Below, one piece after another: positions 1 through 64,000 of a DNA stretch of 64,000 nt. Source of the stretch: Bradyrhizobium sp. AZCC 1693. GTDB taxonomy: Bacteria > Pseudomonadota > Alphaproteobacteria > Rhizobiales > Xanthobacteraceae. The stretch lies in assembly GCF_036924745.1 (NCBI RefSeq), contig NZ_JAZHSD010000001.1, positions 5,580,001-5,644,000 on the forward strand, read 5' to 3'. A model generated the notes under the pieces. It had not been told where the DNA came from. It worked only from the letters and a program-made list of their open reading frames with translations, and did no database searches. Position 1 is the stretch's first letter; each line of letters begins with the position of its first letter. A program made the translations under genes and the position numbers.

Positions 1-2
1 TT

Positions 3-515
3 TGGAGAGGGGATCTGACCGCGGGTGGCTTGGCCTCCGCGGGATCTGGACGAACTCCAGTCGAAGCTGCATCCGCGCTGGTTCAGGCTGCCAGGCCTGG
101 CCTTGTCGCTTTGGAGCGCATCGTCGCGCGTTCGGCTGGCGAGTCGGACAATATGTCCGGGCTTGGCGGCTTGATCGGTCTCGGGCCGGGCCTTACGCCG
201 TCCGGCGACGACCTGATCGGCGGTGCGCTGATTGCGTTGGCCGCACTTGATCACACCGAGCGTCGCGACGTGCTGTGGGGCCGTTGCCTTACGCTGATCG
301 CGCACACCAACGATATCAGCAGGATCCATCTGCAGGCCGCGGCGCTCGGCTACGGTGCGGCCGCGCTGCATGCCGCTATCCACGTAGTGATGAGTGGTCA
401 GACCGCACGACTTCACCACGCCCTCAAGGCGTTGACTGCGGTCGGTCACACATCCGGACTGGACGCATTTGCGGGCAGTCTCATCGTCCTGCGCCACGCC
501 ATTCGAAAGCAGTGA
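3..515 (+). CDS. AllH-like (DUF2877) subunit, 5'-truncated by window edge
   Basis: C-terminal ~170 residues of a DUF2877/AllH family protein; the frame is open to the left edge, so the start lies outside the window. The family hallmark GPGLTPSGDDL is present, followed by a hydrophobic helix and a C-terminal segment with AGSL. In E. coli, AllF, AllG and AllH (formerly FdrA, YlbE, YlbF) together form the oxamic transcarbamylase that converts oxalurate and phosphate to oxamate and carbamoyl phosphate. Here AllG- and AllF-like genes follow on the same strand, which supports the call. A strong intrinsic terminator lies 45 bp downstream, so this gene is probably the last of an upstream transcript, apart from the following allG/allF operon. 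Family assignment is firm; the substrate is inferred from neighbours. Confidence 0.82.
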   Translation, partial: WRGDLTAGGLASAGSGRTPVEAASALVQAARPGLVALERIVARSAGESDNMSGLGGLIGLGPGLTPSGDDLIGGALIALAALDHTERRDVLWGRCLTLIAHTNDISRIHLQAAALGYGAAALHAAIHVVMSGQTARLHHALKALTAVGHTSGLDAFAGSLIVLRHAIRKQ

Positions 516-559
516 CGCGAGCGTCGCGGTTTCCATCAAATTTCGAGTTCTCCCAGACT

Positions 560-587
560 GCTCCGAACAATGTTCGGAGCTTTTTTT
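560..587 (+). terminator. Rho-independent terminator after the AllH-like gene
   Basis: An 8-bp perfect GC-containing stem (560-567 with 573-580), a 5-nt loop CAATG, and a run of seven T at 581-587. It ends the upstream transcript before the next operon. Confidence 0.85.
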
Positions 588-660
588 GTGATCGATATTC
601 ATTCTGACCGAGCCCGCGACGCGATCGAGCACCGAAATTCCCTTTCAAGAAAATTCAGCC

Positions 661-689
661 TTGACTAAGTAAGTGTTTTCTTATTAGCT
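661..689 (+). promoter_or_regulatory. Possible promoter/operator of the first allG-allF operon
   Basis: A TTGACT hexamer at 661-666 and an AT-rich stretch to 689 lie between the terminator and the first gene of the next operon. An imperfect dyad, CTAAGTAAG with CTTATTAG (665-688), overlaps it. The -10 match is poor, so this is only a candidate. Confidence 0.3.
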
Positions 690-726
690 CGACGAAACGG
701 GAATGAACTTGTTGGGGCAGGAGACG

Positions 727-915
727 ATGACGGATCAGGAAAGGCCACAGTATCAGCTATTGCTGGCGCGCAAGGTCGAAGTCGCAAATGTCGGGCTGGA
801 GGGGTTCGTGAAGGACCTGCGCGACTGCGGCATCGACGTCGTTCATGTCGACTGGAAGCCGTCGGCGGGCGGAGATCCGCAGATGGCGGCCCTGCTTGCA
901 AAGCTTGGTATATGA
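727..915 (+). CDS. Small free-standing AllF/AllG-associated module (62 aa)
   Basis: A 62-residue protein without signal peptide or membrane segment. ATG at 727 is preferred: GGGG at 714-717 and GGAG at 720-723 precede it; an upstream ATG at 703 is possible. Residues 18-61 contain VANVGLEG, VVHVDWKP and AGGDP and end in a short hydrophobic helix. The same module, ungapped by eye, forms residues 15-58 of the second AllG-like protein encoded at 6486-7934 (VVSLG, LVRLQWRP, GSPE). From memory, similar NVG...VDWxPxAGG tails occur in some FdrA proteins, but neither FdrA-like protein here has one. Its stop overlaps the next start, so it is translationally coupled to the AllG-like gene. It is probably a detached subunit or domain of the transcarbamylase; its biochemical role is unknown to me. 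Confidence 0.72.
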   Translation: MTDQERPQYQLLLARKVEVANVGLEGFVKDLRDCGIDVVHVDWKPSAGGDPQMAALLAKLGI

Positions 916-2174
916 GGGCGCCGATGAAGCTGATTAAAGACGCAAACCAACAGGCGCTGGCTCGCATCCTCGAGGGTGAGCCGAGACTGATCGACATCGT
1001 CCCCGCAGGCCAGTTGATGAAGGGCCTGCGCGATCGAGTGATCCTTCACGCCGGCCCGCCGATCACCTGGGAGAAGATGTGCGGCCCCATGCGGGGTGCG
1101 GTGGCAGGCGCGATCGTCTTCGAGGAATGGGCGCCGGATCTCCGATCCGCGACGGAGCTCGCCGCCAGCGGCGGAATCCAATTTCACCCAAACCATCACT
1201 TCGGGGCGGTCGGTCCGATGACCGGCATGACGACGATGTCGATGCCGTTGTTCGTGGTCGAGAATGCGCGCTTCGCCAATCGCGCCTATTGCGCGATCAA
1301 CGAGGGGCTCGGCAAGGTCATGCGCTTCGGCGGCAACGACGCAAGCGTGCTGAAGCGGCTTGCCTGGTTGCGCGACGTCTTCGGGCCGGCTCTGGGCAAG
1401 GCGATCCGTGCCTCCGGCGGCGTCGACCTGAAATCGATCGTCGCGCGCGGGCTATCGATGGGCGACGAGCTGCATCAGCGCAATCTCGCCTGCTCGAGCA
1501 TTTTCCTCCGTGAGATCGCGCCCTGGATGGCGCGGACGTCGACCGACAATACGACTCTCGCCGAATGTTTGGCGTTCATCGGGCAGAACGATCAGTTCTT
1601 TCTGAACATCGCCATGGCGATGGGCAAGGCGATGACCGATCCCGCGAACGGCATTCGTGGTTCGACCATTGTCACGACGATGTGCCGCAATGGAACCGAC
1701 TTCGGCATCCGCGTCAGCGGGCTGGGCGAACAGTGGTTTACGGCTCCAGTCGAAATGCCGGAAGGCCTCTACTTTGCCGGCTATTCCGAGAAGGATGCCA
1801 ATCCGGATATGGGCGACTCCGCAATCGTCGAAACGATCGGGTTGGGTGGATTTGCGATGGCGGCGGCGCCGGCGGTTGCAGGCTTCGTGGGCGCCGGCGC
1901 ACCGTCCGAAGCTGGCAACTTCACCCGCTCGATGGGTGAAATCACCGTTGCGCAGAATCCGGAATGGACCATTGCCGCGCTAGACTTCGCAGGTGTGCCT
2001 ACCGGCATCGACATCCGCTTGGTCGTCGATTCCGGCGTGGTGCCCGTCATCAACACGGGCATCGCGCATCGCGAACCCGGCATCGGTCAGGTCGGGGCAG
2101 GTGTGGTCAAGGCGCCGTTGACTTGTTTCCAGCAAGCGGTGCGTGCCATCGCCAGCGATTTGGGGGTGTCATGA
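912..2174 (+). CDS. allG: AllG-like (DUF1116) oxamate carbamoyltransferase-type subunit, copy 1
   Basis: 420 residues, full length for the DUF1116/YlbE family. Diagnostic segments are LHAGPP (45-50), CGPMRGA (57-63), the FGAVGPM...MPLFVVEN stretch, MGDELHQRN, SGLGEQWF, NPDMGDSAI and a C-terminal INTGIAHRE. E. coli AllG is the partner of AllF and AllH in oxalurate transcarbamylation. The start at 912 overlaps the stop of the small upstream gene; ATG at 924, with GAGGG just before it, is an alternative. The 3' end overlaps the following FdrA-like gene by ATGA, showing tight translational coupling. This copy lacks the N-terminal extension found in the second copy at 6486. The family call is firm; the exact carbamoyl donor is inferred. 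Confidence 0.85.
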   Translation: MRAPMKLIKDANQQALARILEGEPRLIDIVPAGQLMKGLRDRVILHAGPPITWEKMCGPMRGAVAGAIVFEEWAPDLRSATELAASGGIQFHPNHHFGAVGPMTGMTTMSMPLFVVENARFANRAYCAINEGLGKVMRFGGNDASVLKRLAWLRDVFGPALGKAIRASGGVDLKSIVARGLSMGDELHQRNLACSSIFLREIAPWMARTSTDNTTLAECLAFIGQNDQFFLNIAMAMGKAMTDPANGIRGSTIVTTMCRNGTDFGIRVSGLGEQWFTAPVEMPEGLYFAGYSEKDANPDMGDSAIVETIGLGGFAMAAAPAVAGFVGAGAPSEAGNFTRSMGEITVAQNPEWTIAALDFAGVPTGIDIRLVVDSGVVPVINTGIAHREPGIGQVGAGVVKAPLTCFQQAVRAIASDLGVS

Positions 2175-3682
2175 AAGTCGTTGTCGTCAACGAGATCCGC
2201 AAGGGATTCTATCTCGATTCGGTCGCGCTGATGCGGCTGTCCCGTGAAGTGGCCGCGTCTCCCGGCGTCATCGAGGCGGCGTTGATGATGGGGACGCCAT
2301 CCAACGCAGCGATCATGCGCAACGCGGGCTTGCTGGATGAGCGCGTCGCCATAAAGGGCAATGATCTCGTGATCGCGGTCAAGGCGGAAACCGAGCCTGC
2401 CGCACGCGATGCCCTCGACGGCGCCATCAAGTCGCTCGACAAGCCGAAGAGCCAGGGCGAAGCGCAGGCCGCATGGCGACCGCATTCCATCGCCGCGGCG
2501 GTGAAGCTCAGGCCCGAGACCAACCTTGCGCTGATCTCCGTCCCTGGCGATTTCGCGGCCGCCGAAGCCAGGAAAGCGCTCAATCGCGGCCTGCATGTCC
2601 TGATGTTCAGCGACAACGTGTCCCTCGAGGACGAATTGTCGCTCAAGCAGCAGGCGCGCGCAGCCGGCCTGCTGATGATGGGCCCCGATTGCGGAACGGC
2701 CGTTATTGGCGGAGCGCCGCTGGCCTTCGCCAACAAACTCCGGCGCGGCAGGATCGGAATTATCGGCGCGTCGGGTACCGGAACGCAGGAGGTCTCATGC
2801 CTGATTTCGGAGGCCGGCGAAGGGATCTCACACGCCATTGGGGTCGGTGGCCGTGATTTGAAGAAGGATATCGGCGGGATCACGACGTTGATGGCGATCG
2901 ATGCGTTCGATTCCGATCCGGACACGAGCCATGTGGTGCTGATCTCGAAGCCGCCGCATCCCGATGTCGCCAAGTCTGTCCTCGCGCGGATCGGGAAAAG
3001 CAGGAAGTCGTTCACCGTCTGCTTTATCGGAGCTTCGGAGGTCGAGCTTCCGCCGAATGCCCGCTTTTCGCCAACGCTCAAAGGCGCCGCCGAATTGGCG
3101 CTGGGCGGTAAGCGGATCGGGGCAGACTTCGACGCGAACGCCGTCGCCTCGCGGCTTCCGCGAAGGGGCGGTCAAGGCAGGATCGAGGGATTATTCGCCG
3201 GTGGAACGCTTTGCGCCGAAGCGCAGGTGATCCTCGCGGCCACCGGTCGCAAGGTGGCGTCGAACGCCGCAATTCCCGGCGTACCCAAGCTCGACAGCGA
3301 GCCGAACGGAGGCCGGGACCGGCTGATTGACCTCGGCGACGACGAGTATACGCGTGGGCGACCGCATCCGATGATCGACCCTTCCGTGCGTGATGAAGCA
3401 TTGCGTGTCGCGCTCAAAAATGCCGATCTCTCGGTAATCCTGCTCGACCTGGTGCTTGGTTATGGCGCCCATGCGGATCCCGCCGAGCATCTGACAAGGA
3501 TTGTCGCCGAACGCGGGCAGTATGCGCCGGCGCTGATCGCGTCCGTCGTGGGCACAGAGGCGGATCCGCAGGTGCGCTCGGTGCAGGTCAGGAAGCTGGA
3601 GCAAGCCGGAATCGTCGTCGCGCCATCGAATGCTCAGGCGTGCGAACTGGCGGTTGCCATCGTCAACAATACCGGGAGGTGA
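2171..3682 (+). CDS. allF: AllF/FdrA-like carbamoyltransferase subunit, copy 1
   Basis: 503 residues of the FdrA family, which has the two-domain fold of the succinyl-CoA synthetase alpha subunit. Visible landmarks are YLDSVALMRLS near the N terminus, ALISVPG (120-126), MGPDCGTA (170-177), the glycine loop GASGTGTQE (199-207), FAGGTLCAEAQ, and GRPHPMIDPS followed by LDLVLGYGAHADP. FdrA was renamed AllF after assignment to the oxamic transcarbamylase of anaerobic allantoin degradation. The ATG at 2171 lies in an ATGA overlap with the AllG-like gene and has a G-rich ribosome-binding site, so it is chosen over longer alternatives. Carbamate kinase follows after 4 bp. No VDWxP tail is present at the C terminus; that module is encoded separately at 727-915. 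Confidence 0.86.
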   Translation: MKVVVVNEIRKGFYLDSVALMRLSREVAASPGVIEAALMMGTPSNAAIMRNAGLLDERVAIKGNDLVIAVKAETEPAARDALDGAIKSLDKPKSQGEAQAAWRPHSIAAAVKLRPETNLALISVPGDFAAAEARKALNRGLHVLMFSDNVSLEDELSLKQQARAAGLLMMGPDCGTAVIGGAPLAFANKLRRGRIGIIGASGTGTQEVSCLISEAGEGISHAIGVGGRDLKKDIGGITTLMAIDAFDSDPDTSHVVLISKPPHPDVAKSVLARIGKSRKSFTVCFIGASEVELPPNARFSPTLKGAAELALGGKRIGADFDANAVASRLPRRGGQGRIEGLFAGGTLCAEAQVILAATGRKVASNAAIPGVPKLDSEPNGGRDRLIDLGDDEYTRGRPHPMIDPSVRDEALRVALKNADLSVILLDLVLGYGAHADPAEHLTRIVAERGQYAPALIASVVGTEADPQVRSVQVRKLEQAGIVVAPSNAQACELAVAIVNNTGR

Positions 3683-3686
3683 GGAA

Positions 3687-4646
3687 ATGCGTACGCTCAA
3701 TGATGTGCCGCGTCGCCTTGTGGTCGCGATTGGTGGCAATGCGGTTCATCCCGAAGACATCCGGGGCACTTCCCAGGAGCAGAAGTCCGTCGCGCAGAAA
3801 ACCGCGGAAGCGCTGTTGCCGCTTGCGCAACTCGATAACGAGCTGGTCATCACGCACGGCAACGGTCCGGTTGTCGGCAAGATCATGATGCGCCAGATGT
3901 TGACGATGAGTCGCATCCCGCCGATGGACATGGACATCTGCGTGGCGCACAGTCAGGGCGGCATCGGCTATCTGCTGATGCAGGCGATCGAGAATGCCTT
4001 GCGCGAACAAGGCAACCAGAGGCATGTGGCAAGTCTGCTGACCCAGGTTGAGGTCGACAAGGACGACCCAGCCTTCAAGAATCCCACGAAGTTCGTCGGG
4101 CCCTTCTTCGCCGAAGAAGAGGCCAAGAAGATCAGTGCCGAACTCAACTGGCCGATGCGAGAGGATTCGGGGCGAGGCTGGCGTCACGTTGTGCCCTCGC
4201 CAAAGCCCAAGCACGTCTGCGATATCTCGCTGGTCGATGCATTGGTCAAGCGGGGAACAATCGTCATTGCCGGAGGCGGAGGTGGCGTTCCCGTTGTTCG
4301 CGACGCCAAGGGCGTACGCACCGGCGTGCCGGCGGTGATCGACAAGGACTTGACGTCGGCCCATATCGCGAATGTCCTTGGCATTGAGGAACTGCTGATC
4401 CTGACGGCCGTGCCGCGCGTCGCGGTGAATTTCGGCAAGCCGAACAAGAAGGAGCTAGATCAGGTCAGCCTCGACGAGATCAAGGCCTATCACCGTGAAG
4501 GACACTTTCCTCCAGGAAGCATGGGACCCAAGGTCGATGCTGCCATCCGGTTTCTCGAGGGGGGCGGAAAGCGCGCGATCATCAGTCACCTCGATTGCGC
4601 AATGGCGGCGCTGCGAGGCGAGACAGGGACGCACGTGGTTCAATAG
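3687..4646 (+). CDS. arcC: Carbamate kinase
   Basis: 319 residues, the usual size of carbamate kinases (ArcC/AllK). It catalyses carbamoyl phosphate + ADP to carbamate + ATP in the cytoplasm. Motifs are VAIGGNAV near the N terminus, THGNGP, the CAHSQGGIGYL segment, KRGTIVIAGGGGGVPV and the nucleotide-site region VIDKDLTSA. A strong GGGAGGTGAGG precedes ATG 3687, only 4 bp after the FdrA-like stop, so it is in the same operon. In this setting it would recover ATP from carbamoyl phosphate made by the AllF/G/H-type enzyme, as AllK does in E. coli. No arginine deiminase genes are nearby, which argues against an arginine role. Confidence 0.9.
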   Translation: MRTLNDVPRRLVVAIGGNAVHPEDIRGTSQEQKSVAQKTAEALLPLAQLDNELVITHGNGPVVGKIMMRQMLTMSRIPPMDMDICVAHSQGGIGYLLMQAIENALREQGNQRHVASLLTQVEVDKDDPAFKNPTKFVGPFFAEEEAKKISAELNWPMREDSGRGWRHVVPSPKPKHVCDISLVDALVKRGTIVIAGGGGGVPVVRDAKGVRTGVPAVIDKDLTSAHIANVLGIEELLILTAVPRVAVNFGKPNKKELDQVSLDEIKAYHREGHFPPGSMGPKVDAAIRFLEGGGKRAIISHLDCAMAALRGETGTHVVQ

Positions 4647-4887
4647 TCGGTCCAATTGACGCAGCTGCGGGCATCGGCTTGCGCCAATCTTTGTTCAGTC
4701 GGATTCGAGCGTTGGGCAAGATGGCGGGCCGAACCTGAAGCGCCGCCGTGGCGCCTGAACTCACTGAGTTGGAGCAGTCGAGGCGCATGACCGGCGTCTC
4801 ATCTTTGATCAGATCATCGCTGCTGTTGGCCGGAGCTCAAACATAAAAACGAGCAGGCCTGAGGGAATTCAAGGGAACGACAAGGCA

Positions 4888-6489
4888 ATGGCTATCCAGT
4901 CGAGCGTAAAAGCGAACCTGTACAAGGATTCTGTATCGTTGATGCGGATCTCGCAAGTCACGGTCGCGCGGAGCGGCGTGCAGAGAGTTACGTTGTTGAT
5001 GGGAACACGTAGCAACAAGGAGTTCCTGCAGCAGGCTGGACTGATGACTCCAGCGCTCGAAAGCGCCCAGCCCGGCGACATCATGATCGTGGTGGCAGAC
5101 GATTCGCCCGACAAGCTCGAAGCTGCGGAGCGAGAAATTCACTCCCTGATTGTCGGCGAAGAATCGAAGGAGGGCCCGACAGAAGCGGCTGCAGAAGCAC
5201 CGCCGCGATCGATCTCCGACGGCGTCGCGGTTGCCGATCATGCCAACCTCGCGTTGATCTCGGTGCCGGGGCCCTATGCGGCAGCCGAAGCCTTGAAAGC
5301 CCTGCGTCAGGGCCTGAACGTGCTGTTGTTCAGCGACAACGTGCCGATCGAACAGGAGCAGGCCATCAAGCGGGTTGCCGCGCAGAAGGGACTGCTGGTC
5401 ATGGGCCCGGATTGCGGCACAGCGATCATCAACGGCGTCCCGCTTGGATTTGCGAACGTCGTTCGGCATGGCGTCATCGGGCTTGTCGGAGCGTCGGGAA
5501 CGGGGCTGCAGGAGGTGATGTGCCAGATCCACCGCCATGGCCAGGGCATATCGCAGGCGATCGGTACCGGCAGCCATGACGTCCATAGTCAGGTCGGCGG
5601 CATCACCATGTTGCAGGGCCTGGAATTGCTTGCCGCGGATGAGGGTACGAAGGTCATCGCCATCGTTTCCAAACCTCCCGCGCCGGAGGTGCAGCAGCTC
5701 GTGATCGATCGGGCGGGGGCGATCGACAAGCCGGTCGTGATCTGCTTCCTGGGCGGCGAATCCGTAGCCTCCACTGGCAATGTTCATCGCACTTGGTCGC
5801 TGGAGGAGACGGCGAGGCGTGCTGTCTCTTTCGTGGGAGCGAACAAGCCCGGAAGTGACGAGAAGGCCGCTGAGGAGCTGGCGACGAGGATTTGCGCGTC
5901 GCTGGCGCCTTCGCAGCGCTATCTCCGCGGTCTCTATTCCGGTGGAACGTTCTGCTCGGAGGCTCAGACCATTTGGCAGGCGGCCGGCATTCGTGCCCGG
6001 TCGAATGGGCCCCTCATCGATGCCGACAGGCTGGCCGACCCGGAAGACAGTTACGGGCATACGGCGGTCGACCTGGGTAGCGATGAATTCACGGTGGGGC
6101 GTCCGCATCCGATGATCGACTACGGCGTGCGGATCGACCGGCTCCTGAAGGAGGCGGAGGATCCAACCGTCGCCAGCATCGTGTTGGACGTCGTGCTGGG
6201 TTACGGCAGCCATCCGAATCCGGCGGAAATCCTGGCTCCGGCCATCCGCCGGGCGAAGGCCGTTGCGAAAGCAAAGGGGCGAGAGCTTCCCGTCATCTGC
6301 TTCGTGTGCGGCACGGATGAGGACCCGCAGCCCTTCGAGGCGCAGAAAGCCATATTGACGGATGCCGGCGCTGAACTCGTCGGCAGCAGCACGGGCGCGG
6401 CCCTTGCCGCCCGGGCCATCGCGAGCCGCATGGCGGCGGGTGAAAGCGCTGCTGACCGTCGCGTGATGCAAGGTGGAGAACGACGATGA
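4888..6489 (+). CDS. AllF/FdrA-like carbamoyltransferase subunit, copy 2
   Basis: 533 residues, clearly paralogous to the protein encoded at 2171-3682: LYKDSVSLMRIS, ALISVPGPYAAAEALKALR, MGPDCGTA, GASGTGLQEV, YSGGTFCSEAQ and GRPHPMIDYG align in order. It is about 30 residues longer, with a Glu/Ala-rich linker near residues 85-110 and an extended C terminus. AAGGGA lies 11 nt before ATG 4888. A 241-bp gap after the carbamate kinase gene suggests an independent promoter. The gene overlaps the next one by ATGA, so the second AllF/AllG pair is translated together. The divergence of the two pairs suggests different carbamoyl substrates rather than a recent duplication; which substrate cannot be read from sequence. 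Confidence 0.84.
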   Translation: MAIQSSVKANLYKDSVSLMRISQVTVARSGVQRVTLLMGTRSNKEFLQQAGLMTPALESAQPGDIMIVVADDSPDKLEAAEREIHSLIVGEESKEGPTEAAAEAPPRSISDGVAVADHANLALISVPGPYAAAEALKALRQGLNVLLFSDNVPIEQEQAIKRVAAQKGLLVMGPDCGTAIINGVPLGFANVVRHGVIGLVGASGTGLQEVMCQIHRHGQGISQAIGTGSHDVHSQVGGITMLQGLELLAADEGTKVIAIVSKPPAPEVQQLVIDRAGAIDKPVVICFLGGESVASTGNVHRTWSLEETARRAVSFVGANKPGSDEKAAEELATRICASLAPSQRYLRGLYSGGTFCSEAQTIWQAAGIRARSNGPLIDADRLADPEDSYGHTAVDLGSDEFTVGRPHPMIDYGVRIDRLLKEAEDPTVASIVLDVVLGYGSHPNPAEILAPAIRRAKAVAKAKGRELPVICFVCGTDEDPQPFEAQKAILTDAGAELVGSSTGAALAARAIASRMAAGESAADRRVMQGGERR

Positions 6490-7934
6490 ACGCAGTCCCC
6501 GCCGCTCTGCGGAATAGAAAGACCTCCGTCGTCAGCCTCGGCGCCTCCGATCTCGATCGAGGTGTCAAGAGCAGCGGTGCCCCGCTGGTACGCCTGCAGT
6601 GGCGGCCGGTCGGCGACGGAAGCCCGGAGGTCGCCTGGAATCTCGCGCAACTGGTCGGCGATGCGAACGATGCGGACTGCCTCGGGTCGCGGATCGATCG
6701 CGCCAATGCGGAAGTGCTTGAGCGCGTCCTGACCGCGCAGCCGGTATGGGTCGACGTCGCGGCGCACGCATCCGACGTCTGGCCGGACATGGGCCGGACC
6801 CTGCTGCATGCCGGCCCGCCGATCGCCTGGAAGGATATGTGCGGCCCCATGAAGGGGGCAGTCGTCGGCGCAATTCTCTACGAGAAATGGGCGACGAGCC
6901 CGGTGGAGGCGGAGCAACTTGCCGTGGGCGGCGGCATTCGCTTTGCGCCTTGCCATGAATTCGGCGCGGTCGGGCCGATGACCGGGATCATCTCACCCTC
7001 GATGCCCCTCTTTGTGGTGATGAACAAAACCGCGGGGAATCGCGCTTATGCGCCGATGATGGAGTCCGGCGGCGCCAGGACGTTGCGGTTCGGCGCGTTC
7101 GCGCCCGAAGTGCTCGAAGGTCTTAGGCTGATCGAGAATGTCTTGGCTCCGTGCCTGAAAGCGGCTGTCGCCGGCATCGACGGCGGGCTGCCCCTGAAGC
7201 CGCTGATGTCGCAGTCGCTGCATATGGGCGACGACGTCCACAACCGCAACACGGCCGCGACCCTGCTGCTGTATCGCGCGGTCACGGAATCGCTCCTCAA
7301 ATCGTCGATCTCGCGCGACATCGTTCACGAGACGCTGAGGACGATCGGGGCGGACGATATGTTCTTCCTGAGCCTGTCCATGGCGGCGTGCAAGGCGACG
7401 ATGGATGCCGCGCATGGCGTACCGTTCAGCAGCATCGTCACCGCGATGGCGCGAAACGGCGTGAATGTGGGCATCAGGGTAAGCGGACTGAACGGGCAAT
7501 GGTTTGTCGGTCCCGCCGACGTCCCTGTCGGCCTGTTCCTGCCCGGATTCAGCGAGGCGGACGCTAATCCCGACATCGGCGACAGCGCGATTACGGAGAC
7601 GGCCGGACTCGGCGCGTTTGCGATGGCTGCCGCTCCCGCGATGGTCCAGTTTGTCGGCGGTACGCCGCAGGACGCCCTGCGCTATTCGCGCGAGATGGCG
7701 CACATCGCGATCGGCCGCAATCCCGGCTTCACGCTGCCGATGCTCGATTTCATCGGTGCTCCGGTCGGCATCGACATCCGCAAGGTCGTGGACGAAGGCA
7801 TGCGGCCGGTCATCAATACCGCAACGGCCCACAAGGAGCCGGGAATGGGAATCATCGGCGCGGGCGTCGTGCAGGCTCCGATGAAGTGTTTTGTCGATGC
7901 CGTGGGAGCGCTCGCGACGATGGCATCTGGATGA
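6486..7934 (+). CDS. AllG-like (DUF1116) subunit, copy 2, with N-terminal fused module
   Basis: 482 residues. Residues 1-60 are an N-terminal extension whose core (15-58, with LVRLQWRP and GSPEV) matches the free-standing 62-aa protein encoded at 727-915. The rest is a full DUF1116 domain with LLHAGPP, CGPMKGA, FGAVGPM, MGDDVHNRN, SGLNGQWF, NPDIGDSAI and INTATAHKE. It is paralogous to the copy at 912-2174 and partners the FdrA-like gene just upstream through an ATGA overlap. The binding-protein gene of an ABC importer begins 134 bp downstream on the same strand. No second AllH-like gene is visible, so this pair may share the one at the left edge or work without it. Confidence 0.84.
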   Translation: MNAVPAALRNRKTSVVSLGASDLDRGVKSSGAPLVRLQWRPVGDGSPEVAWNLAQLVGDANDADCLGSRIDRANAEVLERVLTAQPVWVDVAAHASDVWPDMGRTLLHAGPPIAWKDMCGPMKGAVVGAILYEKWATSPVEAEQLAVGGGIRFAPCHEFGAVGPMTGIISPSMPLFVVMNKTAGNRAYAPMMESGGARTLRFGAFAPEVLEGLRLIENVLAPCLKAAVAGIDGGLPLKPLMSQSLHMGDDVHNRNTAATLLLYRAVTESLLKSSISRDIVHETLRTIGADDMFFLSLSMAACKATMDAAHGVPFSSIVTAMARNGVNVGIRVSGLNGQWFVGPADVPVGLFLPGFSEADANPDIGDSAITETAGLGAFAMAAAPAMVQFVGGTPQDALRYSREMAHIAIGRNPGFTLPMLDFIGAPVGIDIRKVVDEGMRPVINTATAHKEPGMGIIGAGVVQAPMKCFVDAVGALATMASG

Positions 7935-8068
7935 TGCTGACGCTTCGCTCCGTCGCGGCGGCGCGAAGGGGCGACGTGGGCGGGATCGCGGAGATGCGAC
8001 GTCCCGACCATCAAGCTGCAGGCACAAGAAAAGAGCCGCAACACAAGAAGCAAACAGGAGGAAACAAC

Positions 8069-9058
8069 ATGGATGATACCCGTCGTGCATTTCTGAAAAC
8101 CGGTCTGCTCTCGGTTGCCTGGATCGGCTCATCGAGCGGATTGTCCTTTGCCGACGACGCGGCAAAGCCGGTCCGTATCGGCATTCTTATTCCGGGATCG
8201 AGAGCCGACCATGGCTGGATGGAGTCGGCCTACAACGGCATGAAGGCGGCCGAGCAACGCCACGGCAAGAAGGTTGCGATCACGTCCATCGAGAACGTGA
8301 AGTTCGCCGACATGGAGCAGGCGCTCGTGACGCTCGCCACCAAGAACGACATGGTCATTGGCGCCGCGGGGCAGACCCAGGCGTCGGTTCTGAAGGTTGC
8401 CAAGCGATTTCCGAAGGTGAAGTTCGCCATCGTCGGGCCCACGGGGCAGCCGACGGACAACGTCGCGCAGTACGACGTGCTGCAGGCCCAGATCGGCTTC
8501 ATCGCCGGCGCGGTCGCCGCCATGATGTCGAAGAGCGGCGCGGTGAGTTACGTCGGCGGTCTCGAAATTCCGGCGATTGTCAATACCGGAACGGAATTCG
8601 CGAACGGCGCCAAATACGTCAAGCCCGATACCAAATGCTTCGTGACCTATACCGGCGATTTTGACGACGTCGCCAAGGCGAAGGAAGCAACCCTTGCCTC
8701 GATCGCGCAAGGGGCCGACGTCCACTACAACATTCTCAACCTCGGCGTGCGCGGAATGGAGCAGGCGGCGCGCGAGAAGGGCACCACGATGATCGGAAGC
8801 TATACCAACTACTGCTCCGACAACAATCCGCTCTACATCGCCTACACGGTCAGCGGCATCGGGTTCATGGTCGAGTATGCCATCGATCAGGCCGTCGCCG
8901 GGACGTGGCACCCGGAATACAAGCAGTTCGGCCTCGCCATGGGTCCGCGTTCGGCCGACATTGAGATCTGTACCGGCGCGACGCCGGAGATCCAGGCGAA
9001 GATCAAGGAGCTCAAGGACGACTTGCTGTCGAACAAGATCAAGGTAAAGGTGGGTTGA
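8069..9058 (+). CDS. BMP/PnrA-type ABC transporter substrate-binding protein with Tat-like signal
   Basis: 329 residues of the basic membrane protein (BMP, Med/PnrA) family, periplasmic binding proteins for nucleosides and related compounds. The N terminus reads TRRAFLKTG followed by a hydrophobic stretch and Ala-Asp, a good Tat-type signal, so it is probably exported folded. Family features are the early PVRIGILIPG, DHGWMESAYNGM, a GAAGQTQAS segment and GGLEIPA. AGGAGG at 8057-8062 is an excellent ribosome-binding site for ATG 8069. The ATPase and two permease genes follow without gaps. Placed behind carbamoyltransferase genes, it probably captures a purine, pyrimidine or ureide compound; specificity is inferred only. 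Confidence 0.88.
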   Translation: MDDTRRAFLKTGLLSVAWIGSSSGLSFADDAAKPVRIGILIPGSRADHGWMESAYNGMKAAEQRHGKKVAITSIENVKFADMEQALVTLATKNDMVIGAAGQTQASVLKVAKRFPKVKFAIVGPTGQPTDNVAQYDVLQAQIGFIAGAVAAMMSKSGAVSYVGGLEIPAIVNTGTEFANGAKYVKPDTKCFVTYTGDFDDVAKAKEATLASIAQGADVHYNILNLGVRGMEQAAREKGTTMIGSYTNYCSDNNPLYIAYTVSGIGFMVEYAIDQAVAGTWHPEYKQFGLAMGPRSADIEICTGATPEIQAKIKELKDDLLSNKIKVKVG

Positions 9059-9060
9059 CC

Positions 9061-10629
9061 GTGGCTCTTCTCGAACTGTCTGGTTTGACCAAGCGGTTCG
9101 GCGCTTTCACCGCGCTCGACGACATCTCGCTGGAAGTCGAGCGCGGCGAGGTGCACTGCCTCCTTGGCGAGAACGGCGCCGGCAAATCGACATTGTGCAA
9201 CCTGGTTTTCGGGGTGCACCGGCCGGATGCCGGTGCGATGATGCTGGGCGGGCATTCGTTTCAGCCCCGCGGGCCGGCGGAAGCGCTCCAGCGCGGCATC
9301 GTGATGGTACACCAGCATTTCAGCCTGGTGCCCAACATGAGCGTGGCCGAAAACCTGATGCTTGGGCGTGCCGATGCGGTGCTGAAGCCGCAAGACATCG
9401 TCGTTCGCATGGAGCAACTCGCCGCGGAATACGGGCTCGAGATCGATCCGCAGGCGCTGATCGAGGATCTTTCGGTCGGCGAGCGGCAGCGCGTCGAGAT
9501 CATCAAATGCCTGCTCGGCGATCCGCAACTGCTCGTGCTCGACGAGCCGACCGCGGTCTTGCAGCCGGACGAGATCGATGCGTTGCTGGCGATCTGTCGC
9601 CAGGTGGCGCTTCGCGGAAAGTCCGTGATCCTGGTGACCCACAAGCTGGGCGAGATCAATCGCGTCGCCGACCGCACCACGGTGCTTCGGCAAGGCCGGA
9701 TTATCGAAACGGTGACGATGGCCGGTGCCGACATTCGATCGCTCGTGCGCTCCATGGTTGGCCGCGATGTTCAGTCGGCCGGTTCGGTACTCGCCGCGGC
9801 GGTCGATATCGAAGGCAGGGTGCCGGCAAAGCCCGGATCAGGGCCGACGGGAGTGTTGCCTGGTCCGCCCTCGCCGAACGAAGCGCTGCTTCAGATATCG
9901 AACCTCGTCTATCGCGACGCGCAGGGCGTGGCGAGGCTTGACGGCTTGAGCGTCACGGTCGGTGCCGGAGAGATTGTCGGGATCGCCGGTGTCGAGGGCA
10001 ACGGCCAGACTGAACTTGGCCTTATCCTCGCCGGCCTTGCCACACCGAGTGCGGGCTCCATCGATGTCGGCGGCACATCGCTGAGTGGTTGCACACCGCA
10101 GCAGATCACGGATGCGGGGGTCGGCATCGTTCCCGAAGACCGCCATGCAGTGGCCTGCATCAAGGAACTGTCGGTGTCCGAGAACCTGTTTCTCGGTTCG
10201 ATCGGAAAATTCAGCCGTTTCGGGCTTCTCGACAAGCCGGCGCGTCGCAGGGCGGCCGAGACCATGATGCGCGAGTTCGATGTCCGCGCGAGCAGCGCGG
10301 ACGTGTCGATGGCGAGTCTATCCGGAGGAAATCAGCAGAAAGCGGTGCTCGCGCGCGAGCTCTCGCTTGATCCGCTGGTGTTTCTGCTGGCAGCCCAGCC
10401 GACGCGGGGGTTGGACGTCGGCGCGATCGAGGCTGTCTACAATCGCATTCGTGCCGCTCGCGACGACGGTCTCGGGGTGCTTTTGATCTCCAGCGAGCTT
10501 GAGGAGTTGATGGCTGTGTCGGACCGGATCGCGGTGATCTACCGCGGAAAACTGGTTGGCGAACTGGCGGCCGGGTCGTTCAGTCGCGAGGCGATCGGCG
10601 CGATGATGTCGGGTCACGCACATGTCTAG
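9061..10629 (+). CDS. Nucleoside/BMP-type ABC transporter ATPase with two nucleotide-binding domains
   Basis: 522 residues with two fused ATPase domains, as in RbsA/NupB-type proteins. Domain 1 has Walker A GENGAGKST (36-44), signature LSVGERQRVEI and Walker B LLVLDEPTAVL. Domain 2 is degenerate at Walker A (GVEGNGQTEL), as usual for this class, with signature SGGNQQKAVLAREL and LAAQPTRGLDVG. A Pro/Gly-rich linker of about 40 residues joins them. GTG 9061 is chosen; TTG 9055 overlapping the upstream stop is possible. The 3' end overlaps the first permease gene by 8 bp. It energises the importer with the BMP protein and the two permeases. Confidence 0.9.
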   Translation: MALLELSGLTKRFGAFTALDDISLEVERGEVHCLLGENGAGKSTLCNLVFGVHRPDAGAMMLGGHSFQPRGPAEALQRGIVMVHQHFSLVPNMSVAENLMLGRADAVLKPQDIVVRMEQLAAEYGLEIDPQALIEDLSVGERQRVEIIKCLLGDPQLLVLDEPTAVLQPDEIDALLAICRQVALRGKSVILVTHKLGEINRVADRTTVLRQGRIIETVTMAGADIRSLVRSMVGRDVQSAGSVLAAAVDIEGRVPAKPGSGPTGVLPGPPSPNEALLQISNLVYRDAQGVARLDGLSVTVGAGEIVGIAGVEGNGQTELGLILAGLATPSAGSIDVGGTSLSGCTPQQITDAGVGIVPEDRHAVACIKELSVSENLFLGSIGKFSRFGLLDKPARRRAAETMMREFDVRASSADVSMASLSGGNQQKAVLARELSLDPLVFLLAAQPTRGLDVGAIEAVYNRIRAARDDGLGVLLISSELEELMAVSDRIAVIYRGKLVGELAAGSFSREAIGAMMSGHAHV

Positions 10630-11731
10630 ATTGGCCATGGTTATGAAACATCCGAAGCTTGCCCAGGTCGCGCAGGGCGCCAAACTCGATCTCATGCCGC
10701 TGCAGGTGCTCGTTCCGGTGGTGTCGACCGCTATCGCGCTCGGAATCGGCCTGCTCATCATCGCTTCCACGGGAGCGTCGGTCGTCGAAGCCGTTGAAGC
10801 GTTCTGGGACGGCATGGCGGGAAGCGATTTCAATATCGGCGCCTCACTCAATCGCGCGATCAGCCTCGGGCTGGTCGGCCTCGGTTTCATCTTCGCCAGC
10901 CGCGCCAATCTGACCAATGTGGGAGGCGAGGGGCAGATCGCGATGGGCGGCATGTTCGCGACTGCAGCGGCCCTGCATGGCGCCGGCGGCCTGCCGTTTG
11001 GGCTGGCGTTTATCGTGCCGCTCGCGGTGGGAACCGCCGCCGGGGCCCTTTGGGGCGCCTTGGCGGGCTTTCTCAAGGCGGCGCGCGGCACCAACGAGGT
11101 CATCAGCACATTGCTGTTGAGCTTCATTGCGCTGCCGTTGGTGTACTGGTCCGTCGAATCCTTTCCTTTGTTGCGCAAGCCGATCAGCGATGTGTCGTCG
11201 CTGCCGGAATCGCCGGAGATTCCGGATTCAACCAAACTGCCGCAGCTTTTCCCGGACAGCGGTTCTCCCCTTCATATCGGATTGCTGATTGCGGCGATCG
11301 CGGTCGTGGTCGTGTGGCTGGTGCTCAAGCACAGCACGCTCGGCCTGCGGTTGCGTGCCGTTGGCTTGAATGCGACGGCCTCTCGCCGGGCTGGCATGCG
11401 GACCAGCTTCTACGTGATCCTGGCCATGACAGTGTCTGGCGGCCTTGGCGGTCTCGGCGGGGCGATCATGATTCTTGGCCAGCAGTTCTATCTGACGAGC
11501 GATTTTTCGTCCGGTTACGGATTTGACGGCCTGGTGGTCGGTCTGCTGTCGCGAGGTTCAGCGGTCGGCGTCGTGATCGGTGCGCTGCTGTTCGGATTCC
11601 TGCGATCGGGATCGATCAACATGGAGATATCGGCGCATGTCCCGTCCGCTGTCGTCCTGATCTGTCAGGGCCTGATCGTCATCATCATTGCAGGCTCCGC
11701 GATCCTCACCAACCGGAAGGTGACCCGATGA
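10622..11731 (+). CDS. ABC transporter permease 1 (BMP/nucleoside type)
   Basis: 369-residue inner-membrane permease of the BPD_transp_2 (YufP/NupP) class. About eight to ten hydrophobic segments are visible, starting near residue 25. The family core ANLTNVGGEGQIAMGG and the later GTNEVISTLLLSFIALPLV and GYGFDGLVVGLL are typical. Residues ~175-210 form a hydrophilic loop rich in Pro, Ser and Asp. It overlaps the ATPase gene upstream and the second permease gene downstream (ATGA), so the four transporter genes are one unit. Confidence 0.88.
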   Translation: MSRLAMVMKHPKLAQVAQGAKLDLMPLQVLVPVVSTAIALGIGLLIIASTGASVVEAVEAFWDGMAGSDFNIGASLNRAISLGLVGLGFIFASRANLTNVGGEGQIAMGGMFATAAALHGAGGLPFGLAFIVPLAVGTAAGALWGALAGFLKAARGTNEVISTLLLSFIALPLVYWSVESFPLLRKPISDVSSLPESPEIPDSTKLPQLFPDSGSPLHIGLLIAAIAVVVVWLVLKHSTLGLRLRAVGLNATASRRAGMRTSFYVILAMTVSGGLGGLGGAIMILGQQFYLTSDFSSGYGFDGLVVGLLSRGSAVGVVIGALLFGFLRSGSINMEISAHVPSAVVLICQGLIVIIIAGSAILTNRKVTR

Positions 11732-12651
11732 TCGACGAACAAATGGCTGTGTTTATCGGCTCCGGACTGCGCCTTGCGGTTCCGATCATCTTCGCCGCGA
11801 CCGGCGAAATGCTGAGCGAACGGGCCGGCGTGCTCAATCTCAGCCTCGACGGCATGATGCTGATGTCAGCCTTCGCGGCGGCGCTGGCATCGTGGGCGAC
11901 CGGCTCGCCGCTCGCCGGTGTTGCGGCCGGCGTAGTGGTCGCGACATCCCTTGCCGCGGTTCAGGCTGTGTTAAGCGTAACGTTGCGCGCAAATCAACTG
12001 GTGGTGGGAATCGGGTTCAATATCCTGGCGCTGGGGACCACCACGTTCCTCTATCGCGAGATCTTTGGGCCGTTGTCGCGCGATCCGATTCCCGGCTTTG
12101 CGCAGCTCAATCCCCCGTGGCTTGCCGCCATCCCGGTAATCGGGCCGGCGTTGTCGAACCAGACGGGGCTTGCCTATGTCAGCATCCTGATGGTCATCGT
12201 GACATGGCTGCTCCTGACGTACACGTCCTTTGGATTGGCGGTGCGGGCGGTCGGCGAGGATCCGCGCGCCGCGGATAAGGCAGGAATCAGCGTGGCCAGG
12301 ACGCGCTATCTCGGCGTGCTTTACGCCGGGATCCTGGCGGGCCTGGGTGGAGCGTTCATGTCTGTCGCGGACAGCAATACGTTCACCGAGAACATGACCA
12401 AGGGAGCAGGCTATCTCGCGATTACGGCCGTGATCTTTGGCGGCTGGAACCCCTGGTACACATTGGCGGCGTGCCTCCTGTTCGGCTTCGCGACCGCCCT
12501 GCAATTCCTGGTGCCAGCACTGCAACTTGATGTGCCGGTGGCGCTCCTGTTGTTGCTGCCTTACTTGCTGGCGCTGATCGCCATCGCAGGCTTCGTCGGA
12601 AAGAGCAGACAGCCCGCGGCTTTGACCATTCCGTTCGAGCGCGGCGGTTGA
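11728..12651 (+). CDS. ABC transporter permease 2 (BMP/nucleoside type)
   Basis: 307-residue inner-membrane permease of the YufQ/NupQ class. The N-terminal FAATGEMLSERAGVLNLSLDGMML is the hallmark of the second permease in BMP-type importers. Further features are ANQLVVGIGFNILALG, the cytoplasmic AVGEDPRAADKAGI loop, GLGGAFMSV and a series of hydrophobic helices up to residue ~290. It completes the importer with the binding protein, ATPase and permease 1. The next gene, a cysteine amidohydrolase, begins 46 bp downstream. Confidence 0.88.
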   Translation: MIDEQMAVFIGSGLRLAVPIIFAATGEMLSERAGVLNLSLDGMMLMSAFAAALASWATGSPLAGVAAGVVVATSLAAVQAVLSVTLRANQLVVGIGFNILALGTTTFLYREIFGPLSRDPIPGFAQLNPPWLAAIPVIGPALSNQTGLAYVSILMVIVTWLLLTYTSFGLAVRAVGEDPRAADKAGISVARTRYLGVLYAGILAGLGGAFMSVADSNTFTENMTKGAGYLAITAVIFGGWNPWYTLAACLLFGFATALQFLVPALQLDVPVALLLLLPYLLALIAIAGFVGKSRQPAALTIPFERGG

Positions 12652-12697
12652 TCCGCATATGGACGATAAGAAAGCATGTGCAAGGGAGGAAAGTCCG

Positions 12698-13531
12698 ATG
12701 ACCAGTTCCACTGCTGCAATGGCCGTAGCGTCAACCGCGCCAATCTCATCCAACCCTCTTGGATCTGCTCCAGGCTACAGATGGCTGGTTGACGACAACA
12801 ACGTCAACATGGCGTTGGCGTCGCCGCCGCCGATCGCTGTCACGATCAACGCTCAGCCTCAGACCGTGACACTGGATTTGCATCGCACCGTTCTCATCGT
12901 TGTGGACATGCAGAACGATTTCTGTGCGAAGGGCGGATGGGTCGACCATCTGGGCGTCGATCACACGCCGGATCGAGCTCCGATCGAGCCGCTGCAGAAG
13001 CTTCTGCCCGTATTGAGGACTAATGGCGTCCACGTCATCTGGCTGAATTGGGGTAATCGGCCGGATCTCAAGAACATGCCGCCCAATCAGCTTCATTTGT
13101 ACAAGCCAAAGGGCGTCGGGATCGGTCTAGGCGAACCCCTGCCTGGCAGTGGCGCACGCGTGCTGCAGAAAGACAGTTGGGCCGCCGCTGTGGTCGATGA
13201 ACTGAAACAGGAGCCGGAAGACATTCACGTCGACAAATGCCGGATCAGCGGTTTCTGGGATACGCCGCTGGACAGTATTCTGCGCAACTTGGGAACGAAA
13301 GCGATCCTGTTTGCCGGCGTCAACACCGATCAATGCGTGCTGCATTCGCTGACGGACGCCAATTTCCTTGGCTACGGCTGTCTTCTGGTCGAAGACTGCT
13401 GTGCAACGACGTCGCCGGATTACTGCGTTGAGGCGACGCTCTTCAACGTCAAGAAGTGTTTCGGCTTCGTCACGCACTCGTTGCACGTGATCGATGCGAT
13501 TCGACAGCAGGTGCAACAGTCCGGAACATAG
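12698..13531 (+). CDS. Isochorismatase-fold cysteine hydrolase, RutB-like amidohydrolase
   Basis: 277 residues. After a ~60-residue N-terminal extension comes a cysteine hydrolase domain with triad elements in VVDMQNDF (Asp), DKCRISGF (Lys) and VNTDQC (Cys). GFWDTPLDSILRNLG and the ATLFNVKKCFGFV tail resemble RutB, which hydrolyses ureidoacrylate in pyrimidine degradation; biuret hydrolase has the same fold. GGGAGG at 12684-12689 supports ATG 12698; an upstream ATG at 12659 would add 13 residues. It is probably cotranscribed with the importer and would cut an amide or carbamoyl bond in the imported compound. The fold is certain, the substrate is not. Confidence 0.85.
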   Translation: MTSSTAAMAVASTAPISSNPLGSAPGYRWLVDDNNVNMALASPPPIAVTINAQPQTVTLDLHRTVLIVVDMQNDFCAKGGWVDHLGVDHTPDRAPIEPLQKLLPVLRTNGVHVIWLNWGNRPDLKNMPPNQLHLYKPKGVGIGLGEPLPGSGARVLQKDSWAAAVVDELKQEPEDIHVDKCRISGFWDTPLDSILRNLGTKAILFAGVNTDQCVLHSLTDANFLGYGCLLVEDCCATTSPDYCVEATLFNVKKCFGFVTHSLHVIDAIRQQVQQSGT

Positions 13532-13572
13532 CGGCGCGCACGCGTCACATCGACGTTTTCCAATGAGGGCCC

Positions 13573-13591
13573 CCGGAGTTTTGAACTCCGG
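13573..13591 (+). terminator. Hairpin after the amidohydrolase gene
   Basis: An 8-bp perfect stem CCGGAGTT with AACTCCGG around a TTG loop, 42 bp after the stop codon. No T-run follows, so it may stabilise the mRNA end or act weakly as a terminator. Confidence 0.35.
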
Positions 13592-13797
13592 AGGGGCGGG
13601 CACGTCGGCGGGTATGTGCATCCGGCGTTGCGAGCGGCGGAGAGAGAGACGTCAAATCAACAAACGAGCCGAGGGATGGGCCATTAGGCTTGGTATAGCT
13701 GATCGCGAGCCCGGGCCTCGCTATTCCTTTGTTGTAAGGAATGTCGCGACGGATGTCGTCGAGGCGAGATCTTGGAACGGTTGGGACGGAGCTGCAG

Positions 13798-14205
13798 ATG
13801 AAGCGGGGGCGACCCCAATCAGCGATCGAGATCCAGTTGTCGCATCTGGGTGGAGCCGATCCGCCCACATACCGCCTGTCGATACAGTTGCCGCAAAAGC
13901 GGGAAAGGATCGCTCAACTCCTTAAACTGTTCTCGTCCGCGCGAAGACGTCCGGGTCTGACGCCGGATGAAGTCCTGGTCTTCTTTGCGATGGGGTATCT
14001 CAGCTTGTCGGTGTCGAACGACGTGATCTTGATGCGCTCGGTTCGCCTCGTCGACGTCGCCGCATCGCTTGGCATGGCGCAGGAAACGGTGCGTCGCAAG
14101 GCCATGCGATTGGCTGATGTCGAATATGTCAGCATTACGCGCGACGGAATCCTTATCAAGCGATTTGATATGTGGTGCCAGATGTTCGAGCGCGCCTTGA
14201 TCTAG
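13798..14205 (+). CDS. Small winged-helix DNA-binding protein, unassigned
   Basis: 135 residues from ATG 13798, chosen because CGGAG lies 6 nt upstream; ATG 13741 would add 19 Arg-rich residues. The C-terminal half reads as a helix-turn-helix: VRLVDVAASLGMAQETVRRK, then a wing-like VEYVSITRDGI. The N-terminal half is basic (KRGRP) with a helical segment up to residue ~55. I do not recognise a named family; it may be a local regulator. It lies 266 bp downstream of the amidohydrolase gene on the same strand, so it could control the transport/catabolic operon, but no operator was identified. Confidence 0.55.
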   Translation: MKRGRPQSAIEIQLSHLGGADPPTYRLSIQLPQKRERIAQLLKLFSSARRRPGLTPDEVLVFFAMGYLSLSVSNDVILMRSVRLVDVAASLGMAQETVRRKAMRLADVEYVSITRDGILIKRFDMWCQMFERALI

Positions 14206-14762
14206 CATTGCGACGTGGACGAAATCGGTTCGATGGCTATCGCCACGCAAGGTTCGTCAGCCGATTTAAGACCGCTGGTCGATTCGTCTTGTCATCCGCT
14301 CTGTGGCTCGGAAGAGTTAGTGCACAAGTTCGATCACTTCGAGGCTCACAACCGACCATCCGCCATCGCCCGTCTTGCCGAGCTACTTTGCAGGGCGAGC
14401 GGGCGTCGCGCTGCGGTGGCGCCTGGAAGCACATCATGACTACCCCGGCACCCCAGTGTCGCGCTGTAAGACGCAGCCAGAGTGCCGCCTGTTCCCGTAG
14501 GTTCCCCAATTCCACTCAGAGCCGAGGCCAACTGTTCTTATCGTAACCGGCAACTTGCTTCTTAGCCCCCGAAAGATGACCGCCATTGGCGACCTTTACC
14601 GGCCCGGCGGGTTGCGGTAGTGAGTGAATATTGCGTTCAAGAAGGCAGTTTCAAAGCCAGCACAATGAGGGTCGAGTTGGTATCGGTGCAGCGCAGAAGA
14701 CGCAGCCGCCAAAGACATTGCAGGAGAGCTGCGCGTTCCGCTGAGGGAAGAAGTCTCACGTG
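14206..14762 (+). other. 557-bp stretch with no supported gene
   Basis: Short open frames exist here but none has a ribosome-binding site and a recognisable product. No T-tailed hairpin and no FNR/FixK-type TTGAT-N4-ATCAA box were seen. It presumably contains the promoter of the Crp/Fnr-type gene and may be decayed sequence. Confidence 0.5.
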
Positions 14763-15473
14763 ATGGGGCGTCCTGCCAACGGCGGTAATCGTCTCCTAGC
14801 TGCGTTGCCGCCGGCGGACCTCGCGTTGCTCAGCCCTCATCTCCAGAAGGTCTCGCTTGAACAGGATGCCGTGGTCGTGCGATCGGGAGATCGACGCGAG
14901 CATGTTTACTTTCCCCACGGCGGGGCCATTTCCTTCATGCTCGACATGCCGAACGGAGCAACGATTGCAACCGCGGTGATCGGGCGCGAGGGAGCCCTTG
15001 GCGCTCTATCGGTCCTGGGAGCCTCCCGATCCTCCGTGACCGCGGTCGTGCGGGTAGGCGGCACCGCATTACAGATTTCCGTATCGCGGTTTCATGCTGC
15101 CTACATGGGGAGCAGCGCCATCAGAGACGTGGTTCAGGCGCACACGGGGTCGATTCTTATGCAGCTCCAGCACGTCGCAGCCTGTAATGGGCTGCACCCG
15201 GTCGAGGCTCGCTTGGCCCGCTGGCTGCTTGAGCTGCACGATCGAACCGAGGGCAACATCATGTCAGTCACGCAGGAGACGCTTTCGCAGTTGCTTGGAG
15301 TGCGACGAACGACCGTGACACTGGTGGTTGCCAAACTCCGTGCCGTTGGTGCTATCAGATCCGATCGGCGGGGCTTGATCGAAATTGACAGGGCGCGGCT
15401 CGAGGAAGCTACCTGCGAATGCTACCGCATCATGCGCCGTAAAACCGATCGGATCGTCCCGGATGAGCTGTGA
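14763..15473 (+). CDS. Crp/Fnr-family transcriptional regulator
   Basis: 236 residues. Residues ~15-130 form a cyclic-nucleotide-binding-like beta roll (VVVRSGDRREHVYFPHGG, IGREGALGALS), and the C-terminal third is an HTH_Crp domain (VTQETLSQLLGVRRTTVTLV, then AVGAIRSDRRGLIEI). No Fnr-type N-terminal Cys cluster is present, so it is not an iron-sulphur oxygen sensor of the classic kind. ATG 14763 follows a GAGGG; GTG 14760 directly precedes it. It stands alone between the ureide locus and the tRNA fragment, so its targets are unknown. Proteins of this style are common as orphan regulators in Bradyrhizobium-like genomes. Confidence 0.83.
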   Translation: MGRPANGGNRLLAALPPADLALLSPHLQKVSLEQDAVVVRSGDRREHVYFPHGGAISFMLDMPNGATIATAVIGREGALGALSVLGASRSSVTAVVRVGGTALQISVSRFHAAYMGSSAIRDVVQAHTGSILMQLQHVAACNGLHPVEARLARWLLELHDRTEGNIMSVTQETLSQLLGVRRTTVTLVVAKLRAVGAIRSDRRGLIEIDRARLEEATCECYRIMRRKTDRIVPDEL

Positions 15474-15580
15474 CGCCGCGCCTGCATTTTCCGTCGGCCG
15501 GCAAAATCTCATGGTGGATGACGGGGCGCAACAGAATTGCAACACGTGGCTTGTAAGTTATTGTTTTTACTGGGGCTGGA

Positions 15581-15630
15581 ACGGTTTCCTAAACCGTAGG
15601 TCGGAAGTTCGAGTCTTCCCGGGATCGCCA
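15581..15630 (+). other. 3' fragment of tRNA-Arg (anticodon CCT), probable attachment-site remnant
   Basis: Exactly the 3' part of a tRNA is present: anticodon stem ACGGT/ACCGT (15581-15585, 15593-15597) with loop TTCCTAA, so anticodon CCT; a 5-nt variable region; T arm GGAAG-TTCGAGT-CTTCC (15603-15619); acceptor strand CGGGATC, discriminator G and CCA (15620-15630). The upstream 40 bp contain no D arm and no GATCCCG 5' acceptor strand, so the gene is not functional here. A block from anticodon arm to CCA is what tyrosine integrases duplicate as attR/attL. No integrase gene is within the window. Confidence 0.75.
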
Positions 15631-15678
15631 GCACGTTCGGGTCCACAACGCGGGATCGCCCGCGGTTCGAATCAGCAC

Positions 15679-16211
15679 TTGACCGATATCGTCACGATCA
15701 CTCCGAGCCCGGCGATCGATCTCTCGACGGCGGTTGACAGGATCTCGCCGGTGGCGAGGCTGCGTGGCCAATCGCAGCGGCGCGATCCCGGCGGGGGCGG
15801 AATCAATGTCGCGCGGGTCATCAGGCGGCTCGGCGGTGATGCCCGTGCGATCTACCCGGTCGGCGGAGCGATCGGAAAGCTGCTGCGGCAATTGCTCGAT
15901 CAGGAGGGCGTTGCCAGCCACACCTGGACGATTGCGGGCGAAACGCGAGAAAATTTCTTCGTCGACGAGATCAGTGCGGGCAAACAGCGCGGAGCCAAGT
16001 TCGTTCTGGACACGTCGAGACCGGCGCTCGCCGCAGAGACGGCCGAAGGCGTCGATCTTATCAAGCCAAACCTGCGGGAGATGCGCGTGCAGACTCCTTC
16101 CGCCTCGCGGTCGCTGCCGGCGCCGCGGCTCTGCGCCGTCCCGGGACGGAATTGTGCCGGCCGGCCGACGTTACCCGTCTTGCCGATCAGGTGACGATCG
16201 AGAAGGCATAA
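15679..16211 (+). pseudogene. Decayed pfkB-type 6-phosphofructokinase (ribokinase family)
   Basis: Three collinear pieces of a PfkB protein remain. 15679-15987 encodes ITPSPAIDLS, DPGGGGINVARVI and VGGAIGKLL, the normal N terminus. After an apparent in-frame deletion of about 55 codons comes AKFVLDTSRPALAAE and LIKPNLREM. Near 16092 another deletion shifts the frame, and the C terminus continues in a different frame as DSFRLAVAAGAAAL, GTELCRPADV, ending in VTIEKA and TAA at 16209-16211. The GAGD catalytic segment is missing. The gene would have been a phosphofructokinase of about 310 residues. It lies immediately right of the tRNA fragment, in line with damage at an integration or excision boundary. 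Confidence 0.8.
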
Positions 16212-16247
16212 GCGGCCTGTCATTTCGGCCGCATGGCGCAGCGGCAT

Positions 16248-17210
16248 CTAAGCGCCGGCTTCGAGCAGCGCCTTGAAATCCACCCGTGCGCGTTGCGCTT
16301 CGCGCTTGGCGGTCTCGGAAGCCTCGCCGAGGCCGAAATAGCCGTGGATGAGGCCGAGGCCGTCGTAATAGCTGGTCGGAACGCCGGCGGCGGCAAGCGC
16401 GTCGGCGTAGGCCTTGCCTTCGTCGCGGAGCGGATCGAACCAGGCGGTCGCAACGATCGCCGGTGCGAGCCCCGCAAGGTTTTCCGCGCGCAGCGGCGAC
16501 ACGCGCCAGTCGGTGCCGTGGGTCTTGTCGGCGAGGTAATGGCCGCAAAACCATTCCATGGTGGCGCGGGTCAGGAAATAACCGTCCGCGTTCTCGCTGC
16601 GCGAGGGAAAGCGCGCGTTCTCCTTTGCATCCGCGAAATTGCCGAAGACGTCGGTGACGGGATAGACCAGCAATTGCGCCGCCAGTTTGATGCCGGCGTC
16701 GCGGCAGGCGATCGCGGTGGTGGCCGCCAGATTGCCGCCGGCACTGTCACCGGCCACGCCGACGCGCCTCCCGTCGCCGCCGAATTCGGCGATGCGGGCG
16801 ATGATGTCTTTCGTGGCCGTGAAGGCGTCCTCAAAGGCGCCGGGAAACCGCACCTCGGGCGGGCGGCGATAATCGACCGAGACGACCACCGCGCCGGTCT
16901 CGATCGCAAGCCAGCGCGCCTGCCGGTCATGGGTATCGAGATCGCCGGCGACCCAGCCGCCGCCGTGGAAGAACACCACCGTTGGTGATTTCTCGCTCGA
17001 GTTTCGGTAGGCCCGCGCGTTGAGGAACCCGGCGGCGCCTTTCACCTTGATGTCCTCCGCGCTCATCACCGGCGGCGGCGGAACCGCCGCGCGCGAGGCC
17101 GCCAGCGCGCGCAGCGCATCGCGTGCGCTCTGCGGCGTCATCGTCGCGGGATCGCGCAGCGGCAGCAGCGGAATGATCTGGGCGACGACGGGATCGAGCG
17201 GCGGAATCAT
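16248..17210 (-). CDS. Alpha/beta hydrolase, hormone-sensitive-lipase-type esterase
   Basis: 320 residues from ATG 17210, which has GAGG 9 nt upstream; ATG 17234 would add 8 residues. HSL-family features are the oxyanion motif HGGGWVAGD, nucleophile motif GDSAGGN, the acid-containing FDPLRDEGKAYADAL, and a C-terminal His in LIHGYFGL. It probably hydrolyses short-chain esters in the cytoplasm; no signal peptide is present. It is transcribed toward the pfkB remnant and is not obviously in an operon. Confidence 0.88.
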   Translation of the reverse strand: MIPPLDPVVAQIIPLLPLRDPATMTPQSARDALRALAASRAAVPPPPVMSAEDIKVKGAAGFLNARAYRNSSEKSPTVVFFHGGGWVAGDLDTHDRQARWLAIETGAVVVSVDYRRPPEVRFPGAFEDAFTATKDIIARIAEFGGDGRRVGVAGDSAGGNLAATTAIACRDAGIKLAAQLLVYPVTDVFGNFADAKENARFPSRSENADGYFLTRATMEWFCGHYLADKTHGTDWRVSPLRAENLAGLAPAIVATAWFDPLRDEGKAYADALAAAGVPTSYYDGLGLIHGYFGLGEASETAKREAQRARVDFKALLEAGA

Positions 17211-17450
17211 GCGGGGTGCCTCATTCCGGAACACGGCGGCAGCATAGGTAACGGGCGCCGCCGCCGCAATCGCGGTGTTTGGCCCGAGCAGACCGGCCGA
17301 TCTCCTTCAAGGGCTAATGAGTCCTGCAAGCCGATGCGCAGGCGCGTTGATAGAATCGTGCGCCGTTTACTTCTCGTTATCCTTAAACGGGCGCGCGGGG
17401 GGAACGGGCGCGCGCCCCGCTCATTATTCCTTGTCAGAGGGAGTGGTGCG

Positions 17451-17693
17451 ATGAAGCAGGCTGCTGCATTGGATCGGGCGCTTGACGAAATGCTGGTGCA
17501 ACTCGGCGGGATGGTGCTGAGGCTGTCGAGCCCGGAAGTGACGCGGACGCCCGAAGAGCGTCACGCGCTGGCATGCTCGGTCAACCAATATTCGGTGTGC
17601 GCGGCGCGCTCGGGCGATCCGCGCGTGCACCAGCTCAAGGTCGAACTGGAAGAGACGATCAAGCCGCACCTGCGGCTGGTTGCCAGCCGGTAA
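17451..17693 (+). CDS. Hypothetical 80-aa helical protein
   Basis: An 80-residue soluble protein, predominantly helical by composition, with no signal peptide or recognised domain. GAGGGAG about 8 nt before ATG 17451 is a good ribosome-binding site. Residues 1-30 form an amphipathic helix (ALDRALDEMLVQLGGMVLRL); the C-terminal half contains VNQYSVCAA and ends basic. I do not recognise the family. It converges on the cytochrome gene, with GC-rich hairpins between. Confidence 0.6.
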   Translation: MKQAAALDRALDEMLVQLGGMVLRLSSPEVTRTPEERHALACSVNQYSVCAARSGDPRVHQLKVELEETIKPHLRLVASR

Positions 17694-17736
17694 CGCGCCC
17701 CGCCTGACCCATCTGTGACGCAAGCCGCGTCGGGAA

Positions 17737-17778
17737 AAGCCGGCGGCTAAAAAGCCGGCGGCCGGGCCAAGCCCGGCC
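17737..17778 (-). terminator. Tandem GC-rich hairpins between convergent genes
   Basis: GGCCGGGC with GCCCGGCC around CAA (17760-17778) and a second GCCGGC inverted repeat (17739-17759). Read on the minus strand, the second stem is followed by TTTT, so it can terminate the cytochrome gene. Confidence 0.55.
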
Positions 17779-17798
17779 GTTGCTACATGCAGATGACC

Positions 17799-19646
17799 TC
17801 AGAGCGTCTTGAGGTATTCGATCAGCGCCTTTCGATCGTCTGCCGACAGCGCCGGTCCGATCACGCCCTTGATTTCCTTGACCTTGCTATAGTCCTTGCG
17901 GAATTCATGCCCTCTGTTCGAGTTGCCGCGAATGGAGGTGTCGAATTCAAACCCGTTGTCGATCTTGTCGAACTTGTAACCGAGGTTCACGGGATCGTAT
18001 TCGCGGTTGCCGAGATAGAACTTCTTCGGCCGGTCTTCGGGCGGGCCCAGCAATGCCTCGATGGTCGGAACCGAGCCGTTGTGAAGATAAGGCGGCGTCG
18101 CCCAGACACCGTTGAGCGGGCGAACCTTATAGGCGAGTTCGCCGCGAAGCTCGTTCGGCATATAGCCGTCGATCTTCTTCCGGTCTGCGGGGCTCACCGG
18201 CGGCTTTTTCTGGTCGAAGACGTAATTGACCGTCTTGGCGACCACGGCGCCGAGAGCGTCGGCGAAGCCACTCTTGTCGATGCCGAGATTTGCAGGGAGC
18301 GCAACCGTCCGGCTGATCATGTCGGCGGCCTGCGCGAGGTCAGTCCCGATATGCGAGATCGGAACGTTCTCGACCTTGAGGATCGGTTCACCGGCCTCGT
18401 TCTTCGTCCACCAGTCCTTGTTGTTGAAGTCGTAGAACGCAGCGCTCGATACCGGCGGGCGGTGGCATTCCTGGCAATGGGTCTTGTAGAGCTCGGCACC
18501 CTTGTCGGCGAGCTTCTGGTCGATCGGCGGCAGAATATCGTTCGGCCATTTCGGCGATTTCAGACCGGAGAACCCGTCCTTTGCGTTCGGCGGCGTGTTG
18601 CCCTTGATCATCTGCTCCATCTCGAACAGCTGCTCCACGTTCACGCTCGATTTGTAGAGTCCCTTGGACGGATCGGTCAGATTGAGCTCCGCCGACACGC
18701 CGAGCGATTCGCCGGCGTTACGCACCATCGGCTGCATGATGGAGCCGTTATACTGCACCCAGTCGAACCACGGCGTGTTCCAGATCCGGGGGTAGTGCAC
18801 CGGCGCGGTCGAGCCTGCGTAATTTTCCGGCTTCTTGAGGTCGACTGAAAACACCTGGTTGCCGATCCGGTTCAGCGCGTCCAGCCGTCCGTAACCTTCC
18901 ACGATGCTCTGCGAAGCGACGCGCTTTTCCAGCGCCTGGATTTCACCGTACTGCTTCAGGACCTGGCTGAGCTGGTCCTTCAGTACCTCGCGGTCGGCGA
19001 CCGTGGAATCCGGTCCCAGGATATTCTCGGCGAACCGGTTGAAGCGGGTCGGGATAAAGCGCGTCAGCAGCAGCGAAACGCCCATGCCCTGCTTCATCGC
19101 CAGGAGATTGGTGAGCGCCGGCCCGCCGTCGATGACGACCGCCGTGTCCTTGTAGGTGAAGCGTCCGGTATGACAGCCCGAGCAGGTCAGGCCTATTCCG
19201 TTCATGGTCTCCTTGGTGCGCGGGTTCTTCCACGGCGCGCCCGAGGGGTCCTGCATCGGACCGCCCTTGGCGAAGCCGATCGGAAGCGCCTTCTTGCCCG
19301 GGATGACCGTGTCCGGAATGAAGCCATAGCGGTCGAGATAGGCGGTCTCGCTGAAATGGTCGACCTTGTTGAAAATCAGCCATGGAACCGTCGGCTGCTC
19401 CAGCGCCATGAACCATTCGTAAGGGAAGCCGAACGTCCGCGTGCCCTGATCGGCGTGATAGAACCAGCTCAGTTTTTCCTTTGCGATGCCCTGGTCGAGC
19501 CAGACGGTTTTCTTCGGCTCCGGATACTCCGCGATCTTGACGTGAAGGTTGTTCCAGAGGTTGGCGATATCGTCCTTCACGGCGACGTAAATGCCGCCGA
19601 CGACCAGTGCTCCGATAACAATTGCTGCAATCTTCTTGCCACGCAT
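17799..19646 (-). CDS. Membrane-anchored di-haem cytochrome c enzyme, RoxA/MauG-peroxidase-like
   Basis: 615 residues. A single hydrophobic segment at residues 6-23 follows MRGKK and anchors or exports the protein to the periplasm. Two CxxCH haem c sites are visible: CSGCH (155-159) and CQECH (391-395). The C-terminal part has the LNGVWATPPYLHNGSVPT motif of the bacterial di-haem cytochrome c peroxidase/MauG superfamily. The length, wide haem spacing and GLTCSGCH segment fit the RoxA (rubber oxygenase)-like branch better than the ~340-residue CcpA peroxidases. Substrate and reaction are unknown. It is transcribed alone. Confidence 0.78.
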   Translation of the reverse strand: MRGKKIAAIVIGALVVGGIYVAVKDDIANLWNNLHVKIAEYPEPKKTVWLDQGIAKEKLSWFYHADQGTRTFGFPYEWFMALEQPTVPWLIFNKVDHFSETAYLDRYGFIPDTVIPGKKALPIGFAKGGPMQDPSGAPWKNPRTKETMNGIGLTCSGCHTGRFTYKDTAVVIDGGPALTNLLAMKQGMGVSLLLTRFIPTRFNRFAENILGPDSTVADREVLKDQLSQVLKQYGEIQALEKRVASQSIVEGYGRLDALNRIGNQVFSVDLKKPENYAGSTAPVHYPRIWNTPWFDWVQYNGSIMQPMVRNAGESLGVSAELNLTDPSKGLYKSSVNVEQLFEMEQMIKGNTPPNAKDGFSGLKSPKWPNDILPPIDQKLADKGAELYKTHCQECHRPPVSSAAFYDFNNKDWWTKNEAGEPILKVENVPISHIGTDLAQAADMISRTVALPANLGIDKSGFADALGAVVAKTVNYVFDQKKPPVSPADRKKIDGYMPNELRGELAYKVRPLNGVWATPPYLHNGSVPTIEALLGPPEDRPKKFYLGNREYDPVNLGYKFDKIDNGFEFDTSIRGNSNRGHEFRKDYSKVKEIKGVIGPALSADDRKALIEYLKTL

Positions 19647-19884
19647 GGCCTGCCCCTCCCCAAAACCGCGCTGCTGGCGCGCAATACCCGTCTGCTATCA
19701 AAAAACGCCGGAAGGCGAATCACCCTCGGCGTGCGGTTCAATATGATGCCATCTTATAGTGGCGCTGAAGATCTGTCCATGAATCCGATTTCCCGGACTA
19801 GGAGGTTTCCCGGCCGGTTCGGCTTTCGCCGGGCTGTTTCCAGTATAGAGTCTCGATCATGCAGTTGAATATCGGGTAGATCAC

Positions 19885-20568
19885 ATGAATGCCGTCGAGG
19901 CGCAATCAATCCGAATCGAGACCGGCTCCAATGAAGCGGTCTCCGCGCGGCTGATGCGGCCGCCGCAATCGCGCGGGTGTTACGTGTTCGCACACGGGGC
20001 CGGCGCCGGCATGACCCATGCGTCGATGGAAACGGTTGCGGCCGGCCTCAGCCAACGCGGCATCGCGACGCTGCGCTATCAATTTCCCTACATGGAAAAA
20101 GCCAGCAAGCGGCCCGATGCGCCCGCGGTCGCGCATGGCGCGGTGCGAGCGGCGGTGGCGGAAGCCGGGCGGCGCTGTCCCGCACTGCCGCTGATCGCGG
20201 GCGGCCGATCGTTCGGCGGGCGGATGACATCGCAGGCGCAGGCGCTTTCACCCTTGCCCGGCGTTCGCGGACTGGCGTTTCTCGGTTTTCCTCTGCATCC
20301 GGCCGGAAAGCCTTCCAGCGACCGCGCCAGGCATCTCGCTGACGTCAAAATCCCGATGCTGTTCCTGCAGGGCACGCGCGACGCGCTCGCGGAATTGAGT
20401 CTGCTCGAGCCTGTCGTCAAAAGCCTGGGATCGCGAGCGACGCTGCATTTGCTTGATGGCGCCGATCATTCCTTCCATGTGCTAAAGAGTTCGGGGCGGA
20501 ATGATCGCGAGGTGATGGAAGAGGCGCTGGATGCGTTCGCGGCGTGGATGGACGGACTTATCGGCTAG
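19885..20568 (+). CDS. Small alpha/beta hydrolase (KANL3/Tex30-like family)
   Basis: 227 residues. Features of the short dienelactone hydrolase-like KANL3/Tex30 family are FAHGAGAGM, LRYQFPYME, the nucleophile elbow GGRSFGGRM, FLGFPLHP, FLQGTRD and the His-containing LLDGADHSF. No signal peptide. The natural substrate is not established for this family. ATG 19885 follows a short G-rich stretch. A composite intergenic repeat begins 8 bp after its stop codon. Confidence 0.8.
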   Translation: MNAVEAQSIRIETGSNEAVSARLMRPPQSRGCYVFAHGAGAGMTHASMETVAAGLSQRGIATLRYQFPYMEKASKRPDAPAVAHGAVRAAVAEAGRRCPALPLIAGGRSFGGRMTSQAQALSPLPGVRGLAFLGFPLHPAGKPSSDRARHLADVKIPMLFLQGTRDALAELSLLEPVVKSLGSRATLHLLDGADHSFHVLKSSGRNDREVMEEALDAFAAWMDGLIG

Positions 20569-20575
20569 CTCAGAC

Positions 20576-20698
20576 GTCGTCCCTGCGAAAGCAGGGACCC
20601 ATAACCACAGTCGTGCATTGTTGAAGAAAAGCCGTCTTTCCTTGTGCCCTTTCCGCGGGGCCGCGGCGTATGGGTCCCTGCGTTCGCAGGGACGACGG
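20576..20698. repeat. Composite intergenic palindromic repeat, family A copy 1
   Basis: The left arm contains CCTGCGAAAGCAGG and GGGACCCATAACCAC, the right arm TATGGGTCCCTGCG and CGCAGGGACGAC; the arms face each other around a ~60-bp centre. Related copies lie at 33130, 36737, 46161 and 54722. This copy has the most divergent centre. Confidence 0.85.
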
Positions 20699-20741
20699 AT
20701 GATGGAGTTGCGCGGCGCGTCATACCCACTACGATGCAGCC

Positions 20742-21476
20742 ATGACAAAAATCCTGATCGTCAATCCGAACACGACCACCTCGATGACCGAAACGATTGG
20801 CGCCGCCGCGCGCGCCGTCGCCGCGCCCGGCACCGAAATTTCCGCCGTTACGTCGTCGATGGGGCCTGTCTCGATTGAAGGGTATTACGACGAGGCCTTC
20901 GCCGTTCCCGGGCTGATCCAGGCGCTCATGAATGCGCCTGATGCCGATGCCGGCATCGTCGCCTGTTTCGACGACACCGGCCTCGACGCCGCACGCACCG
21001 CCGCGCGCTTCCCGGTGGTCGGCCTCTGCGAGGCGGCGCTGGTGACGGCTGGCCAGATCGCAAAGCGCATCGCCATCGTCACCACGCTGCCGCGCTCGAT
21101 CGTGCCGCTCGAAGAACTGGTACGCCGCTATGGTTTTGCGGAGAGGGCGCGGGTCACCGCCTGCGACGTCGCGGTGCTCGATCTCGAAAAGCCCGGCTCG
21201 GGCGCGGAAGCGAAGCTGGAAGCCGAGATCGCCCGCGCGCTCGAGAAGGGCGCGGAGGCGATCGTGCTGGGTTGCGCGGGGATGGCCGATCTCGCCCAAA
21301 AACTGTCGCGAAAATTCGGCGCGCCCGTCGTCGACGGCGTGGCGGCGGCGGTAAAACAGGCCGAGGCGCTGGCCGGCCTGAAGCTCACGACATCGCGGCG
21401 AGGTTCGTACGCGTCACCTGGCGTGAAGGCTTACACCGGGTTGCTGCAGCCGTTTGCGCCGAAAAATTCAGGCTGA
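20742..21476 (+). CDS. Asp/Glu/hydantoin racemase family protein
   Basis: 244 residues. The N-terminal ILIVNPNTTTSMTE is the hydantoin racemase (HyuE)/Asp-Glu racemase hallmark, and the two catalytic cysteines lie in GIVACFDDTG and VLGCAGM. It acts on hydantoins, allantoin-like or amino acid substrates in the cytoplasm. It could relate functionally to ureide metabolism in the left region, but it is 7 kb away and not in that operon. The last 9 bp overlap the convergent SDR gene. Confidence 0.85.
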   Translation: MTKILIVNPNTTTSMTETIGAAARAVAAPGTEISAVTSSMGPVSIEGYYDEAFAVPGLIQALMNAPDADAGIVACFDDTGLDAARTAARFPVVGLCEAALVTAGQIAKRIAIVTTLPRSIVPLEELVRRYGFAERARVTACDVAVLDLEKPGSGAEAKLEAEIARALEKGAEAIVLGCAGMADLAQKLSRKFGAPVVDGVAAAVKQAEALAGLKLTTSRRGSYASPGVKAYTGLLQPFAPKNSG

Positions 21477-22250
21477 TTGCGGCGCGCCGTAGATCCTGTC
21501 GCGCAGCCGGCGCATGCCGGTGAGCCAGCGGTCGCGGCTGGAAGCCTTGCGCTGCATGTATTCGGCGACCTGCGGGTGCGACAGGATGAGAAAGCGTTCT
21601 TCCCCCATCGCCTCGATCACCATGCGCGCCACTTCCGGCGGCTGCAGTACACCGTCGACCCGCGCGGCGCTCGGGCCGGGCGTCGTCATCCCTGTTTGCA
21701 CCGATTGCGGGCAGAGCACGGACACGCGGATGCCGCGGTCGCCATATTGAATGGCGAGATGTTCGGCGAGCGCCACCGCCGCATTTTTTGTCACGCCGTA
21801 AGGCATAGAGTTCAGCGATGCCAGCAGGCCGGCCGCGGAAGCGGTGTTGAGGAGATAGCCGGACCCGCGCGCGAGCATGCCTGGAACGAGAGCGCGCGCT
21901 GCAAACACATGGCTCATGACATGGACGCGCCAGCTCACGTCCCAATCGGCATCGGAAGCGGTCTCCTGTCCCTTGCGCGAAAGGCCGGCGTTGGAAAAGA
22001 ATACGTCGACCGGGCCATATTTGTCTTCGGCAGCAGCGATCAGCGCCTTGATGTCTTCCTCGAGTCCGACATCGGCCGTGATCGGCAATCCGTCGATGTC
22101 GCCCGCCACCTTCGCCAGTCTGTCGCGCGATGTCTTGAGGTCGGCGATCACAACACCGCGCGCACCGGCCTCCGCATAGGCGCGCGCCACCGCTTCGCCG
22201 ATGCCGCTCGCAGCTCCCGTGACGACACAGACCTTGCCTTTGACATGCAT
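21468..22250 (-). CDS. Short-chain dehydrogenase/reductase
   Basis: 260 residues from ATG 22250, chosen because the SDR fold begins right there (GKVCVVTGAASGIGEAVA) and GGGAA precedes it. The NAD(P)-binding TGxxxGIG, NAG (SNAGLS), catalytic Ser region (NTASAAGLL) and YxxxK (YGVTK) are all present. VLCPQSVQTGM follows as usual for classical SDRs. Substrate unknown. The gene is divergent from bioB across ~180 bp and convergent with the racemase gene. Confidence 0.9.
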   Translation of the reverse strand: MHVKGKVCVVTGAASGIGEAVARAYAEAGARGVVIADLKTSRDRLAKVAGDIDGLPITADVGLEEDIKALIAAAEDKYGPVDVFFSNAGLSRKGQETASDADWDVSWRVHVMSHVFAARALVPGMLARGSGYLLNTASAAGLLASLNSMPYGVTKNAAVALAEHLAIQYGDRGIRVSVLCPQSVQTGMTTPGPSAARVDGVLQPPEVARMVIEAMGEERFLILSHPQVAEYMQRKASSRDRWLTGMRRLRDRIYGAPQSA

Positions 22251-22434
22251 GTTCGGTTCCCGCCTGTTTCTTTTTCTTGAGCAGGGTCGAGAGTGATATG
22301 ACCTCCGCCGCACGGTCAATGCCGGTTTGCGCCGGTGATCAATTTTTTGCAGGCATGGCGCGCACCGCTGGTGTCGGCTTCGCCAGCGTGCGATGACGGC
22401 CGCGCGGGGCAATCGGGATCGGGAGAATTGAAGG

Positions 22435-23415
22435 ATGCTCGAAGTGCGGGATGAGTTGGCTGTGACGGCGCCGCTTGCGGACGCTCCGGAATGGACGAGC
22501 GAGGCGGCCTGGTCGCTCTATCAGTTGCCGTTCAACGATCTGCTGTTCCAGGCGCAATCCATTCACCGCCGGCATTTCGATCCCAACCGCGTGCAGCTCA
22601 GCAAGCTGCTCAATATCAAGACCGGCGGCTGCCCGGAAGATTGCGGCTATTGCAGCCAGTCCTCGCATCATTCGACGGGTCTTGTCGCCTCGAAGCTGAT
22701 GGACGTCGAAAAGGTCATCGCTGAAGCGCGGAAGGCGCGAGACGGCGGCGCAACGCGCTACTGCATGGGCGCGGCATGGCGCAATCCGAAACCGAGAGAC
22801 ATGGATGCCATCGTCGAAATGATCGGCGCGGTGAAGGCGCTCGGGCTCGAGACCTGCATGACGCTGGGCATGCTGGACCGCGATCAGTCGGACCGCCTCA
22901 GCGCCGCGGGGCTCGACTACTACAACCACAATATCGATACGTCGGCGCGCTATTACCCGCGGGTGACCTCGACGCGCGCGTTTGCCGATCGTCTCGACAC
23001 GCTGGAGAATGTCCGGCAATCCGGCATGAAAGTGTGTTGCGGCGGCATCCTTGGCATGGGCGAGGAAGAAACCGACCGCGTCGAAATGCTGGTCACGCTT
23101 GCGAACCTCGCCGAGCCGCCGGAAAGCGTTCCGATCAACATGCTGATTCCCATTGCCGGCACGCCGCTCGCCGAAGCGGCGCCGATCGCGCCAATCGAGT
23201 TTGTCCGGATCGTCGCGCTGGCGCGCATCATGATGCCGAAATCATATGTCCGCCTGTCAGCGGGCCGCTCGGCGATGACCGATGAGATGCAGGCGCTCTG
23301 CTTCTTTGCGGGGGCGAACTCGATCTTCGTCGGCGACACCTTATTGACGGCCGGCAATCCGGAGGACGAGGCCGACCGCAAGCTGTTCAAGCGGCTCGGA
23401 CTGCAGGCGATCTGA
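22435..23415 (+). CDS. bioB: Biotin synthase
   Basis: 326 residues. BioB inserts sulphur into dethiobiotin using radical SAM chemistry. The CxxxCxxC radical SAM cluster is CPEDCGYC (Cys66, 70, 73); cysteines in [14 protein letters not shown] and MKVCCGG plus the Arg in YVRLSAGR supply the [2Fe-2S] ligands. NHNIDTS and YYPRV are also typical. The gene stands alone; bioA, bioD and bioF are not adjacent in this window. The spacing and strand give it its own promoter in the 22251-22434 gap shared with the SDR gene. Confidence 0.95.
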
Positions 23416-23435
23416 CCGGGTTTGGAAAAGCCCGG
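23416..23435. terminator. Short hairpin between bioB and the convergent reductase gene
   Basis: CCGGG/CCCGG stem around TTTGGAAAAG, directly after the bioB stop and before the convergent stop at 23439. The stem is only 5 bp, so this is a weak candidate for two-way termination. Confidence 0.4.
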
Positions 23436-23438
23436 CCT

Positions 23439-24413
23439 TCAGCCCTGATAGAGCCCCTTGTCGCGCGCCTGACGGATGGCGAGCGCTGCCATCATGTCGA
23501 GCATCGGCGTCGATAGTCCGGCCGCGCGCGCGAATGCGGCAGGCGCGCGGACCAGCACGTCGATCTCCATGGCGCGGCCGAGTTCGTAATCCTGCAGGAT
23601 TGACGGCTTGTGGTCCGGTGCGGGGCCGGAGCGCGTGACGCGCTTGACCTCGGGGAAGCAGCTTTGGGCGACGCTATTGGCCTCGTCGAGCAGGCGCGGC
23701 ACGATTTCGGCAAGCGCCGGATCGTCGCGCACGGCACGCGCGGTCTGCCCGGTCAACAGGCACAGCACTGACATCGACATGTTGGTCAGGAGCTTTGACC
23801 AGATCGTTTCCCGGATCTGCGTGACCCCGGCCGAATCGATCGAAGCTTCGTTCAGCGCCGCACGCAGTTTCGCGACCCGCTCGCTTTGGCGGTCGTCGCA
23901 TTCGCCGATCAGGAGCCGGTTGCGCTCGGGCGAAAGGTTTGCCACCGCGCCCGGCGCGACGACTTCGTTGGACGAAAACACCGCGCCGCCGACAATAAGC
24001 TGCTTCGGGATCGCGGCACGCAGGCGTCCACCGGGATCGAGGAAGGCCAGATCCGGCACCGGCGGATGCCGTGGCGAGAGCCCGATATCGTACCACCAGG
24101 GAATGCCGTTCTGCGCGAACACCACCGCGGTTTCCTCGCCGAGCAGCGGCTGCAGTCCGTCTGCGAGGCTGGAGAGGCTAGTTGCCTTCAGCGTGCAGAT
24201 GACGGCGTCCTGCCGGCCCAGCGCGGCCGGATCGCTCGATGCTCTCACCTTCGCCTTGAACTCGCCATTTCCAACACGCAGCGTCGGCCCGTTGGCTTTC
24301 ACGGCATCCAGATGCGCACCCCGCATCACGCAGGAAACGTCATGTCCTGCCAGTGCGAGCCGCACCGCAAAATGGCTGCCGACGGCGCCCGCACCGAAAA
24401 CGCAAATCCGCAT
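23439..24413 (-). CDS. Ketopantoate reductase PanE/ApbA family protein
   Basis: 324 residues. The N-terminal Rossmann motif VFGAGAVGSHFAVRLA binds NADP. VICTLKATSL, FAQNGIPWW, and the helical C-terminal domain with WSKLLTNMSMSVLC and KPSILQDYELGRAMEIDVL match the ApbA/PanE C-terminal domain including the conserved Lys and Glu. The family includes true 2-dehydropantoate 2-reductases and other 2-oxoacid reductases; without panB/panC nearby, pantothenate synthesis is only one possibility. It is transcribed convergent with bioB. Confidence 0.85.
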   Translation of the reverse strand: MRICVFGAGAVGSHFAVRLALAGHDVSCVMRGAHLDAVKANGPTLRVGNGEFKAKVRASSDPAALGRQDAVICTLKATSLSSLADGLQPLLGEETAVVFAQNGIPWWYDIGLSPRHPPVPDLAFLDPGGRLRAAIPKQLIVGGAVFSSNEVVAPGAVANLSPERNRLLIGECDDRQSERVAKLRAALNEASIDSAGVTQIRETIWSKLLTNMSMSVLCLLTGQTARAVRDDPALAEIVPRLLDEANSVAQSCFPEVKRVTRSGPAPDHKPSILQDYELGRAMEIDVLVRAPAAFARAAGLSTPMLDMMAALAIRQARDKGLYQG

Positions 24414-24583
24414 GGGTGGAAATCCTGCCGGGAGGGATGGTCGTTGCTAGTTTTCACAAGCCATGGCCGGGCGCAACCGGCCCGGTTCGACAGGGTGGGT
24501 TGCGGAATGGCACGGGTCCGGCTGCACGGAACTTTCCTGTTCCGCCGGCGTTCATCAACGCGCGTAAAGGTCGCGGCACAACG

Positions 24584-25963
24584 ATGATAGGGCGCACCAT
24601 GTCGAAGCTCGGACTGGGAATTGCCGCCCTTGTTTTCGCGACGGCGCTGTCAGTGGCCGACTTTGCCATCGCGAGAGGCGGCGGTGGGCATGGAGGCGGT
24701 CATGGTGGTGGTCATGGGGGCGGCCACGGTGGCGGCCGGGGCGGCGGTCATCACGGCGGTGGTGGGCACCATTTCGGCGGCCGGCATCATGGTGGCGGCC
24801 ATTTTCATGCCAGATCGGCCCGTTCATTCTCCGCACACCGTTCATTCTCTGCGCCTCGCATGAACTTTGCCGGGAGCGGCCGTGCGCTGAACTCGCGCGC
24901 ACTCGCCCGCAGCTATCGCCACACCGCCGCGCTGCATAGTCCGGCCATGCGGGCCAGCGTTACCGCGGGCGCGGCGCTTGCCGGGTGGCAATACGGACGA
25001 TCCAGAGGCGGCGGCTGGTGGCAGCACGGCAACGGCGGCTACGGCTGGGTCGGGCCGCTGTTCTGGCCGTTCGCCTATTACGACATCTACGACTATGCGC
25101 TGTGGGGACCGCGTGTCGGCGCGCCGTTCTGGTACTACGGCTATGATGACATTTATGCCGGCCTGTTCGGCCCCTATGACTATCAGGGTCTTGCGGGCTA
25201 CCTGCCGCCGCGCGGTCCCGGCGCCGGGCCGGACCGGCTCGCGCTGTTATGCGGCAAGGACAGCCGCGAAATCGCCGGCCTGCCGATCGACCTGATCGCG
25301 CAGGCCATCGAACCTACCGAGGCGCAGCGCGCGGCTCTCGACGATCTCGCCAATGCATCGGTGATTTCAGCGCAGAAGATCAAGGCGGCGTGCCCGGCCA
25401 CCGTTGCGCTGACGGCGTCTGGCCGGCTTGCGTCGATGCAGCAACGCATCGAGGCGATGATATCAGGTGTCGCGACCGTGCAGCCGGCGCTGGACAAGCT
25501 CTACGGTCTGCTGACCGACGAGCAGAAAGCGCGGATGAATGCAGTCGCCGAAGATCAGGAAAGGAAGACCGAGCGGCGCCGTAACCGGCCGTTGGCGCAA
25601 CCCTGTGACATTACGCAATCGTCGGCCTTGCAATGGCCGGCCGAGGAGATCGAGGCAAGGCTGCACCCAGCCGATGCACAGCGGACCGCTCTAACTGCCC
25701 TGCAGAACGCCAGCGCAAAGGCGGCGGACATGCTGGCCACATCGTGCCGGATCGACGAAGTGGCTACGCCGCCGGCGCGGCTCGCCGCCGTCGGCAAGCG
25801 GCTCGACGTCATGTTGCAGTCGGTCAAACTCGTGCGCACGGCGCTCGATGATTTCTATGCGATGCTGAGCGACGAGCAGAAGGCCCAGTTCGAGGCGATC
25901 GGGCCAAGGCGGACGTCATTGGCCGACAGGGCAGATATGATGCAGCGGCGTGGCCGCCGATAG
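24584..25963 (+). CDS. Exported Gly/His-rich protein with two LTxxQ/Spy-like repeats
   Basis: 459 residues from ATG 24584 (ATG 24599 also possible). A signal peptide ends near FAIARGGG. Residues ~27-70 are an almost pure Gly-His tract, a plausible metal-binding segment. A Tyr/Trp/Gly-rich region follows, then two homologous ~110-residue helical units: LCGKDSREIAGLPIDLI...LLTDEQKARMNAV, and later CDITQSSALQWPAEEIEARL...MLSDEQKAQFEAI. Each resembles a Spy/CpxP LTxxQ domain with paired cysteines. It is probably periplasmic; a metal or stress chaperone role is inference. Confidence 0.75.
   Translation: MIGRTMSKLGLGIAALVFATALSVADFAIARGGGGHGGGHGGGHGGGHGGGRGGGHHGGGGHHFGGRHHGGGHFHARSARSFSAHRSFSAPRMNFAGSGRALNSRALARSYRHTAALHSPAMRASVTAGAALAGWQYGRSRGGGWWQHGNGGYGWVGPLFWPFAYYDIYDYALWGPRVGAPFWYYGYDDIYAGLFGPYDYQGLAGYLPPRGPGAGPDRLALLCGKDSREIAGLPIDLIAQAIEPTEAQRAALDDLANASVISAQKIKAACPATVALTASGRLASMQQRIEAMISGVATVQPALDKLYGLLTDEQKARMNAVAEDQERKTERRRNRPLAQPCDITQSSALQWPAEEIEARLHPADAQRTALTALQNASAKAADMLATSCRIDEVATPPARLAAVGKRLDVMLQSVKLVRTALDDFYAMLSDEQKAQFEAIGPRRTSLADRADMMQRRGRR
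24681..24800 (+). repeat. Low-complexity GGH-coding tract
   Basis: Repeated glycine-glycine-histidine codon units (GGxGGxCAx) inside the exported protein gene. They vary at third positions, so they are kept by protein selection rather than fresh slippage. Confidence 0.7.
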
Positions 25964-25999
25964 GTCGGCGGCGGTGACAATGGCTGCGATCCCGGCCTA

Positions 26000-26028
26000 T
26001 TGTCCGGCATAACAAAAATGCCGAACAA
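26000..26028 (+). promoter_or_regulatory. Inverted repeat just upstream of the enoyl-CoA hydratase gene
   Basis: TTGTCCGGCAT (26000-26010) and ATGCCGAACAA (26018-26028) form 11-bp arms with one mismatch around AACAAAA. The repeat ends next to the ribosome-binding site AAAGGGG of the gene at 26041, so it could be an operator or mask the site in mRNA. Confidence 0.5.
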
Positions 26029-26040
26029 AGGGGCCACTGA

Positions 26041-26841
26041 ATGACTGCCAATCCGGTTTTGTGGGATCTCGACGCGCGCGGCGTCGCAACCGTCACGTTG
26101 AACCGTCCCGAGGTGAACAATGCCTATGACGCCGGGCTCATCAACGGCGTGCTCGCGGCGATGGATGAGCTCGGCAGCAAGCCCAATCTCCGCGTCGTGG
26201 TGCTGAAGGGCAACGGCAAGCATTTCCAGGCCGGCGCCGACCTGAAATGGATCAACGGCGTGCGGCCGAAATCGGCGGAAGAAAACGAAAAGGTGTCGCG
26301 CGCGACGTTCGAAGCCGTGCAGCGGCTGAACACGCTGCCGATTCCGACGGTCGCGCTGGTGCAGGGCGGCTGTTTCGGCGGCGGCACCGGCGTGATCTCG
26401 GCGTGTGACGTGGTGATCGCCGCCGACAATGCGCTGTTCTCGATCACCGAAGTGCGCTGGGGGCTGACGGCCGCGATCATCATCCCGCAACTCTGCGACG
26501 CCATCGGCGTTCGCCAGGTCCGCCGTTACGCGCTGACCGGCGAACGTTTTGGCGCGGAGGAGGCGCGGCGCATCGGGCTGGTGCATGAGGTGGTGCCGCT
26601 GGCGGAGCTGGAGACGGCGGGCGCAAAAGTCGTGGAGCAGTTGCTGGCCAACGGTCCCGAGGCGCTCGCGGAAACAAAGGCGCTGGCGATGGAGAACTCG
26701 TTCGGTGGCATGAGCGTGGATGACGAGGCCTATGCGCGGCTAGTGCGGATGCATTCGGAAAGGCGTCAGACCAGGGAAGCGTCGGAAGGGCTGGCATCGT
26801 TTGCGGAGAAGCGGGCGGCGAACTGGGGCGTGGGGAAATAA
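26041..26841 (+). CDS. Enoyl-CoA hydratase/isomerase family protein
   Basis: 266 residues of the crotonase fold. Visible are VTLNRPEVNNAYD, the oxyanion segment HFQAGADLKWI, VQGGCFGGGTGVISACDVVIA and FSITEVRWGL, which contains the usual Glu. It acts on acyl-CoA thioesters, perhaps as a methylglutaconyl-CoA or enoyl-CoA hydratase. AAAGGGG precedes ATG 26041. There is no clear operon partner; the next gene is a small antitoxin-like frame. Confidence 0.88.
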   Translation: MTANPVLWDLDARGVATVTLNRPEVNNAYDAGLINGVLAAMDELGSKPNLRVVVLKGNGKHFQAGADLKWINGVRPKSAEENEKVSRATFEAVQRLNTLPIPTVALVQGGCFGGGTGVISACDVVIAADNALFSITEVRWGLTAAIIIPQLCDAIGVRQVRRYALTGERFGAEEARRIGLVHEVVPLAELETAGAKVVEQLLANGPEALAETKALAMENSFGGMSVDDEAYARLVRMHSERRQTREASEGLASFAEKRAANWGVGK

Positions 26842-26912
26842 GTGTCTTCCGTGGCATAGGCGCATTTGAGACCGCAATGGCGGACTTGGAAGAGTTTGCT
26901 ATAGTTGGAGCC

Positions 26913-27110
26913 ATGACAGCGAAAGATAACGAAGAACTCATCGCGCGCGTCCCTCAATGGCCCAAGGAGCGCCTGGACGCGAGTCGCGATCGCCTGACCG
27001 ACGCTCAAGCGCAGGAGGTCGCTCGCATCCAGCGCGATATTCGCGAGGGGAGGGCTGCGCTCGCAACCGACGAGCAGATGGCGGCGCTTTGGAAGTCATG
27101 CGGTCTGTGA
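26913..27110 (+). CDS. Small antitoxin-like protein next to a toxin remnant
   Basis: 65 residues from ATG 26913, which has GGAG just upstream; ATG 26877 would add 12 residues. The protein is charged and helical (WPKERLDASRDRL, VARIQRDIREGRAAL), resembling the small antitoxins paired with RelE/ParE toxins. The next frame starts 12 bp before its stop and encodes only MRSVRLHIAEERE, like the first strand of a RelE/ParE toxin. The pairing therefore looks like a decayed type II toxin-antitoxin module. Family assignment is by style, not a confident motif. Confidence 0.5.
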   Translation: MTAKDNEELIARVPQWPKERLDASRDRLTDAQAQEVARIQRDIREGRAALATDEQMAALWKSCGL

Positions 27111-27139
27111 GACTGCACATCGCCGAAGAACGAGAATGA
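27098..27139 (+). pseudogene. 13-codon remnant of a RelE/ParE-type toxin start
   Basis: ATG 27098 overlaps the antitoxin-like stop as in intact modules, encodes MRSVRLHIAEERE, then stops. The remainder of a ~95-residue toxin is absent and the aspartate dehydrogenase-like gene starts at once (ATGA overlap). Confidence 0.4.
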
Positions 27140-27972
27140 AGTCGCCATCACAGGAGCACCGTAGTTTGGAATCAAAACGTATCGCCGTTGCCGGGCTGGG
27201 GGAGATCGGCAAAACCGTGGCGCGCAAGCTGGCGCAAGGTATGCCGGGGCTTGCTCTCGCGGCGATCGTGGCGCGGGATCAGGCGAAGGCGCAGACGTGG
27301 CTCGATAGCGAAGGCATCACCTGTCCGCTGATCTCGCTCGACGAACTGCCCGCTCACGCCGATCTCGTCGTCGAATGCGCTCCGGCAGCGATCCTCGACC
27401 AGATCTGCCGGCCGATGCTGAGCGCCGGCAGGCAGGTGATGGTGCTCAGCGCCAGCGCGCTGCTGCCGCGTCCTGATCTCGTCGATCTCGCCCGGGCGCA
27501 TGGCGGGCAGATCATCGTGCCGACCGGCGCCTTGATCGGCTTCGATGCGGTATCGGCTGCCGCCGAAGGCACTATCCATTCGGTGCAGATGGTCACGCGC
27601 AAGCCGCCGAACGGGCTTGCCGGTGCACCCTATCTCGTCGAGAACGGGATTTCCATGGACGGCTTGACATCGGCGCTCTGCGTCTTCAAGGGCTCGGCGC
27701 GCGATGCGGCTGCGGCCTTTCCCGCCAACGTCAACGTGGTGGCGGCGTTATCGCTCGCAGGCATCGGCCCCGACCGCACCACGATCGAAATCTGGGCCGA
27801 TCCGGCGGTGACGCGGAACTGCCACCAGATCAGGGTCGATTCCGACTCGGCTTCGTTCACGATGGGAATCGAAAACATCCCATCGGAAAACCCGAAGACA
27901 GGCCGCATCACCGCACTCTCGGTGATCGCGGCGCTACGCAAGCTGACCTCACCGCTGCAGGTCGGGACCTGA
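27136..27972 (+). CDS. L-aspartate dehydrogenase family (NadX-like)
   Basis: 278 residues. The Rossmann motif VAGLGEIGKTVARKL is followed by VVECAPAAIL, VPTGALIGFDAV and the catalytic-domain segment AAAFPANVNVVAALSLAGIG plus IWADP, as in NadX-type aspartate dehydrogenases. The reaction would be NAD(P)-dependent oxidation of L-aspartate to iminoaspartate/oxaloacetate, for NAD biosynthesis or aspartate catabolism. No nadA/nadC is adjacent. The first ~12 residues precede the fold, so the start could be slightly downstream at TTG 27166 or nearby. It converges on the LysR-type gene. Confidence 0.85.
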   Translation: MKSPSQEHRSLESKRIAVAGLGEIGKTVARKLAQGMPGLALAAIVARDQAKAQTWLDSEGITCPLISLDELPAHADLVVECAPAAILDQICRPMLSAGRQVMVLSASALLPRPDLVDLARAHGGQIIVPTGALIGFDAVSAAAEGTIHSVQMVTRKPPNGLAGAPYLVENGISMDGLTSALCVFKGSARDAAAAFPANVNVVAALSLAGIGPDRTTIEIWADPAVTRNCHQIRVDSDSASFTMGIENIPSENPKTGRITALSVIAALRKLTSPLQVGT

Positions 27973-27985
27973 TCGCCAGTGCGCT

Positions 27986-28870
27986 CTACAGCGTTGGCGA
28001 GAGCGCGCGTTTCAATTGCTGAAGCAGTGCCTGCACGGCTGCCGCATTGACGCGCCGCTCGGGGATCGTTGCCTTGACCCATACATCGGGGATTGGGAAT
28101 TCCGGAAGCACCACCTGCAGCGACCCGTCGCGCAGCGCGTCGGCCGCGAGATAATGCGAAATGAAAGCAATGCCGTTTCCGGCGATCGCGCTTTTCACCA
28201 GCACGTGGCCCTCGTTCGAATTCAGCAGCGGGCGTACCTGAATGGTGATGCGGCCGCGCGGGCCGTCGAATATCCACTCCGGCCCGGTCGGAAGAAAGCT
28301 CAGGCAGCGGTGTTCGACCAGATCGCGCGGGTGCCGCGGCATGCCGTGCGATTTGAGATAGGCGGGCGCTGCGCACAGCAGGCGCTTGAGCGCGCACAAG
28401 GGTTCATCGACGACACCGCCGAACGAATGCGGGAATGCACCGATGGCAACGTCAAAACCTTCCGTGACCGGATCTACCGGCCGATCGATCAGCACGACTT
28501 CCAGTTTCAGCCGCGGATTTTCCGTCTGGAAGGCGCTGAACACGTCGGCCAGCCGGGCGATGGTCAGCGAGGTCGGCGCCTTGATGCGCAGATGATCGAT
28601 CAGATCATGGTCCTTTTCGCCCATGCGCGACAGAAGGTCGCCAACGTCAGCCACCACGCCGCGGGCGCGGTGCACATATTGCTGTCCGGCTTCGGTCAAC
28701 CGCAATTGACGGGTCGATCGATGAAACAGCGCGATGCCGATCTGATCTTCGAGCTGGGTGACGCGCTTGGCCACGACCGAAGTCGAGACTTTCAGCTTGC
28801 GGGCGGCAGCCGAAAAGCCGGCGGCGTCGGCGGTCGCCAGAAAGGCCTGGAGGTTGACGAGCGTATCCAT
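27986..28870 (-). CDS. LysR-family transcriptional regulator
   Basis: 294 residues. The N-terminal winged helix reads MDTLVNLQAFLATADAAGF, SAAARKLKVSTSVVAKRV and RSTRQLRLTEAG; a periplasmic-binding-like effector domain follows from residue ~90. It is divergent from the FAD oxidoreductase gene at 28982, the usual LysR arrangement, so that gene and perhaps the transporter after it are likely targets. A perfect palindrome sits just before its start codon (28876-28892). Confidence 0.9.
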   Translation of the reverse strand: MDTLVNLQAFLATADAAGFSAAARKLKVSTSVVAKRVTQLEDQIGIALFHRSTRQLRLTEAGQQYVHRARGVVADVGDLLSRMGEKDHDLIDHLRIKAPTSLTIARLADVFSAFQTENPRLKLEVVLIDRPVDPVTEGFDVAIGAFPHSFGGVVDEPLCALKRLLCAAPAYLKSHGMPRHPRDLVEHRCLSFLPTGPEWIFDGPRGRITIQVRPLLNSNEGHVLVKSAIAGNGIAFISHYLAADALRDGSLQVVLPEFPIPDVWVKATIPERRVNAAAVQALLQQLKRALSPTL

Positions 28871-28875
28871 CCACT

Positions 28876-28892
28876 TTTCTCGATTCGAGAAA
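28876..28892. promoter_or_regulatory. LysR-type palindromic operator candidate
   Basis: TTTCTCGA-T-TCGAGAAA is a perfect 8-bp inverted repeat, 5 bp upstream of the LysR-type start codon, and contains the T-N11-A pattern of LysR boxes. Its position suggests autoregulation together with control of the divergent gene. Confidence 0.5.
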
Positions 28893-28981
28893 GCTGATCG
28901 CGCAATTTGCTGGATTGTAGTCCGCTTCGCGTTAATTCATAGTCCCGCGAAACAAAAATCATCAGGGATGGGATCGCTGCC

Positions 28982-30346
28982 GTGTCGGCCAAAACCATTG
29001 AAGAACCCGCTCGCCAGATTCCGCTGTACGGCGAATATGAAGTCGCCGTTCTCGGTGGCGGACCCGCGGGGATTGCGGCGGCGGTGGCGGCCGCGCGGGC
29101 CGGGCGGCGGACGCTCTTGATCGAGCGCTACGGCTTTCTCGGCGGCATGGGCACGGCCGCAGGCGTGACGAATTTCTGCGGGCTGCATGCCAATGTCCAT
29201 GGCGAGATGCGTCGGGTGGTGCAAGGGATTGCTTCCGATCTGCTCACGCGGATCGACCGGCTCGACGGGCTCAACGCGCCGCACCTGATCCTCGGCAAGA
29301 TCTTTGCGCAGGCCTATGACACCGCGGCTTACAAGATCGCGGCGGACGATCTGCTGGCGGCGCACAAGGTCGATATTCTCTTTCATGCGCTGGGCGCGGG
29401 CGTGGTGATGGACGATGAGAAGCGCATCCGTGCGCTGATGGTCGAGACCAAGGCCGGCCGTCAGGCGGTGCGCGCCGGCATCTTCATCGACTGTTCCGGC
29501 GATGGCGATCTCGCGGCCTGGGCGGGGGCGCCCTTTGAAGTCGGCGACAATGCCGGCGGCATGCTCTATCCCTCGATGATGTTCCGCCTCAACGGCATTG
29601 ATCCCGAAAAGGCTGGCGACGCCTGGCGCACCATTCCAGCGCTGATGGAAAAGGCGGAAGCCGCGGGCACGCATCATTTTCCGCGCAAGACCGCCATCGT
29701 GCGGCCGCAGCGCTCGGCGATCGAATGGCGGGTGAATTTTACCCAGCTCGCGCGCGAGGACGGCACGGCAGTCAGCGGGATCGACCCCGACCAGATGACG
29801 CGCGGCGAAATCGAGGGCCGGCGGCAGGCCCTCCAGGCGTTCGAATTCCTGCGCACGGTGCCCGGCTTCGAAAAATCCTACATCGTCGATTTGCCGCCGC
29901 AACTCGGCATCCGCGAGACGCGGCGGGTGATCGGCGGCTACATGCTGTCGGGCGAGGACGTGCTTGGCTGCGCCTCGTTCGACGACACCATCGGCGTCAA
30001 TGGCTGGCCGATGGAACAGCATGTGGCGGGAGATGTGACCTTTACGTTTCCGCCGATCCCGGAATCTCGCGGCTTCAACGAATTGCCGTATCGCATGCTG
30101 GTGCCCGAAGGCATAGACAATCTCCTGATGGCCGGGCGCTGTGCCTCGATGACCCATGAGGGCCAGTCGGCGGCGCGGGTTTCCGGCGCCTGCTTTGCGA
30201 TGGGGGAGGCAGCCGGCTCCGCGGCGGCGCTGGCGCTGTCGGGCAATACGATTCCGCGCGACATTGCGGTAGAAAAGTTGCAACAAGCGTTGAAGCAGCA
30301 CGGCGCTTTCATCGGGCGGGACCAGAACGTGCCCGAGGGGTTATAA
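28982..30346 (+). CDS. FAD-dependent oxidoreductase (FAD_oxidored family)
   Basis: 454 residues from GTG 28982. The dinucleotide motif AVLGGGPAGIAAAVAAARAG is followed by RTLLIERYGFLGGMGTAAGVTNFCG, then FIDCSGDGDLAAWAG and, near the C terminus, LLMAGRCASMTHEGQSAARV, as in the FAD_oxidored (PF12831-type) family. It is cytoplasmic; the substrate is unknown. It is divergent from the LysR-type gene and is followed after 20 bp by the periplasmic binding protein of an ABC importer, so it may oxidise the imported compound. Confidence 0.82.
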   Translation: MSAKTIEEPARQIPLYGEYEVAVLGGGPAGIAAAVAAARAGRRTLLIERYGFLGGMGTAAGVTNFCGLHANVHGEMRRVVQGIASDLLTRIDRLDGLNAPHLILGKIFAQAYDTAAYKIAADDLLAAHKVDILFHALGAGVVMDDEKRIRALMVETKAGRQAVRAGIFIDCSGDGDLAAWAGAPFEVGDNAGGMLYPSMMFRLNGIDPEKAGDAWRTIPALMEKAEAAGTHHFPRKTAIVRPQRSAIEWRVNFTQLAREDGTAVSGIDPDQMTRGEIEGRRQALQAFEFLRTVPGFEKSYIVDLPPQLGIRETRRVIGGYMLSGEDVLGCASFDDTIGVNGWPMEQHVAGDVTFTFPPIPESRGFNELPYRMLVPEGIDNLLMAGRCASMTHEGQSAARVSGACFAMGEAAGSAAALALSGNTIPRDIAVEKLQQALKQHGAFIGRDQNVPEGL

Positions 30347-30366
30347 GAAAAGGCGGAGGGAACGGG

Positions 30367-31371
30367 ATGACGAAGTTTGCACGGCTTGCGCTGGCTGGCC
30401 TGTTGGCGTTATCAGCGGGCGGGATCGCACGGGCCGATGACGCGCAAAAGGCAAAAATCGGCGTGCTCCGGCTGTCGTCGTCGGCGCCGGTGTTCATCGC
30501 GCAGGACAAGGGCTATTTCCGCGAAGCAGGCCTTGATATCGAATTGAAATTCTTCGACGCGGCGCAGCCGATCGCGGTGGCGACCACTTCAGGCGATGTC
30601 GATTTCGGCATCACCGCGTTCACCGCCGGGCTCTACAATCTCGCTGGAAAGGGCACGCTGAAGGTAATCGGCGGCATGAGCCGCGAGAAGGCGGGCTATC
30701 CGCTGATCGGCTACTTCGCCAGCAACAACGCCTTTGCCGCCGGGCTGAAGACACCGAAGGACCTTGCGGGCAAGCGCATCGCGGTGACACAGGTCGGGTC
30801 CAGCTTTCACTATTCGCTCGGCCTGCTCGCCGACAAATACGGCTTCAAGCTCGCCGACGTGAAAGTGCTGCCGTTGCAGTCGCTGTCGAATGCCGCAGCC
30901 GCGCTGAAGGGCGAAACCGTCGACGCCGCGCTGCTGCCGATCTCGACTGCCCGCGCGTTGGTGGATTCCGGTGGAGCAAAGTTCCTCGGCTGGGTCGGCG
31001 ATGAGACGCCGTGGCAGTTGGGGGCAGTGTTCGCCTCGCCGAAAACGCTGACCAACAAGGCGACGGTCACGAAATTGCTCGCCGCTTTGGTGCGCGCCGA
31101 CCGAGAATATCACGACGTGATCCTGGCTTCCGGGAAGGACGGTAAGGCAGACATCAACGACAAGACAAGGCCGTTGCTGGAAATCATCGCCAAATACACC
31201 AATCTGCCGGTCGAGCAGGTGGTCGGCAATTGCGCCTATATCGATCCCGACGGCAAACTCGACGTCAAGAACGTCGACAACCAGATCGCGTGGCTGCAGG
31301 AGCAGGGCTTTGTCGACAAGGGGGTTGCGGCGGACGCGATCATCGCGAAGGAATATGTGAAGGCGGATTGA
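30367..31371 (+). CDS. ABC transporter substrate-binding protein (NMT1/TauA/SsuA type)
   Basis: 334 residues with a signal peptide ending near GIARADD. The mature protein has KIGVLRLSSSAPVFIAQDKGYF and LDIELKFFDAAQPIAVATTSGDVDFG, which is typical of NMT1/SsuA-like binding proteins for sulphonates, aromatic acids or pyrimidine-like compounds. GGGAACGGG precedes ATG 30367. The ATPase and permease genes follow after a short repeat. Its position between the FAD oxidoreductase and the gentisate genes suggests an aromatic acid ligand, but this is inference. Confidence 0.86.
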   Translation: MTKFARLALAGLLALSAGGIARADDAQKAKIGVLRLSSSAPVFIAQDKGYFREAGLDIELKFFDAAQPIAVATTSGDVDFGITAFTAGLYNLAGKGTLKVIGGMSREKAGYPLIGYFASNNAFAAGLKTPKDLAGKRIAVTQVGSSFHYSLGLLADKYGFKLADVKVLPLQSLSNAAAALKGETVDAALLPISTARALVDSGGAKFLGWVGDETPWQLGAVFASPKTLTNKATVTKLLAALVRADREYHDVILASGKDGKADINDKTRPLLEIIAKYTNLPVEQVVGNCAYIDPDGKLDVKNVDNQIAWLQEQGFVDKGVAADAIIAKEYVKAD

Positions 31372-31385
31372 TGGGGATATTCTCC

Positions 31386-31502
31386 GTCATGGCCGGGCTT
31401 GACCCGGCCATCCACGTCTCTGTCGCCGTTGGATCGCAAAGACGTGGATGCCCGGGACATCTAGCGCGAAGACGCGCTTCGCGCTTTAGCCCAGGCATGA
31501 CG
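31386..31502. repeat. Intergenic palindromic repeat, family B copy 1
   Basis: GTCATGGCCGGGCTTGACCC and GGCCATCCACG start it, and a mirrored GACGTGGATGCCCGGGACA and CCCAGGCATGACGA end it, with a hairpin (AAGACGCGCTTCGCGCTT) inside. It lies inside the transporter operon between binding protein and ATPase genes. A second copy is at 51227. Confidence 0.75.
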
Positions 31503-31540
31503 AGCAGAAAACCCGGTCTTTGAAGAGATGCAGTAATCAC

Positions 31541-32314
31541 ATGGATCTGATCGCCGATCAAATCACTCACCGCTTCGGCGGCCTCGACGTGCTCGACAAG
31601 GTGTCCTTCACGGTTGCCTCCGGCGAGGTCGTCGCAATCGTCGGTCCCTCCGGTTGCGGCAAGAGCACGCTCTTGTCGATCCTTGGCGGGCTATTGCAGC
31701 CGAGCGAGGGAAGGGCAGAGCTGCGAGGCGCGCCGCCGGCCGACAGCCTCAATCCGCTGACCTTCGTGTTCCAGGATTTTTCGCTGCTGCCATGGTGCAC
31801 GGTGGATGCGAACGTCGAATTTCCGCTGGTCCATAGCGCGCTTGGGGCCGCAGCGCGTCGAGCCGTCGTCGATGACGCGTTGAAGCGCACGGGCCTGTCT
31901 GATTTCCGCGGCGCCTATCCAAAACAATTGTCGGGTGGGATGCGCCAGCGCGTCGGCATCGCACGGGCGCTCGCGGTGCGGCCGGCAATTCTCCTGATGG
32001 ACGAGCCATTGTCGGCATTGGATTCGCAGACCCGCGAATTGCTGATGGAGGATTTCATCCGCCTGCTCGCCGACGGCGCGATGGGCGCGGTCTATGTCAC
32101 GCATAATCTCGAGGAAGCCGTGCGGCTTGCCGACCGCATCGTGGTGCTGTCGCGCCGGCCGGGCCGCGTCAGGGAGATCGTCGAAATCCCGATGACGCGC
32201 GCCGAGCGCGGTGCGATCGATGCACGCGGCAAGTTGCTGGCGCTGCAGAACGATCTGTGGTCGCTGATCCGCGAGGAGGCGATCGATGCCGAGCGCGAGG
32301 TGCAGCATGCTTGA
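31541..32314 (+). CDS. ABC transporter ATPase (TauB/SsuB type)
   Basis: 257 residues. Walker A GPSGCGKST, Q-loop FQDFSLLPW, signature LSGGMRQRVGIARAL, Walker B ILLMDEPLSALD and the switch His in YVTHNLEEAV are all intact. It powers import of the ligand bound by the preceding protein. ATG 31541 is taken as start; TTG 31520 would add seven residues. The stop overlaps the permease start by 8 bp. Confidence 0.9.
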   Translation: MDLIADQITHRFGGLDVLDKVSFTVASGEVVAIVGPSGCGKSTLLSILGGLLQPSEGRAELRGAPPADSLNPLTFVFQDFSLLPWCTVDANVEFPLVHSALGAAARRAVVDDALKRTGLSDFRGAYPKQLSGGMRQRVGIARALAVRPAILLMDEPLSALDSQTRELLMEDFIRLLADGAMGAVYVTHNLEEAVRLADRIVVLSRRPGRVREIVEIPMTRAERGAIDARGKLLALQNDLWSLIREEAIDAEREVQHA

Positions 32315-33125
32315 GCGCGCGCCGCAGGACGATCGCGCAACCGAAGCCCGGCCGGTCGCCTTCCGCGGCGCCGGTTTTGTGCCAAGGGCGGGGCGCACCT
32401 CGGGCTGGATGGCGCTCGCGCTGGTGATTGCGCTGTGGCAATTGGCCGGCAGTGCCGGTCTCGTCAATCCGCTGTTCCTGCCGGCGCCGTCGGCCATTGC
32501 GGTCGCAATCTACAAGCTCGCGCTCAGTGGCGCGCTCTGGCAGCACATATCGGCTTCGGTCGTTCGCATCGGCTTGGGCTGGCTGCTCGGCACCGTGGCC
32601 GGCGTCATCACAGGTTTTGCGATCGGGCTGTCGACGCTGGCGCGCGGCGTCGGCATCACCTTCATCTCCGCGCTGTTTCCGATTCCGAAGATCGCGCTGC
32701 TGCCATTGTTGATCCTCTGGCTCGGAATCGGCGAGGAGCCGAAGATCGCGACCATTGCGCTCGGCGTGTTCTTCTCCACCGCGATCTCGGTCTATAGCGG
32801 CGTCGACGCGGTGCCGCGCAATTTGATCCGGATGGCGCAGAGTTTTAACGTGCCGTTCCATGCCATCGTCCGCCGCGTGATCTGGCCGGGCGCGCTGCCC
32901 TCGATCCTCGCGGGCTTTCGCATCACGGCGTCGGTGGCGCTATTGCTCGTCGTCAGCGCCGAAATGATCGGCGCGCAATTCGGCATCGGCGCGTTCGTGC
33001 TGCAGGCCGGCAATCTGATGCAGACCGATCAGTTGCTGGCCGGTGTCGTGATCCTGTCGCTGTTCGGGTTGGCCGTGGGGAAGGCGATCAATGTGCTGGA
33101 GGCGAAGCTGCTGCACTGGCGGTAG
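32307..33125 (+). CDS. ABC transporter permease (TauC/SsuC type)
   Basis: 272 residues from ATG 32307, which overlaps the ATPase stop. About six transmembrane segments start at residue ~35. The cytoplasmic EAA-type loop (MAQSFNVPFHAIVRRVIWPGALPSILAGFR) and PIPKIALLPLLILWLGIGEEPKI are typical of TauC/SsuC permeases. It completes the importer. A family A repeat separates it from the convergent gentisate dioxygenase gene. Confidence 0.9.
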   Translation: MLERAPQDDRATEARPVAFRGAGFVPRAGRTSGWMALALVIALWQLAGSAGLVNPLFLPAPSAIAVAIYKLALSGALWQHISASVVRIGLGWLLGTVAGVITGFAIGLSTLARGVGITFISALFPIPKIALLPLLILWLGIGEEPKIATIALGVFFSTAISVYSGVDAVPRNLIRMAQSFNVPFHAIVRRVIWPGALPSILAGFRITASVALLLVVSAEMIGAQFGIGAFVLQAGNLMQTDQLLAGVVILSLFGLAVGKAINVLEAKLLHWR

Positions 33126-33129
33126 ACCT

Positions 33130-33248
33130 GTCGTCCCTGCGAACGCAGGGACCCATACCGCGTGATCCATCGATGAGGCGATGTGGCAAACGCCTTTCGC
33201 AACAACCAACGCCGGTGGTTATGGGTCCCTGCGTTCGCAGGGACGACG
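33130..33248. repeat. Composite intergenic palindromic repeat, family A copy 2
   Basis: Full copy with CCTGCGAACGCAGG and GACCCATA on the left, and a conserved CAACAAC...GCCGGTGGTTATGGGTCCC block followed by TGCGTTCGCAGGGACGAC on the right. It lies between convergent genes and may also terminate transcription. Confidence 0.87.
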
Positions 33249-33253
33249 ATAGA

Positions 33254-34294
33254 TCACGCATTCCCACGATCCTCGCGAAACAAATCAAGCTTCTGCTGCA
33301 CCGGACGGTCGGAGAACGAGAACAGCACTGCGTCGGTGTCGGCCTCGTGCGTGACCCAGTGCCAGCTCGGTACCACGAACAGATCGCGCGCGCCCCACTC
33401 AAACGTCTGGTCGCCAATCCTGGTGCGGCCCTTGCCTTCAATCGCGGCGAACACGGTGGCGTCCGTTGAACGATAGCGCGCGGTCTTGAAACCCTTCGGC
33501 AGCAACTGAATGAACGTCCCGATCGTCGGCATCGCGAAATCGCCGGTCTCGGGATTGGAGAATTTCAGCTTCAGCCCGTGGCAGGCATCCCATTCGTCGC
33601 GCGTCTTGGCCAGCTCCAGCGCCTCGCGGGTGTAGCTGTAGGGATAGTTGAAGATCGGCGAGGTCTTGGATTTGCGCTTCTCGTCGACCGGCAGCAGATT
33701 GTGGCCGTAGCGAGCAAAGCTGTCGCCGGCGGGCTTTGAGATCTTCTGCTGGTCCTCGTTCGACCCCTCGGCAAAGGAGGCATCGAAGAACTGCACCATC
33801 GGGATGTCGAGCCCGTCGAGCCAGAACATCGGCTCGGATGTTTCGTTGGAATGGTCGTGCCAGGTCATCGACGGCGTGATGACGAAATCGCCGGGCTCCA
33901 TCGCGGTGCGTTCGCCGTCGACGGTGGTATGGGCGCCCTTGCCTTCGAGCACGAAACGCAGCGCCGACTGGCTGTGCCGATGCGCGGGGGCGACGTCGCC
34001 CGGGACCACCATCTGCACGCCGGCGAACAGCGACGTCGTGACCTTCGACTGGCCGCGCAGGCCGGGATTCTCCAGCACCAGCACCCGCCGCTCGGCTTCC
34101 TTGGCGGTGATCAGCTTGCCGGCCTCGGTCATGTAATCGCGGATCGAATCGAACTTCCACAGATGCGGCCGGCAGGCGCTTCGCGGCTCCGGCGTGACGA
34201 GGTCGCCCAGCACGTTCCACAGCGCGGAGAGATTCTCGCCGTCGATCTTCTTGTAGAACGCCTCGCGTTCCGGGGTCTTCTGCACGGCTTCCAT
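33254..34294 (-). CDS. Gentisate 1,2-dioxygenase
   Basis: 346 residues of the bicupin gentisate dioxygenase family, which opens the gentisate ring to maleylpyruvate with Fe(II) and O2. Cupin 1 carries the metal ligands in APAHRHSQSALRFVLEGKG and the later MTWHDHSNE; cupin 2 (FAAIEGKGRTRIG, VVPSWHWVTH) is the partner fold. ATG 34294 is chosen because GGGAGG lies 7 nt upstream; ATG 34312 would add six residues. It is divergent from the maleylpyruvate isomerase gene, with a compact two-way promoter and palindrome between them, so the MarR-type protein encoded at 35029 is the probable regulator. Confidence 0.93.
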   Translation of the reverse strand: MEAVQKTPEREAFYKKIDGENLSALWNVLGDLVTPEPRSACRPHLWKFDSIRDYMTEAGKLITAKEAERRVLVLENPGLRGQSKVTTSLFAGVQMVVPGDVAPAHRHSQSALRFVLEGKGAHTTVDGERTAMEPGDFVITPSMTWHDHSNETSEPMFWLDGLDIPMVQFFDASFAEGSNEDQQKISKPAGDSFARYGHNLLPVDEKRKSKTSPIFNYPYSYTREALELAKTRDEWDACHGLKLKFSNPETGDFAMPTIGTFIQLLPKGFKTARYRSTDATVFAAIEGKGRTRIGDQTFEWGARDLFVVPSWHWVTHEADTDAVLFSFSDRPVQQKLDLFREDRGNA

Positions 34295-34330
34295 GGTCAA
34301 GCCTCCCGTCATTTTTGTATCGTCTATGGA

Positions 34331-34363
34331 TTGACAGTATACTTACAATATGGGTAACGTCAA
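34331..34363. promoter_or_regulatory. Bidirectional promoter with palindromic operator
   Basis: On the minus strand TTGACG (34358-34363), a 16-bp spacer and TATACT (34336-34341) form a good promoter for gentisate dioxygenase. On the plus strand TTGACA (34331-34336) can serve the isomerase gene, with a weaker -10. The perfect palindrome AGTATACT (34336-34343) overlaps both, inside GACAGTATACTTAC, which recurs exactly at 39644-39657. Confidence 0.65.
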
Positions 34364-34406
34364 TGACAGGCCGCGAGGCAAACGATAAAATCCGAGGGAG
34401 GTTCCG

Positions 34407-35039
34407 ATGAAGCTGCATGGCTATTTCCGCAGCAGCGCGGCATACCGGGTCAGGATCGCACTGAACCTCAAGGGGTTGTCGACCGATCACCTGTCGCATC
34501 ACCTTCGCAAGGGCGAACAGTGCGCCCCCGCCTATCTCGCGATCAATCCGCAGGGGCTGGTGCCGACACTGGAGGGTGACGACGGGACGGTGCTGACCCA
34601 GTCGCTCGCCATCATTGAATGGCTGGACGAAACCCATCCCAATCCGCCGTTGCTGCCAAAGGATCCGCTGCGCCGCGCCAAGGTGCGCGCGTTCGCCATG
34701 GCGCTGGCCTGCGATACGCACCCCGTGCAAAATCTCAAGGTTCTGGCGCGCTTGCGCCAGCTCGGTCTGCCCGAAGAGAAAGTGACGGAATGGGCGGCCT
34801 GGGCCAATCGTGAGGGATTATCAGCCTGCGAAACGCTGGTCGCTGGCGAGGCCGGCCCGTTCTGCTTCGGCGACAAGCCCACCCTTGCCGACCTCTGCCT
34901 GATCCCGCAGCTTGGCAATGCGCGGCGCTTCGGCGTCGATGTTTCGGCCTATCCGCGCCTGCTGAAAGCCGAGGCCGCGGCGAAGGAAATGAAAGCGTTC
35001 ACTGATGCCGCGCCGGACAAGCAAGCCGATGCCGAGTAA
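34407..35039 (+). CDS. Maleylpyruvate/maleylacetoacetate isomerase (zeta-class GST)
   Basis: 210 residues. The N-terminal LHGYFRSSAAYRVRIALNLKGL carries the catalytic SSxxxR of zeta-class GSTs of the NagL type; PTLEGDDGTVLTQSLAIIEWLDE is the glutathione-binding part, and an alpha-helical C-terminal domain follows. Next to gentisate dioxygenase it most likely isomerises maleylpyruvate to fumarylpyruvate. A fumarylpyruvate hydrolase gene is not seen nearby. The stop overlaps the MarR-type gene. Confidence 0.9.
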   Translation: MKLHGYFRSSAAYRVRIALNLKGLSTDHLSHHLRKGEQCAPAYLAINPQGLVPTLEGDDGTVLTQSLAIIEWLDETHPNPPLLPKDPLRRAKVRAFAMALACDTHPVQNLKVLARLRQLGLPEEKVTEWAAWANREGLSACETLVAGEAGPFCFGDKPTLADLCLIPQLGNARRFGVDVSAYPRLLKAEAAAKEMKAFTDAAPDKQADAE

Positions 35040-35538
35040 GCCATCCCCCATCACCATGGACGCGGTCTACACCGCGCCCGGCTACCTGTTCCGGCGGATG
35101 CAGCAGATCGCGGTCTCGATCTTCGTCGAAGAGTGTAACGCGTTCGACCTGACGCCGGTGCAATATGCCGCACTGGTGGCGATCCACACCCATCCCGGCA
35201 TCGACGCCACTCGGCTGTCGGCGGTGATCGCGTTCGACCGCTCCACGCTCGGCAATGTGATCGAGCGGCTGGAGAGCAAGGCGCTGATCGAGCGCAAACC
35301 GTCGCGGGAGGACAAGCGCGTCAAGCTGCTCCATCTGACCAAATCGGGGGCGGCGGTGCTGCGCGACATCATGCCCTCGGTGGAGCACGCGCAGTTAAGG
35401 ATGCTGCAGCCCTTGAAGCCGGCCGACCGCAAGACGCTGCTGGCGCTGATGACGCAGCTGGTCGATCTCAACAACGAAGCCTCGCGCGTGCCGCTGCGCG
35501 CCGAAGACGCCCTCGAGCATCTGGGAAAGTCGAGCTGA
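35029..35538 (+). CDS. MarR-family transcriptional regulator
   Basis: 169 residues from ATG 35029 (ATG 35056 is an alternative that removes nine residues). The winged helix reads LTPVQYAALVAIHTHPGI, LSAVIAFDRSTLGNVIERLE and REDKRVKLLHLTKSGA, the classic MarR DNA-binding and wing region. It lies between the isomerase and hydroxylase genes and overlaps both, so it belongs to the aromatic operon. MarR proteins usually bind short palindromes and respond to phenolic ligands; the AGTATACT site at 34336 and 39647 is the candidate operator. Confidence 0.9.
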   Translation: MPSKPSPITMDAVYTAPGYLFRRMQQIAVSIFVEECNAFDLTPVQYAALVAIHTHPGIDATRLSAVIAFDRSTLGNVIERLESKALIERKPSREDKRVKLLHLTKSGAAVLRDIMPSVEHAQLRMLQPLKPADRKTLLALMTQLVDLNNEASRVPLRAEDALEHLGKSS

Positions 35539-36719
35539 TGGACGCACGGCCGGTTTTGATCGCAGGTGGCGGAATCGGCGGGCTCGCCGTAGCGCTTGGG
35601 CTGGCGCAAAAAGGCATCCGCTCGGTCCTCTTGGAAAAAGCCTCGCAGCTCGGCGAAATCGGCGCCGGCATCCAGCTCGGGCCCAACGCATTCCACGCCT
35701 TCGATTATCTCGGCGTCGGCGAGGCCGCACGAAGCATGGCGGTCTATATCGACCAGCTTCGGCTGATGGATGCGTTGACGGCCGAAGAGATCACCCATGT
35801 CGATCTCGGCGATGCGTTCCGCTCGCGCTTCCGCAATCCCTATGCGGTGGTGCATCGCGGCGATCTGCACGGCGTTTTCCTGCGCGCCTGCGAGAGCCAT
35901 GAGCTGATCGAATTGCGCGTCAGCAGCGAGGTGGTCGGCTACGACCAGGACGGCTCGTCGGTGACAGCGCGGCTGGCCAATGGCGAACGCGTCACGGGGC
36001 GGCTATTGATCGGCGCCGACGGGCTGTGGTCGAATGTGCGCAAGCAGGTCGTTGCGGATGGGCCGCCGCGTGTGTCCGGGCACACGACGTATCGCTCGGT
36101 GATCCCGACCGAACAGATGCCGGAAGATTTGCGCTGGAACGCGGCGACGCTGTGGGCCGGACCGAAATGCCACATCGTGCATTATCCGCTGTCGGGCTGG
36201 AAGGTGTTCAACCTCGTCGTCACCTATCACAACGACGCGCCGGAGCCGGTCGCCGGCAAGCCTGTCAGCGACGAGGAGGTCATGCAGGGCTTTGGCCACG
36301 TGCATGCGCGTGCCCAGGAGATCATACGCCATGGCAAGAACTGGCGGCTGTGGGTTTTGTGCGACCGCGATCCGGTCGAGCGCTGGGTCGACGGCCGCGT
36401 CGTGCTGCTCGGCGACGCCGCGCATCCGATGCTGCAATATTTCGCGCAAGGTGCGTGTCAGGCGATGGAAGACGCGGTGTGCCTGTCGCACATGCTGGGA
36501 GCGCATGACGATTACGCAAAAGCGCTGGAAGCCTATCGCGCGCAGCGGTTCCTGCGCACCGCAAAGGTGCAGTTGATGTCGCGCGCCATCGGCGAACACA
36601 TCTATCACCCCTCGGGCGGACATGCCCGGCTGCGCAACGAGATCATGGGCGCGAAGACGTCGGAGGAGTGGTACGGCGATCTGGCGTGGCTGTATGGCGG
36701 GACGGGATTGGCGGGGTAG
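35538..36719 (+). CDS. 3-hydroxybenzoate 6-hydroxylase-like FAD monooxygenase
   Basis: 393 residues of the class A flavoprotein hydroxylases. The FAD motif AGGGIGGLAVALGLAQKG, the middle GADGLWSNVRKQV and the second FAD motif GDAAHPMLQYFAQGACQA are present; the last, with LQYFAQGACQAMEDA, is typical of 3-hydroxybenzoate 6-hydroxylases and related salicylate hydroxylases. It would convert 3-hydroxybenzoate to gentisate with NADH and O2. TGATG overlap with the MarR-type gene indicates coupling, and gentisate dioxygenase is in the same locus, which favours the 6-hydroxylase over salicylate 1-hydroxylase. Confidence 0.85.
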   Translation: MDARPVLIAGGGIGGLAVALGLAQKGIRSVLLEKASQLGEIGAGIQLGPNAFHAFDYLGVGEAARSMAVYIDQLRLMDALTAEEITHVDLGDAFRSRFRNPYAVVHRGDLHGVFLRACESHELIELRVSSEVVGYDQDGSSVTARLANGERVTGRLLIGADGLWSNVRKQVVADGPPRVSGHTTYRSVIPTEQMPEDLRWNAATLWAGPKCHIVHYPLSGWKVFNLVVTYHNDAPEPVAGKPVSDEEVMQGFGHVHARAQEIIRHGKNWRLWVLCDRDPVERWVDGRVVLLGDAAHPMLQYFAQGACQAMEDAVCLSHMLGAHDDYAKALEAYRAQRFLRTAKVQLMSRAIGEHIYHPSGGHARLRNEIMGAKTSEEWYGDLAWLYGGTGLAG

Positions 36720-36736
36720 GAGCCGGAAATTCCGCT

Positions 36737-36856
36737 GTCGTCCCTGCGAACGCAGGGACCCATAACCACAGGAAGTCGTGTTTGGGACGCTGGGGCGACA
36801 GCGATCGGAACAACAGACATCGGTGGCTATGGGTCCCTTCGTTCGCAGAGACGACA
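36737..36856. repeat. Composite intergenic palindromic repeat, family A copy 3
   Basis: Same arms as the other copies, with GGAACAACAGACATCGGTGG in the centre. The right palindrome has drifted (CGTTCGCAGAGACGAC). It lies between convergent genes. Confidence 0.85.
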
Positions 36857-36878
36857 CCGAATTTGTTGAAACAGCCAG

Positions 36879-38492
36879 CTACATCTTCATCAACGCCTGG
36901 CGGTCGATCTTGCCCGTGCCGGTCTTCGGCAGCTCCCCGATGAACCTGATCTCGCGCGGATATTTGTAGGGCAGCAGTTTCGCCTTGACGTAGTCCTGCA
37001 GCTTCTTCGTGGCGTTGTTCGGATCGAATTCGCCCTTGTTCATCACCACCACCGCCTTCAGCGTCATGCGCCTATCGGGCAGCTCGGCCGCGAACACCGC
37101 GCATTCCCTGATGTCGGGGTGTTCGGCGAGGCAGAGCTCGACCTCGAGCGGGTAGACCCATTGGCCTGAAATCTTGATCAGGTCGTCGGCGCGGCCGCGG
37201 AAGAAATGGAAACCGTCGGCATCGCGCAGAAAACGGTCGCCGGTGTAGATCCACCCCTCCTCACGAATGGTCTCCGCCGATTTGTCCGGCCGGTTCCAGT
37301 ACAGCGGTGTGTTCGAATCGCCGCGCACCCACAAAATGCCTTCCTCGTTGTCGCCGACCTCGCGGCCGTCCTTGTCCTTCAACAGAATTTCGTAGCCGGG
37401 CACGCGCAGGCCGGCGGCGCCGAGCTTCTTCTTCTCGGGGCGGTTGGAGAGATAGATGTGCAGCGCCTCGGTCGAGCCGAGCCCTTCGATGATTTCCAAC
37501 CCCGTCAGCGCCTTCCAGCCGTTGAACACTTCCGCCGACAGCACCTCGGCGGCCGAGAGCGCCATCCGCAGCGAGGAGAAGTCGGTGGCGGCAGCACCTT
37601 CGGCCTTGGTCAGCGAGGTATAGAGTGTGGGCAATCCGTAGAATATCGATGGCCGGTATTTTCCGATCGCCTCGAAGATTGTTGCCGGCTTCGGCTGGCC
37701 GGGCAGCAGCAGCGTCGCCGCACCGACCGAGAACGGGAAGGTGATGGCGTTGCCAAAGCCGTAGGCGAAGAAAATCTTCGGCACCGAGAAGCAGATATCG
37801 TCGGGCGTAAGCTTGAGCACGTTGCGCGCAAACGCCTGCTCGCTGTAGGCCATGTCGTGCTGCAGGTGCACGATGCCCTTGGGGCGCCCGGTCGAGCCGG
37901 ATGAATACATCCAGAACGCCATCTCGTCGCGCTTGGTATCGGCTTCCGGCAAATCGGGGGAGATTCCTTGCAGCCATTGCGGCGCCATGAGGGTTTTCGG
38001 CGCGGCATGCTCGCCTGCGGCGCCATTGACCACGACCAGGGTTTGCAGCGGCGTGTCCTTGCAGGCTTCTTCATTGAACCGCGAGGTGAACTCGGCCTCC
38101 GCGACCGCGACCGCGGCGCCGGCGTCCGAAAGATAGAACTGCAGCAGGTCCGGCGGCGTCAGCGTGTTGATCAACAGCGGCACAAAGCCTGATCGCACCG
38201 CGCCGAAAAACGCCGCCGGGTAGGCCGGCGTGTCGTCGAGGAACATCAGGATGCGGTCGCCGCGCTTCAGGCCCAGCGACTGAAAGCCATGCCCCCATTG
38301 CGAGGCCTCGGCGCAGAGCTCTGCGTAAGTGCGCGTGCCGCCGGGGCCGGTAAGCGCCAGCCTGTCGCCGCGGCCTTTGGCAAGATTGTCGAACAGGATG
38401 CGGCTGGCGTTATAATTTTCCGGAATCGCAAAGCCGATCTCGCGCGCGCCCGGATTGTCGCGGGGGACCATGTCGGAAATTTGTGACGTCAT
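36879..38492 (-). CDS. Aryl-CoA ligase, benzoate-CoA ligase family
   Basis: 537 residues of the AMP-forming acyl-CoA synthetase fold, close to benzoate-CoA ligases. AMP-binding motif YSSGSTGRPKGIVH, GLGSTEALHIYLSN, YTGDRF, hinge GRADDLIKISGQWVYP and the catalytic Lys in PKTGTGKIDRQ are intact. It activates an aromatic acid to its CoA thioester using ATP. Its start overlaps the stop of the upstream monooxygenase gene by 4 bp, so both are one transcript, and salicylate or another hydroxybenzoate is the likely substrate. The first ~20 residues precede the fold. Confidence 0.88.
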   Translation of the reverse strand: MTSQISDMVPRDNPGAREIGFAIPENYNASRILFDNLAKGRGDRLALTGPGGTRTYAELCAEASQWGHGFQSLGLKRGDRILMFLDDTPAYPAAFFGAVRSGFVPLLINTLTPPDLLQFYLSDAGAAVAVAEAEFTSRFNEEACKDTPLQTLVVVNGAAGEHAAPKTLMAPQWLQGISPDLPEADTKRDEMAFWMYSSGSTGRPKGIVHLQHDMAYSEQAFARNVLKLTPDDICFSVPKIFFAYGFGNAITFPFSVGAATLLLPGQPKPATIFEAIGKYRPSIFYGLPTLYTSLTKAEGAAATDFSSLRMALSAAEVLSAEVFNGWKALTGLEIIEGLGSTEALHIYLSNRPEKKKLGAAGLRVPGYEILLKDKDGREVGDNEEGILWVRGDSNTPLYWNRPDKSAETIREEGWIYTGDRFLRDADGFHFFRGRADDLIKISGQWVYPLEVELCLAEHPDIRECAVFAAELPDRRMTLKAVVVMNKGEFDPNNATKKLQDYVKAKLLPYKYPREIRFIGELPKTGTGKIDRQALMKM

Positions 38493-39628
38493 GCCTGGCT
38501 CCCGATTTTCTTGTCCGCCTCGTAACGCGCCATGAATTCCGGCGACATCGCGCGCAGCCGCGCATCGGCGATCCGCCCGGAGCGGGTGATGTAGCTGTAG
38601 GCAAAATCCATCAGGTCGAGCTTCATGTGTTCGGGAAAGTGTTCATACCAGTCGGCGCTGGTGCGCGCGGCCGTCACCAGCTTCTGCACGATCGGCTTGC
38701 GTTCGGTCTGGTAGCGGGCGAGGCCCGCGGCAATCTCCGTTTCCGCCTCCAGCGCCTTGGTCAGCGCGATTGCGTCCTCGATGGCGAGCCGGGTGCCCGA
38801 GCCGATCGAGAAATGCGCGGTATGCAGGGCGTCGCCGATCAGCACCATGTTGCCGTGCGACCAGTTCTCGTTCCAGATCCAGGGAAAATTCCGCCACACC
38901 GATTTGTTCGACACCAGCGCATGGCCGTCCAGCGTCGCGGCGAATATCTCCTCGCAGATCGCCTGCGACTGCTCGATCGTCTTGTGCTCAAAACCGTAGG
39001 CCTGCCAGGTCGCCGCGTCGCACTCGACCAGGAACGTGCTCATGGCGGGCGAATAGCGATAGTGGTGGGCGTTGAACGATCCGAGAGCGGTCTTCACAAA
39101 CGTCTGCGACAGCGTGGCAAAACGTTTGCTGGTGCCGTACCAGGCGAATTTGTTGGTCGAGTGCGAAACCGAGGCGCCGAACTCCTGCTCAAAACCGCGG
39201 CGCACCAGCGAGTTCAGTCCGTCGGCGGCGACGATCAGGTCGTACTCGCCGAGCTCATCCAGCGACTGGATCGTGGTGTTGTATCGCGCCGCGATTCCCG
39301 CCGCGCGCACGCGCTGCTGCAGGATGGTCAGCAGTTCGAGCCGGCCGATCGAGGAGAAGCCGATGCCGTCGATTTCGACACTCTCGCCGCGTAAATTGAG
39401 CGTGATGTTCTTCCAGCTCTCCATCCGGGGCGTGATGGCGTCGACCGTCTCGGGATCGTCAGCGCGCAGGAATTCCAGCGCCTGTTCGGAGAACACCACG
39501 CCAAACCCCCAGGTCGCGCCCTCGGGGTTTTGTTCGAACAGATCGATATGCGCGTCCGGATGACGCCGTTTCCAGAGATAGGCGAAGTAGAGACCGCCGG
39601 GGCCTCCACCGATGACGGCGATGCGCAC
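38489..39628 (-). CDS. Salicyloyl-CoA 5-hydroxylase-like FAD monooxygenase
   Basis: 379 residues from GTG 39628 with GGGAGG upstream. FAD motif AVIGGGPGGLYFAYLWK, then GFGVVFSEQAL, AADGLNSLVRRG, and GDALHTAHFSIGSGTRLA near residue 280. This set is that of the salicylyl-CoA 5-hydroxylase SdgC and of the N-terminal half of anthraniloyl-CoA monooxygenase, which act on CoA thioesters. Coupled to an aryl-CoA ligase and near gentisate dioxygenase, it would make gentisyl-CoA from salicyloyl-CoA. The substrate is inferred; anthraniloyl-CoA is the main alternative. Confidence 0.82.
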   Translation of the reverse strand: MRIAVIGGGPGGLYFAYLWKRRHPDAHIDLFEQNPEGATWGFGVVFSEQALEFLRADDPETVDAITPRMESWKNITLNLRGESVEIDGIGFSSIGRLELLTILQQRVRAAGIAARYNTTIQSLDELGEYDLIVAADGLNSLVRRGFEQEFGASVSHSTNKFAWYGTSKRFATLSQTFVKTALGSFNAHHYRYSPAMSTFLVECDAATWQAYGFEHKTIEQSQAICEEIFAATLDGHALVSNKSVWRNFPWIWNENWSHGNMVLIGDALHTAHFSIGSGTRLAIEDAIALTKALEAETEIAAGLARYQTERKPIVQKLVTAARTSADWYEHFPEHMKLDLMDFAYSYITRSGRIADARLRAMSPEFMARYEADKKIGSQA

Positions 39629-39643
39629 GTCTTCCTCCCAATC

Positions 39644-39657
39644 GACAGTATACTTAC
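39644..39657. promoter_or_regulatory. Second copy of the gentisate-locus operator
   Basis: GACAGTATACTTAC is identical to 34333-34346 and in the same orientation relative to the minus-strand gene it precedes. TATACT within it can be the -10 box of the monooxygenase/CoA ligase operon; no good -35 was seen. Confidence 0.6.
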
Positions 39658-39846
39658 TAATTGGGTTGGAGACTAATCCGCGCCGGAAATTTGCGCTACA
39701 GAAAAATGATCGGGGAACGAGGCTTTAGGCCCGGTCCCGACCGCGTCAGGACCGGGCGCCCATGGCCTGTTTCAGCCGCGCGGGTTCTGTCCGCGAACGG
39801 TTGTCCGCTCTGCGGCAGCTTCAGCTTGACCGGACCTTCGCTGAGG

Positions 39847-40059
39847 TCAGACGCAGCGGCGGACTTTCACGCCGCCGACCCACACCCACCGGCAGGCGGC
39901 GACAACCGGCTTGCGCACGACGACCGCGCCGCGTGCCCCGGCGCAGCCGGCGCGATAGACGCCCCTGGCGCATACCGCGGCGTTGGCTTCGGTCGACTCA
40001 AAGGTCATGGTCGCGCCGAAGGCGAAAAAGGCGGATGCAACGATCAGCAAGTAACGCAT
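39847..40059 (-). CDS. Small exported Cys-containing protein
   Basis: 70 residues with an N-terminal signal peptide (LLIVASAFFAFGATMTF, cleavage likely near TEANA-AVC). The mature part is basic and has four cysteines in CARGVYRAGC and CRWVWVGGVKVRRC, which could form two disulphides. Short exported proteins of this type are common in Bradyrhizobium-like genomes and have no known function. It stands alone. Confidence 0.6.
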   Translation of the reverse strand: MRYLLIVASAFFAFGATMTFESTEANAAVCARGVYRAGCAGARGAVVVRKPVVAACRWVWVGGVKVRRCV

Positions 40060-40319
40060 GTTGGTCTCCCGGACTTTGTACTGTTGATGTTCAGCCCTGA
40101 AAGTTTCTTTTTGAGAGTTTCTTCGGAAGGTTCTGCGGATGCGTGTCGCGGCGTGCGTGCACGCCGATCTCGTTTCGGTTGCGGGTCCCCTTCGTTGAGA
40201 TGACCGATCGTGGAGGTCAGTATCCGCGGATCAGGATCGCCGGCCTTCTTGCTTCTTGATCGCGGACCCGCTGTATTGAGGCTCCCATTAGCAGCCGCAA
40301 TGAAAATCAAGGAAAACCC

Positions 40320-40679
40320 ATGGCGGAGGTCAGAGCCAAATGGCTGGCGTTCTATTCCGAACATGTCGAGCCGGTCTCCAAGGAAATATTTTCTCACGTC
40401 GAGAAGTTGATCATCGGGACGTTGATCGTATCGGCCGGCGCCCATGTCTCGAGCAGTGAGCCGGCGATCGTGCTGTTCGGGTATCTGCGCCATGGTCTCG
40501 TCGGTCGCGGCGTCATATTGTTCGGCGTTATTCTCCTGCTGCTGAACTTCGTCGACGGCCTCTACAAGCTCGCCAAGCTCAATTGGCATATTGCGTACCA
40601 AACCCTGATGGCGATCCTTTATATCGCCCTGTCGGTACGGCTCATTCAGCTCATCCTCGCCTTTCGCGGCGGCGAGTGA
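40320..40679 (+). CDS. Small membrane protein of unknown function
   Basis: 119 residues with about three hydrophobic segments: LIIGTLIVSAGAHV, GRGVILFGVILLLLNFVDG and TLMAILYIALSVRLIQLIL. The N terminus is soluble and charged. No recognised domain; probably an inner-membrane protein. The upstream 40060-40319 region contains no other gene. Confidence 0.55.
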   Translation: MAEVRAKWLAFYSEHVEPVSKEIFSHVEKLIIGTLIVSAGAHVSSSEPAIVLFGYLRHGLVGRGVILFGVILLLLNFVDGLYKLAKLNWHIAYQTLMAILYIALSVRLIQLILAFRGGE

Positions 40680-40728
40680 CCGGCGGCGGTCCCCGGATCA
40701 ATGCAGGACCGCCGCAGGGCGCGCGTGA

Positions 40729-41571
40729 TTATCGCGCCGCGAACTGGGACAGCACGTCCTTGCAGGCCGGCGAAAGCTGGGCGGCATTGGTCGCCAGACA
40801 CTGCACGATCCGGCCGCCGCCAGGCTGCACGCCGCCGCAAATCGAGCGGACATCGGCGCCGCAGGCCGATCGCAGCACCAGCAGTTCTTCACGCGGCCGC
40901 ATCGGTCGCAGCACGATCACGGTCGGCGCCGCCGGTGCAGCGGCGGCAGCCGCTCCCGCTGCGGCCGGAGCTGCGCCTGCGGGTGTAGCCGCTGGCGTTG
41001 CACCGCCGCTGGCGGCGGAGACGGCTTTCTCGCAACCGGCCGAGAGTTTCGCCTTGTTCTTTTCCAGGCATTGCAGGGCGGGCGCGCCGCCGGTCGGCAC
41101 GCCCGCGCAGACCTTCGGATAATCGGAGCGGCACGCGCTGCGGATGGCGGAAATCTGGGCGCTGGTCGGCTGTCCGGCTGCGGGGGCCGCTGCTGCCTTT
41201 GGTTCGGCAGCTTTGGGCGCTGCAGTCGTCGCAGCCGCGGGAGCAGTGGCTTTCGGCGCCGCGGTCTCGGCAGGCTTGGCGGTCTCGGCTGGCTTGGAAG
41301 TCGCGGCCGCCGGTGCTTCCACGGCGCGCACCGCGCTCTGGCAGCTCGATGAAAGGCTCGACATATTCTTCTGCAGGCATTGCAGCGCCGCCTCGCCGCC
41401 CGGCGGCACGCTGGAGCAATGCGCTATGTAATCGGAGCGGCACTGCGATTTGATGGCGTCGCGTTGCGCCTGGCTCGGGGCTTGCGCAAAAGCCGGTGCA
41501 GCGGTTGCCACCATCGCGACGACAGAAAGCCACGGCGCAAGCTTCGTCGCACGTTTCAACGTGTTGATCAT
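40729..41571 (-). CDS. Exported protein with three Cys-rich GLG1-like repeats
   Basis: 280 residues from ATG 41571. After a signal peptide (ending ATAAPAFAQA) come three repeats of about 40 residues separated by Ala/Pro/Lys-rich linkers: CRSDYIAHCSSVPPGGEAAL..., CRSDYPKVCAGVPTGGAPAL... and CGADVRSICGGVQPGGGRIV..., each with four spaced cysteines (C-x7-C-x12-C-x10-C). This is the cysteine-rich repeat of the eukaryotic Golgi protein GLG1/CFR (PF00839-type), which also occurs in bacteria. Probably periplasmic with one or two disulphides per repeat. Function is unknown. Confidence 0.75.
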   Translation of the reverse strand: MINTLKRATKLAPWLSVVAMVATAAPAFAQAPSQAQRDAIKSQCRSDYIAHCSSVPPGGEAALQCLQKNMSSLSSSCQSAVRAVEAPAAATSKPAETAKPAETAAPKATAPAAATTAAPKAAEPKAAAAPAAGQPTSAQISAIRSACRSDYPKVCAGVPTGGAPALQCLEKNKAKLSAGCEKAVSAASGGATPAATPAGAAPAAAGAAAAAAPAAPTVIVLRPMRPREELLVLRSACGADVRSICGGVQPGGGRIVQCLATNAAQLSPACKDVLSQFAAR

Positions 41572-41768
41572 TTGAATAAATCCTTTTGTCGTCGCAGGAA
41601 GCCGCCGCTTCAACCGCAGAAAAATTTCGTCGTAGAAATGCTAACGGCCCGCATCATTTTCGCTTTCCGGTTTCACTGCAAGCGGATTGTTGCTATTTTC
41701 ATGGGGTGGCGCCGAACGTCGATTTCTGAATAGACATTTTTCTGAACAAACCAATTGAGGCACGAAAA

Positions 41769-42971
41769 ATGAAGCCTATGCGTTCGCCTGCACGCCTGAG
41801 TCCGCACCGCACCATCGGGCAAGGAGGGGCTTCGATCCGGCGCGCGGCGTTCGCAATTGCCGCGATGGGCATCTTAAGTGCCTGCGAACAAAATACTTTT
41901 GTCCCGCCGCCGCCACCGAAAGTCGATGTGGCGGTGCCGGTGCAACGGTCCTTCACGCGCTATCTGGAAGCGACCGGCAATACGGTCGCGATCAAGAATG
42001 TCGATCTGGTCGCGCGCGTGCAGGGCTTTCTGCAATCGATCAGTTATCAGGACGGCGCCTTTGTGAAAGAAGGCACGCCCCTGTTCACGATCGAGCCTGA
42101 CACCTACAAGCTGAAGCTCGAACAGGCGCAGGCCGCGGAAACCGGCGCGCAGGCAACGGTGAGGCAGGCCGAGGCGGACTTCAAGCGCCAGCAGGAATTG
42201 GTCCAGCGGCAAGCCGTTTCCCAAGCCACGCTGGATACTTCCACCTCGACGCGCGATAACGCGCAAGCGAACCTGCTTCAGGCCCAGGTCAATACCAAGA
42301 TCGCGGCGGTCAATTACGGTTATACCAATGTGACCGCGCCGTTTGATGGCGTCGTCAGCACGCATCTCGTCGCCGTCGGCGAACTCGTCGGCGTCTCGTC
42401 GCCGACGCAGCTTGCCACCATCGTGGCGCTCGACCCGATCTGGGTGAATTTCAACGTCAACGAACAGGACGTGCTGCGGATCCGCACGGAGGCTCGCCGG
42501 CGCGGGATGACGCCGGACGATCTCAGGCAATTGCCGATTGAAGTCGGATTGCAAACCGAGACCGGTTTTCCGCACAAGGGCAAGCTCGACTACGCCGCCG
42601 TGACGCTCAACCAGTCGACGGGCACGCTCCCGGTGCGCGGCGTGCTGCCCAATTCCGATCGCGCGTTGCTGCCGGGGTTCTTTGTCCGAGTTCGCGTCCC
42701 GATCGATCAGGTGCAGAGCGCGTTGTTCGTGCCTGACGTGGCCCTCGGCAGCGATCAGTCCGGACGCTACCTGCTGGTCGTGAACGGCGAGAATGTCGTC
42801 GAGCAGCGCAAGGTGCGGGTCGGGCCGCTGGAGGGCGGGCTGCGTGTCATCGAGGAGGGGCTGAAGCCCGACGACCGCGTCGTCACCGCGGGGCTGTTGC
42901 GCGCGATTCCCGGCCAGAAGGTCGATCCGCAACTGAAACAGATCGAAGCACAGCCAACGGCGGCCAAGTAG
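41769..42971 (+). CDS. RND efflux pump periplasmic adaptor (lipoprotein)
   Basis: 400 residues. The N terminus carries a lipobox, ILSAC, so the mature protein is lipid-anchored in the inner membrane's periplasmic face. VDLVARVQGFLQSISYQDGAFVKEG is the barrel-sandwich start of membrane fusion proteins, followed by a coiled hairpin (LEQAQAAETGAQATVRQAEADF) and the VAVGELVGVSS return strand. It links the RND pump encoded 10 bp downstream to an outer-membrane channel, which is not encoded here. Confidence 0.9.
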   Translation: MKPMRSPARLSPHRTIGQGGASIRRAAFAIAAMGILSACEQNTFVPPPPPKVDVAVPVQRSFTRYLEATGNTVAIKNVDLVARVQGFLQSISYQDGAFVKEGTPLFTIEPDTYKLKLEQAQAAETGAQATVRQAEADFKRQQELVQRQAVSQATLDTSTSTRDNAQANLLQAQVNTKIAAVNYGYTNVTAPFDGVVSTHLVAVGELVGVSSPTQLATIVALDPIWVNFNVNEQDVLRIRTEARRRGMTPDDLRQLPIEVGLQTETGFPHKGKLDYAAVTLNQSTGTLPVRGVLPNSDRALLPGFFVRVRVPIDQVQSALFVPDVALGSDQSGRYLLVVNGENVVEQRKVRVGPLEGGLRVIEEGLKPDDRVVTAGLLRAIPGQKVDPQLKQIEAQPTAAK

Positions 42972-42981
42972 GAGCCGGGCC

Positions 42982-45900
42982 ATGATTTCGAAATTTTTCA
43001 TCGAGCGGCCGGTTCTTTCCAACGTCATCGCGATCCTGATGATCCTGATCGGCGGCGTCAGCCTGTTGCGGCTCGCGGTGGCGCAATATCCCGACGTCGT
43101 GCCGCCAACGGTCCAGGTGACGACCCGCTATCCCGGCGCCAGCGCCAAGACCGTGATCGATACGGTGGCGCTGCCGATCGAGCAGCAGGTCAACGGCGTC
43201 GAGGACATGCTCTACATGCAGTCCTACAGCGGCGCCGACGGCTCCTATTCGCTGACGGTCACCTTCAAGATCGGCACCGACCTCAACTTCGCGCAGGTGC
43301 TGGTGCAGAACCGGGTGTCGAGCGCGCTGGCGCAATTGCCGCAATCGGTGCAGAACCAGGGCGTCACCGTGCAGAAGAAGTCGACGGCGATCCTGCTGTT
43401 CGTGACGCTGACGTCGCCGAAATCGACCTATGACAGCCTGTTTCTGAGCAACTACGCCACGATCAATATTCGCGACGAGCTGTCGCGTCTGCCCGGCGTC
43501 GGCAACGTCACCGTGTTCGGCGCCGGCCAGTATTCGATGCGGGTCTGGCTCGATCCGAACAAGCTGCAGGCGCGCAACCTGATGCCGCAGGACGTCATTT
43601 CCGCGATCCAGCAGCAGAGCCAGCAGGTCACCGCGGGCCAGGTCGGCGCGCCGCCGACGCCTCCGGGACAGGCGTTCCAGTATACGCTGAACGTCAGCGG
43701 CAGGCTCGATGACACCAGCGAGTTCGAGAACGTGGTCGTCAAGACCGGCACCAGCGGCGATGTCACCCGCGTGCGCGACGTCGGCTGGGTCGAACTTGGC
43801 GCACAGACCTATAGCCAGGTGTTCTCGCTCAACAACAAGCCGGCCACCGGCATCGGCGTGTTCCAGTCGCCCGGCGCCAACGCTCTGGAGGTCGAGCAGG
43901 CGGTCAAGAAGAAGATGGACGTGCTGGCGAAGGCGTTTCCGCAGGACATTACTTATGATGCGCCGTTCGACACCACCAAATTTGTCTCGGAATCGATCAA
44001 TGAGGTCTACAAGACGCTGATCGAGGCCGGTCTTCTCGTCCTCGTCGTGATCCTGATCTTCCTGCAGGACTGGCGCGCGATGCTGGTGCCCGCGACCACG
44101 GTGCCGGTGACGATCATCGGCGCCTTTGCCGCGATGGCGGCGCTCGGCTTCACCGTCAATATCTCGACCCTGTTTGCGATCGTGCTCGCGATCGGCATCG
44201 TGGTTGACGACGCCATCGTTGTGGTCGAAGGCGCCGCGCACAATATCGAGAAGGAGATGTCGGGCCATGACGCCGCGATCAGCGCGATGAACGCGCTGTT
44301 CGCGCCGATCATCGGCATCACGCTGGTGCTGATCTCGGTGTTCCTGCCGTCGGCGTTCCTGCCGGGATTGACCGGGCGGATGTATGCACAGTTCGCGCTG
44401 GTGATCGCCGCAACCGCGCTGCTCAGCGCCATCAATGCGGCGACGCTGAAGCCGACGCAGTGCGCGCTATGGCTGCGCCGGCCGGTGCCGCCGGAACAGC
44501 GCAACTTTTTCTATCGCGGCTTCAACGCGGTCTATAACCGGCTCGAGGCCGGCTATAGCCGGCTGATCGGCCGTCTGGTTGCCCACAGCAATGTGTCGGT
44601 CATCTGCGCGCTGATCCTGATTGCGATCGGCGGTTATGGACTGTCGCGCGTGCCGACCGGCTTCATTCCGATCGAGGACCAGGGCTATCTCCTGGTCGCC
44701 GTGCAATTGCCTGATGGTGCGGCGCTTGAGCGTACCCAGCGTGTGCTTACCCAGGTCAGCGAGATAACCGGCAAAGCCCCGGGCGTCGATCAGGTGATCA
44801 CCATTGCCGGCATCTCCGCGCTCGACAATTCCTCCAGCCTCGCCAATGCGGGCGTCGCCTATTTGATCCTGAAAGAGTGGAGCGCGCGAGGGCCAGGTGA
44901 GGATTTGCGGTCGCTGTTCGTCGGATTGAACGAAAAACTCTCCGTCATCGAGGAGGCGCGGATCCTCGTGGTCCCGCCGCCGCCGATCCAGGGTATCGGT
45001 AACGCCGCCGGCTTCGCAATGCAGGTCCAGCTCCGCGACGGCAATTCCGACTTCAGCAAGTTGCAGGCGATCACCGGCGCGATCGTCGCCAATGCGTCGT
45101 CACAGAGCGCGCTGCAGCGGGTGAGTTCGCCGTTCCGCTCGATGGTGCCGCAGTTCGACATCGAGGTGGATCGAATCAAGACCCAGACGCTGCATGTCAC
45201 GACCGACCAGATCTTCTCGACGCTGTCGTCCTACATGGGTTCGACCTTCGTCAACCAGTTCAACAAATTCGGCCGTACCTTCCAGGTCTATGCGCAGGCG
45301 GACGCGCAATTCCGCCTGACGCCGCGTGACATCCAGAACATGATGGTGCGTAACAGCAATGGCGACATGATCCCGCTCGGCACCGTGGCAAAGATCACGC
45401 CGGCGGTCGGTCCGTCGCTGATCAGCCTGTACAACCTGTATCCTTCCGCAACCATCATCGGCCTGCCGGCGACGGGTTACAGTTCAGGCCAGTCGATGAA
45501 TCTGATGGAGCAGGTTGCCGCGAAGACCCTGCCGCCCGGCACGGGCTTCGAGTGGACGGCGATGTCGTACCAGGAGAAGGTCGTCGGCGGCCAGATCTAT
45601 TGGGCGTTCGGCCTGGCCCTGCTGCTGGTTTACCTCGTGCTGGCCGGACAATATGAAAGCTGGTACGCGCCGATATCGGTGATTCTGGCGGTGCCGCTGT
45701 CCTTGCTGGGCCCAATGATCGTGCTGACCGGATTGAGGATCGAGAACAACCTCTATACCCAAATCGGCATCATCCTGTTGATCGCGCTGTCGGCCAAGAA
45801 CGCCATCCTGATCGTCGAGGTGGCGCTGGAACTGCACGTGCGCGATCGCAAGCCGTTGCTGGAATCCGCCGTCGAGGCGGCGCGAGCCCGGTTCCGGCCG

Positions 45901-46152
45901 ATCCTAATGACGTCGTTTGCTTTCATCTTCGGCATGCTCCCGCTGGTGCTAGCGACCGGCGCCGGCGCCAACGCCCGGAAATCGATTGGCATCACGGCAT
46001 TCTCCGGCATGCTGGCGTCGACCTGCCTTGCCGTGCTGTTTGTGCCGACGTTCTTTGTCGTGATCCAGCGGTTCGAGAACTGGCTCAAGGAGCGCAAGGT
46101 GAAGAAGGCGGAGGCGCAGACGGCGGCGGAAGCGTCAAGCGCAGCGCATTAG
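42982..46152 (+). CDS. RND multidrug efflux permease (HAE1 family)
   Basis: 1056 residues, standard AcrB-like length. It starts MISKFFIERPVLSNVIAIL and shows the duplicated porter domains, with the proton-relay segment VVDDAIVVVEGAAHNI in TM4 and ALSAKNAILIVE and GMLPLVLATGAGANAR in the second half. It would export amphiphilic compounds with proton influx. No TetR-type regulator or TolC-like gene flanks it, so control and the outer-membrane partner are elsewhere. A Glu/Lys/Ala-rich C-terminal tail extends about 20 residues. Confidence 0.94.
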   Translation: MISKFFIERPVLSNVIAILMILIGGVSLLRLAVAQYPDVVPPTVQVTTRYPGASAKTVIDTVALPIEQQVNGVEDMLYMQSYSGADGSYSLTVTFKIGTDLNFAQVLVQNRVSSALAQLPQSVQNQGVTVQKKSTAILLFVTLTSPKSTYDSLFLSNYATINIRDELSRLPGVGNVTVFGAGQYSMRVWLDPNKLQARNLMPQDVISAIQQQSQQVTAGQVGAPPTPPGQAFQYTLNVSGRLDDTSEFENVVVKTGTSGDVTRVRDVGWVELGAQTYSQVFSLNNKPATGIGVFQSPGANALEVEQAVKKKMDVLAKAFPQDITYDAPFDTTKFVSESINEVYKTLIEAGLLVLVVILIFLQDWRAMLVPATTVPVTIIGAFAAMAALGFTVNISTLFAIVLAIGIVVDDAIVVVEGAAHNIEKEMSGHDAAISAMNALFAPIIGITLVLISVFLPSAFLPGLTGRMYAQFALVIAATALLSAINAATLKPTQCALWLRRPVPPEQRNFFYRGFNAVYNRLEAGYSRLIGRLVAHSNVSVICALILIAIGGYGLSRVPTGFIPIEDQGYLLVAVQLPDGAALERTQRVLTQVSEITGKAPGVDQVITIAGISALDNSSSLANAGVAYLILKEWSARGPGEDLRSLFVGLNEKLSVIEEARILVVPPPPIQGIGNAAGFAMQVQLRDGNSDFSKLQAITGAIVANASSQSALQRVSSPFRSMVPQFDIEVDRIKTQTLHVTTDQIFSTLSSYMGSTFVNQFNKFGRTFQVYAQADAQFRLTPRDIQNMMVRNSNGDMIPLGTVAKITPAVGPSLISLYNLYPSATIIGLPATGYSSGQSMNLMEQVAAKTLPPGTGFEWTAMSYQEKVVGGQIYWAFGLALLLVYLVLAGQYESWYAPISVILAVPLSLLGPMIVLTGLRIENNLYTQIGIILLIALSAKNAILIVEVALELHVRDRKPLLESAVEAARARFRPILMTSFAFIFGMLPLVLATGAGANARKSIGITAFSGMLASTCLAVLFVPTFFVVIQRFENWLKERKVKKAEAQTAAEASSAAH

Positions 46153-46529
46153 TCTATCCACGTCGTCCTGGACAAGTGAGCGTAGCGAGCGCGATCCGGG
46201 ACCCATACCCACCGATGCATATGATGCGAGGGCTGGGGCCACAGCCCGCTCACCGCTAACATCGGTGGTTATGGATCCCCGCGTTCGCGGGGACGACGGG
46301 TGATAGAGTTCGGCCCACACCCTCATGCGTTTGCCGCGATTCTCGCCAGCCGGTCTGACGGAACCATAGTTCCGTTCCGATGTTGTCAGCGGCCACGTGC
46401 GACGGGATGCGACGCCGCAGACGTGGCATTGCCTCGCGTACTCCCCAAAAACGTCTGCCTGTCCGCCGAATCATTCGGAAGTCAGGATACCCTTGAAAGA
46501 AAACAAGAAAAAAGTGGAGGAAACGTCTC
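46153..46529 (+). other. 377-bp intergenic stretch
   Basis: Contains a family A repeat (46161-46299) and then about 230 bp without a supportable gene, ending in the GTGGAGG ribosome-binding site of the amidohydrolase gene. The promoter of that gene is presumably here; no clear hexamers were seen. Confidence 0.5.
46161..46299. repeat. Composite intergenic palindromic repeat, family A copy 4 (variant)
   Basis: The right arm is standard (CATCGGTGGTTATGG, CCCCGCGTTCGCGGGGACGA), but the left arm is replaced by a related palindrome with GTGAGCGTAGCGAGCGCGA and GGGACCCATA. The composite therefore mixes two palindrome types. Confidence 0.8.
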
Positions 46530-47648
46530 ATGACCACCCGCCGTGATTTTCTGAAGACCGGTAGCGCGGCTGTCGCCACCGGCGTCGTCTTCTGCAGCTG
46601 CGGTCTGCTGCACAGCGTGCAAGCCCGACAGACCCTGCCGATCAAGGTCGCCGGACAACGAGTAAGAACGATCGACGTCCACTCCCACTGCCACTTCCGC
46701 GAAGCCGGCGCGCTGCTCGGCGCCGATGCCGCCGCAGCCCAGCTTCCGCCGGTCAATGGCGCGGAAGAGGCTTTCATCGAAATCGACCGGCGGCTCGCCG
46801 CCATGGATGCCCAGGCCGTCGACATGGAAGTGCTGTCGATCAATCCGTTCTGGTACAACCGCGAGCGCGATCTGGCCGGCCAGATCGTGAAGATTCAAAA
46901 CGAAAGGCTGGCTGAACTCTGTGCCTCAAGGCCCGACCGCTTTGCGGCTTTCGCTTCGCTGACCCTGCAGGCGCCCGATCTTGCCGTGCAGGAGCTCGAG
47001 ACCGCGGTGAAGAAGCAGGACCTGAAGGGCGCCGCGATCGGCGACGTCGTCAACGGCGTCGAATTCTCCGATCCGAAATTCCACCCGGTATGGGCCAAGG
47101 CGGAAGAACTCGGCGTGCCCTTGTTCATCCATCCGCAAGGCATTGCTGAACTCAGCAAGCGACTCTCGGGCAACGGCTGGCTCGCCAACACGATTGGCAA
47201 TCCGCTGGGGACAACGCTGGCGCTCTCGCATCTTATCTTCGAGGGTACCTTCGATCGCTTTCCCGGGCTGAAGGTGATTGCGGCCCATGGCGGCGGCTAC
47301 CTGCCGTCCTACGCCGATCGTTCGGATCATGCGTGCCTAGTGGGTCCCAAAGGCTGCAATCCGGCCGTAGCGCTCAAGAAAAAGCCGACCGAATACCTCA
47401 AGCAGATCTATTTCGATTCCCTGGTCTTCTCGCCGGAGGCGATCCGCCATCTGGCGGCCCAGGTCGGCGCCGGCCAGATCGTGCTGGGCAGCGACTACCC
47501 CTATCCTTGGCAGCTCAACCCGGTGGACCACATTTTCGATTCCACATCGCTCAGCGACGACGAAAAAGCCGACATCCTCGGCCGCACCGCGGAAAGGCTG
47601 TTCAATCTGGAGGCGCAGACCGTCGGGACAAGCACGGTGAAGCAGTGA
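46530..47648 (+). CDS. Tat-exported amidohydrolase (ACMSD/decarboxylase-type)
   Basis: 372 residues. The N-terminal TRRDFLKTGSAAVATG is a clear Tat signal, so it acts in the periplasm, unusual for this mostly cytoplasmic family. The metal ligands are visible in DVHSHCHF, FIHPQG, AAHGGGYLPS and GSDYPYPW, as in amidohydrolase family 2 (ACMSD, gamma-resorcylate decarboxylase). GTGGAGG about 12 nt upstream supports ATG 46530. It would hydrolyse or decarboxylate a small carboxylic substrate; which one is unknown. It converges on the oxidoreductase gene, with a strong hairpin between. Confidence 0.87.
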   Translation: MTTRRDFLKTGSAAVATGVVFCSCGLLHSVQARQTLPIKVAGQRVRTIDVHSHCHFREAGALLGADAAAAQLPPVNGAEEAFIEIDRRLAAMDAQAVDMEVLSINPFWYNRERDLAGQIVKIQNERLAELCASRPDRFAAFASLTLQAPDLAVQELETAVKKQDLKGAAIGDVVNGVEFSDPKFHPVWAKAEELGVPLFIHPQGIAELSKRLSGNGWLANTIGNPLGTTLALSHLIFEGTFDRFPGLKVIAAHGGGYLPSYADRSDHACLVGPKGCNPAVALKKKPTEYLKQIYFDSLVFSPEAIRHLAAQVGAGQIVLGSDYPYPWQLNPVDHIFDSTSLSDDEKADILGRTAERLFNLEAQTVGTSTVKQ

Positions 47649-47700
47649 TCTTCGAGTCCCGGACGCAGTCGTCGCCGAGCGTGACGCCGTAGCCTGCTTT

Positions 47701-47738
47701 CACCTCGCCCCGCTCTTGCGCGCGAGCGGGGAGAGGTG
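47701..47738. terminator. Strong bidirectional hairpin between convergent genes
   Basis: CACCTC/GAGGTG plus CCCCGCTC/GAGCGGGG stems (one mismatch between them) around TTGCGCGC. It sits between the convergent amidohydrolase and oxidoreductase genes. Confidence 0.55.
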
Positions 47739-47746
47739 AAGCGACG

Positions 47747-48748
47747 TCACACCTTCACCATGCGCTTGCCGCGGTTCTCGCCGGCGAGCAGGCCGATCAG
47801 CGCCTTTGGCGTGTTCTCGATTCCGTCGATCACGTCCTCTTGCACCTTCAATTTGCCGGAGGCGACCCAGGACCGCAGGTCGGCCAGCGCGGCGGCGCTC
47901 TCATTCATGTAGTCCATCACGATGAAGCCCTGCATGATGAGGCGTTTCACCACGATCAGGCCGGGCACGCCGCGCGGGCCGTGGGCCGACGGCACGCCGT
48001 CATATTGCGAGATCGCGCCGCAGCAGGCGATGCGGCCGCGGTTGTTCATCAGCGAAAGACAGGCTTCGAGAATGTCGCCGCCGACATTGTCGAAATAGAC
48101 GTCGATGCCCTTGGGGGCGGCCGCCCGCAACGCCTTGAAGGTGGCGCCGTCCTTGTAATCGACCGCGGCGTCGAAGCCGAGTTCGGACGTCAGCCAGTGG
48201 CACTTGTCCTTGCCGCCGGCGATGCCGACGACATGGCAGCCCTTGATCTTCGCGATCTGCCCGACGATCGATCCAACCGAACCGGCAGCAGCCGAGACCA
48301 CCACCGTCTCGCCTTCCCTGGGCTTGCCGACCTGCAGCAGACCGAAATAAGCGGTGAGGCCGGCGATGCCGTAGACGCTGAGCAGATGCGTCATCGGCTC
48401 CATGTCAGGCATCTTCGTGAGATGCTTTGCCGGCACCGCCGCGTAATCCTGCCAGCCGGTGTCGCCGAACACGATATCTCCAGGGGCAAGTCCGGGCGCC
48501 TTCGAGGAAACGACTTCGGCGATGCTGCCGCCGGCCATCACGGTGTTGGCCTCGACGGCGGCGCGATAGGTGGCGCCGTGCATCCACGCCCGGTTGGCGG
48601 CATCGAGCGAGATATAGCGTGCCTTCACGAGCACCTCGCCGTCCTTCGGCTCGGGCAGTTTCCCGCTGACCATTTTGAAATGCTCGGGTCCGAGCTTGCC
48701 GGTCGGCTTCTCGACCAGCAGAATCTGACGATTGACAGTGTCGTTCAT
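47747..48748 (-). CDS. NADP-dependent oxidoreductase (MDR, CurA/prostaglandin reductase-like)
   Basis: 333 residues of the medium-chain reductase superfamily without structural zinc. Landmarks are RYISLDAANRAWM near the N terminus, GIAGLTAYFGLL, the nucleotide-binding VVSAAAGSVGSIVGQIAK, GIAGGKDKCHWL and the middle GIDVYFDNVGGD. Such enzymes reduce the double bond of alpha,beta-unsaturated ketones with NADPH. A separate promoter is likely in the divergent 48749-48969 gap shared with the dicarboxylate symporter gene. Confidence 0.9.
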   Translation of the reverse strand: MNDTVNRQILLVEKPTGKLGPEHFKMVSGKLPEPKDGEVLVKARYISLDAANRAWMHGATYRAAVEANTVMAGGSIAEVVSSKAPGLAPGDIVFGDTGWQDYAAVPAKHLTKMPDMEPMTHLLSVYGIAGLTAYFGLLQVGKPREGETVVVSAAAGSVGSIVGQIAKIKGCHVVGIAGGKDKCHWLTSELGFDAAVDYKDGATFKALRAAAPKGIDVYFDNVGGDILEACLSLMNNRGRIACCGAISQYDGVPSAHGPRGVPGLIVVKRLIMQGFIVMDYMNESAAALADLRSWVASGKLKVQEDVIDGIENTPKALIGLLAGENRGKRMVKV

Positions 48749-48969
48749 GATGTTCTCTCCCCTTGGCGTTGTTGTTCTGGCGTTTCCGGATGCAATTGAC
48801 TGCGCATCAGGCGATCACCTGCACAGATTGTGCGCTGCATGAACGCTAGTCGGCGCGCGCGCATTTCACAACGGGAACATTCTGGCAAGCGTGCAAAACG
48901 CCGCAAGCTTGTTGCGTCCCCATGCAAATCTGCCAAACTTGTGGTTGCCGAAACTTACGGGGGTAAGAA

Positions 48970-50259
48970 ATGTCCAGCAGGTTTACGCAGTACATCCTGA
49001 TCGCGATGGCGCTCGGCATTGTGATGGGGACCATCGTTTTCAACTATATGCCTGAGAACCGCGTGGAGATCGCGGCATCCGTAAACCTGATTGCGATGCT
49101 GTTCCTGCGCCTGATCAAGATGATCATCGCGCCTTTGGTGTTCGCTACCCTGGTCGGGGGCATCGCGCATATGGGCTCCGGCTCGAAGCTCGGTCGCGTG
49201 TTCGCCAAGACGATGGGCTGGTTCGTCAGCGCCTCCTTTGTCTCGCTGCTGCTCGGCCTGGTGATGGTCAACCTGCTGCAGCCTGGCGCCAACTTTCCCG
49301 GTACGCTGCCGGACAAGGCGCAATCAACCGGCTTGCCGGTCTCGGCGTTCTCGATCGAAAAATTCCTGACCCACCTGATCCCGACCTCGATCGCGGACGC
49401 GATGGCGCAGAACGAAATCCTGCAGATCGTGGTGTTCGCGGTGTTCTTTGCGGTAGCGCTCGGCGCGATGCCGGAGCGCGCCAAGCCGATCATGGGGCTG
49501 ATCGACGACCTCGCCCACATCATGCTGAAAGTGACCGGTTATGTGATGCTGTTCGCGCCGATCGCGGTGTGGGCGGCGATCATGGCGACCGTGTCGAAGA
49601 ACGGCCTCGGCGTGCTGTGGAAGCTGATCGTCTTCATGGGCGGTTTCTATCTCTCGCTTCTGATCCTGTGGGGCATCCTGGTCGTGGTCGGCTTCATGGT
49701 GATCGGACCGCGATACAGTCACCTGCTGCGCTTGATCCGCGAGCCGCTGATGATCGCGTTCTCGACCGCATCCTCGGAGGCCGCCTATCCGAAGACGCTG
49801 GAAGGCCTCAATCGCTTCGGCGCCTCCTCGCGGATTTCGTCCTTCGTGCTGCCGCTCGGCTATTCCTTCAACCTCGACGGCACGATGATGTATTGCACCT
49901 TCGCCAGCGTTTTCATCGCGCAGACCTATCACATCGACATGTCGCTCGGCACCCAGCTTGCGATGCTGGCAACGCTGATGATCACCTCGAAGGGCGTTGC
50001 CGGCGTGCCGCGTGCTTCCCTCGTCGTGATCGCCTCGACGCTCAGCCAGTTCGGCATTCCCGAGGCCGGCCTGCTGATGATCATGGGCATCGATACCTTC
50101 CTCGACATGGGGCGCAGCGCCACCAACGTGATCGGCAATTCGCTGGCGACCGCCGTGGTGGCGAAGTGGGAGGGCGAGCTGAAGGCCGAGCACGAGCTCG
50201 GGCCGGATGACGCGGTTCCATCCGATGCCGTTCCGGGCGACGCCGTGCCGGCTCAGTGA
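48970..50259 (+). CDS. Dicarboxylate/amino acid:cation symporter (DAACS family)
   Basis: 429 residues with about eight helices plus re-entrant loops. LIKMIIAPLVFATLVGGIAHM, the substrate-binding region SEAAYPKTLEGL, the YSFNLDGTMMY motif and GVPRASLVVIASTL followed by DMGRSATNVIGN are standard for DctA/GltP-type carriers. It takes up C4-dicarboxylates or acidic amino acids with Na+ or H+. The Asp/Ala/Pro-rich C-terminal tail is dispensable in appearance. A binding-protein gene starts 12 bp downstream, so both may be cotranscribed. Confidence 0.92.
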   Translation: MSSRFTQYILIAMALGIVMGTIVFNYMPENRVEIAASVNLIAMLFLRLIKMIIAPLVFATLVGGIAHMGSGSKLGRVFAKTMGWFVSASFVSLLLGLVMVNLLQPGANFPGTLPDKAQSTGLPVSAFSIEKFLTHLIPTSIADAMAQNEILQIVVFAVFFAVALGAMPERAKPIMGLIDDLAHIMLKVTGYVMLFAPIAVWAAIMATVSKNGLGVLWKLIVFMGGFYLSLLILWGILVVVGFMVIGPRYSHLLRLIREPLMIAFSTASSEAAYPKTLEGLNRFGASSRISSFVLPLGYSFNLDGTMMYCTFASVFIAQTYHIDMSLGTQLAMLATLMITSKGVAGVPRASLVVIASTLSQFGIPEAGLLMIMGIDTFLDMGRSATNVIGNSLATAVVAKWEGELKAEHELGPDDAVPSDAVPGDAVPAQ

Positions 50260-50271
50260 GGGGAGAGATGC

Positions 50272-51198
50272 ATGCATCAGTTCCCAAGGAGGTTGGCAGG
50301 GGTCGGCGGAATGCTGCTGGCCGCGTGCCTGCTGGCCACGCCGGCGCCCGCCCAGACCGCCAGCGAAGGGCTTAGCCCGACGCTCGCCAACATCAAGCGA
50401 ACGCATGTCGTGCGTCTCGGCTACCGCGAGAGCTCGCCGCCGTTCTCGTTCCTGGATCACTCCAACCGGCCGATCGGCTACAGCCTCGAACTCTGCGAGG
50501 CGATCGTCGAGGAGATCGGGATCGAGGTCGACGATGCCAATCTCAAGATTGAATACGTCAAGGTCACTTCGGATGACCGCATTCAGGCGGTGGTGCAGAA
50601 CAAGATCGACCTCGAATGCGGTTCGACCACGGCCAATGCCGAGCGCGCGAAACAGGTGGCGTTCTCGCCGCTGATATTCGTGGCCGGCACCAAGCTGATG
50701 GTGCCGAAGGCGTCCACCATCTCGGCGCCCACGGATCTGAAGGGCAAGACCGTGGTGGTGACGAAAGGCACCACCAACGAGCAGGCGATGCACACGATCG
50801 ACAAGAAATTCTCGCTCGGCCTCAACATCGTGACGGCGCCCGATCACGAGCAATCCTATCAGACGCTGGTGGACGGCAAGGCCGATGCGTTCGCGACAGA
50901 TGACATCCTGCTTTACGGCCTGATCGCGCGGCACAAGGCGCAGGATAAATTCAAGGTCACGGGCGAATATCTGTCCTACGATCCCTACGGCATCATGTTC
51001 CGCAAGGGCGAGCCGCAGTTGAAGGCCGTGGTCGACCGCACCTTCCGCAAGCTCGGCTCCGGCCGGGACCTGGTCCCGCTCTACAACAAATGGTTCGTCG
51101 CGCGGCTGCCGACCGGCGAAAGGCTGGGCGTGTCGATCTCGCCGCAGCTCGAAGAGGCCTTCAAGGTGCTCGACGATACGCAAGGGACGAGCAATTAG
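50272..51198 (+). CDS. Amino acid ABC-type substrate-binding protein (SBP_bac_3)
   Basis: 308 residues. The signal peptide ends near TPAPAQTAS, and the mature SBP_bac_3 domain reads VVRLGYRESSPPFSFLD, YSLELCEAIVEE, GSTTANAERAKQVAFSP and KGTTNEQAM, typical of glutamate/aspartate binding proteins (GltI-like). GGGAGAG precedes ATG 50272; ATG 50268 is out of frame. No ABC ATPase or permease follows, so it either serves a remote ABC system or works beside the adjacent symporter. A family B repeat lies downstream. Confidence 0.88.
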   Translation: MHQFPRRLAGVGGMLLAACLLATPAPAQTASEGLSPTLANIKRTHVVRLGYRESSPPFSFLDHSNRPIGYSLELCEAIVEEIGIEVDDANLKIEYVKVTSDDRIQAVVQNKIDLECGSTTANAERAKQVAFSPLIFVAGTKLMVPKASTISAPTDLKGKTVVVTKGTTNEQAMHTIDKKFSLGLNIVTAPDHEQSYQTLVDGKADAFATDDILLYGLIARHKAQDKFKVTGEYLSYDPYGIMFRKGEPQLKAVVDRTFRKLGSGRDLVPLYNKWFVARLPTGERLGVSISPQLEEAFKVLDDTQGTSN

Positions 51199-51226
51199 GG
51201 CGCCTTGGGAACATTGCAATCACGCC

Positions 51227-51312
51227 GTCATGCCCGGGCTTGTCCCGGGCATCCACGTTTTGGCGGTGATAAAGAAAGAAGGCGTGGATGGCCGGGACGA
51301 GCCCGCCATGAC
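51227..51312. repeat. Intergenic palindromic repeat, family B copy 2
   Basis: GTCATGCCCGGGCTTGTCCC with GGGCATCCACG on the left and a mirrored GGCGTGGATGGCCGGGACGA with CATGAC on the right. Related to the repeat at 31386. It lies between convergent genes. Confidence 0.75.
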
Positions 51313-51320
51313 TGAAACCG

Positions 51321-52637
51321 CTAGAAAAACTTCAAGTCTTCCGCTCGGCCGCCTTTGGCGGCGGTCGCGTACTCGATCGCGAGGAATAATCCGCCGGCTA
51401 CATAGATTTTTTGCCGCTTCGCCTTGGCCAGTTCCTGCGAGACACGAACCGCGTCCTCGATCGTCCTGGCAAGGCGAATAACCGCCTTCGGATTGGCAAG
51501 CCTCGCGGCGGCGGCGATCCCCTCGGCACTCGCTCCCTTGTGATGGGCTGCCGTGCAGATGATCGTATCGAACGATGGCGCCAGTGCGCCGATGATTTCG
51601 TCCGCCTTCTTGTCGCGCGAGGCGCCGGTGACAAGGATCCAATTGTCGGCGCCGTGGATCGCCGTGAGGCTTGCGAGCGATTGCCGGATGCCATCGGGGG
51701 TGTGGCCGACGTCGATCACGGTGAGCGGGTCGTGCTGGATGATTTCAAGCCGGCCGGGCCAGCGCGTATCGCGCAGGCCGGCGCGAACAGCGGTTTCGAT
51801 CCGATCGGACGCCCTGCGCGGATGCTCACGTTGCAGCCAGAGCAGGAACAGGGCGGCAGCAATGGCGGCGTTGTTGAACTGGAATGCGCCCGGCAGGCTC
51901 ACTTCGAGGCGGCGATAATCATGATATCCGAACTGGAAATCGAAGTGCTGGTCTGACGCGGCGGTCACCGCGTTATCGATACGGATATCATCGCGGATGA
52001 ACAGCGGCGTGCAGCCGCACCCGCGATTATATTCGACGAGATGCGGCCGCAAGTCCCGGCAGTTCTCGCCATAGACGATCGTGCCGCCGGCGGCGCAGGC
52101 GTCGCTCTTGTCCGATACGATCAGTTCAAGCGAGTTTCCGAGCAGTTCGACATGCTCGTAATCAACCGAGGTGACGCAGGTCTCGCGCGCGCCGATCAGG
52201 CGGACCGGATCGTAGCGGCCGCCGATGCCGGCCTCGAACACGGCGAAGTCGCATCCGCTCGCCTGGAAGTGCAGGCAGGCGAGCGCAAACAGCGCTTCGA
52301 AAGCGCCGAACTGCTCGCCCATCTGCTTTGAGACGTCGGCGATGGCAGCTTCGACCCGCAGTTTCAGGCGACCGAGCGCGTCGTCGCCGATCTCGACGCC
52401 ACCGACCTGAACTCGTTCATTGAAGCGCAGCAGATGCGGCGAGGTGAAGAGGCCGGTCCGCAGACCATAGGCACGGGCGATAGCGGCGCACATCGCCGCG
52501 GTGCTGCCCTTGCCGTTCGAGCCGGTTACCACCACCGAGATGCGCTGCAGCCGCGCGCGATCGATTCCGAGCGCTTCCAGTAACCCGGCCATGCGCGCGA
52601 GGCAGATGCCATCGCCGTATTTCGGCAGGTCGAACAC
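51321..52637 (-). CDS. FolC-like Mur ligase family protein, partner of an ATP-grasp enzyme
   Basis: 438 residues. The P-loop is VTGSNGKGST (37-46) followed by FTSPHLLRFNERVQV as in FolC; FEAGIGGRYDP, DYEHVELLG and SDKSDAC cover the metal and catalytic Lys region. The FolC motif D-x-AHNP is altered to VIDVGHTPDG. Mur ligases form amide bonds via an acyl phosphate. The start codon follows the ATP-grasp stop with no gap, so the two proteins are made together. Cyanophycin synthetase CphA carries an ATP-grasp and a Mur ligase in one chain; this pair is the same combination on two chains. It may be a paralogue of the housekeeping folC; its substrate is unknown. Confidence 0.82.
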   Translation of the reverse strand: MFDLPKYGDGICLARMAGLLEALGIDRARLQRISVVVTGSNGKGSTAAMCAAIARAYGLRTGLFTSPHLLRFNERVQVGGVEIGDDALGRLKLRVEAAIADVSKQMGEQFGAFEALFALACLHFQASGCDFAVFEAGIGGRYDPVRLIGARETCVTSVDYEHVELLGNSLELIVSDKSDACAAGGTIVYGENCRDLRPHLVEYNRGCGCTPLFIRDDIRIDNAVTAASDQHFDFQFGYHDYRRLEVSLPGAFQFNNAAIAAALFLLWLQREHPRRASDRIETAVRAGLRDTRWPGRLEIIQHDPLTVIDVGHTPDGIRQSLASLTAIHGADNWILVTGASRDKKADEIIGALAPSFDTIICTAAHHKGASAEGIAAAARLANPKAVIRLARTIEDAVRVSQELAKAKRQKIYVAGGLFLAIEYATAAKGGRAEDLKFF

Positions 52638-53636
52638 TTACAGTAGCCCCATGGCGGAGAAGGTGTGATGCCAGATCTTCAGGATCAGGTCGCCGCGATT
52701 GGAATCCTCCAGTAGCCGGATCGACGGGTTGGAGTTCACCTCGATGATCTCGATCGCATCCGGATCGCCGCCGATATCGACGAACATGTCGATGGCGGCG
52801 ACGCGAAGTCCGATCGCACGGGCGGCTTGCCGCGAGAGCGTGATGGCCTTTTCGGATGGTGCATCCGCCAGCACCATCGTGCCCCCCGCGCTCAGATTCA
52901 TCCGCCCGGGAATCTCCCGCCGTTCGCCCTTTGCCGGGACAGCATCGAGCGATGGATCATTGTTCGACAGCGAAGCCGGCGAGAGGCCGCGGGCGCGCAA
53001 GGTGTCGTTATGGGCGGCGAGCAACTCGCGAGCGGTGTGCACGCCGTCGCCTGTGACGGATGGCGGATATTTTCGAGCGCAATACAGCACGTCATCGTCG
53101 AGCAGGAACACGCGATACTCGATCCCTTCGATGATCGGCTGGATCAGTACCGCATCGTAATACTTCATGACGTCATCCAGATAGCGAACGAGCGCCGTTT
53201 CGCCATGAACGGCTTGCGCGAAATCGCCCCGCGATCCCGTGAGCGGCTTGACGAAGGCCGCTCCACCCAATCTCCTGAAACAGTCGGTGGTATCGCTTCG
53301 GTCATGTCCAACGGGGCGATGGGCGCGGTGGCGGTCGTGCAGGAAGAAATACTCACCGCCGAGCGCCGGCACGCCGGCTTCGCGCAGGATCCGGCTCGTA
53401 AAATGCTTGTCGGACGCCAGCGTCGAGGCGGTCGCGTTGTTTTGCGGATACCAGGAGCATCGGCCGGCGCCGAAATGAAGCATCCCGTTATGCGATGAGA
53501 CGCTGAAAAGGAGTCCCGATCCGCCGTCGAGGTCGCGAAATTCCAGCCCGAATTCGGCGCAGGCGAATTCGGCATAGACCGACTGGTCCGGATAGAAGCC
53601 CGGTTTTCCCTCTCGAAACTCAGTTGGGCTTTGCAT
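52638..53636 (-). CDS. ATP-grasp ligase, CphA/glutathione-synthetase-like
   Basis: 332 residues. Residues 1-75 form an N-terminal domain (FACAEFGLEFRDLDGGSGLL, SHNGMLHFGAGRC). The ATP-grasp core then has LASDKHFTSRILREAGVP, FVKPLTGSRGDF, LIQPIIEGIEYRVFLLDDDVLY, and the Mg-binding end AIDMFVDIG and IIEVNSNPSIRLL. This is the order seen in the ATP-grasp half of cyanophycin synthetase and the GshF type. It would activate a carboxylate as acyl phosphate and join it to an amine. It is followed directly by a FolC-like Mur ligase gene. A divergent 289-bp gap contains its promoter. The substrate is unknown. Confidence 0.82.
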   Translation of the reverse strand: MQSPTEFREGKPGFYPDQSVYAEFACAEFGLEFRDLDGGSGLLFSVSSHNGMLHFGAGRCSWYPQNNATASTLASDKHFTSRILREAGVPALGGEYFFLHDRHRAHRPVGHDRSDTTDCFRRLGGAAFVKPLTGSRGDFAQAVHGETALVRYLDDVMKYYDAVLIQPIIEGIEYRVFLLDDDVLYCARKYPPSVTGDGVHTARELLAAHNDTLRARGLSPASLSNNDPSLDAVPAKGERREIPGRMNLSAGGTMVLADAPSEKAITLSRQAARAIGLRVAAIDMFVDIGGDPDAIEIIEVNSNPSIRLLEDSNRGDLILKIWHHTFSAMGLL

Positions 53637-53925
53637 GCGATCTCTTTTGAAACGTTCTTAATTTGGTGTGGTCATTTATTGCCAGATCGATGCCGAATTC
53701 AGCAAGTTAATTGCGTGAGAAAGCGTTAACGAAGCGAATCGAACCTTTTTGCAAATTAGACCGACAGCCATTCCGAGTTCTCAATTGTGCTGCAGGTCAT
53801 ATTGACTATGTGTGTCCCGTGCGCAAATGAAGCGCCAAATCGCCAATGATTTCGCTGATTTTTGGCTCTTCGCGGCCCGAAAACCGAAACGTTCTACATC
53901 GAGACGTCAGGAAAAACGAAAACCC

Positions 53926-54699
53926 ATGAGCGCATTCTATAGAGAGAAGGTTCTTTCTGTTCGCCACTGGACCGATACGCTTTTCAGCTTTCGGGCCACC
54001 CGCGATTCCGGTTTCCGCTTCCAGAACGGCCAGTTTGCGATGATCGGCCTCGAGGTCGAGGGCCGGCCGCTGCTGCGCGCCTACAGCATGGCGAGCGCCA
54101 ATCACGAGGAAGAACTCGAATTCTTCTCCATCAAGGTCGCGGACGGGCCGCTGACCTCGAAGCTGCAGAAGATCCGCGAAGGCGATGAAATCCTGGTCGG
54201 CCGCAAGGCGACCGGCACGCTGATCACCGACAATCTGATTCCGGGCAAGCGCTTGCTGCTGCTGTCGACCGGAACCGGCCTCGCACCGTTCGCGAGCCTG
54301 ATCAAGGACCCTGACGTCTATGAGCGGTTCGAGACCATCGTGCTCGTTCACGGCTGCCGTCAGGTTTCCGAACTCGCCTATGGCGAGGAACTCGTCGCCA
54401 AGCTGCGCGAGGACGAACTGTTCGGACCGCTGCTGTCGGAGAAGCTTTTGTATTACCCGACGGTGACCCGCGAGCCGTTCCGCAACCGCGGCCGCATCAC
54501 GGACCTGATCTCGTCCGAGCAGTTGTTCAACGATATCCATCAGGCGCCGCTCAACATCGAGACCGACCGCATCATGATGTGCGGCAGCCCGGGGATGCTG
54601 GATGAGTTGAAGCAGATGTTCGAGTCCGGCGGCTTCCTCGAAGGCAGCCACAACACGCCCGGCCATTTCGTGATCGAGAAGGCGTTCGTCGAGCGGTGA
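53926..54699 (+). CDS. fpr: Ferredoxin/flavodoxin-NADP reductase
   Basis: 257 residues from ATG 53926, taken because the FNR fold begins right there; an in-frame upstream start would add an unrelated basic segment. FAD-binding RAYSMAS, the phosphate loop STGTGLAPF, HGCRQVSELAY and MMCGSPGML are typical of the bacterial FprA/Fpr subclass. It moves electrons between NADPH and ferredoxin or flavodoxin. AGGA lies 13 nt upstream. It is divergent from the ATP-grasp gene and followed by a family A repeat. Confidence 0.93.
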   Translation: MSAFYREKVLSVRHWTDTLFSFRATRDSGFRFQNGQFAMIGLEVEGRPLLRAYSMASANHEEELEFFSIKVADGPLTSKLQKIREGDEILVGRKATGTLITDNLIPGKRLLLLSTGTGLAPFASLIKDPDVYERFETIVLVHGCRQVSELAYGEELVAKLREDELFGPLLSEKLLYYPTVTREPFRNRGRITDLISSEQLFNDIHQAPLNIETDRIMMCGSPGMLDELKQMFESGGFLEGSHNTPGHFVIEKAFVER

Positions 54700-54721
54700 G
54701 ACGATCGAACCTTTATCCTTT

Positions 54722-54838
54722 GTCGTCCCTGCGAAAGCAGGGACCCATACGCCGCGGCCCATCTGTTAGGCGCTGGGGTGGTACCTTCTGCAACAATTAG
54801 AGCCGGTGGTTATGGGTCCCTGCGTTCGCAGGGACGAC
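54722..54838. repeat. Composite intergenic palindromic repeat, family A copy 5
   Basis: Full-length copy with CCTGCGAAAGCAGG, GACCCATA, a central CAACAATTAGAGCCGGTGG and TGCGTTCGCAGGGACGAC. Confidence 0.87.
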
Positions 54839-54948
54839 ATGGCGCGAGATCCTCGCTCGCGTCCAGTAGCCCACCCCGTTCCCCCGCTGCCATAACACTC
54901 CCGAACGCCGCGCGGCCTGTGCCGGCGCGGCGATGAGGGAGTTCGTGC

Positions 54949-55194
54949 GTGTCGGTGCGCGAGGAGATCGGTCCGGCAAAGACCGCCTTTGTGTTTGCGG
55001 GCGGCGGCAGTTTCGGGGCCATTCAGGTGGGCATGCTGCATTCGCTCGCCGCCCACGGCGTCGCCGCGGATATGGTGGTTGGCTCCACCATTGGCGCCCT
55101 GAACGACGAGCGCCGGGCCGTTACGCTGCACTGCAAAAGCGACAGGTTTATTAAAGCCGCCAACTATTTTTTCGAGCCGACGTCACTTCCGTGA
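54949..55194 (+). pseudogene. Truncated patatin-like phospholipase
   Basis: The 81-residue frame from GTG 54949 starts as a patatin: TAFVFAGGGSFGAIQVGML is the oxyanion glycine-rich motif and ADMVVGSTIGALN is the nucleophile elbow region. The expected G-x-S-x-G reads GSTIG, with Thr at the nucleophile position. After ALN the sequence leaves the family and stops, about 200 residues short, so the catalytic Asp-Gly is gone. It is a remnant and almost certainly inactive. Confidence 0.7.
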
Positions 55195-55280
55195 GCATCG
55201 CCCCGTATATCGTGTAGCGCTCGTTCCGGCGGTTGGACTAAGCTGGCGCCGGCGACACGACAATTCGGCTGAGGGATTCC

Positions 55281-56912
55281 ATGGAAACGCTGCTGCTTCC
55301 GTTCTCGCCACGCTACATCGTGCTGACGATCTGCGCCGTCGTGACGGCCTTGCTGACCGGCATCGGGATTTTCGACCATAATCCGAAGGCGTGGGAAATC
55401 CTGCTGATCCCGATCGCGATTTTCGGCGCGCTCACATTTCTCGGCATTCGCGATCTGCTGCAGAAGAATCATGCCGTTCTGCGCAATTATCCGATTTCGG
55501 CGCATATTCGTTTCCTGCTCGAGGAAATTCGCCCGGAGATACGGCAATACTTCTTCGAGAGCGAGAAGGACGGCATGCCGTTCTCCCGCGACACCCGCGC
55601 TCTGGTCTATCAGCGCGCCAAGATGCAGCTCGACAAGCGGCCGTTCGGCACCCAGGAAGACGTCTATCGCGAGGGTTACGAATGGATGCATCATTCGGTG
55701 GCGCCGAAGGCTCGTAGCGGCGCGGAATTCCGCGTCACCGTCGGCGGTCCCGATTGCACCAATCCGTATTCGGCATCGGTCTTCAATATCTCGGCGATGA
55801 GTTTTGGCGCGCTCAGCCCCAACTCCGTGCGCGCGCTGAACGCCGGTGCCAGGAAGGGCGGCTTCGCGCACGACACCGGTGAGGGCGGTGTCAGCCCCTA
55901 CCATCGCGAGAACGGCGGCGACATCATCTGGGAAATCGGCTCCGGCTATTTCGGTTGCCGCAACCGTGACGGCAGCTTCAATCCGGAGGAATTCGCGCGC
56001 ATCTCGTCCGACGACCAGATCAAGATGGTCGAGCTCAAGATCAGCCAGGGCGCCAAGCCCGGTCATGGCGGCGTGCTGCCGGCAGCCAAGGTGTCGGAGG
56101 AGATCGCCAAGATCCGGGGCGTCCCTATGGGTGAGGATTGCATTTCGCCGGCCACCCACCGCGCGTTTTCGACACCGCTGCAGATGATGGCGTTTATCGG
56201 CGAGATGCGCAGGCTGTCGGGGGGCAAGCCGACCGGGTTCAAGATGTGTGTCGGCCACCCCTGGGAATTCTTGGGCATCTGCAAGGCGATGCTGGAGACC
56301 GGCATTTATCCTGACTTCATCGTCGTCGACGGCAATGAGGGCGGCACCGGCGCGGCCCCGCTGGAGTTCATGGATCATCTGGGGATGCCGATGCGCGAGG
56401 GCGTCAGCTTCGTCCACAACGCGCTGATCGGCATTAATGCGCGCGACCGCATCAGGATCGGCTGCGCCGGCAAGATCGCGACTGCCTTCGACATGGCCCG
56501 CGCCATGGCGATCGGCGCCGACTGGTGCAATTCCGCGCGCGGATTCATGTTCGCGCTCGGTTGCATCCAGTCCCTGAGCTGCCACACCGATCGCTGTCCG
56601 ACCGGTGTGACCACGCAGGATCCTACCCGCGCCCGGGCGCTGGTGGTGCCACTCAAGACCGAGCGGGTCTACAGCTACCATCACGCCACCCTGCACGCGT
56701 TGTCCGAGCTTCTCGCCGCCGCCGGTCTCGACCACCCGCAGCAGCTGCGGCCGATCCACTTTTCGAAGCGGACGTCGAGCACCGAGGTCATGTCATTTGC
56801 AAAACTCTATCCGTCGCTGCGGCCGGGCGAGCTGATCGAAGGCACCCAGGATCCGCGCTTCCGCGACGCCTGGGCGATGGCGCGCGCGGATTCGTTCCAG
56901 CCCGTAGGGTAA
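55281..56912 (+). CDS. Membrane-anchored FMN-binding glutamate synthase-like protein
   Basis: 543 residues. Two hydrophobic segments lie at the N terminus (YIVLTICAVVTALLTGIGIF and ILLIPIAIFGALTFLGI). The rest is the FMN/3Fe-4S domain of glutamate synthase: ISAMSFGALSPNSVRALN, GEGGVSPYHRENGGD, KPGHGGVLPAAKV, GNEGGTGAAPLEFMDHLG and the cysteine set CIQSLSCHTDRCPTG for the iron-sulphur cluster. The amidotransferase domain is absent, so it does not make glutamate from glutamine alone. Function of this membrane type is not established. It stands alone. Confidence 0.87.
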   Translation: METLLLPFSPRYIVLTICAVVTALLTGIGIFDHNPKAWEILLIPIAIFGALTFLGIRDLLQKNHAVLRNYPISAHIRFLLEEIRPEIRQYFFESEKDGMPFSRDTRALVYQRAKMQLDKRPFGTQEDVYREGYEWMHHSVAPKARSGAEFRVTVGGPDCTNPYSASVFNISAMSFGALSPNSVRALNAGARKGGFAHDTGEGGVSPYHRENGGDIIWEIGSGYFGCRNRDGSFNPEEFARISSDDQIKMVELKISQGAKPGHGGVLPAAKVSEEIAKIRGVPMGEDCISPATHRAFSTPLQMMAFIGEMRRLSGGKPTGFKMCVGHPWEFLGICKAMLETGIYPDFIVVDGNEGGTGAAPLEFMDHLGMPMREGVSFVHNALIGINARDRIRIGCAGKIATAFDMARAMAIGADWCNSARGFMFALGCIQSLSCHTDRCPTGVTTQDPTRARALVVPLKTERVYSYHHATLHALSELLAAAGLDHPQQLRPIHFSKRTSSTEVMSFAKLYPSLRPGELIEGTQDPRFRDAWAMARADSFQPVG

Positions 56913-57057
56913 AAATCCTGGCGGTTTCCCACGCTCTGTTGAATGTTGCCTGAATGGCTTCCGGTAAGGTTCCGGATTGCGGCAATTGTGGCAGCGTTAA
57001 TTCGGGTTCACGCATCCGCGATGGTTCGGCGGTTGTGGGATTCCGCTCAATTATCTA

Positions 57058-57073
57058 TACATGCAAGCATGTA
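57058..57073. promoter_or_regulatory. Perfect palindrome over the start of the metal-efflux locus
   Basis: TACATGCAAGCATGTA has 7-bp arms around AA and covers the ATG at 57069. A TATCTATAC stretch just upstream could be a -10 box, so the mRNA leader may be very short or absent. Candidate metal-regulator operator. Confidence 0.5.
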
Positions 57074-57467
57074 CGCCCTTCGCAGGAAGCCGGGGCTGGC
57101 CGGGTTTCGGTCACGCTGGTTGGCTCTGTTCTGTATCGCGCTGACCCTGTCGTTCGGCGCGACCGCGGCCGTGTCCGCGAGCGAGAGTGCGCATCATGAG
57201 GTCGAAGTCGCGCAAGCCGCGTCGCCTGCTACGACGATTATCTGCCTCGGTAACGACCGTTCCTGCGGACTGCCCGATCACGACGAGGATGATGTCGTGC
57301 CGCATCTTCACACGGTCGATGTCGGATCGGTTGGATTGCCCGCAGTCGAGGCGCCGGCCACGATCCACCAAGTGAAGGCAGAAAGCGTTCCACTGCCGGC
57401 AAACCTGTCTGTCGAGGGGTTGAAGCAGCCGACCCCCGAACGTCCCCCAAGAACCACCTGCATCTAG
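57069..57467 (+). CDS. Small exported protein of the metal-efflux locus (CzcI-like position)
   Basis: 132 residues from ATG 57069. A basic start (RRKPGLAGFRSR) and hydrophobic WLALFCIALTLSFGATAAV form a signal peptide. The mature part has ESAHHEVEV, a Cys pair (ICLGNDRSC), an acidic DHDEDDVVPHLH patch suited to metal binding, and a Pro-rich C terminus ending in Cys. It precedes CzcB- and CzcA-like genes, the place where a small periplasmic protein such as CzcI is often found. No ribosome-binding site is visible before ATG 57069, and ATG 57021 is possible. No homology is claimed. Confidence 0.55.
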   Translation: MYALRRKPGLAGFRSRWLALFCIALTLSFGATAAVSASESAHHEVEVAQAASPATTIICLGNDRSCGLPDHDEDDVVPHLHTVDVGSVGLPAVEAPATIHQVKAESVPLPANLSVEGLKQPTPERPPRTTCI

Positions 57468-57586
57468 AGCGGCAGGCGCTTTTCGCGCCCTGCGAATGGA
57501 TTCGAAACGGCGTCCATGCGCCGCGTCGGTCGTCGGCATATCCGCCGCCGCTCGCGCCGCGCGAGCTTTCTGCAGGAACGATCTAA

Positions 57587-58744
57587 ATGTCTGTACCAAC
57601 GAAGTTGTCAGCCCTTGGCTTTGGGCTTTGCCTGGCATTTGCGCAGCCAGCCTGGGCTGCGCCTGAAAGCCAGCCCGCGGTTGGCCGCGAAGGCGTCATC
57701 AAATTGTCTGCCGAGCAAGTCTCCGCCTTGCGCATCGAGGTGGCCCCGGTCGGACCCGGCAATCTGCTGCGCGCGGTTCGCGTGCCCGGCAACGTGATGA
57801 TGGACCCCGATCGGATCGGACATGTGCCGGCTAAAGTCATCGGGACCGTGGTCGAGTTGCGCAAACGCCTCGGCGATGTGGTGCAGAAGGGCGAGGTCGT
57901 TGCCTACCTGGAAAGCCGCGAGGTTGCCGACGCCAAGAGCGAATTCCTGACGGCGGGGGCCAATCTCGAGTTGCAAACGACCCTGTTCGAGCGCGAGCGG
58001 TCGCTGTTTGAGAAGAAGATATCCGCCGAGCAGCAATTCCTCCGTGCCGAGAACGCATTTTCCCTGTCGAAGCTGCGGCACGATCTGGCGCGCCAGAAAC
58101 TTTCGGCGCTGGATGTCGACGAGGCCGAGATCGCAGAGCTTCCGAAACAACCGGTCGCGAACCTGCGGCGCTATGCGCTGCGCTCGCCGATCGCCGGCCG
58201 GGTGATCGATCGGCGGGTCGATCTCGGCGCGCCGGTTGGCGGCGACCAGCAGGAGAAGGAGATCTATGTCATCGCCGATCTGTCGTCGGTCTGGGTCGAA
58301 CTCGTCGCCTCGGCGCCGGATCTTGCACTCCTGAAGGAGGGCGATGGCATCACGATCGAGGATTCTGCGCGCGCAAAGGCCACCGGCAAGACCATCTTCA
58401 TCAGCCCGATGGTGAGCAAGGAGACGAGGACGACGCGGGTCATCGTGTCGCTCGACAACACGGACGGACGTTGGCGTCCGGGATCCTTTGTCGGTGCAAG
58501 CATTCCCATCGACCGGCGCGCTGTCTCGTTGCTGCTGCCGAGAAGTTCGGTTCAGACCGTTGACGGAAAGCTGACGGCCTTCGTGCAGGTGCCGGAGGGA
58601 TTTGAAGCGCGCGCGGTGCAGGCGGGAGCCATGACTGAGGATGCTGTCGAGGTGACGGGCGGCCTCAAGCCCGGCGAGATCGTCGCCGTGCTCAACACGT
58701 TTGTCCTGAAGTCCGATCTCGGAAAAGCAAAGGCGGACGAGTGA
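57587..58744 (+). CDS. czcB: CzcB-like heavy-metal RND periplasmic adaptor
   Basis: 385 residues with a signal peptide ending near QPAWAAPES. VPAKVIGTVVELRKRLGDVVQKGEVVAYLESREVAD is the lipoyl-like barrel, followed by a coiled hairpin (LELQTTLFERERSLFEKKISAEQQF) and the returning RSPIAGRVIDRRVDLGAPV, as in CzcB/CusB-type adaptors. It has no long His-rich metal-binding N terminus. ATGA overlap at its 3' end couples it to the pump gene. An outer-membrane CzcC-like gene is absent on either side. Confidence 0.9.
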   Translation: MSVPTKLSALGFGLCLAFAQPAWAAPESQPAVGREGVIKLSAEQVSALRIEVAPVGPGNLLRAVRVPGNVMMDPDRIGHVPAKVIGTVVELRKRLGDVVQKGEVVAYLESREVADAKSEFLTAGANLELQTTLFERERSLFEKKISAEQQFLRAENAFSLSKLRHDLARQKLSALDVDEAEIAELPKQPVANLRRYALRSPIAGRVIDRRVDLGAPVGGDQQEKEIYVIADLSSVWVELVASAPDLALLKEGDGITIEDSARAKATGKTIFISPMVSKETRTTRVIVSLDNTDGRWRPGSFVGASIPIDRRAVSLLLPRSSVQTVDGKLTAFVQVPEGFEARAVQAGAMTEDAVEVTGGLKPGEIVAVLNTFVLKSDLGKAKADE

Positions 58745-61700
58745 TGATCGAGAAAATCCTCGACCTTTCGGTCCGTCACCGCTGGTTCATCGTGCTGCTG
58801 ACCGGCGTCGCCTGCGCTCTTGGCGTCTGGTCGCTCAACAAGCTGCCGATCGATGCCGTGCCTGACGTCACCAACAACCAGGTGCAGATCAATGCCATCG
58901 CACCGGCGTTGACGCCGGTCGAGATGGAAAAGCAGATCACGTTCCAGATCGAAAATATCCTGGCCGGCACGCCGACCCTCGAATACACGCGCTCATTTTC
59001 CCGCAACGGCTTTGCCCAGGTGACGGCGGTCTTCCGTGACAAGACCAGCATTTACTTCGCCCGGCAGCAGGTAAATGAGCGCCTGCAGGAGATCCGGCAA
59101 TCGCTTCCGCCCGAAGCCGAGGTCAGGCTCGGTCCGATCTCGACGGGCCTCGGCGAAGTGTATTGGTGGGCGGTCGAATACCGGAAGCCGGGAAAAGACA
59201 CGCCGATTTCCGATGGCAAGCCGGGTTGGCAGAGCGACGGCAGCTATCTCACGCCGGAAGGCCGGTATCTGCGCAACGATTTCGAACGCGCGGTCTATCT
59301 GCGCACGGTCCAGGACTGGATCATCCGCCCGCAGATGCGGATGGTGCCGGGTATCGCCGGCGCCGATGCGATCGGCGGCTATGTCAAGCAATACCAGATC
59401 GCGCCGGATCCGGCCAAGTCGATCGCCTATGGCATCTCGTTCACCGACATCGTCAAGGCCGTTCAGGCTAACAATGCCAGCCGCGGCGCGAACTATGTCG
59501 AGCGCAACGGCGAGAATTACGTCGTGCGGGCCGCCGGACGCATCGAGGATATCTCCGAGATCGGCGAGATCGTCGTCGCCACCCGTGGCGACACGCCGCT
59601 GCGGGTGAAGGACCTGGCCGAGGTGTCGATCGGGCATGAACTTCGGACCGGCAGCGCCAGCCTCGACGGGCACGAGACCGTGCTCGGTACCGCGCTGATG
59701 CTGATCGGCGGCAACAGCCGGACGGTGTCCGCCGCCGCGGCTGCAAAGATCGAAGCGATCAGCAAGGCGCTGCCGCCCGGCATCGTCGCAAAGACCGTGC
59801 TGAACCGGACGCAACTGGTCGACGCCACCATCCACACGGTCGCCACGAACCTGTCGGAGGGCGCGCTCCTCGTCGTCGTCATCCTGTTCGCCCTGCTCGG
59901 CAATTTTCGCGCGGCATTGATCACGGCGCTGGTGATTCCGGCCGCGATGCTGTTGACGGTCACCGGCATGCTGCAGGCCAGGGTCAGTGCGAACCTGATG
60001 AGTCTCGGCGCGATCGACTTCGGCCTGATTGTCGACGGCGCGGTCATCATCACTGAAAACTGTCTCCGGCACCTCGCCAACCGGCAGCACCAGCTCGGAC
60101 GCCAGCTCGATCTTCCGGAGCGGCTGGAGACGGTGCGGCTCGCCGCCAAGGAGATGGTTGCGCCGTCGGTCTACGGGCAGGCGGTGATCATGCTGGTCTA
60201 CATCCCGCTGCTGACGTTTTCCGGCGTCGAAGGCAAGATGTTCGAGCCGATGGCGCTGACCGTCATCATCGCCTTGCTCTCGGCGTTCGTGCTGTCACTG
60301 ACATTCGTTCCGGCAATGATCGCGATCGCCGTCACCGGGCGGGTGCAGGAAAAGCCGAACCGGCTGGTTCGCGGCCTGGCGGATCTCTACCGGTCGGCGC
60401 TCACGCGGTCATTGAAGGTGCCGGGCCTTGTGCTGGGCGTCGGCGCGGCGGCCTTTGCGCTGAGCGTCATGGTCTTTCTGTCGCTCGGACAGGAGTTCAA
60501 TCCGACGCTCGATGAAAAGAACCTCGTGATCGAGGCGCGGCGGATTCCCAGCACGTCGCTGGCGCAATCGCAGGCCATGCAACTCGATCTCGAACAGGCA
60601 GTTTCGAAGTTTCGCGAAGTGGCATTCACGTTCTCTCGCGTCGGCACGCCCGACATCGCTGCCGATCCGATGCCTCCGAACGCGGCGGATACCTACGTCA
60701 TCCTGAAGCCGCAGGAGGACTGGCCCGATCCGTCGACGACAAAGGCCGAGCTGATCGAACGTATGGAATCCGAACTGCAGAAACTGGTGGGCACCAGTTT
60801 CAGCTTCTCCCAGCCGATCCAGATGCGATTCAACGAGCTGATCGCCGGTGTTCGCGAGGATATCGCGGTCAAGATATTCGGCGACGAATTCGGGCCGATG
60901 CTGAAATCCGCCAACGAAGTGGCCGGCGTGTTGCGTGGCATTCACGGCGCCCAGGACATCAGGGTCGAGCAGGTGACCGGGTTGCCGTTCGTCGAAATCG
61001 GCATCGACAAGAAGGAGATATCGCGGCGGGGCTTGAGCATTGCCGCCGTTCAGGACGTGATCGGTACCGCGATCGGCGGGCGGGAGGCCGGGCTGGTGTT
61101 CGAAGGCGACCGCCGTTTCCAGATCGTGGTCCGTCTGCCGGATGCGCTGCGCGCCAATGCCGACGTGATTTCAGGCCTTCCAGTGCCGCTGCCGGGCGAG
61201 GGCGGAGCGCCGTCGCGCATGACGATTCCCTTGCGCGACGTGGCGTCGCTGACGTTCACGGAGGGGCCCAACCAGGTCAGCCGCGACAACGGAAAGCGCC
61301 GCGTCGTGGTGACGGCGAACGTGCGCGGCCGGGACATCGGCTCGGTGGTGCGCGAAGCCCAGGAGAAGATTTCGAAGGAAGTGAAGCTTCCACCCGGATA
61401 CTGGATCACCTGGGGAGGACAGTTCGAGAACCTCACCTCGGCGCGGGAGCGCCTGATCATCGTGGTGCCTGCCTGCTTTGCGATGATATTTCTGATCCTG
61501 TTCGCGGCACTGGGCTCCGCGCGCGACGCGCTGCTGGTTTTCAGCGCGGTGCCGCTGGCGCTATCGGGAGGCATCGTGGCGCTCTGGCTGCGCGGCATGC
61601 CGTTCTCGGTCTCGGCCGCGGTCGGCTTCATCGCGCTGTCCGGCGTCGCCGTGCTCAACGGACTGGTGATGCTGACCTTCATCAAGCAGCTCATCGAGCG

Positions 61701-62043
61701 CGGCCAGCCTCGGCGGGAGGCGATTATCGACGGCGCGGTCACGAGGTTGCGACCGGTTGCCATGACGGCGCTGGTGGCGTCCGTCGGCTTCATCCCGATG
61801 GCGCTGGCCACCGGCACGGGAGCGGAAGTTCAGAAGCCGCTGGCGACCGTCGTGATCGGCGGGCTGATTACGGCGACCTTCCTGACGCTATTCGTGCTGC
61901 CGGCGCTCTATCGGCTGGTCGGCGCGGAAGGGAAAAGTGCGGGACCGGGAAAACCCGCCGATTCAGAGATGGATGCCGAACCTGGCGAGCACCCAGGCGG
62001 TGATGAAGTAGAGGATCACCGTTACCGCGCAGCTCGCCGCTAG
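58741..62043 (+). CDS. czcA: CzcA-like heavy-metal RND efflux permease
   Basis: 1100 residues of the HME-RND class. It starts with the typical LDLSVRHRWFIVLL and KLPIDAVPDVTNNQVQINA segment. The proton-relay signature of the divalent-cation subgroup, GAIDFGLIVDGAVIITEN, is in TM4, and GSARDALLVFSAVPLALSGG and GVAVLNGLVMLTFI are in the second half. This points to Co, Zn, Cd or Ni rather than Cu/Ag export, but metal choice cannot be settled by eye. The C-terminal ~40 residues are hydrophilic, and their last 81 bp overlap the opposite-strand DUF3147 gene. Confidence 0.92.
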   Translation: MMIEKILDLSVRHRWFIVLLTGVACALGVWSLNKLPIDAVPDVTNNQVQINAIAPALTPVEMEKQITFQIENILAGTPTLEYTRSFSRNGFAQVTAVFRDKTSIYFARQQVNERLQEIRQSLPPEAEVRLGPISTGLGEVYWWAVEYRKPGKDTPISDGKPGWQSDGSYLTPEGRYLRNDFERAVYLRTVQDWIIRPQMRMVPGIAGADAIGGYVKQYQIAPDPAKSIAYGISFTDIVKAVQANNASRGANYVERNGENYVVRAAGRIEDISEIGEIVVATRGDTPLRVKDLAEVSIGHELRTGSASLDGHETVLGTALMLIGGNSRTVSAAAAAKIEAISKALPPGIVAKTVLNRTQLVDATIHTVATNLSEGALLVVVILFALLGNFRAALITALVIPAAMLLTVTGMLQARVSANLMSLGAIDFGLIVDGAVIITENCLRHLANRQHQLGRQLDLPERLETVRLAAKEMVAPSVYGQAVIMLVYIPLLTFSGVEGKMFEPMALTVIIALLSAFVLSLTFVPAMIAIAVTGRVQEKPNRLVRGLADLYRSALTRSLKVPGLVLGVGAAAFALSVMVFLSLGQEFNPTLDEKNLVIEARRIPSTSLAQSQAMQLDLEQAVSKFREVAFTFSRVGTPDIAADPMPPNAADTYVILKPQEDWPDPSTTKAELIERMESELQKLVGTSFSFSQPIQMRFNELIAGVREDIAVKIFGDEFGPMLKSANEVAGVLRGIHGAQDIRVEQVTGLPFVEIGIDKKEISRRGLSIAAVQDVIGTAIGGREAGLVFEGDRRFQIVVRLPDALRANADVISGLPVPLPGEGGAPSRMTIPLRDVASLTFTEGPNQVSRDNGKRRVVVTANVRGRDIGSVVREAQEKISKEVKLPPGYWITWGGQFENLTSARERLIIVVPACFAMIFLILFAALGSARDALLVFSAVPLALSGGIVALWLRGMPFSVSAAVGFIALSGVAVLNGLVMLTFIKQLIERGQPRREAIIDGAVTRLRPVAMTALVASVGFIPMALATGTGAEVQKPLATVVIGGLITATFLTLFVLPALYRLVGAEGKSAGPGKPADSEMDAEPGEHPGGDEVEDHRYRAARR

Positions 62044-62313
62044 GCTGGGCCAGAAGCCGGCGCCTGCCCTGAGCATCGCCGGCAGCATCAGGAACAGCGG
62101 CAGCGACGGCAGCACGTACCAGAACGTCGATTCCGAGACGCCGGCAATGCGCTCCGCATCGCCGGTGTCACGCCAAAGCCAGAGGAAGCTCAACAGCGAA
62201 AGCAGCGGCAGCGATACGACGAGCGCGCCGAACGCCGGACTGCGCTTGGCGATTTCCGACACCGCCGCGATGATGATGCCGGACAACGCGCATTTGATCA
62301 CAAAGTACAGCAT
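61963..62313 (-). CDS. DUF3147 family small membrane protein
   Basis: 116 residues with four hydrophobic helices: FVIKCALSGIIIAAVSEIA, ALVVSLPLLSLLSFLWLW, FWYVLPSLPLFLMLPAML and LAASCAVTVILYFITAWVLA. KRSPAFGALVVSLPL is characteristic of DUF3147. Function unknown, but the family is often found near metal transporters. Its C-terminal 27 codons lie antisense to the end of the CzcA-like gene. Confidence 0.82.
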   Translation of the reverse strand: MLYFVIKCALSGIIIAAVSEIAKRSPAFGALVVSLPLLSLLSFLWLWRDTGDAERIAGVSESTFWYVLPSLPLFLMLPAMLRAGAGFWPSLAASCAVTVILYFITAWVLARFGIHL

Positions 62314-62415
62314 GAGGCGCCTCGATCAGGCACCGGAGCCCCGTTCCGATTGGATCGGAACAGGGCTCTGGATTCTTGAGCGACGAGTCCCCGTGCCTGG
62401 CAGGGACGACGTAAA

Positions 62416-64000
62416 CTAGAACTCTCCGTGCAGCCTTCCGGAGAAGACATGGACTGGGCCACGGTCGGCGTTATAGGCGGGGTTGGTGATCAACTGGTAG
62501 TCCGCCGTGAGCGTCAACTGCCTGCTGAGCGCGTAGGCGTAATAGGCCTCCAGGATGCGCTCCTTGCGATAGTTGAGCTGGCCGTCGCCGATCAGGACGC
62601 CGAGCCCGCCGGCCGCGATGAAGTCGCGATGGTCGCGTGACAGCGCGTTGATCGCGCCGCCGATGCCGATCACGTCGTCGGGCCGGCCCCATCTGACGCC
62701 CTTGATCGAGGTCCCCAAGGAGAGCGAAGCGTCGATGTCGGTGAAGGCCATGATCTCGGTCTTGCCGTTGTTCCAGCTCCAGCGGCCGAACAATCCAATG
62801 TCGTCGGTCAGGGTCTGCTCGACGCTGACGACGTAGCCGTATTTGATGCGGCCGGTGCGGGTCTGCGCGATATCCAGATTGAGCGCTGGATTGTTCAGCG
62901 TCTCGCGGTAGCTTCCGGCATAGGCACTGTTGACCCAGCCGATGGTGCGCAGTTTTCCGGGCAGCGAGAACAGCGAATAGCGCAGTTCCAGTTCGCCTAC
63001 GTAGCTGCCGCGCTGGCCTATGTTGGTGTCGAAGGCGTTGGAATTCGACACCGCCTGCATCAGGAAATAACCGCCGCGCAGCGCCCATTGCTTCTGGTTG
63101 AGCTCGGCGGTGACGCCGTAGGACAATCCGACCTTGTCGGCCGAATAGTCGAACGCGCCGGGCGCCCACATCGACCAGTTCATGAAATCCTTGCGGGTGT
63201 CCTTGGCGTAGGAGTTGCCGTCGAACACGTCGGGCACGGCGAACTTGCCGGCCTGAAGCGTCAGCCGGTTGACGTCGACCTTGCCGCCGAGCTGGCTTGG
63301 GCCGCTGGCCAGCTCTTCCTGCTCGCCGCCAAAGCCGAAGGTCTGGCGCAGAAACAAGCGCGACGTGTTGTAATGCGGGTAGGGGAAGTTGGATTTCTGC
63401 GCTTCGCCGTTGGGAAAGCCCGCTGCGCCGACCGTGTCGTTCAGGCCGAAGCCCTGCAGCAGTTCGGGATTGTAATAGACCTCGCCGCCTTCCCAGAGCC
63501 GGGCGTTCAGATAGAGGCTGTTGCTCCAGGTCGCCTGCGCCTGCCGTGCCGGCGTGAGGCTGTTGGTGCCGGTATAGGGGGCACGGAATCCCGGATAGCC
63601 CTGCGGCAGATACGTGGTCTGGCCATGGATTTCCCAGCGGTCGGATTCCGGATCGGTCAAATCGCTCTTCGGCGTCCGGCTGTTCGATCCCGGCCAGTCC
63701 ACCTTGCGGTTGAGGCCGATGCGAACCTGCTGGAAGTCGAGTGTCGAACTATGTTCCGCGCCCAAGGGAAAGCGAACGTTGGCGCGATCGAACTGGCTGT
63801 AGAGATATTCGAGCTTGACGCTCCAGTGCGGCGCGAAGGCGTATTCCACGCCGGCGCCCGCCGCCCAGCCGGGACGGACGTTGATGTGCTTTTGGTCGGG
63901 ACCGGCGTCGGGCGTGTTGATGAAGCGCTCGCCTGCCCAGGCGAAACCGCCGGTGGCGTAAAACAGCCAGTGCCCGCTGGCATAGCCGACGCGGCCGCGC
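62416..64000 (-). CDS. OprB-type carbohydrate porin with N-terminal Omp-like barrel segment, truncated by window edge
   Basis: The frame is open to 64000, giving at least 527 residues; the start lies beyond. The N-terminal part, with FYATGGFAWAGERF, VEYAFAPHWSVKLEYLY and DFQQVRIGLNRKVDW, is the C-terminal strands of an Omp31/OmpA-like outer-membrane beta barrel. After a linker (around PKSDLTDPESD) it becomes an OprB porin: YLNARLWEGGEVYYNPELLQGFGL, GKFAVPDVFDGNSYAKD, DFMNWSMWAPGAFDY, LSRDHRDFIAAGGLGV and the ILEAYYAYAL ending with a terminal Phe. It would form an outer-membrane sugar channel. A domain fusion or a duplicate barrel is likely. Confidence 0.82.
   Translation of the reverse strand, partial: RGRVGYASGHWLFYATGGFAWAGERFINTPDAGPDQKHINVRPGWAAGAGVEYAFAPHWSVKLEYLYSQFDRANVRFPLGAEHSSTLDFQQVRIGLNRKVDWPGSNSRTPKSDLTDPESDRWEIHGQTTYLPQGYPGFRAPYTGTNSLTPARQAQATWSNSLYLNARLWEGGEVYYNPELLQGFGLNDTVGAAGFPNGEAQKSNFPYPHYNTSRLFLRQTFGFGGEQEELASGPSQLGGKVDVNRLTLQAGKFAVPDVFDGNSYAKDTRKDFMNWSMWAPGAFDYSADKVGLSYGVTAELNQKQWALRGGYFLMQAVSNSNAFDTNIGQRGSYVGELELRYSLFSLPGKLRTIGWVNSAYAGSYRETLNNPALNLDIAQTRTGRIKYGYVVSVEQTLTDDIGLFGRWSWNNGKTEIMAFTDIDASLSLGTSIKGVRWGRPDDVIGIGGAINALSRDHRDFIAAGGLGVLIGDGQLNYRKERILEAYYAYALSRQLTLTADYQLITNPAYNADRGPVHVFSGRLHGEF

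Follow-up and report, generated by a model that had tools for sequence, protein, structure and literature searches.

A conserved Bradyrhizobium gene island with two divergent AllFG carbamoyltransferase pairs and a putative role in ureide catabolism

The window analysed in this study, a stretch of 64,000 nucleotides from Bradyrhizobium sp. AZCC 1693, begins with a gene set that is read entirely from the + strand, with all named genes where the original prediction had placed them, in the order AllH (at the window edge), AllG1-AllF1, carbamate kinase, AllF2-AllG2, BMP-type ABC importer and isochorismatase-fold hydrolase. The profile cut-offs used were 25 bits for PF11392, 27 for PF06545, 433 for PRK06091/FdrA, 358.25 for TIGR00746, 377.95 for TIGR03614, 370 for BiuH and 424.6 for TIGR03212. 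The features are as follows:

1..515, + strand: AllH (DUF2877), C-terminal part; PF11392, 76.6 bits (cut-off 25)
560..580, + strand: terminator-like hairpin in the AllH/AllG1 gap; 9-bp stem, T-rich tail
912..2174, + strand: AllG1 (DUF1116), carbamoyltransferase subunit of pair 1; PF06545, 309 bits; 51% to E. coli AllG
2171..3682, + strand: AllF1 (FdrA type), subunit of pair 1; PRK06091, 480 bits against 433
3687..4646, + strand: carbamate kinase; TIGR00746, 369.5 bits against 358.25
4888..6489, + strand: AllF2 (FdrA type), subunit of pair 2; PRK06091, 496 bits against 433
6486..7934, + strand: AllG2 (DUF1116), long type of 482 aa, subunit of pair 2; PF06545, 276 bits
8069..9058, + strand: BMP-family substrate-binding protein; PF02608, 132 bits
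9055..10629, + strand: ABC transporter ATPase with two domains; PF00005, two stretches
10622..11731, + strand: ABC transporter permease 1; PF02653 (BPD_transp_2), 126 bits
11728..12651, + strand: ABC transporter permease 2; PF02653 (BPD_transp_2), 144 bits
12698..13531, + strand: isochorismatase-fold cysteine hydrolase with a RutB-like motif; PF00857, 128 bits

Profile matches and coordinates thus bear out the predicted gene content, with two divergent AllF/AllG pairs, AllH, a kinase, an importer and a hydrolase on one strand. The start of AllF1 overlaps the stop of AllG1, the kinase passes the equivalog cut-off of the catabolic carbamate kinase profile TIGR00746, and the importer is complete, with a binding protein, a two-domain ATPase and two permeases. 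Only the C-terminal 170 codons of AllH lie within the window; its longest open reading frame (L003:17568-18515) starts 433 bases before it, at genome position 5579568. AllG1 and AllG2 are the only AllG genes in the whole genome and the AllH at the window edge is the only AllH. AllF, AllG and AllH, the gene set of the AllFGH oxamic transcarbamylase, are all present for pair 1. The hairpin between AllH and AllG1 suggests that the two may be on separate transcripts, but it is a weak signal, because the terminator-like sites across the region (9 observed, shuffle mean 11.2) do not exceed those of shuffled sequences. A sigma-54 promoter pattern matched 4 times in the window, where 1.9 matches were expected and 10 of 100 shuffles reached 4, and not at all in L003 (0.5 expected); no enrichment is claimed.

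A Liv-type importer, a PuuE-like deacetylase, an AtzC-like amidohydrolase, a TetR gene and a GGT-family enzyme stand just outside the window. The original prediction had remarked on the absence of ring-opening genes; this absence stems mostly from where the window begins, because the deacetylase, the amidohydrolase and the GGT-family gene lie about 5-10 kb upstream. The order of the GGT, TetR and amidohydrolase genes is kept in all nine Bradyrhizobium upstream stretches fetched, and the deacetylase is labelled in eight of them. The best solved match of the GGT-family enzyme is 5hft (287.5 and 263.8 bits for two chains; labelled gamma-glutamyltranspeptidase in the table), which we take to be HpxW, an oxamate amidohydrolase. 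The deacetylase falls well below the cut-off for a PuuE allantoinase, with TIGR03212 scores of 124.9 and 121.8 bits against 424.6; the true PuuE allantoinase (530.7 bits) is found elsewhere in the genome, at 2.84 Mb. On a Sphingomonas plasmid, the amidohydrolase (56%) and the deacetylase (54%) are grouped with uraH of urate breakdown. On three plasmids, atzC stands behind an AllG remnant, which hints at the origin of atzC.

The two AllFG pairs are old, different enzyme lineages standing side by side, as judged from their sequences. They share 40% identity in AllF and 49% in AllG, and a local duplication was rejected, since a sister grouping of the pairs failed the AU test (p 1.5e-66 and 6e-6). 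AllG1 grouped with E. coli AllG with a support of 92 in a 35-row tree and 95 in a larger tree, and AllF1 with E. coli AllF with 95 and a weak 78, respectively. Placement of pair 2 in the E. coli AllFG lineage was rejected with AU p-values of 0.0035 (AllG) and 0.0163 (AllF), for groups chosen after earlier trees. Instead, pair 2 grouped with a lineage of TrtA/BiuH-associated AllFG proteins in the small trees (91 for AllG, 70 for AllF) and, for AllF, in the large trees (90), where the placement of AllG is not settled. All columns conserved to at least 95% are kept in both pairs (82/82 in 51 AllG rows, 75/75 in 50 AllF rows), while 14 columns set the pair lineages apart, including HQRN versus HNRN in AllG.

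The gene order from AllG1 to the hydrolase is collinear on all 17 distinct Bradyrhizobium contigs that carry both pairs, namely the 14 of 14 Bradyrhizobium matches of the collection scan together with G388, G490 and the window, after removal of repeat contigs, recognised by their equal length; in L004 two overlapping open reading frames cover the hydrolase, and L009 begins after AllH. This order is conserved far beyond chance, and the neighbourhood comparison called for in the original prediction has shown its gene set to be conserved together. Pair 2 is followed by the importer and the hydrolase on each of the 17 contigs, but not in L070, and L015 is cut. Since module A, which extends from just upstream of the window through the carbamate kinase, occurs in G394 and G755 (L095, L102, L170, L171) without a BMP protein or hydrolase within ~27 kb downstream, it is separable from module B, which comprises AllF2-AllG2, the BMP importer and the hydrolase. 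Plasmids of Rhizobium, Variovorax and Paraburkholderia carry the BMP importer with an orthologous hydrolase (66-67%) and without AllFG in the stretches fetched, adjoining GGT or AtzE/HpxZ "oxalurate catabolism" genes. A search with a 315-aa open reading frame of L060 found no family.

For pair 1, the most likely reaction is the conversion of oxalurate to oxamate and carbamoyl phosphate. E. coli AllFGH was shown experimentally to be an oxamic transcarbamylase, OXTCase (PMC11326118), and within the open-licence PubMed Central literature this enzyme (2024) was the only member of the AllFG family found with a demonstrated substrate. Of the 19 pair-1-clade loci outside Bradyrhizobium, 7 have a GGT gene within the stretch fetched, compared with 1 of 33 other AllFG loci, and in L015 the GGT gene stands between AllH and AllG1. 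From this sequence evidence, oxalurate is favoured over the hydantoin- or barbiturate-like candidates proposed earlier. A source of oxalurate is described in PMC5703782, in which uric acid reacts with singlet oxygen to parabanic acid, which is hydrolysed to oxaluric acid.

The substrate of pair 2 is most likely a second N-acylurea, and the suggestion of two carbamoyl substrates or two steps is plausible given the divergence of the pairs. The AllFG sets closest to pair 2 are accompanied by hydrolases of the biuret/triuret type and by allophanate-hydrolase domains. The best solved match of the BMP binding protein is 6pi5, "Atrazine periplasmic binding protein", and the protein is 60% identical to the one beside the orthologous hydrolase in Rhizobium. 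The description of the hydrolase as RutB-like holds as a resemblance, in that the hydrolase shares the Asp/Lys/Cys triad and the KxRxSGFxxTPLDSxLR stretch with RutB in the alignment, but not as an assignment, with 151.4 bits against the TIGR03614 equivalog cut-off of 377.95. An identity as a BiuH/TrtA biuret/triuret hydrolase was also rejected; the BiuH profile gave 143 bits (cut-off 370), and Lys145 and Gln215, reported to bind biuret in BiuH (PMC5806882; PMC7948467), align with Ile and a gap.

We propose that the locus is a two-module island for the catabolism of ureides (N-acylureas), a reading we consider marginally probable. In module A, the Liv-type importer would take up a cyclic or open ureide, which the AtzC-like amidohydrolase and the predicted PuuE-like deacetylase would trim and open, e.g., from parabanate to oxalurate. 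AllF1-AllG1 would then release oxamate and carbamoyl phosphate, the carbamate kinase would convert the latter to ATP, CO2 and ammonia, and the putative HpxW-like enzyme would release oxalate and ammonia from oxamate by hydrolysis. Module B would perform like chemistry on a second imported ureide, feeding the kinase of module A and using the single AllH in common; the pairs may share it because the genome has only one. Several observations weigh against this proposal: GGT genes occur in none of the 8 E. coli-lineage loci and are absent from 12 of the 19 outside pair-1 loci (stretches of unequal length), the GGT that adjoins the BMP importer in Rhizobium shares only 33% identity with that of the island, the PuuE-like gene scores 122-125 bits against 425, and the hairpin suggests separate transcripts for AllH and AllG1. 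L070, the closest outside relative of pair 2, stands with AllH and a GGT, a setting in which oxalurate would be a fitting substrate for pair 2 as well.

Both pairs might act on oxalurate, either as isozymes of different affinity or in a mixed AllF1/AllG1/AllF2/AllG2/AllH complex, with the second pair raising the flux. The gene neighbourhood of L070, the single AllH and the retention of every strongly conserved residue agree with this, but we consider it unlikely in view of the 40% (AllF) and 49% (AllG) identity between the pairs, the rejected tree groupings (that with E. coli AllFG for groups picked after earlier trees), the 14 separating columns and the importer and hydrolase that follow pair 2 on all 17 contigs. 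Alternatively, pair 2 could cleave biuret- or triuret-type N-carbamoylureas, e.g., triuret with phosphate to biuret and carbamoyl phosphate. A TrtA/BiuH-like hydrolase occurs in 11 of 15 loci of the nearest lineage versus 1 of 37 others (AllG-only loci not counted), and 8 of the 15 carry an allophanate hydrolase (3) or its stand-alone C-terminal domain (5; all 5 scanned match PF21986). Elsewhere in its genome, the Bradyrhizobium strain encodes an allophanate hydrolase (809 bits), and allFGHK has been reported beside triuret/biuret genes and a BMP importer (PMC12625717). The window hydrolase, however, has no counterparts of the biuret-binding residues, the locus contains no allophanate hydrolase, the tree support is uneven and even the hydrolases from that lineage fall short of the BiuH cut-off (272-285 versus 370 bits, 5 scanned), which makes this reading improbable as well. 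An E. coli-like allantoin pathway is very unlikely. In its favour, pair 1 is related to E. coli AllFG, 4 of 19 pair-1-clade loci contain AllC-like genes, and an allantoin-racemase-like gene (best solved match 5lfd) and a dihydropyrimidinase gene lie upstream in the genome; the latter two, however, are labelled in 0 of 9 related Bradyrhizobium upstream stretches. As the original prediction had supposed, allantoin is not an obvious direct substrate, because the true PuuE is located elsewhere and none of the open reading frames in the 36-kb stretch finds its best reference in AllC, AllD or AllE; three genes of the AllD superfamily (Ldh_2) are far from the island.

The two-module island can be compared with several known systems. 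It resembles the E. coli AllFGH-AllK operon (PMC11326118) in its subunits, carbamate kinase, the lineage of pair 1 and the strongly conserved residues, but has two pairs per AllH, Liv and BMP importers, a putative HpxW-like enzyme that could use the oxamate, and a soil host, and it lacks AllCDE in its vicinity. Like module A, the E. coli K-12 yahEFG-yahI-yahJ genes, annotated without function, combine AllH, AllF, AllG, a carbamate kinase and an amidohydrolase; YahFG, however, is a separate lineage, and the yah stretch has no GGT or Liv/BMP importer. In nitrifiers, as described in PMC12625717, allFGHK lies beside trtA/biuH/atzF and bmpA-nupABC, and thus AllFGHK, isochorismatase-fold hydrolases and a BMP importer share one neighbourhood; compared with this reported set, the Bradyrhizobium island has two pairs, its hydrolase resembles RutB and not BiuH/TrtA, and the locus lacks an allophanate hydrolase. 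The Hpx oxalurate genes (HpxW, HpxY, HpxZ) likewise include a GGT-family enzyme, and the orthologous BMP importer and hydrolase of Paraburkholderia adjoin AtzE/HpxZ, but amidase-type genes take the place of AllFG there.

More tentatively, and as a possibility that we regard as somewhat doubtful, pair 2 could be a carbamoyltransferase with a new, non-oxalurate substrate, and AllFG pairs could be interchangeable modules on a shared AllH and kinase. If so, the AllFG family would be a general ATP-conserving way of breaking N-acylureas, and the sister lineage of pair 2, common on plasmids, would represent a phosphorolytic triuret/biuret pathway composed of a TrtA-like hydrolase, the stand-alone allophanate hydrolase C-terminal domain, AllFGH and a kinase, while the AtzC of atrazine degraders would derive by recruitment from an AllFGHK-amidohydrolase operon. 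In Bradyrhizobium, a conserved accessory island of separable modules brings together two anciently separate AllFG members, which makes it possible to compare their substrates within one strain. The island ties the family to oxidised-purine scraps, which it probably serves to use as nitrogen food, and suggests an aerobic route in which the nitrogen of oxamate may be used as well.

The window occupies positions 5580001-5644000 of a host genome that is a single contig of 7.6 Mb. On its + strand, the genes run in the order AllH (C-terminal part), AllG1, AllF1, carbamate kinase, AllF2 and AllG2, followed by an importer (BMP-type binding protein, ABC ATPase and two permeases) and a hydrolase of the isochorismatase fold. 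All elements of the original prediction, namely two FdrA/DUF1116 pairs (here pair 1, AllG1-AllF1, and pair 2, AllF2-AllG2), an AllH-like gene, a kinase, a BMP importer and a hydrolase, were found on this strand. Overlaps of a few bases occur between AllG1 and AllF1, between AllF2 and AllG2 and among the importer genes; the gap of about 400 bases between AllH and AllG1 contains a terminator-like hairpin, and 241 bases separate the kinase from AllF2. The whole genome holds two AllG and one AllH. AllG1, with about 420 aa, matches E. coli AllG (419) in size, and AllG2 (482 aa) is close to YahG (472) and plasmid AllG (474).

The two pairs belong to different lineages in phylogenetic trees of 61 AllF and 95 AllG proteins (large trees) and of 35 representatives (small trees). 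Pair 1 clusters with E. coli AllFG, with supports of 78 (large) and 95 (small) for AllF and 95 (large) and 92 (small) for AllG; the E. coli enzyme, oxamic transcarbamylase, has been described (PMC11326118). Pair 2 and its single outside relative, L070, branch apart from pair 1, and AllF2 adjoins a lineage carrying an isochorismatase-fold hydrolase (support 90 in the large and 70 in the small tree), as does AllG2 in the small tree (91), the large AllG tree giving no resolution. In AU tests, a forced sister group of both pairs was rejected (AllG p 1.5e-66, AllF p 6e-6), and so was pair 2 forced with E. coli (AllG p 0.0035, AllF p 0.016). All columns conserved to at least 95% are kept in both pairs (82 among 51 AllG rows, 75 among 50 AllF rows). 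Eight AllG and six AllF columns split the side of E. coli and pair 1 from the others; these alignment columns track the tree and are no independent proof of differing substrates. Two AllFG sets per genome are not unusual by themselves, as E. coli K-12 has allFG and yahFG. The uncharacterised yah genes (yahE-yahJ, L149:7926-14508) represent a third lineage of AllFG, accompanied by AllH, a kinase and an amidohydrolase.

The island is accessory in the genus, since AllG is present in only 12 of the 117 sampled genomes, nine of which have two copies. The broader samples gave AllG in 37/385 genomes for the class, 33/397 for the order and 16/398 for the phylum. The full order from AllG1 to the hydrolase is found on all 17 distinct contigs with both pairs, although the hydrolase of one of them (Bradyrhizobium tropiciagri, L004:17757-18586) comes out as two overlapping reading frames, owing to a frameshift or an error in the assembly. 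Two genomes (G394, G755) have AllH-AllG1-AllF1-kinase plus the upstream block, and the BMP protein and hydrolase are absent from about 27 kb downstream. Two adjacent AllF genes occur only in Bradyrhizobium loci and the Xanthobacteraceae contig L015 among 113 mapped loci, which include some contigs counted twice. AllG is also found without AllF or AllH in 34 fetched stretches (e.g. L073, L079, L147), a few of which end at contig edges; in L147 its neighbours are a dihydropyrimidinase, an importer of the BMP type and a gene resembling arylmalonate decarboxylase.

AllH is complete in L003, the stretch upstream of the window, where it is preceded by the following genes.

Genes upstream of AllH in L003
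Liv-type importer, before AllH: binding protein (PF13458), permease (PF02653), fused permease with two ABC domains
PuuE-like polysaccharide deacetylase
AtzC-like amidohydrolase: PRK05985; best solved match 6nbo, 305 bits
TetR regulator
GGT-family enzyme: best solved match 5hft

The order GGT, TetR, amidohydrolase is kept in all nine fetched Bradyrhizobium upstream stretches, and the deacetylase is labelled in eight. Farther upstream (L003:3810-7606) lie arylmalonate-decarboxylase/EutA-like, GntR, allantoin-racemase-like and dihydropyrimidinase genes; the racemase-like, dihydropyrimidinase and decarboxylase-like genes are labelled in none of these nine stretches. On a Sphingomonas plasmid, counterparts of the amidohydrolase (56%) and deacetylase (54%) flank uraH. 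The structure 5hft is presumably HpxW of Klebsiella. HpxW is reported to convert oxamate to oxalate and ammonium (PMC5270733). In the fetched stretches, a GGT gene lies near 7/19 outside loci of the pair 1 clade vs 1/33 others (Fisher p 0.002, uncorrected for kinship) and near none of eight E. coli-lineage loci; in L015 it sits between AllH and AllG1. Near the same 19 loci, an AtzC-like amidohydrolase was found in six cases and an AllC-like gene in four. Oxidised uric acid is described as yielding parabanic acid and then oxaluric acid (PMC5703782). The simplest chain for pair 1 would lead from parabanate via oxalurate and oxamate to oxalate, with ATP gained from carbamoyl phosphate; we infer the ring-opening steps.

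Counterparts of the BMP importer (60%, Rhizobium) and of the hydrolase (66-67%) that accompany pair 2 occur on Rhizobium, Variovorax and Paraburkholderia plasmids, with no AllFG beside them in the fetched stretches; their neighbours are an amidase and GGT, or AtzE/HpxZ, and the Rhizobium GGT shares only 33% identity with that upstream of the window. In the alignment, the window hydrolase retains the catalytic triad and lacks counterparts of Lys145 and Gln215, given as the biuret-binding residues of BiuH (PMC5806882); around its Lys it resembles RutB. Because of these hydrolase features and the Hpx-type plasmid neighbours, pair 2 with its importer and hydrolase probably handles a carboxylate-bearing ureide, completed elsewhere by Hpx-type amidases. 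L070, the closest outside relative of pair 2, sits with AllH and GGT, which speaks against a new substrate for this pair.

Biuret or triuret is plausible as the substrate in the sister-lineage loci and less plausible for pair 2 in the window. The former reading is based on a TrtA/BiuH-like hydrolase in 11/15 sister-lineage loci, below the BiuH cut-off in all five scanned, and on allophanate hydrolase (three) or its stand-alone C-terminal domain (five; PF21986, 110-144 bits) in 8/15. In L112 (6697-7761), an isochorismatase-fold hydrolase carries a fused domain at its N-terminus that matches the C-terminal end of allophanate hydrolase. In nitrifiers, allFGHK is reported to adjoin triuret/biuret genes and a BMP importer (PMC12625717), and in an avian E. 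coli a region with RutB-like, FdrA, DUF1116, kinase and CodB genes is described (PMC12928451). The gene sets at L128:5807-13985, and also in L150, L111 and L131, combine a TrtA/BiuH-like hydrolase, AllH, AllF, AllG, kinase, a stand-alone PF21986 domain and a CodB-like permease, which is not labelled in L131, unlike the other three; they are candidates for a phosphorolytic triuret/biuret pathway.

Plasmid records with AllG kin of any lineage numbered 193 out of 72,556, and 96 of the 193 were from Escherichia. In searches of open-licence PubMed Central papers, mostly by listing, none was found that describes a double AllFG locus, links AllFGH to HpxW or places AllG next to atzC; the last arrangement, with a truncated AllG, occurs on three plasmids.

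Plasmid loci with atzC
L173:12001-14488 (NZ_KP289281)
L174:9001-11782 (NZ_CP014575)
L175:9001-10565 (NZ_CP094492)

In all three, a truncated AllG remnant (56-74% identity to the queries) precedes atzC, and in two a carbamate kinase intervenes. Third-position GC is 0.34-0.37 for atzC of L175 and for two genes of L174, the kinase and the AllG remnant, and higher in the other listed ORFs. The remnant, the kinase and the low third-position GC suggest that atzC was recruited along with a fragment of an AllFGHK-amidohydrolase operon.
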